From: a virus
IMG/VR virus record: IMGVR_UViG_3300042350_003308
Coordinates: 1-20,697 of that record
DNA: 20,697 bases
Strand: one strand, 5' to 3'
The stretch's first letter is position 1. The number at the start of each line of letters is the position of its first letter. Shown one piece after another: positions 1 through 20,697 of this stretch. A program made the translations under genes and the position numbers. The notes beneath the pieces are model-generated. The model made no database searches, had not been told where the DNA came from, and was given only the letters and a program-made list of their open reading frames with translations.

Positions 1-279
1 AATAACAACATCCTCTGTGTTAATTCCACACTTTGCTGCATATTCATCTCTATAAGAATATTCTGAATCAATAATTACTGGCCTGTAGCCCATTTTTTGG
101 GCTTCTGCAATAATTCTGAAACACATAGTTGTTTTACCAACCGATGGCGTTCCCCAAAATAGATGGGTTGCACCTGTATAAAGACCTCCACCAAGAGCTC
201 TGTTAAGACCAAGACTTGGGGTCTTAATAATCTCATGTTGAGGCATTGTATCGCCTTTTCTTTTATCTACTACTAACAT
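1..279 (-). CDS. RecA-like recombinase, N-terminal part (runs off the window)
   Basis: RecA/Rad51-family ATPase that would form filaments on single-stranded DNA and drive strand exchange in phage recombination or replication. Only the first 93 residues are visible; the C-terminus lies beyond the left edge. Residues 22-36 (LGLNRALGGGLYTGA) match the family's entry strand, residues 43-50 (GTPSVGKT) are a Walker A P-loop, and residues 68-86 (VIIDSE, then RDEYAAKCG) match the RecA stretch around its conserved acidic residue. The ATG follows the upstream stop directly (TAAATG), and a good ribosome site, AGAGGATAA, lies inside the upstream gene's last codons. It is the most distal visible gene of the leftward replication block. 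It could instead be a DnaB- or RadA-like ATPase, but the DSE segment after Walker A favours RecA. Confidence 0.8.
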   Translation of the reverse strand, partial: MLVVDKRKGDTMPQHEIIKTPSLGLNRALGGGLYTGATHLFWGTPSVGKTTMCFRIIAEAQKMGYRPVIIDSEYSYRDEYAAKCGINTEDVVI

Positions 280-768
280 TTATCCTCTTTTCAAAATAGT
301 AATTTTTCTTTTACTGTATGTTGGGAAACCTTCTGTTTTCACTTCTGGTAACTCTAGATTGATTACAGTTTCAACCTTATGTGGAATTTGACTCATTAAA
401 TGCTTTGATTGTTGCACTGATGGCTCAAACTCCATAGCATATTCTAGCACAATGGTATCTACTCCTTTTAAAAAAGATAGTAGTTCTTCATATTCTCCAT
501 CACCCTCTATATCAAAACCAAGAATTGCTACACCTATTGTTCCATATAGGTTTTGATTACGACTAAGCCATTCGGAAAATGTTCCATGAAAAGAATCAGG
601 AATTGACATTAGTGGATCAATAGAATGTAGTTTATTGGCATCAATCCCAATTAAATGCTCCCCATAACTACCAACATCAATCACATTGTCACATGAAGAT
701 AAATAATGTGAAGCAATAATTTTTCTAATTTTATATTGTTCAGAAATTAAATATTCCCAGCGTTTCAA
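280..768 (-). CDS. methyltransferase-like protein, divergent (162 aa)
   Basis: Possible class I (Rossmann) SAM-dependent methyltransferase, substrate unknown. Residues 29-36 (VIDVGSYG) resemble motif I, IDP at 50-52 suits the acidic end of strand 2, and 80-88 (VAILGFDIE region) and 105-115 (TIVLEYAMEFE) look like strands 4 and 5, with an FkbM-like flavour. Motif I is poor in glycine, so it may bind SAM weakly or be a degenerate partner of the methyltransferase just upstream, with which it overlaps by 29 bases. The start is TTG, chosen because a perfect AGGAGG lies four bases before it. It contains the peptide QSKHLMS, which recurs in the tape measure protein. A methyltransferase fold is inferred from a few motifs only. 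Confidence 0.6.
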   Translation of the reverse strand: MKRWEYLISEQYKIRKIIASHYLSSCDNVIDVGSYGEHLIGIDANKLHSIDPLMSIPDSFHGTFSEWLSRNQNLYGTIGVAILGFDIEGDGEYEELLSFLKGVDTIVLEYAMEFEPSVQQSKHLMSQIPHKVETVINLELPEVKTEGFPTYSKRKITILKRG

Positions 769-1357
769 ATTTCCTCCTTGGCATAATTAATCCAGTACCA
801 CAACCTATTCTAAAATTTGTAAAATATAAATCATTTGCTTGCGAGAAATCAATAGCAGCTTGGTAAGAACCAATTGGTGGATGATCTGCATCGCTAAAAT
901 TATATGTATCATGAACAGTTATTGCCCAGTTATCACCATTCATTTTTGATAAATAATTATTAAAGTCATTAAGTACTTGGTCATATGTATGATCTGCATC
1001 AACATGTAGATAGTCAATATTGTCAACAAGTTGTACAGCATCGTCTGTTATAGACTTTATTAAAGTAATTTCAGGATAACCATCAATCCCTTCCTGATAA
1101 ACTGGAAGTCCCCAAGGTCCAATATTGGCATCAATTAATGTAATTTTATGAGAAGAAATAATGCTCTCTTCTATCAATTGAGACTGTGCGCGGTGCATTA
1201 ATTTAGGAACAAAACCAGCGCCAGATCCTAGACATACACAATGCTGTGCTTTTAGAACATATGGAATTGCATAATACATTATTCCCATTCCAAGATGGTT
1301 TCCTTCAGCACCATGCGATTCAGACCATTTGCTATCGCTAATAATTAAATCAAACAT
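740..1357 (-). CDS. class I SAM-dependent methyltransferase (Methyltransf_24-like)
   Basis: SAM-dependent methyltransferase of 205 residues resembling the Methyltransf_24/TylF-type O-methyltransferases. Residues 42-48 (CLGSGAG) are the SAM-binding motif I, DAN at 76-78 closes strand 2, and 116-128 (YLHVDADHTYDQV) with HDT at 149-151 form the usual metal-or-substrate signature of that family. The acceptor cannot be told from sequence; glycans, small molecules or DNA-linked groups are all possible. The gene starts inside the end of the polymerase gene (8-base overlap, ATGTTTGA), so translation is probably coupled. Only a weak AAAGAG site precedes the ATG. It overlaps a second, more divergent methyltransferase-like gene downstream, suggesting the two are made together. 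Confidence 0.8.
   Translation of the reverse strand: MFDLIISDSKWSESHGAEGNHLGMGIMYYAIPYVLKAQHCVCLGSGAGFVPKLMHRAQSQLIEESIISSHKITLIDANIGPWGLPVYQEGIDGYPEITLIKSITDDAVQLVDNIDYLHVDADHTYDQVLNDFNNYLSKMNGDNWAITVHDTYNFSDADHPPIGSYQAAIDFSQANDLYFTNFRIGCGTGLIMPRRKFETLGIFNF
773..778 (-). promoter_or_regulatory. Shine-Dalgarno site (AGGAGG) deciding a TTG start
   Basis: A perfect AGGAGG lies four bases upstream of TTG at 768-766. It sits inside the 3' end of the upstream methyltransferase gene and supports translation of the downstream gene from a non-ATG codon despite the 29-base overlap. Confidence 0.75.
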
Positions 1358-4300
1358 TGCTCTTTACTAGACCCTTTCTTTGAATATAACTATCAGCAGT
1401 AATAATTGCTTGATCGCTAGTTAGTTTATAAGAGTCAATTCTTGTTAAATTGTTTCTATCATCAATCTTTTCTAGTTTAGCTGCATACCACTGACCTAAT
1501 TTAATCTGTGGATATACTTTCTTACATATTGCTGAGAAGAGTACAATCTTTACAATCTTTTTCCCATCAAAGGCATAGATGTTTGCCATCTCTTTACCTT
1601 TTGATGTTGTAAACTTTCTAGCACTAAAGATATTAAGTAGACACTTTTCATCTTCTACAAAGCCAAGGCCATGATCATAGAGCCAACTGTATTGATGGTT
1701 AGTCCCATTTCTTTTCATCATCATAATGTCATACAACTCAGTATCATGATAATGGTATGCATCACAGAATGTATGGATAGTCCTATCTCCAATAAGAGCA
1801 TACATATAGTCTCTTTGGGCTATCTCTGCATTTCTATCAGCGAACAAGGTGCAAGAGCCTGATTTATCCTCAAACTCTACTCTAAGATACTGTGGTGTTT
1901 TCTTAGTTGATCTAACAATTGCCTTAACCAAAGTTAGCTCAGAATTGATTTCATGGAACTCAGATATATTTCCTACCATTTCATCAAGTTCATTATTTGA
2001 ATCAAGATCGTCAATAGCAAAGCCAAGAATTGGTAAGTAATATTTCTTATGGTCAAACTGCGACACATGACCAAGAGATTCAAATGCACCAATCTTATCT
2101 AGATTTTCTCTAAGATTACTCTTAACAGCAGTTTTTGTACACTTGTTATTAAACTCATCAAAAGAAGAGAAAGGTCTTTTATTTAAGATCTCTTTAATTG
2201 CAGAGTTACCACAGGAAGCAACATTTTTTAGACCAAATCTAATTCCGTTGCCTTTATCAATCGTAAAATACTCATCAGAAAGATTTACATCTGGAGGCAG
2301 GATACTAACCCCTAGCCTCTGTGCTTCCATTAGATAAGCAGTAATTTTGTCCGTAGCCTCTTCATTATAAAGTAGCGACCATACAAACTCTGCTGGATAA
2401 TTAATCTTCAACCACATTGTCTGATACGAGAGCATTGAATAAGCAACTGCGTGAGACTTATTAAACATATATAGAGCCGACAATTCAAAGTCTGCCCAAA
2501 TCTTCTCAGACTGCTTTCTTGTTAAGTATTGATTGTTTACAAACTTCTCTTTAAATTGTTCAAACTCATTAGCATCTCGCTTCTTACCAATAATTTTTCT
2601 AAGCTTATCAGCATCTGACCAAGAGAAGTCGGCAAGAATAACTGCCATTTGCATAAGTTGTTCCTGAAAAATTACAGTTCCGTATGTCTCTTCAAGAATG
2701 TCTTTCACAAGAGGATGTGCATAAGATGGATTATCAATGCCTTTCTTCCTGTTGATATAATCTTGCCCCTGAGATAGAAGAGCACCAGGGCGAACTAGTG
2801 CGTTGCTAACTACAAGGTCATTAAAGTTATCAATACCCATTCGGTCAATTAGGTTTCTATAAGCAGCAGCATCTGCTTGGAATACTCCAACAGTATTCCC
2901 TTTATTAAAATTATCGTATACTTTAGGATCGTCAAGTTGTAGTGAAACTTCTGATACATCAACACCATAAAGTTCTTTAATCTTGGCAATGCAGTCTTTA
3001 ATAACCGAAACAGTTTTAAGACCAAGAATATCAACCTTAATAAGACCAACTGCTTCTGCATCATCCATATCAAAAGCAGTAACAAGGAATCTACCGTCTT
3101 GGTTTGTTTCCTTCCTTGTTTCAACAGGACATACTTCTGTTAATGGTATAGAAGATACAACCATACCAGCAGCATGAACGCCTGTATTTCTAATACGACC
3201 TTCAAGTTTCTTAGAGATCTTCATAATGTCGGGATACTTTGTCATAAACGACTTACCCCTAGGTGATGACTCTAGTTCTTGTAGTGTTTCAAAGAATGGT
3301 GTAATGCTGTTAATTTCTTCAAATGGAACTTGATACACTCTAGATACGTCTTTAATAACAGACTTGGGCTTAAATTCTCCATATGTAGCAATTGCTGCTA
3401 CATTGTCTTCACCCCATCGTTCTCTGAGATAGTTTCTAACTTCGTGTCTGCGCTTATCTTCAAAGTCTAAGTCAATGTCTGGATAGTCGTTTCTCTCTGG
3501 ATTAATAAATCTTGAGAACAACAGGCTGTACTTAACTGGGTCAACCTTTGAGATATCAAGAAGAAATGCAAGCACACTTCCACCAACAGATCCTCTACCA
3601 GTACCACGACCAATATTATTGGCATCTGCCCAATGAACAAGATCCCATACAATCAAGAAGTAGTCTGCAAAACCTAAATCATTAATGATTTTAATCTCTT
3701 CATCAAGACGTTCTTTATACTCTTGACCAAGGCCTCTTTGTTTAATTGCAAAGTCAGCAATCTCTTTTAGATAAGATGCTGAGTCAGTAAACTTAGAATA
3801 CTTTGGCAAAAGATTTCTTTTTGTAGGCATCTTTGCCGTACATTTATCTGCAACTTCAATCGTATTCTCAAGAATATCTGTTCTGTCGTAACCAGCTTTC
3901 TTAAACCACTCAGTAATGTCAGAAGCAGGTGCAATATAAGGATTGATTTCATCAAAACGCAAATGTCTATCTGGGTACATTGCATTCATTTTGTCAATAA
4001 TATCAATACTTCCATCTTGACAGACAGAATTGTTATCTCTTGCTCTTCTCAATTCTGGAGCGTTAAAACTTGGGTACTGCGAAACAAGAAGAAGAACCTC
4101 TTCGGCTCCTCTGTCTTGGTAAGTTGGGAAATGGCAGTCAGCAGTCGCTACTACTTTTTTATTAAAAGATTCAGCAAGAGAAATAAGTCCATCATTTAAT
4201 TTCTTAGGGTTCCATGCCTGTGTCTCAAAGTAAAAGTCATCTCCAAAAATAGACACAAACCTTTCAGCCAACTGCTCTGCTCTTGCAGAGTTGTCTGCCA

Positions 4301-4739
4301 TGATTGCCTTAGAAATTGCACTACCCATACAACCAGAGAGTGCAACAATGTCATTATCAACTAAGTCTTCAAGTAGTTCAAAATCAATTCTTGGCTTATA
4401 ATAAAAGTTATTAGCCCATCCTACTTGAGATGCTTTAAACAACTTCTTCAATCCCTCATCATTCTTAGCAAGAAGGATAAGATGGAATCTCTCATGCTTA
4501 CCTTCACCATCACTAATCACTGATGGAACAAAATATGCTTCTACACCAAAGATAGGCTTAACAGCATGAGACTCACAGGCTTTCTGAAACTTTAAGAATC
4601 CTCCCATTGTTCCATGATCTGTAATAGCAGCAGCGTATTGTCCGTTAGTTGAAGCAATTCTTGCAATATCTGTTGGTGTTGACATTCCATCAAGCAGTGA
4701 GTATTCACTATGGCAATGAAGATGAACAAAATCAGTCAT
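1350..4739 (-). CDS. dnaE: DNA polymerase III alpha subunit (DnaE type)
   Basis: Replicative C-family DNA polymerase, 1129 residues, close to the 1160 of E. coli DnaE. The N-terminal PHP domain (about 1-280) keeps all nine candidate metal ligands I could place: H8, H10, D17, H42, E67, H86, C137, D201 and H203, so a built-in 3'-5' exonuclease as in mycobacterial DnaE1 is plausible. The polymerase palm has GRGSVGGS (380-388), the catalytic acids D421 and D423 in PDIDLDF, and a third acid, D569, in KVDILGL. FNKSHAVAYS (759-768) is the conserved fingers motif. Helix-hairpin-helix and OB-fold regions follow. I could not identify a confident clamp-binding motif. The ATG overlaps the nucleotidase stop by eight bases. 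With helicase, primase and RecA nearby, the phage probably drives its own fork. Confidence 0.97.
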   Translation of the reverse strand: MTDFVHLHCHSEYSLLDGMSTPTDIARIASTNGQYAAAITDHGTMGGFLKFQKACESHAVKPIFGVEAYFVPSVISDGEGKHERFHLILLAKNDEGLKKLFKASQVGWANNFYYKPRIDFELLEDLVDNDIVALSGCMGSAISKAIMADNSARAEQLAERFVSIFGDDFYFETQAWNPKKLNDGLISLAESFNKKVVATADCHFPTYQDRGAEEVLLLVSQYPSFNAPELRRARDNNSVCQDGSIDIIDKMNAMYPDRHLRFDEINPYIAPASDITEWFKKAGYDRTDILENTIEVADKCTAKMPTKRNLLPKYSKFTDSASYLKEIADFAIKQRGLGQEYKERLDEEIKIINDLGFADYFLIVWDLVHWADANNIGRGTGRGSVGGSVLAFLLDISKVDPVKYSLLFSRFINPERNDYPDIDLDFEDKRRHEVRNYLRERWGEDNVAAIATYGEFKPKSVIKDVSRVYQVPFEEINSITPFFETLQELESSPRGKSFMTKYPDIMKISKKLEGRIRNTGVHAAGMVVSSIPLTEVCPVETRKETNQDGRFLVTAFDMDDAEAVGLIKVDILGLKTVSVIKDCIAKIKELYGVDVSEVSLQLDDPKVYDNFNKGNTVGVFQADAAAYRNLIDRMGIDNFNDLVVSNALVRPGALLSQGQDYINRKKGIDNPSYAHPLVKDILEETYGTVIFQEQLMQMAVILADFSWSDADKLRKIIGKKRDANEFEQFKEKFVNNQYLTRKQSEKIWADFELSALYMFNKSHAVAYSMLSYQTMWLKINYPAEFVWSLLYNEEATDKITAYLMEAQRLGVSILPPDVNLSDEYFTIDKGNGIRFGLKNVASCGNSAIKEILNKRPFSSFDEFNNKCTKTAVKSNLRENLDKIGAFESLGHVSQFDHKKYYLPILGFAIDDLDSNNELDEMVGNISEFHEINSELTLVKAIVRSTKKTPQYLRVEFEDKSGSCTLFADRNAEIAQRDYMYALIGDRTIHTFCDAYHYHDTELYDIMMMKRNGTNHQYSWLYDHGLGFVEDEKCLLNIFSARKFTTSKGKEMANIYAFDGKKIVKIVLFSAICKKVYPQIKLGQWYAAKLEKIDDRNNLTRIDSYKLTSDQAIITADSYIQRKGLVKSNV

Positions 4740-5244
4740 TTATTCTCAATTCGTAAAGTGTGTCAATATTCTTAAATTCTTTTTTTCTGTCCTGATTATA
4801 CCATGCATTACGCATGTAGCAGTTGATTCCGTGATTCTCTAGAATCGCAATTTCATTCGGATTATCTTCAACTACAAATACTGGATTGAGTTCTTTAATA
4901 ACAGTATGCTTTTCTCCAATATTGGTAAATATTGGTCGCATTGTGCTGATACGCCAAGAATCAAGCCAAGTTTCTGTATTGCTCATTGAGGCATCGGTTC
5001 TTCTAGCAGTTACAACATAAACGTCATAATTACAACTAAACCAATAGTTTACTTGATGCCAAGCATCTTCAAATGGTTTAAGATTTTTCCAAAACAAAGG
5101 ATTACCAAATATATCCAAAGCTTGTTGATCGCAATTATCTTCAATCAACCATTTAGAATAATCAACCTTATCTTTCAGAACTTTATTAAGCCCATAAGCG
5201 ATATCAGCAATAACGCCATCAAGGTCTAAAACAATGTTTTTCAT
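4732..5244 (-). CDS. HAD-superfamily 5'-nucleotidase / deoxyribonucleotidase-like hydrolase
   Basis: A 170-residue HAD phosphatase, likely acting on nucleoside monophosphates like the NT5C deoxyribonucleotidases; the substrate is inferred. Motif I is DLDGVIAD (D7 nucleophile, D9 acid), motif II is T79 in VVTAR, motif III is probably K117, and motif IV is E126-D127 in FVVEDNPNE. It could tune the nucleotide pool for the polymerase encoded immediately downstream, whose start overlaps its stop. The ATG has no normal ribosome site: the seven bases before it are preceded by a strong GC-rich hairpin, and no in-frame ATG, GTG or TTG lies between it and the upstream TGA at 5278-5280. Translation may depend on that structure. 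Confidence 0.85.
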   Translation of the reverse strand: MKNIVLDLDGVIADIAYGLNKVLKDKVDYSKWLIEDNCDQQALDIFGNPLFWKNLKPFEDAWHQVNYWFSCNYDVYVVTARRTDASMSNTETWLDSWRISTMRPIFTNIGEKHTVIKELNPVFVVEDNPNEIAILENHGINCYMRNAWYNQDRKKEFKNIDTLYELRIND

Positions 5245-5251
5245 AATAGTA

Positions 5252-5279
5252 GATGGCAGGGGTTTTACCCCCTGCCATC
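5252..5279 (-). promoter_or_regulatory. perfect 11-bp GC-rich stem-loop between two genes
   Basis: GATGGCAGGGG pairs without mismatch with CCCCTGCCATC around a six-base loop (GUAAAA in the minus-strand RNA). It lies 12 bases after the stop of the putative single-strand-binding gene and 7 bases before the nucleotidase ATG. Eight of its eleven pairs are G-C in an AT-rich genome. No U-run follows on either strand, so it is not a classical intrinsic terminator. It may stabilise the upstream transcript's 3' end, be an RNA-processing site, or control nucleotidase translation. Confidence 0.75.
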
Positions 5280-5291
5280 ACACTCCAATCT

Positions 5292-5936
5292 TTACCAACT
5301 GTCTTTAGCAATTTCACCAGTAGTCAAGAACTGCTGTTGCTTGCTGTAATCAAGAGTTGTATAAATATTATCAAGTTGATGAAGCGGAAGGTTTTTAATT
5401 ACTTCTGGCATCTCAGCAACTTCAAGAGGAATAAGGCTATAGTTTGTGTCTGAAGCACCTGTTCCTGTACGAGAATACTTATAGTATCTGTCGGTAATTG
5501 TCCCGAATTCCTTGGCGTATTCAATAAGAATAAGGCCAATATGACGCTGATTAAATGTCGTATCAATGATACGAGGTTCCCAATTTCCTGGTTCAGTCTC
5601 AACAGCAATGTTGATCAGCAAGTGTTGCTTTGGCTTCCAGCGCTTATCAACGACAGCCTGTTCGTTACCCCAACAGCGGTAATCAAACTGTGCCAAATTC
5701 GCTGTAGATGCTGTCTTCCATTTCCAGTTAATTGGTGATGTGATAACAGGAACAGTAATACCTGCCCCTACTTGTTCGTCATAAAACTTAGCGTCTTCTG
5801 TAAGTTCCTGACGGAAACGAATCTTGTAAGATTCTCCAGAGCCAATAGTAAAATACTTCTTGACTCCGCTACCTTGATTTGTCTTTGGAACTGTAGCTGA
5901 TTCCAAATCTTTAAGTGTTTTAATTGAATTAAACAT
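5292..5936 (-). CDS. putative single-stranded DNA-binding protein
   Basis: A 214-residue protein I place as a phage single-stranded DNA-binding protein on context and general character, not on a decisive motif. Residues 36-44 (SYKIRFRQE) resemble the entry strand of phage gp32-like OB folds. Aromatic and basic residues are abundant (WKWK 71-74, W89, RWKPK 99-103, W119). Residues 145-170 (GTITDRYYKYSRTGTG, then NYSLIP) look like a conserved core. It lacks the strongly acidic tail of gp32 or bacterial SSB. The position between primase and polymerase fits. The ATG has a strong AGGAGG whose first bases overlap the primase stop (TAGGAGG). An unrelated replication accessory protein is the alternative. 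Confidence 0.5.
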   Translation of the reverse strand: MFNSIKTLKDLESATVPKTNQGSGVKKYFTIGSGESYKIRFRQELTEDAKFYDEQVGAGITVPVITSPINWKWKTASTANLAQFDYRCWGNEQAVVDKRWKPKQHLLINIAVETEPGNWEPRIIDTTFNQRHIGLILIEYAKEFGTITDRYYKYSRTGTGASDTNYSLIPLEVAEMPEVIKNLPLHQLDNIYTTLDYSKQQQFLTTGEIAKDSW

Positions 5937-5949
5937 TCCTACCTACCTC

Positions 5950-6897
5950 CTAAATGTATGTGGTTTTTTTGTTTGTGATTGCTTCTTTAATTTGTTGTTC
6001 TGTCATTTCGCCTGGATCTTTAAGACCATCACTAATGCTGGCTCTATACATCCTTTTGCCTTGACACCCAACAATTATAGCAGATGCCATTTCGTCACCT
6101 GCTCCGTCATTATCAGAAAAGATGATGATTTCATCAAAGTATTTTCTGAGCATGGCGAAATGGTTATCAGACATTTTTGCACCCAATGCTGCTACAACAT
6201 TTGGGAACCCTGACTGATGAACCTTCATTGCATCAGTACTACCCTCAACAATAATGCATGAATCGTATTTCTTTGCATTCTGTATATTGAATAGCACATT
6301 CGCTCTCTTAAACCCCTTGTTGTATAAATAACGAGGTTCTTGGTAATCATATACTGCTCTTCCAATAAAACCAACCAGTTTATATTGCTGATCTCTTACA
6401 GGAATCACAATTCTATCTTTAACTTTAGAATATCCAACTTCAAAATATTCTAATGTTTCATAAGAAAGACCTCTTTCAAAAAACTGATTAAGTAATTTCT
6501 TATCTTCACCATTTTCATAATCAAGTTGAATTTGCTCTATTTGTAATTCATCTTTATGGTCTTCATCACCAAGTTCTTTTTCTAGCATCAACTTTAAGGC
6601 AATTGGGTCTAAAGCAATATCTTTGCCATAAGACTTTCCTGTTACATGCCTGTACAGTTGTCTAAAGTTACCCTTTTTATTGCAAGATGGGTTAAAGCAC
6701 TGCCATAGGCCTGTTTTAATATTGATATAAAAAGCAGGGCTATTTGTGTTTTGGTGAAAAAGACAATAGGTAGTTATTTCTTCTCCAGATTCATTAACAA
6801 TCTGAATATTATGATTCTCAAATAACTTTACTATCTCTTGTCTAAGATTATGGTTCAAGGATGATTTTGAATTTAAAGAGTTCATTCTCACTATCAT
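5950..6897 (-). CDS. DnaG-type primase (zinc finger plus Toprim)
   Basis: RNA primase that would prime lagging-strand synthesis with the adjacent DnaB-type helicase. The N-terminal CHC2-like zinc site is C45, H48, C67 and C72; the last pair is spaced CX4C (CFNPSC) instead of the usual CX2C. The Toprim core holds E218 in IIVEGSTDAM and D262/D264 in FSDNDGAGDE, the expected catalytic acids. At 315 residues it is about half the length of bacterial DnaG and has no obvious separate helicase-binding domain, as in several phage primases. The ATG at 6897 has no good ribosome site; ATG at 6885, preceded by GTGAG, is an equal alternative. Its 5' end overlaps a small ORF in another frame. Confidence 0.93.
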   Translation of the reverse strand: MIVRMNSLNSKSSLNHNLRQEIVKLFENHNIQIVNESGEEITTYCLFHQNTNSPAFYINIKTGLWQCFNPSCNKKGNFRQLYRHVTGKSYGKDIALDPIALKLMLEKELGDEDHKDELQIEQIQLDYENGEDKKLLNQFFERGLSYETLEYFEVGYSKVKDRIVIPVRDQQYKLVGFIGRAVYDYQEPRYLYNKGFKRANVLFNIQNAKKYDSCIIVEGSTDAMKVHQSGFPNVVAALGAKMSDNHFAMLRKYFDEIIIFSDNDGAGDEMASAIIVGCQGKRMYRASISDGLKDPGEMTEQQIKEAITNKKTTYI

Positions 6898-7045
6898 AGT
6901 CTGTGATTAATTTTGACTTACTAAACTGACCGTGGATATTTCTTGCTTCATCTTCCATCCAAGGTCTAAGTCTAATAATAGTTTCAATATCTCTGGCTAC
7001 ACCAGCAATTTCTCGTTTTTTTACAGATCCCATTCTTCTGCCCAT
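6848..7045 (-). CDS. small overlapping ORF between helicase and primase (hypothetical)
   Basis: An ORF of up to 65 residues filling the 123-base gap between helicase stop and primase start. It overlaps the helicase by 25 bases and the primase by 50. I do not recognise it. Its N-terminal half is basic and helical-looking (KKREIAGVARDIETIIRLRP) and its C-terminal half is charged and strand-like. AGGA stands close before the ATG at 7045; ATG at 7033, preceded by AGAAGA, gives 61 residues. It is likely real because the genome leaves no other gap this size uncoded, but the double overlap makes it less certain than its neighbours. Confidence 0.5.
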   Translation of the reverse strand: MGRRMGSVKKREIAGVARDIETIIRLRPWMEDEARNIHGQFSKSKLITDYDSENELFKFKIILEP

Positions 7046-8238
7046 TTTCCTGTCTCAAGGTTCCATCTAAGATAGAAACCAAAGTGTGTTGCTCTTCTAA
7101 CCTTTCTAGATACTACTTGAAAAAGATCAGAGTTAAATTCCCTGTGGATTGCAAGAACTAAGTCAGCATCATAAGCAAGCTGTTTACTCCATGCAACTTC
7201 TTCAAGTTCTGGTGGTCTATCTGAGTGACCATCAGCCATAGTTACTGCTGCTACGTCAATGATAGGAACATTATTCTTAACCGCAATTCTCTTAAAGGCT
7301 TTAGAAAGGTTCTTAGCCTTCTCAGTTTCATTCCTAGCGCCTGTAGCATCATCAAATAGACCGTGATAGTCAAGAATAACTAGGTCTGGATGGTACTGGT
7401 CAATCTTTGCCTGAACCATGTTTTGGTCGGCTGTTTCAAGACCTTCTGATGTGATTAGATAGATTGGCTGTTTGCCATCAAACATCTTTTCACCCCAAGT
7501 TTCGTATGTACCAACAACGCTTGGATTTGCCTTGATAAGATCAGTATTAGTAAAATGCCCCTCACCATTATTAAGCAAAGTATCAAGTCTTTGACCTTCT
7601 TGGTGCTTATTCATTTCTAATGAAATGATCATTGGCCTATAGCCAGCCTTCCAAGCATTAACCGCAAATAGTCTTGCAATAAATGATTTACCAACACCTG
7701 TCCAGCCAAGCAGTACAACAAAGTCACCTGGTTGCCAACCGCCAAATGTTTTATCAATAACAGAAATACCACTTGGAATACCGATAAATTCTTTATTTGG
7801 ATTAAGAGATCTCTCTCTCAAGTCATCAAGCCTATCTTTCCATTCTCCAACCAGGTCTGTGTCTTTAAGACTACTTGAGAACTTATAAAGCTTTGATGTA
7901 CTTTCCATCAAATAAGTCAGAGCATCTTTTGGACCACTATCAGTCAAAACATTATGTGCTTTTGCAACAATCTGTCTTGTCTGATATGACAGAGATTCCC
8001 TTTTTGCCTCATCAATATAGTAATCAATTGGTTCTGTAGTATTAAAGAACTCAAAGTCTGGATAGTGATGTTTGACTGTTTCTTTAGATGGAACTTTCTT
8101 ATGACTCTCGTAATGAGAGTTAATAAAACTCCAAATGTCTCTGTATTCAATAAAACAGTTTTCACAACCAGCGTTTACAGCAGTTACATAATCTCCTGTG
8201 TCAACGATGGCATTAATTAGTTTTGATTCATAGTTCAT
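7021..8238 (-). CDS. replicative DNA helicase, DnaB/RecA-fold type
   Basis: Hexameric 5'-3' replicative helicase of 405 residues. The RecA-fold motor begins near residue 150 with the typical FIGIPSGISVIDKTFGGWQPGD entry (read in two parts, 151-160 and 161-172). It has Walker A GWTGVGKS (178-185), a SLEMN strand at 206-210, and Walker B DLVILDY (285-291). The C-terminal region about 345-385 carries the DnaB-like SKQLAYDADLVLAI segment and the basic VSRKVRR. The N-terminal 120 residues are shorter than bacterial DnaB's primase-interacting domain and diverge from it. The ATG overlaps the preceding stop as ATGA and lacks its own ribosome site, implying coupling to the small upstream protein. Confidence 0.93.
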   Translation of the reverse strand: MNYESKLINAIVDTGDYVTAVNAGCENCFIEYRDIWSFINSHYESHKKVPSKETVKHHYPDFEFFNTTEPIDYYIDEAKRESLSYQTRQIVAKAHNVLTDSGPKDALTYLMESTSKLYKFSSSLKDTDLVGEWKDRLDDLRERSLNPNKEFIGIPSGISVIDKTFGGWQPGDFVVLLGWTGVGKSFIARLFAVNAWKAGYRPMIISLEMNKHQEGQRLDTLLNNGEGHFTNTDLIKANPSVVGTYETWGEKMFDGKQPIYLITSEGLETADQNMVQAKIDQYHPDLVILDYHGLFDDATGARNETEKAKNLSKAFKRIAVKNNVPIIDVAAVTMADGHSDRPPELEEVAWSKQLAYDADLVLAIHREFNSDLFQVVSRKVRRATHFGFYLRWNLETGKWAEEWDL

Positions 8239-8540
8239 TCAGTATGGAACTTTCTTTTTGTTTCCTCAACAATTTGCTTAAACCGATCAACGGCTTCAGA
8301 TTCATATTTTGCCTTTTCAATAATATCCCTTGATTGAACAGCAAAGTCAAATACAAGGAATGGTCCTTTATTTGTATTTACATACCAATCAATGGCTTTT
8401 TCAAGGTCTTTTGAATTGTAATACTTTCCAAGACTCTCTGCAACAGCATCTTCCCTAGGAATATCTGGGATGAATAACTTAGAGTGCTTCTCGCAGGATT
8501 CTTTGAAGTACTTTATCACTTCTTGTCCAGTTAGATTCAT
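8235..8540 (-). CDS. small protein before the helicase; candidate helicase loader
   Basis: A 101-residue soluble, largely helical protein that I do not recognise by motif. DAVAESLGKYYNSKDLEKAI (31-50) and the charged helix near the C-terminus (IIEKAKYESEAVDRFKQIV) could mediate protein contacts. Its stop overlaps the helicase ATG (ATGA), so the two are made in coupled fashion, and small loaders or helicase partners often sit here; that role is inference only. The 5' end overlaps the WhiB-like gene by 62 bases, but no later ATG, GTG or TTG start removes this overlap without losing much of the protein, and AAGGAGG precedes the ATG by 12 bases. Confidence 0.72.
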   Translation of the reverse strand: MNLTGQEVIKYFKESCEKHSKLFIPDIPREDAVAESLGKYYNSKDLEKAIDWYVNTNKGPFLVFDFAVQSRDIIEKAKYESEAVDRFKQIVEETKRKFHTE

Positions 8541-8763
8541 TTTTAGTCTTTGCCTCCTTCCATGTTTTCATCATAAATTCAAATTCAGATATACCAGCGT
8601 TAACGCCCATAAACTCATTTTCTAAAGCATTAAAGAAACATGGCAATTTAACTTCACACTCAGCACAAACTGATTTAGCGTAGTTAATATCTTCAATTTG
8701 ATATGAAAACCAAGCGCTGCTTTTTTCGTCACCTTGACACAACGCTCTAGAGTCGTCAATCAT
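8479..8763 (-). CDS. WhiB-family iron-sulfur transcription regulator
   Basis: WhiB-like protein, 94 residues. Four cysteines, C9, C33, C36 and C42, have the family spacing (C...CX2CX5C, here CAEC and VKLPC) and should hold a [4Fe-4S] cluster. AKSVCAECEVKLPC and the ALENEFMGVNAGISEFE segment are family hallmarks. The usual G(V/I)WGG turn reads GVNAG (53-57): tryptophan is replaced by asparagine and one glycine by alanine, so contact with the sigma factor may be altered. Family members bind host sigma-A region 4, and a phage copy (TM4) is known to block host WhiB2. Here it lies among replication genes and probably redirects host or phage transcription early. Its ATG overlaps the upstream stop by one base (TAATG), with AGGTAAGTA before it. 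Confidence 0.92.
   Translation of the reverse strand: MIDDSRALCQGDEKSSAWFSYQIEDINYAKSVCAECEVKLPCFFNALENEFMGVNAGISEFEFMMKTWKEAKTKNESNWTRSDKVLQRILREAL
8553..8559 (-). promoter_or_regulatory. Shine-Dalgarno site (AAGGAGG) inside the whiB-like gene
   Basis: AAGGAGG lies 12 bases before ATG at 8540 and within the coding sequence of the WhiB-like gene. It supports genuine initiation there despite the 62-base overlap of two genes in different frames. Confidence 0.6.
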
Positions 8764-8957
8764 TACTTACCTAGATCAACTTCCTGAAGTTTTGCTTCAA
8801 TCTGTGCATCAATTGAGTCCCAAAGCTTTTGCCAAGCCTCTTTCTCATCAACAGAATCAACATATAACTCTGCACCAGCATCAAGTCTCAAAGACTCGTA
8901 GTTGCCCAAGTTTTTAGTAATTCCAATAGATGCCCATACTTTTACTTTATCTGACAT
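8763..8957 (-). CDS. small conserved-looking phage protein, function unknown
   Basis: A 64-residue acidic protein beginning with MSDKVKVWASIG. A strand-rich N-terminal half (VKVWASIGITKNL, then SLRLDAGAELYV) leads into an amphipathic helix at the C-terminus (EAWQKLWDSIDAQIEAKL). I cannot assign a function. The layout looks like a small alpha-beta fold that might pair with a replication or regulatory protein; that is speculation. A longer reading from GTG at 8963 is possible, but the AGGAG site five bases before ATG at 8957 would overlap that GTG, so the ATG is preferred. It overlaps the MerR-type gene by 11 bases and the WhiB-like gene by one. Confidence 0.75.
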   Translation of the reverse strand: MSDKVKVWASIGITKNLGNYESLRLDAGAELYVDSVDEKEAWQKLWDSIDAQIEAKLQEVDLGK

Positions 8958-9393
8958 TTGCACTCCTGTTCATAATTTTTACTTTTTGATTTAATGTGTT
9001 TATTTTTGTTTTGACTGAATGTTCCTTAACAGGTCTACCAGCCGTTCTGTCTGAAAAGAATTCTACAATAGAATATACATCATCTTCATCATAGATTCTC
9101 CAGTTTTTGTACGAACCAAATGGTTCTCCAAATTTCTTAGACTCTGGGATGAGTCCTCTTCTTTCATACTTTCTCAGCGTATCTGATTTTCTTTCAACTA
9201 TTTTCGCTACTTCACCAACAGTAAAAACTCTTCTCAAAAGAAGGTCGCTCTGTTCATATGGCATAACAATAGAAGAGCCATTAGAAAGATCTTCAACAAA
9301 AATTTTATTTTTTGTTTTTTGAACTTTCTTGATTTTTACAATTGTATTTGCATACCTATAAAACTTATTGGCTATTGGAGACTTGCTAAACAT
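8947..9393 (-). CDS. MerR-type winged-helix DNA-binding protein
   Basis: A 148-residue DNA-binding protein. Residues about 55-112 form a MerR-like winged helix: VFTVGEVAKIVERKSDTLRK is the helix-turn-helix, ERRGLIP the following turn, and NWRIYDEDDVYSI the wing and third helix. The first 50 residues may form a small beta domain (KIFVEDLSNGSSIVMPYE). The tail after residue 118 is basic. No cysteine sensor site is present, so it is not a typical metal-responsive MerR; it may act as a phage transcription regulator or an excisionase-like architectural protein. AAAGGAG precedes the ATG. It lies just upstream of the WhiB-like gene with one small gene between, making a two-regulator cluster in the replication block. 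Confidence 0.8.
   Translation of the reverse strand: MFSKSPIANKFYRYANTIVKIKKVQKTKNKIFVEDLSNGSSIVMPYEQSDLLLRRVFTVGEVAKIVERKSDTLRKYERRGLIPESKKFGEPFGSYKNWRIYDEDDVYSIVEFFSDRTAGRPVKEHSVKTKINTLNQKVKIMNRSANVR
8963..8967 (-). promoter_or_regulatory. Shine-Dalgarno site (AGGAG) deciding the ATG at 8957
   Basis: AGGAG stands five bases upstream of ATG at 8957, and its last base falls in the in-frame GTG at 8963-8961. Initiation should therefore be at the ATG, trimming two residues from the longest reading. Confidence 0.6.
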
Positions 9394-9571
9394 ATCTCTT
9401 GTCTCCTTTGTATCCCAAAGCTTTGAGATACTTTTTAAGACTTTCTACATCAATATCTTTAGAATGTCCGCATTTCATGCATGTAACATCTACATATTTA
9501 GTGCCAAATGCTACATACTCTTCTCCAATGTATTTAATGCCTTTGCATTTTTTACATCTCAGAGTTCTCAT
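9386..9571 (-). CDS. small zinc-ribbon protein
   Basis: A 61-residue protein with two CX2C knuckles, C6/C9 and C31/C34, 21 residues apart, the layout of a zinc ribbon. Between them is a strand-rich stretch, and the C-terminal third is a basic helix (SLKKYLKALGYKGDKR). Ribbons of this kind bind nucleic acids or bridge proteins; the actual partner is unknown. Its ATG overlaps the metallophosphoesterase stop (ATGA) and no strong ribosome site is visible, suggesting coupled translation. It overlaps the MerR-type gene by eight bases. Confidence 0.72.
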   Translation of the reverse strand: MRTLRCKKCKGIKYIGEEYVAFGTKYVDVTCMKCGHSKDIDVESLKKYLKALGYKGDKRYV

Positions 9572-10734
9572 TTGTCTAGCCAGCAGTTGTATTCTGCTGT
9601 TACAATACCTTTCTCTGGATGAACAAACATTAACGGTTGTGATGGTCTTCCAATAGCAGCAAGACTTTCAGAAGCATATGTATTAGTTGACTCTGGGCTA
9701 CCAGAGATTCTCATCTGAATTGTATTGAAGGTCATCTTTGTAGGAGTATGGAAATGACCAATGTAAACATCATCAAAGTCTTCACCTAAAGCACCAATCT
9801 TCCAGCCATAAACTTTCTTCTGGAAACTATACATTGTTGAAAGACTGCTGAACTGATCTCCATGACAAAGCAAACTGCTGTAGTTACCAATTCTGTCAAT
9901 TGCATACCAGTGCCTTTCGCCTTTACCGTCTGGAATATGGAATTCAATTCTTTTCTCATCTTCAAACATAAGTTGAACGATGCGATAAAGCATTCTATCA
10001 CCATTAGTTTCTGGATCGTGATCTCTTCTTGACCTACCGCCAAGAGCACCATGATTACCAATGACACCTACAAATACAACTTTCTCAAAATGCTCAAGCA
10101 TTCTCTTGATGAAGTTACGCATAATTCTTGGACCATCAATTGTAATCTGACGATAAAGACCTCCATCAATCAAAAAAGATTGACCAGGGAAAATTAGTTC
10201 TCCCTCAATAATGTCTCCCAATGCCCAAATATGCAATTCTTTAACTGGATGGTCTTGTCTTTGAATGTCTGTAAGATGACAAATCTTTTCTGCAAAGATA
10301 GAGATCCTATCTTCACATACAGATGAGTTATAGTCTGGAGTAACTTTAGCCAACTGCCAGTCAGCGAGAACTGCAACCGCTATTTCTTCTCCAGTTGTTC
10401 TAGCATCATGTACTGGTGGTTCAATCGGTGACTCTTTATAGAATCCAATCTCATCCTTTACAGCACGATATACAGCGTCTGCTAGTGCATCTTGTTTGCC
10501 TTTAACCTTATCATATTCTTGAAGAAGCTTTGTATAGGCAATTCTTAGTTCTACATCTGTTGATGGAACTTCTTCTTCATTACTAACTGGAATACTTACA
10601 ATTCCATTTTCTTTTCTGTACTTACACAGGCCTAGGGAATCTATAGATTTCCTACAACTTGCATCAGCATACTTCTGATTAGCAGTATTAGGCTCAAACT
10701 CAATGTCACAGCCTTCTGCTCCACATTTCTTCAT
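9568..10734 (-). CDS. metallophosphoesterase with N-terminal zinc-finger-like segment
   Basis: A 388-residue calcineurin-like metallophosphoesterase, possibly a nuclease acting on phage or host DNA. The metal motifs are D125 in LADWQ (the canonical DxH is DWQ here), GDIIEG at 173-178, GNHG at 226-229, CHGD at 290-293 and GHFH at 326-329. All are intact except the first histidine. The N-terminus has C4, C9 and C27 in a zinc-finger-like stretch (CGAEGC, then YADASCRK), but the fourth ligand position is alanine (A23), so metal binding there is doubtful. Residues 60-100 may be coiled coil. It is the first gene of the leftward replication block, with a strong AAGGAGATTGA ribosome site and a candidate promoter upstream. 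Confidence 0.88.
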   Translation of the reverse strand: MKKCGAEGCDIEFEPNTANQKYADASCRKSIDSLGLCKYRKENGIVSIPVSNEEEVPSTDVELRIAYTKLLQEYDKVKGKQDALADAVYRAVKDEIGFYKESPIEPPVHDARTTGEEIAVAVLADWQLAKVTPDYNSSVCEDRISIFAEKICHLTDIQRQDHPVKELHIWALGDIIEGELIFPGQSFLIDGGLYRQITIDGPRIMRNFIKRMLEHFEKVVFVGVIGNHGALGGRSRRDHDPETNGDRMLYRIVQLMFEDEKRIEFHIPDGKGERHWYAIDRIGNYSSLLCHGDQFSSLSTMYSFQKKVYGWKIGALGEDFDDVYIGHFHTPTKMTFNTIQMRISGSPESTNTYASESLAAIGRPSQPLMFVHPEKGIVTAEYNCWLDK

Positions 10735-10761
10735 TCAATCTCCTTGAGTTGGGGTTTTCCT

Positions 10762-10793
10762 ATGATACACCCAGTCCTAGGGATTTTTGTCAA
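10762..10793 (-). promoter_or_regulatory. candidate sigma-A-type promoter for the replication block
   Basis: Minus-strand TTGACA (10793-10788) is followed 20 bases later by TATCAT (10767-10762), 28 bases before the metallophosphoesterase ATG. The spacing is longer than the usual 16-18, and the -35 box lies in the last codons of the HNH gene. It sits in one of only two intergenic gaps over 40 bases, at the tail-to-replication boundary, which supports it. TTGACA also occurs inside other genes, so chance is possible. Confidence 0.3.
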
Positions 10794-11226
10794 TTTTTGG
10801 AAAATTTCTTTCCTTAAGACTTTTTTTTGTATGACCTCTTTTCATGGTATGAGGCTTAACATTTTTAGCCATCTTACGCATCCTGTCTCGTTCTTCAATA
10901 GATCCTTTACGACCTTCTTTATGGATTGCGCTATGTTCGCTTACTGTACAGAGGAAGAGGTTTTCAATTCTATTATCAACTTTGATCTCATTAATATGAT
11001 GAACGGTTTCCCAAGGCTGTAATAGGCGACCTAAGTATTTTTCCATTAAAAGTCTATGTTCGTAAACATACCCTTTAATATTGCGCGGATGCTCTGGATT
11101 TAGGACTCTTACATATCCTTTGTCGTCAATGTATTTGCCTCCAGAATAATTAGAAGCCATTTCTCCAACATTTGTTTTTTCTTTCCAAGAAATATCCTTG
11201 CGTTTTGATGCAAGTTCTTTTGGCAT
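10777..11226 (-). CDS. HNH endonuclease (free-standing, homing type)
   Basis: A 149-residue HNH nuclease. YSGGKYIDDKGYV (27-39) and NPEHPRNIKGYVYEHRLLME are the family's N-terminal strands. EHRLLMEKYLGR (56-67) leads to VHHINE (H76, H77), DNRIENL (N85, N89) and the metal-binding H98 and H102, so the active site appears complete. The basic C-terminal tail (PHTMKRGHTKKSLKER) probably binds DNA. Genes of this type often act as selfish homing endonucleases, nicking or cutting phage DNA at one site. It occupies the boundary between tail and replication genes. No clear ribosome site precedes the ATG, six bases after the previous stop, so reinitiation is likely. Confidence 0.9.
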   Translation of the reverse strand: MPKELASKRKDISWKEKTNVGEMASNYSGGKYIDDKGYVRVLNPEHPRNIKGYVYEHRLLMEKYLGRLLQPWETVHHINEIKVDNRIENLFLCTVSEHSAIHKEGRKGSIEERDRMRKMAKNVKPHTMKRGHTKKSLKERNFPKIDKNP

Positions 11227-11232
11227 AGTCTA

Positions 11233-11898
11233 TCAGACAGTTCCGCCAGCATCTTCAACATAAAGTTGCATATTTGAAACAGAAGCGATCACTTGATATG
11301 AAGAAGGGTTGTTAGAACTTACACCAGCAGCTCTTTCTAGAGAGCAATAAAATGATTGATTTGTAAGACCAGAAGCATCTGATGTTAGAACAATTTCATA
11401 TTTTCCAGCACCAACTCTTGTAGATCTTGGTGTTGTTTTTAGTGTATGATTAGCAACATTTGCAACTGCACTTGCAGTATTGATAAAACTATGAATTGGC
11501 ATACTGAATTGATACTCTGCAATCTCCGTAGGGCCTGATCCAGATATACCATTATATAGTCTGAGAATAAATCTACCATCTTCACCACCAGCACCATAAA
11601 TTGAAACACCTGGGAAATTTAGAACAACTTTATAGTATCTACTTGGATCAATTGAAACCCTATTATCTGCACCACCAGAACCGCTCTCATCTTTTAGTCC
11701 AATAATTTCAACTTCGCTACCATATGTGTTTGAATTTGCTGTACTAGTAGTAACATTTTTTAAGGCTAGTACTCCAATTGCTTTGTCATCATTGGCAGTT
11801 TTAACCTGCTCAATATTTGTTGACATTTGAGCAAGCCTGTCACTTGAAAGCGGTGTTCCGTCTGTCCAAGATACAAATGAATAGTTTTCGTAAGCCAT
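11233..11898 (-). CDS. tail appendage / minor tail protein
   Basis: A 221-residue protein likely exposed at the tail tip. Its start, with FVSWTDGTPLSSDRLAQMSTN at about 8-28, resembles the opening of small minor tail proteins of actinobacterial phages. The rest is serine-, threonine- and glycine-rich and strand-rich (YYKVVLNFPGVSIYG, FILRLYN, KYEIVLTSDA), in keeping with a beta-sandwich receptor-binding or decoration domain. No enzyme motif is visible. It follows the S74 fibre by 13 bases, with AGAGG as its ribosome site. A link to host binding is inferred from position and composition. Confidence 0.7.
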   Translation of the reverse strand: MAYENYSFVSWTDGTPLSSDRLAQMSTNIEQVKTANDDKAIGVLALKNVTTSTANSNTYGSEVEIIGLKDESGSGGADNRVSIDPSRYYKVVLNFPGVSIYGAGGEDGRFILRLYNGISGSGPTEIAEYQFSMPIHSFINTASAVANVANHTLKTTPRSTRVGAGKYEIVLTSDASGLTNQSFYCSLERAAGVSSNNPSSYQVIASVSNMQLYVEDAGGTV

Positions 11899-11911
11899 AA
11901 TACCTCTTTAA

Positions 11912-13531
11912 TTATACCTCTTCTAAGGCTTTTAGTCTATTTTCTAGACTTTTTATCTTTTCATCAAAAGTTCTTAGAATTTGATGGTGGAGAACAGGAA
12001 GCATGTCATAAGCAATATAGTCTGGCTTACCTTCTGAGTCATACTGTAAGATTTCTGTAACCCCAGCAGACTCTACATCTTCCGCAATAAAACCATATGA
12101 CCAAGGCCTTTCATCACCATCATAAATAGAGAATCCCTCTTTATATTTGAATCTAACTGGTTTTATTGATAAAAGACCTTCTGTATTGAAACTATATTCG
12201 CTAATATCTTCTTTAAATCTAATTGATGAAGCACTGTTGTATCCGATTAGATTGTTGGATATAACCATCATATTTCTACCACCAGTTAATGACTGGCTAT
12301 ACACACCGAGGTTTTGAGAAATTAGCATCATATCGGTTCCGTCAGAATTTTGAAGAACCCAAGGAGCCGTGTTTGCGTTTGTCGTTAAACTTGCAACTCC
12401 AGAAATAGCACCACTCATCGTGATTGCTGCACCTACTATAATGGAGTTAAATGCTCTAACAGTTGTCAGAACACCGTTTGAAAGTTCTACATCTCCACCA
12501 GCTTTGTTAAGAGTAAGATTAGCACCAGCTGTTCCATTAGCTTTTGCTTGAATTTCATTTGCATCAAAAGCAACATGAGCACCTGTTGGGCTTCCAACTA
12601 TAAGTATTCCTGTATTTGCGGTTAAAGATGCTGGAAGTGTTGAACCTCCAAATATTCTTGTATAATCACCAGTAGCACTTAGTAGGAGCTCACTATTAGA
12701 ATTTATATAAGCATTTGGATATAAAGTTAAAATTGCACCATCACTTAGTTGCATAACTCCATTACCATATAAATAAGCATTACTTCCAGAAGCCAAATTT
12801 GCAACTTGAAGCTGATTTTCAATGCTAACATTTCCACCACTAATAACAGTTGTTTTATCATTACTATCTGTAACTGTAAGTGATGTTGGTTCAATTGTTG
12901 TTCCATATTGTGTTGATATACCATTGCCTCTAACATTAATAGAACTTCTTGAAATTGTAATATAATTGCTTGGGCTTGATGCATTATCTTGAAAAACTAA
13001 AACATTACCGTCAAGAGTGGAGGCATCAGAGATAAATTTTACTGTAGCGTCTGTTGATTGGATTGTATTTGAAGTTATCTGCCATCCACCAATGCTTCCA
13101 GTAGTCGCTTGAATATTTCCTCTTACTAAAACATTTGCAAATTCTGCATATCCGTTTGCAAAAATAGCCCAACCATTAGAATTAGCAATGTAACCATTGC
13201 TTGATATGGTTTGATCTACAAGAATAAAGTCCGCTGATAATAAGTCAGAAGTTACAGAGTATGGCTGAAGCCTTATACTTTCTGGTTTGAGCGATGCCTT
13301 ATTAACTGTATCTAAAATAAAATTTTCAACTTGACTTTTATTTTTTGCTTGTTTTCTTACTCTTGTTGGATCTGTTCCTGTAAGGGAAAAGTTAAAATCA
13401 AATACTGAATATTTGCTAGAGTCAATTAATGTAGAAGAGGTTCCATCATGGTTGTGACCGCCTCCTTTAAAGAAGACAATCTTGTTCTCACCATCACCTT
13501 TAATTGTATTACCAGTAAGCCTATCGCCCAT
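11912..13531 (-). CDS. tail fibre with C-terminal peptidase S74 chaperone
   Basis: A 539-residue trimeric-type fibre. The N-terminus (GGGHNHDGTSS at about 24-34) should attach to the tail. The middle is repetitive beta structure with a GSIGGWQI element near 150-158. The last 105 residues are an intramolecular chaperone of the S74 family: SSIRFKEDI with S435 and K440, the Ser-Lys pair five residues apart that cuts the chaperone off after trimerisation; YGFIAEDVE; YDMLPVLHHQI; and a terminal coiled coil (KIKSLENRLKALEE). The start is ATG at 13531, not an upstream one at 13603, because AGGAAGG lies seven bases before it and the TAATG junction matches neighbouring genes. Confidence 0.9.
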   Translation of the reverse strand: MGDRLTGNTIKGDGENKIVFFKGGGHNHDGTSSTLIDSSKYSVFDFNFSLTGTDPTRVRKQAKNKSQVENFILDTVNKASLKPESIRLQPYSVTSDLLSADFILVDQTISSNGYIANSNGWAIFANGYAEFANVLVRGNIQATTGSIGGWQITSNTIQSTDATVKFISDASTLDGNVLVFQDNASSPSNYITISRSSINVRGNGISTQYGTTIEPTSLTVTDSNDKTTVISGGNVSIENQLQVANLASGSNAYLYGNGVMQLSDGAILTLYPNAYINSNSELLLSATGDYTRIFGGSTLPASLTANTGILIVGSPTGAHVAFDANEIQAKANGTAGANLTLNKAGGDVELSNGVLTTVRAFNSIIVGAAITMSGAISGVASLTTNANTAPWVLQNSDGTDMMLISQNLGVYSQSLTGGRNMMVISNNLIGYNSASSIRFKEDISEYSFNTEGLLSIKPVRFKYKEGFSIYDGDERPWSYGFIAEDVESAGVTEILQYDSEGKPDYIAYDMLPVLHHQILRTFDEKIKSLENRLKALEEV

Positions 13532-16500
13532 TATGAAGCCTTCCTTAGAGTTATTGAGTGAGTCAATGTATCTCCAACATTCATATCGTGAGATACAACC
13601 CAATAGTCAACGTCAGTAATGTCTAGTGCATCAAAAGACGATATTCTAATTCTATCACCAAGTTGTATTTTTGGCATTGCAAGTGTATTTATAGTAATAA
13701 TCGGAACTGGATCTTGCATTTTATTTATGATAAAAGTAGCCAATTTCTGGGCCTGAACAGCATCTGTAATGTATGGGCTATCTATAACAACTTCCTTTAA
13801 ACCGTACTTTCTAATATTTTCCGTCAAGGCTTCTGATTGCTCCATAACTTGACTATTTTGTTCTGTAGTTATAACTGGAATACCAGCGATAGCAGCATAT
13901 GCAACTTTGTCTGTTAAAGGATTGGTTCCTTCTAAGAAAACAATTTCACCAGAATTAACATTGTTTGAAGCAGCAACAATTAAATTGGCACTATATGCTT
14001 GAGCCTCAAACTTATGAATTTCAATTAAGTCTGGTTCTTGGTTGTCAATCTCAGAAATCAAAGGATTCTTAACATTAAAAGCTGGGGCTTTGTCATACTG
14101 AGCATCAAAGTACTTAACCTCTCTAACAAGAGCATTAGCGGTATGTGTTGCTGCTGTTGTATCTAAAGCGCCTCTTTCAAGATTCAAAAACTCAGAAGAA
14201 GACTTAGATGAATATTTTATAATTTCACTATCAATTTTTATATAACCAGAAGTTGGAAATACTGGATCGTCTGTTGTATTTACATACATACTAGTAGCAT
14301 TTGCAGTAAGATTTGCTGTTAGTGTTACAGCTGCTAAAGATGTAGGATCTTGTGCTCTCCATAAAGACTGTGTTCCAATTTTGGCAGATGAAAGACCAGC
14401 AACCTTTACAACAACCTTATTTGCTTGAAGTTGAACATTATAGTCACCAGAAACAATATTGGTAGAGTCAGAAAATGTTGACTGTATTTGGCTATGTTGA
14501 GCAATTGTATTTTCATAGAACCTGTAGAAGTGTTCGTATCTTGCATAATCTTCTTCATCAATGTAAAGCCTTCCAAGATCTGCAATCGCTATGCCATCAA
14601 TAATTTCTCTGATTGTGCTGTTACCACCGTATAGGAATGGGAATTTACCAAGGGGTTGCATTTGAGTTGCTGTATATCTATCGCTAATCTCCTCTTGAGA
14701 TAGTTCTCTTTTATATATTGCAAACTCATCAATATCAAGACTTCTAATTGTTGAAGGTGCAACTTCACCAGTATTTGCAGTAAATGATGCACCACGACCT
14801 CCAATTGTTATATCACGATTAGCCCAAGAAACCTCGCCAGAAATACTACCTTCCGTATCAACTTTTACACCATTGATGTAATACTTCATATTTCCACCTT
14901 GATGTGTTACAACTAGATGTGAAAATGCTGAGTTTGATAGGGCAGTTATTGTGCTTACAGTTTTAGTTCCACCGTTATCAATAATTTTAAAACCATTTGA
15001 AGATGAATTACTGTAGAACTCAAACCCAGATGTTGGAGATGAGTTATTCCATGTGCTCAAGTATTCACCAGTACTGCTATATGGACTTCCTGTTGGCTTA
15101 ACATATAACTCAATTGTCCATTCACTTGTGTATAGCGGACTTACTGAGTTAGCAAAATCAAGAGTTTCGTCATATGGAATTCTAATATACGCTGAGTTAG
15201 ATAATGTTACAGCCTTATTATCAGATTCACCAACAATTCCAGAAGCAATTCCTAGAGTTGGTGTTCCAACATAAACACCATTGTTTCTATAGTGGTTAAA
15301 GTTATCTTCATCTTTATCATAACTTTCTTCTTTAGATCCAACTGAATCTAGTGGGACAATAGTGTAGCAATCAGTTGCTGGTATCAAAGATGTTGTATTT
15401 GCACCAATATATTTGATGGATAGTGATAAATCAAATGTTGAAGCATAGTGAGCAAACTCTAATCTAATTTTATAGGGTTGACCTGGTGTTAAATTAAGGT
15501 GTCTTCCTAAAGTTTCATAAGATGTTACTGTTGTTGATATGATATTCCTTTTCCATGAATCAATTACAAGAGTATCATCAAGATATAGCCTTACAGCTCC
15601 CCTTCTTACAGTTATTACAAAATCTTCTCCAGAGGCATCGTGTTTAATTGGAACATAATAGCCATCCATAACACCATTATAAAAACTTCCATAAGTATTA
15701 CCATCGGCTCCAGTAAAAGTATAAGATTGAAAGTTGATAGCAGCATTTGAGTTTGAAATACTTTTACTTAATGTTACAAAAGATGGAGATGTAAAAGCTT
15801 TTTCTCCAAGTGCTAAGTCTAATGGACTTAGAACTTTGTCAATTGCATCTGCAAGAATGTCTCCTACAGTTGTATTCTGCCTTCTTCCTTCTGGCATCCC
15901 CCAGAACCTTGCTCTAAACCCAGTTGATGGAACAATTACGTTTCCAGATCTATCAATTGTTGGTTCTTTAAACGACCAACTCGCAATTGGGTTTAATTTT
16001 TTAATACCGTCAGAATATGAATTTAATTGGTTATAGTCACCTTTTGGAAAACCAGCATGCATTAGAAGATTTTCAATAGAGTCTCCAACAGTTGTGTTTT
16101 GTTGAAAGAATCCTCTTTCCATTGTTTTTTCTGTTAAGAACTTTGACCAGTCATTGGCAGAAAAACCTACAGACATTTCTGATGAGGCGCTCCAGTCATC
16201 AATATAAAATGTACCGCCAGATATATACTCATATGTATCAAAACTTACAATAGCATCTGTTGAATGGGCTACTGCTGTCGTATTTGCATAACCTCTCTGT
16301 GAAGCGGTAAGACTTTTATCGCTTGCTTTAGCAGAACATAAAATAACTTCTTCGCTCTGGGTTCCAGCATCAATTTTAATTGTAAACTCATTTCCAGCAC
16401 CACCGTCTGGAAATATGTCTGCATCATAGACATTAATTGTTGTTGATGAATTACTTATATTTGCAGATAGTGCGGTGTTTGAAATAATGTCATCACTTCT

Positions 16501-17415
16501 TTTAATCTGCCATCCAGTTGAAACATGAACCTTAAGATCTTTATACATATACGGACCATACTCAGAACCAGCACTAAACCTTGAAAAGTCTTTGCTTGTA
16601 TTATCTAAAGAAACAGAAAGTTTAGAAGAACTTGAACCTCCAATTGGCAAGTTTGTTTCATGTAGATCTCTAGTACGAGATATTGAATAGTTAATAACAT
16701 AATCTGTAATATCTACTTGATAAAGAGGAACTATTGAATGAATTCTTGCATAATCTGTAGGGTTTTTAGTTGTGTATACAGTTACTTTGATTTTAGTTGT
16801 TGCGTAACTAGCAGCTTTTGCAGCAGCGGTTTCAATAAGATGTTCTTTAAAATAAGTACCGTCTTCTATCAAACCAGTTTCGTCTAAGATTGATGTAGCA
16901 CCATTAAAAACTTCAAGTCTATAATTTTTAATTTGGCCATGAAACTCTGCTGTGTTGATGACAATTTTATTAACTTTTCTTTCATCAAATGTCATTTCAA
17001 CATATGGGTCTGTAGCAAACCCATAATAATCAGTATATGTAGGATCTGTATTTGCTTGACTCTTTGTTCCAGACCACCAGCCATATTCTAAGTTATTATC
17101 CAAAGAAGATGGCATAGCAAAATATGTTCCGTCTGACTTAATTACATCACCATATTTATCTTTTGCATTGCATACTGCCCAAGTAAAGGTCTGTCTTTCA
17201 AGACCATTTCCAACCTGATCTTTTGAAAAATAATATCCAATGCTACCTTTTGCAGTATTTGAGTGAGGGTCGTTTGTTGTAACAGATAGATTATCTAAAT
17301 GTCTTAAATCCAAAAAATCTATAATAATTCTTGGCTTTACTTTTTGGGCATAGGAAGTTATGGCAGTATTAAAAGAGTTAGATAAAGTTTTGCCATAAAT
17401 ATCAGTAGTTAACAT
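13531..17415 (-). CDS. large tail/baseplate protein with PA14-like and LamG-like domains
   Basis: A 1294-residue tail-tip protein. Residues about 130-230 look like a discoidin-type beta sandwich. About 300-390 and 1022-1100 hold two related modules of the form FP-G-I-ID-E, then RG...TTA..H...A.V. About 540-665 resembles PA14: DGYYVPIKHD, VRLYLDDTLVIDSW, then a strand starting GQPYKIRLEF. About 730-915 is a LamG/jelly-roll domain (WTIELYVKPTG, FSHLVVTHQGG, YINGVKV, LDIDEFAIYKRELS). The C-terminal 150 residues resemble the end of baseplate hub-like proteins. Both lectin-type folds suggest binding of surface polysaccharide. It sits after the tape measure and small tail genes, where siphophages encode the tail-tip hub. 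The ATG overlaps the previous stop as TAATG, with GAGG before it. Confidence 0.82.
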   Translation of the reverse strand: MLTTDIYGKTLSNSFNTAITSYAQKVKPRIIIDFLDLRHLDNLSVTTNDPHSNTAKGSIGYYFSKDQVGNGLERQTFTWAVCNAKDKYGDVIKSDGTYFAMPSSLDNNLEYGWWSGTKSQANTDPTYTDYYGFATDPYVEMTFDERKVNKIVINTAEFHGQIKNYRLEVFNGATSILDETGLIEDGTYFKEHLIETAAAKAASYATTKIKVTVYTTKNPTDYARIHSIVPLYQVDITDYVINYSISRTRDLHETNLPIGGSSSSKLSVSLDNTSKDFSRFSAGSEYGPYMYKDLKVHVSTGWQIKRSDDIISNTALSANISNSSTTINVYDADIFPDGGAGNEFTIKIDAGTQSEEVILCSAKASDKSLTASQRGYANTTAVAHSTDAIVSFDTYEYISGGTFYIDDWSASSEMSVGFSANDWSKFLTEKTMERGFFQQNTTVGDSIENLLMHAGFPKGDYNQLNSYSDGIKKLNPIASWSFKEPTIDRSGNVIVPSTGFRARFWGMPEGRRQNTTVGDILADAIDKVLSPLDLALGEKAFTSPSFVTLSKSISNSNAAINFQSYTFTGADGNTYGSFYNGVMDGYYVPIKHDASGEDFVITVRRGAVRLYLDDTLVIDSWKRNIISTTVTSYETLGRHLNLTPGQPYKIRLEFAHYASTFDLSLSIKYIGANTTSLIPATDCYTIVPLDSVGSKEESYDKDEDNFNHYRNNGVYVGTPTLGIASGIVGESDNKAVTLSNSAYIRIPYDETLDFANSVSPLYTSEWTIELYVKPTGSPYSSTGEYLSTWNNSSPTSGFEFYSNSSSNGFKIIDNGGTKTVSTITALSNSAFSHLVVTHQGGNMKYYINGVKVDTEGSISGEVSWANRDITIGGRGASFTANTGEVAPSTIRSLDIDEFAIYKRELSQEEISDRYTATQMQPLGKFPFLYGGNSTIREIIDGIAIADLGRLYIDEEDYARYEHFYRFYENTIAQHSQIQSTFSDSTNIVSGDYNVQLQANKVVVKVAGLSSAKIGTQSLWRAQDPTSLAAVTLTANLTANATSMYVNTTDDPVFPTSGYIKIDSEIIKYSSKSSSEFLNLERGALDTTAATHTANALVREVKYFDAQYDKAPAFNVKNPLISEIDNQEPDLIEIHKFEAQAYSANLIVAASNNVNSGEIVFLEGTNPLTDKVAYAAIAGIPVITTEQNSQVMEQSEALTENIRKYGLKEVVIDSPYITDAVQAQKLATFIINKMQDPVPIITINTLAMPKIQLGDRIRISSFDALDITDVDYWVVSHDMNVGDTLTHSITLRKAS
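13539..13545 (-). promoter_or_regulatory. Shine-Dalgarno site (AGGAAGG) deciding the fibre start
   Basis: AGGAAGG is seven bases upstream of ATG at 13531, within the last codons of the large tail protein gene. It fixes the fibre start 24 codons downstream of the longest open reading frame. Confidence 0.75.
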
Positions 17416-17915
17416 TATGCCTCATTAAAAACAATAGAACAGTCCCAATAGTATACATTATTTATTAAGTCTCTTCTAATTAGATTTTCATTATAAGCCT
17501 CAACAAATACGGTGTGAGTTGAATATGTTCCATCTTGTACTTTAATTAATTTTAGGGTATAAACATCTTCGCCTGAAGCCAGCTCTTTGAAGTAATCTCT
17601 ACCGTATCTACCATCTGCTGTGTCTCTTTTTGTTCCTGGAACCATTCTCCAAGATATTGACCAAGAATTTTTTCCAGAAGAAGATGCCCTTCTAAAATAC
17701 CTTGATCTTGTACCATTCCAGTTTGTATTTTCAGTTACTGAAAAATTGTAACCAATTTGAATTGTTCTACCGTGGTCTGTAAGTGGTTTATTGTTTACGA
17801 TAATCAAAGCTCTAGGCTCGTTATACATCGTTGTTCCACCTACAAGTTTAAGTACATTATTGCAAGTTGAAAGACTTGTGATTGCTAATGAAGCAGATCC
17901 TGTTACAGTTGCCAT
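17415..17915 (-). CDS. minor tail protein, paralogue B
   Basis: A 166-residue tail protein paralogous to the next gene upstream. Shared features in order: HGRT (67-70 region), YFRR, a long strand (SWSISWRMVP), DGRYGRDYFKEL, VFVEAYNENLIRRD, and a C-terminal CSIVFNEA strand. It is longer than its sister at the N-terminus, with about 30 extra residues (TGSASLAITSLSTCN). Lying directly between tape measure and tail-tip hub genes, it probably helps join tail tube and baseplate; distal tail (Dit-like) function is possible but not shown. The ATG overlaps the previous stop (TAATG) with GAGGAA seven bases before. Confidence 0.7.
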   Translation of the reverse strand: MATVTGSASLAITSLSTCNNVLKLVGGTTMYNEPRALIIVNNKPLTDHGRTIQIGYNFSVTENTNWNGTRSRYFRRASSSGKNSWSISWRMVPGTKRDTADGRYGRDYFKELASGEDVYTLKLIKVQDGTYSTHTVFVEAYNENLIRRDLINNVYYWDCSIVFNEA

Positions 17916-18334
17916 TATAATTCCTCAAAAACAATTGTTACATTATAAAAAGCGTAGCCTTGTTCAAAATCCCTTCTAACAAGATCTTCATTATATGAAG
18001 TTACAAAAACACTTGTATTATAAGTATAAGAATTAGATGTGTCTTTAATAACTAATGTTGCAGATTGTTTTGCTTCAACAAGAGTTCTTAAAAAATTTCT
18101 GCCAGCTCTGCCATCAATTGTATGATCTGTTGATTCTGGAAGAAGGGTATATGTAAATGCAAAACTTCTTTTTGATTTCTTAAAGTACTTTTTAGTCAGG
18201 CCTCTTGAAAGTTCTACTACACTAGAGTTAATTGCGTAGTCTGAGGATAGTGTTCTTCCATGTTCTGTAATTTCTGTTCCATTTATTGAGATTATATTTA
18301 CTAGATCTGTAAGTTGGTTATCTATGACAGCCAT
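17915..18334 (-). CDS. minor tail protein, paralogue A
   Basis: A 139-residue tail protein, sister of the gene after it. It has EHGRT (24-28 region), KYFKK, a long strand (SFAFTYTLLP), DGRAGRNFLRTL, VFVTSYNEDLVRRD and a C-terminal IVFEEL strand, aligning with its neighbour almost throughout but sharing only a minority of residues, so the duplication is old. It is likely an all-beta structural protein at the distal end of the tail tube. The ATG overlaps the tape measure stop by one base (TAATG), and AGAGG stands nearby. No enzyme motif is visible. Confidence 0.7.
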   Translation of the reverse strand: MAVIDNQLTDLVNIISINGTEITEHGRTLSSDYAINSSVVELSRGLTKKYFKKSKRSFAFTYTLLPESTDHTIDGRAGRNFLRTLVEAKQSATLVIKDTSNSYTYNTSVFVTSYNEDLVRRDFEQGYAFYNVTIVFEEL

Positions 18335-20697
18335 TACATACCTCTATTAATACCACTGTAAGTTCTAACAACCCTTTTATTTGTACCAGCGGCTCTTTGA
18401 TTATTGGGTACAACTTTGATATTGTATTCCTTCATCATTGATTCAAACCATTCTCTTTCGCCAATAAAATTGTCAACACATATGTTAATATTTTGCTCAG
18501 AATAAGATTCAGTTCCATTTGCTGACTTTATTGAAGAAGTATTTGCATTTCTAATTGAATTTAGACTTTCAAGAGTTGCTAACCCAATATTTCTAACTGC
18601 TTTAGAACTAACAACATATTCACCACCATGCAAAAGTGTTGGAATAGATTGAGAACTGAAAGCATTTATATATCCACCATTTGCTTTTTTAAATGTATAT
18701 TTTGGAGGATTATATGGCTTTATTGTGTTAACAGGCATTGGGTTACTAGGCATTGGGTTACTAGGCATTGGGTTCTTAGGCATTGGGTTACTAGGCATTG
18801 GGTTACTAGGCATTGGGTTCTTAGGCATTGGGTTACTAGGCATTGGGTTAGATAAAGAAATTGTTTCAACAGGCTTTGGTTTAAGATAAGGCATTGCTAC
18901 GGGTGGTTTAAAACCTGTGGTGCTTCCTATTGGGTTACCTATTGGGTTATTAGGCATTGGGAGATAAGGCATTGGGTTAAAAGGCATTGGCTTAAAATCA
19001 CTCATTAAATGCTTTGACTGACCACTGCTTACTGTTGGTGCTGTTCCACCACCAGAGCCTCCTCCCCCTCCTCCAGAGTTAGCAGCGTTATCCATTTCTG
19101 AAGCAATGCCAGCAAGCAGTGGTGAAAGTCCAGCAGCAAGGGTTTGAACCTTGCTTAAAATATGACCAACAGTTCTTTCCATTGCGTGCTGAATAGATTT
19201 ATTAGCTCTATCCATTGCATTCACCCAAACAAGGAATGGATTATTATTTCTTAGGATATCTCTTAATCTAGAGAATATATTTCTAAGGGAACCTGGTTGT
19301 TCTTTTCCACCAAGCATAATATTTCCAATTCTCTTCATTTGGCCAGGAAGTAAATCTAGTTTTTTACCAAAAAGATCTTTTGCTTGCTGTGACCATTGAC
19401 CAGAATTAATTTGTGTAGGAATTGCATTAAGCATTCCTATAGTTGCACCAATTACTGTTGTATTATCTTTTGCATTAGTTCCAAGTCCATATTTATCAAC
19501 CGCCGTATTTACAAGTTGATCAAGACTTGTAGTAAAAGCACCTACTGCTTCATTTGGAAGACCAGTAGTGATTTTAGTTGCCAATTCTGTCATCATATTT
19601 GCAAATTCTGCTTTACTGTCGGCTGCAACTCCCTTAGCAGCATTTAGCAGTTGATTTAATTGGTTATTAAACTCATCAATTGTATTTGGAGGGAATTCAG
19701 TAATTTTTTCTGCTGCTTTCTGGAAGTCTTCAATTACTGAGTCGTAGTATTCTGAAGCAGCCTCTTTTGCTTCCTTAATTGCTTCACGAATAGCATCTCT
19801 ATTTTCTTTTGCAAGATCCTCTGCTCTCTTAGTATCTAGGTCTGATACTGATTTTGCAGATTCAATCTTTGCTTTTTGCTCCTCCAGATCAAGCATTCTT
19901 GCATCATCAATACGACCTTCATAAATAGCCAAAGCGCGATTGCGAACATAATTTTGTCTATTAAGTTCTCTTTCATCAAGCATCTCTCTTCTTTTAAGTT
20001 CGTATTCTTTTGTTCTTGTGAGAGATTCCTCTGCTTTTTCAAGAGCATCTATTGTTTTAATTTGATCATCAAATACCTTAAGAGCAGCTTCTTTTTGATC
20101 CTGTAGTGCTTGCGTGAGTTGACCTGTGTAGTCTTTGACATTTTCAGCAACATAATCAAGAGTTTTGTCAACAAATTCCTGCAGCATATCTCTGAGAGCT
20201 TGGCCTACTGAACCTGCGCTACCACCTACTCCCTCTTCAATGCCCTCACCTAAAGCATCTCCAATAATTTCACCTTGATCCTTTGCCTCTTCTTTAGCCC
20301 CATCAGTTGCTGATTTAACAATTTCAGATCCATCTCCTTGTTTCATTGCGTCATCAATAAAGCCAAGAATTCCTTCAAGAGCGCTAACAACACCTTTTGT
20401 TAAGCTTTTAACTCCAGGTATCCAACTTGTTACGTAAGCTGCTGCTTTAGCAACCTGCAACCAGCCTGAAATAATAAATCTAAAGACATGGGCAAATGGC
20501 CCCATAAGACCAATAATTGCTTTACCAACACCAGAAAGAACTTGTTTAATACCAGCCATAAAGTCTCCCTTAAAGATCTTTATGAATCCGCCTACAAAGT
20601 TAACAATTCCCCTAATAAGAGCAGATATTGGTTTTAATATGAAGCCTATGGCCTTGGCAACAACATTCCTCATTAAGAATGCAATAACACTTGCTAC
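18334..20697 (-). CDS. tape measure protein, C-terminal part (5' end outside window)
   Basis: Tail-length ruler and DNA-injection protein; 787 residues are visible. The frame stays open to the right edge, so the Met at 20673 is internal. From that Met: residues 1-105 are hydrophobic and may be membrane-inserting (ALIRGIVNFVGGFIKIF); 187-325 form a charged coiled coil with NYVRNRALAIYEGRIDDARM; 534-549 is a glycine-rich linker; about 559-646 is a proline/methionine-rich tract of NPMP units; and the C-terminus has GGYINAFS, then IPTLLHGGEYVVSSKAV, a motif common in tape measure proteins. It is the most upstream tail gene seen and is followed by small tail proteins and the hub, the standard siphophage order. 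Confidence 0.9.
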   Translation of the reverse strand, partial: VASVIAFLMRNVVAKAIGFILKPISALIRGIVNFVGGFIKIFKGDFMAGIKQVLSGVGKAIIGLMGPFAHVFRFIISGWLQVAKAAAYVTSWIPGVKSLTKGVVSALEGILGFIDDAMKQGDGSEIVKSATDGAKEEAKDQGEIIGDALGEGIEEGVGGSAGSVGQALRDMLQEFVDKTLDYVAENVKDYTGQLTQALQDQKEAALKVFDDQIKTIDALEKAEESLTRTKEYELKRREMLDERELNRQNYVRNRALAIYEGRIDDARMLDLEEQKAKIESAKSVSDLDTKRAEDLAKENRDAIREAIKEAKEAASEYYDSVIEDFQKAAEKITEFPPNTIDEFNNQLNQLLNAAKGVAADSKAEFANMMTELATKITTGLPNEAVGAFTTSLDQLVNTAVDKYGLGTNAKDNTTVIGATIGMLNAIPTQINSGQWSQQAKDLFGKKLDLLPGQMKRIGNIMLGGKEQPGSLRNIFSRLRDILRNNNPFLVWVNAMDRANKSIQHAMERTVGHILSKVQTLAAGLSPLLAGIASEMDNAANSGGGGGGSGGGTAPTVSSGQSKHLMSDFKPMPFNPMPYLPMPNNPIGNPIGSTTGFKPPVAMPYLKPKPVETISLSNPMPSNPMPKNPMPSNPMPSNPMPKNPMPSNPMPSNPMPVNTIKPYNPPKYTFKKANGGYINAFSSQSIPTLLHGGEYVVSSKAVRNIGLATLESLNSIRNANTSSIKSANGTESYSEQNINICVDNFIGEREWFESMMKEYNIKVVPNNQRAAGTNKRVVRTYSGINRGM
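18734..18850 (-). repeat. 15-bp tandem repeat in the tape measure gene, AAB pattern
   Basis: Seven complete 15-bp units and a 12-bp partial eighth. The plus-strand unit is GGCATTGGGTTACTA (A) or GGCATTGGGTTCTTA (B), in order A-A-B-A-A-B-A-a, so a 45-bp period overlies the 15-bp one. Units of each type match exactly. The encoded five-residue unit is (S/K)NPMP, with the order set by A and B. Confidence 0.95.
18953..18997 (-). repeat. three degenerate 15-bp units of the same repeat
   Basis: Three consecutive units related to the main array: GGCATTGGGAGATAA, GGCATTGGGTTAAAA and GGCATTGGCTTAAAA. They encode PMP-centred pentads (FNPMP, YLPMP, NNPMP-like). They are separated from the main array by about 100 bases holding further Pro/Gly-rich code, and look like older, drifted copies. 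Confidence 0.8.

Follow-up and report, generated by a model that had tools for sequence, protein, structure and literature searches.

We describe a coding minisatellite in the tape measure protein (TMP) gene of a phage, an array of identical in-frame units whose number and order change among near-identical phages. The reading we favour, at a probability of about 0.72, is that of a coding minisatellite whose product serves as a spacer tolerant of change, in a slot of the TMP that is open to exchange. The window, meaning the whole stretch of DNA analysed, is the IMG/VR virus record IMGVR_UViG_3300042350_003308, with 20,697 bases and a G+C content of 35.9%.

A two-level repeat in a tape measure gene

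The 3' part of the TMP gene was identified from open reading frames and profile matches at 18334..20697 on the minus strand, and its start lies beyond the end of the window. The fragment matches the TMP profile phrog_1272 (E=1.2e-9) and has no Pfam match above cut-off, an absence that does not exclude function. In a relative of the window (locus L008) the TMP is full length, and its 1876 residues match PF10145 (E=6.5e-11, 42.9 bits versus a cut-off of 33.2) through an N-terminal part that is absent from the window. The gene is a large one in a tail operon and is followed by distal tail proteins: downstream come two small proteins and then, in the window, a protein of 1294 residues with a match to the minor tail protein profile phrog_10359. 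This tail protein (window 13531-17415) carries Laminin_G_3 and PA14 domains.

A tblastn search of 50,697 phage records with the window TMP fragment gave nothing at E 1e-5. The N-terminal TMP part from L008 matches three records of two Streptomyces phages at 24%, and the TMP of Streptomyces phage Tomas has no NPMP-type array. The host is probably an actinobacterium, judging from a WhiB-like gene (PF02467) and from the matches of a DnaE-like polymerase, for which the best 20 of 1,357 matched records all belong to Streptomyces phages, at about 38% identity; by record count, Pseudomonas phages are the most numerous among the 1,357.

The array spans 18730..18849 on the minus strand and consists of eight in-frame 15-bp units with a 45-bp higher-order unit. 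Tandem Repeats Finder reports both levels, a period of 15 at 18722-18850 (8.6 copies, score 209) and a period of 45 at 18733-18850 (2.6 copies, 100% matches, score 236). Read from 18849 to 18730, the units are NPMPS and then pentads ending in K, S, S, K, S, S and V (SKSSKSSV). Every NPMP in the array is encoded AAC CCA ATG CCT, and the fifth codon is AGT, AAG or GTT. The longest exact runs are 28 bases at an offset of 15 and 73 at an offset of 45; 2,000 codon shuffles of this part of the gene reach no more than 11 and 13, respectively. Near-identical tandem units thus stand in frame, as in a coding minisatellite or variable-number tandem repeat (VNTR). The 15/45-bp repeat in a TMP gene that was originally predicted is confirmed by Tandem Repeats Finder, the in-frame reading and the TMP profile match, and the A-A-B-A-A-B-A-a order given for it is the plus-strand reading of these minus-strand units. 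The predicted recent amplification is also supported, since the units are identical even at synonymous sites and the flanks barely differ between phages. A plus-strand open reading frame at 18628-18855 (RHWVT repeats) was rejected as a gene, as it only reads the opposite strand of the array.

Older degenerate units of the NPMP motif (DFKPMPFNPMPYLPMPNNPIGNPIG; PMP/NPIG) lie on the minus strand at about 18925..18999, and the ruler ends in a Gly-rich linker, SGGGGGGSGGG, at 19045..19077 (minus strand); both are identical in the four alleles described below. At 18334..18684, also on the minus strand, lies a conserved C-terminal module (ANGGYINAF..IPTLLHGGEYVVSSKAVRNIG..NINICVDNF..EWFESMM).

Alleles in near-identical phages

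With the window, the lineage comprises six IMG/VR records, the other five contigs being 42905_002467 (loci L003, L009 and L013), 42924_003305 (L004, L008, L011 and L024), 42475_001856 (L005, L007, L025 and L075), 42475_004890 (L006, L010 and L027) and 42350_002806 (L012 and L076). Four of the six read through the array, and L006 and L012 do not extend to it. These four assembled metagenome contigs hold four alleles, SKSSKSSV in the window (8 units), SKSSSKSV in L003 (8 units), SKSSSS in L007 (6 units) and SKSSV in L008 (5 units), and in L007 the array is adjoined by a 30-bp duplication that adds an extra KPYTPPKYEF. The suggestion that copy number may vary between phages is borne out, and this polymorphism among near-identical genomes is that of a VNTR.

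On the 5' side of the array there are 0 mismatches over 1427 bp in all pairs of the four records. On the 3' side, the window differs from L003 at 1 of 5099 positions and from L008 at 1 of 4703, L003 and L008 are identical over 4703, and L007 has 2 mismatches in 311 against each of the other three. With flanks this similar and alleles this different, the array is the place that changes fast. The 1427 identical bases adjoin a mosaic TMP segment (20277..20697, minus strand) in which the window has diverged from its relatives, with 60 mismatches accumulated by 1848 bp when it is compared without gaps to any of the three array-carrying relatives, and a BLAST identity of 88% over 20203-20697 against L012.

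Some further observations concern the same records. The sole 3'-flank base separating the window from L003 and L008, 18356, lies directly beside one arm of a perfect 20-nt inverted repeat (11304-11323 / 18357-18376). Window positions 391-411 and 19000-19020 are identical at 20 of 21 bases, lie in the frames of two unrelated genes and read QSKHLMS in both. L006 and L007, both from sample 3300042475, share a 166-bp overlap with 2 mismatches, and this sample probably holds at least two strains together.

A search for tandem gains and losses of units between alleles finds exactly one 45-bp block, gained or lost in one event, between the window and L008. Going from L008 to L003 takes at least two events, the shortest route being a 60-bp gain (four units) with a 15-bp loss (one unit), and from L003 to L008 a single loss of three units suffices. 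The L007 array is shorter than that of the window by two units, with the 30-bp duplication next door. Expansion of a 45-bp block, as put forward in the original prediction, therefore holds for the window and L008 but fails as the sole step, given that the L003 order needs two events. Changes in multiples of 45 bp are seen in net allele lengths, which differ by 0 or 45 bp only, but not in every individual step.

Pattern searches also extended beyond the lineage. A degenerate two-unit NPMP pattern matched seven viral stretches, three of them from the window lineage; L014-L017 were discarded as array carriers because stops interrupt the NPMP frame within 60 residues of the match. A three-unit pattern matched five bacterial genome contigs (L019-L023), and L019-L021 were discarded as NPMP coding because another frame looks like the real one. 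In L022 and L023 (Planctomycetota and Dactylosporangium contigs), open frames read NPMP runs.

The stretch before the C-terminal module in relatives

Scanning with the C-terminal part of the gene (18337-18714) returned 52 loci, four of the same lineage (L003, L024, L025 and L027) and 48 distant ones that are 40-58% identical to the window module in the best segment. We parsed 51 frames, leaving out L027, which begins after the site. In 35 of the 51, two GGEYVV-type motifs are separated by more than 600 residues (702-1,884 from first to last), and L062 has a third motif between them. The other frames have two motifs 55 residues apart (one frame), a single motif (ten, including three of the window lineage) or are too short (five). 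Many frames are near copies of each other; sorted by what precedes the last motif, 49 of them form 27 groups.

NPMP is absent from all 48 distant TMP frames, of which L044 and L071 cover fewer than 150 residues before the motif. In the 105 residues before the last motif, proline makes up 26-30% in four lineage members and 2-8% in 26 other representatives. A low-complexity linker precedes the first motif in 21 of these 26, and several such linkers are themselves DNA tandem repeats (GGGT in L038 and L057, PGT in L030, GDI in L041). For six relatives with rulers 33-36% identical (L026, L028, L030, L036, L041 and L057), all found with the C-terminal module as query, blastp similarity stops at or before the Gly linker. 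Judged by these sequence comparisons, the part of the TMP that holds the array, from ruler to C-terminal module, is filled quite differently in each relative or group of relatives, a point that the original prediction does not make.

The exchange of this stretch was followed by blastn in 12 hand-picked pairs of relatives, with positions taken relative to the last motif. In four pairs (L043/L050, L042/L047, L045/L047 and L050/L053) the insert is unrelated, with both flanks 90-99% similar and no similarity detected across nearly the whole stretch between them. In one pair the insert is missing from one member: L038 and L057, with flanks 94% and 96% identical, hold about 2.1 kb and about 30 bases, respectively. 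The insert is partly common to both in five pairs (L042/L045, L043/L053, L033/L073, L029/L032 and L038/L040) and nearly all common in two (L047/L058 and L059/L066). The window slot is filled by the proline-rich stretch.

Among 20 slot pieces searched against Pfam, the only match above cut-off is a sortase (PF04203, E=1e-21) in the TMP insert of L062 (3037-6036). Sub-threshold matches are transglycosylase-like (L040, L069 and L073), to a metallopeptidase (L047) and to DUF6861 (L042 and L045). Ten slot pieces gave nothing above cut-off in NCBIfam, with a weak serralysin-type match in L043 and L047, and weak matches only in PHROGs (best E=2.1e-5, a transglycosylase family, L073). By eye and with no profile support, the L067 insert resembles an ADP-ribosyltransferase and the L033 insert a kinase; phmmer of three insert pieces (L067, L033 and L053) gave 0 matches among PDB sequences.

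One insert domain recurs in L038 (5113-5985), L039, L040, L050 and L053, with VHE, RxxIH, GHxxR and VDxxxTPK invariant in the five sequences. Among 13 further loci examined for it, the TMP motif lies in the same frame in 4 and is lacking in 9, the latter including frames of 2,722 and 2,737 residues (L094 and L097). Its structure model has a mean pLDDT of 68, and Foldseek found no match with E <= 0.001 in PDB and BFVD. In a second look with VIA at 188 chains, the best rows were KptA/Tpt1 (Z 5.0-5.2 over 83-87 residues), with DarT at about 4 over 105-106 residues, although an unrelated DNA-binding domain also reached Z 4.6 and a Z under 8 may mean little. The model thus hints weakly at a likeness to ADP-ribosyl-transfer folds. 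A broader scenario, which we hold only tentatively and consider somewhat unlikely, is an exchange slot in a family of uncultured actinophage-like phages, some of which would carry swappable effector-like cargo (sortase, perhaps zincin-like, ADP-ribosyltransferase-like) delivered into the host along with the TMP; on this view the NPMP array would be a minimal, cargo-free filling, a stalk adjustable in 15-residue steps.

A probable tolerant spacer, its alternatives and known systems

Slippage during replication, or else unequal recombination between units of identical sequence, is the most likely source of the allele changes. If unit identity drives these processes, the degenerate units and the Gly linker would be expected not to vary, as is the case. 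The product would be an unstructured proline-rich tether joining the helical ruler, at its Gly-linker end, to the conserved C-terminal module, and changes in the array may survive because such a spacer is unstructured. By analogy with phage TP901-1, the C-terminal module may dock in the tail-tip initiator complex. The spacer appears to sit in a TMP stretch that is free to change, where relatives carry unrelated segments or large inserts, so a change in copy number would alter tether length, probably at little cost. The extended strut of the original prediction did not find support, as the model for the last 248 residues of the protein is of low quality (mean pLDDT 40, 3 rows) and gives no confident structure at the array; the altered spacing at the tail tip that was also suggested is at most a possibility.

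An extended proline-rich chain measures about 3 angstrom per residue, so that 15 residues come to about 46 angstrom, near one typical tail-tube ring. As an alternative, selection could be tuning the spacer in 15-residue (45-bp) steps, with the repeat as a contingency locus, if the C-terminal module has to be placed at defined distances within the tip or lumen of the tail. From the array start to the shared flank, three differently built alleles each measure 150 nt (50 residues) and the fourth 105 nt (35 residues), with L007 swapping two units for its 30-bp duplication. When units were gained and lost at random in a simulation, 16,624 of 20,000 trials gave four distinct alleles; of these, three or more of the four lengths were equal in 2.1% and all lengths were congruent modulo three units in 2.5%, but this is a simple, home-made ad hoc model, and the four alleles are few and mutually dependent. 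Moreover, where a linker was found (21 of 26 other representatives), its main distance to the first motif varies between about 90 and 192 residues. We consider such tuning unlikely, while the equal span of three alleles, among four related ones, weakly suggests selection on length and is counted against pure neutrality, as length may matter.

An artefact of short-read assembly, with units collapsed or reordered, is very improbable. Assemblers are known to stumble over tandem arrays, and sample 3300042475 probably holds two strains, but the array is only 75-120 bp, shorter than the usual short read, and it is found in frame in contigs of three sample ids besides the window. The S-S-S-K order is unique to L003, so this allele is no mere mixture of the others. 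Least probable of all is that the repeat acts as DNA, a recombination or structural element with the protein incidental: the plus-strand array has a G4Hunter score of 0.73, above all 1,029 sliding windows of the record, but folding with DNA parameters predicts -1.4 kcal/mol at most and no quadruplex, all allele changes preserve the frame, and the two-S-unit pattern occurs in three stretches only, all kin of the window.

Several known systems come close to the array and its slot. Variation in TMP repeat number is already known: tape measures differ in how many 11-residue repeats they carry (Belcaid et al. 2011, PMC3271669), and there, as here, tandem units are gained and lost between phages. 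Those units, as described there, have 11 residues and W/F markers, whereas the window units are proline-rich, have five residues, follow the ruler and are identical in DNA save for the fifth codon. The array is likewise distinct from 11-/18-residue ruler repeats with a W/F marker, having a period of 5/15 residues and no W or F in its units. In a deletion series of phage TP901-1 (Mahony et al. 2016, PMC5099701), a TMP shortened by its 30 last residues yields heads only, whereas many of the internal repeats are dispensable; the C-terminus is placed inside the baseplate. In-frame length change is tolerated there too, with an essential C-terminus placed at the tail tip, but those are laboratory deletions of 11/18-residue repeats and other parts, whereas the window shows natural variation of a proline-rich spacer. 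A 21-bp in-frame TMP deletion is described in another phage (PMC8616913).

In actinobacteria, contractile injection systems have TMP-related effectors, Sle1 and Tme (PMC13277306, PMC11126660), which combine a TMP-like coiled coil with C-terminal regions of little mutual similarity or an active enzyme domain. They are not phages, however; in the phage relatives here the variable part precedes a conserved C-terminal module, and no enzyme-like insert is seen in the window. Polyvalent proteins (Iyer et al. 2017, PMC5512222) are cargo of several domains, thought to enter together with the DNA of the phage; one insert domain of the relatives is comparable in that large frames lacking the TMP motif have it too. 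That text makes no mention of tape measures, and the window slot holds only a spacer. Cell-wall enzyme domains within TMPs are already known (PMC3556154). Two papers pairing 'tape measure protein' with 'proline-rich' (PMC3556154, PMC4559383) were set aside, as they use 'proline-rich' of other proteins. A literature search, with most subscription journals outside it, returned no earlier account of proline pentads, a natural allele series or the exchange slot.

The alleles amount to a natural length series of one phage protein in a near-constant background, which makes the question of TMP C-terminal spacing testable. A TMP stretch in which large inserts are exchanged among relatives is also relevant to the ways in which tail proteins gain cargo and deliver it.
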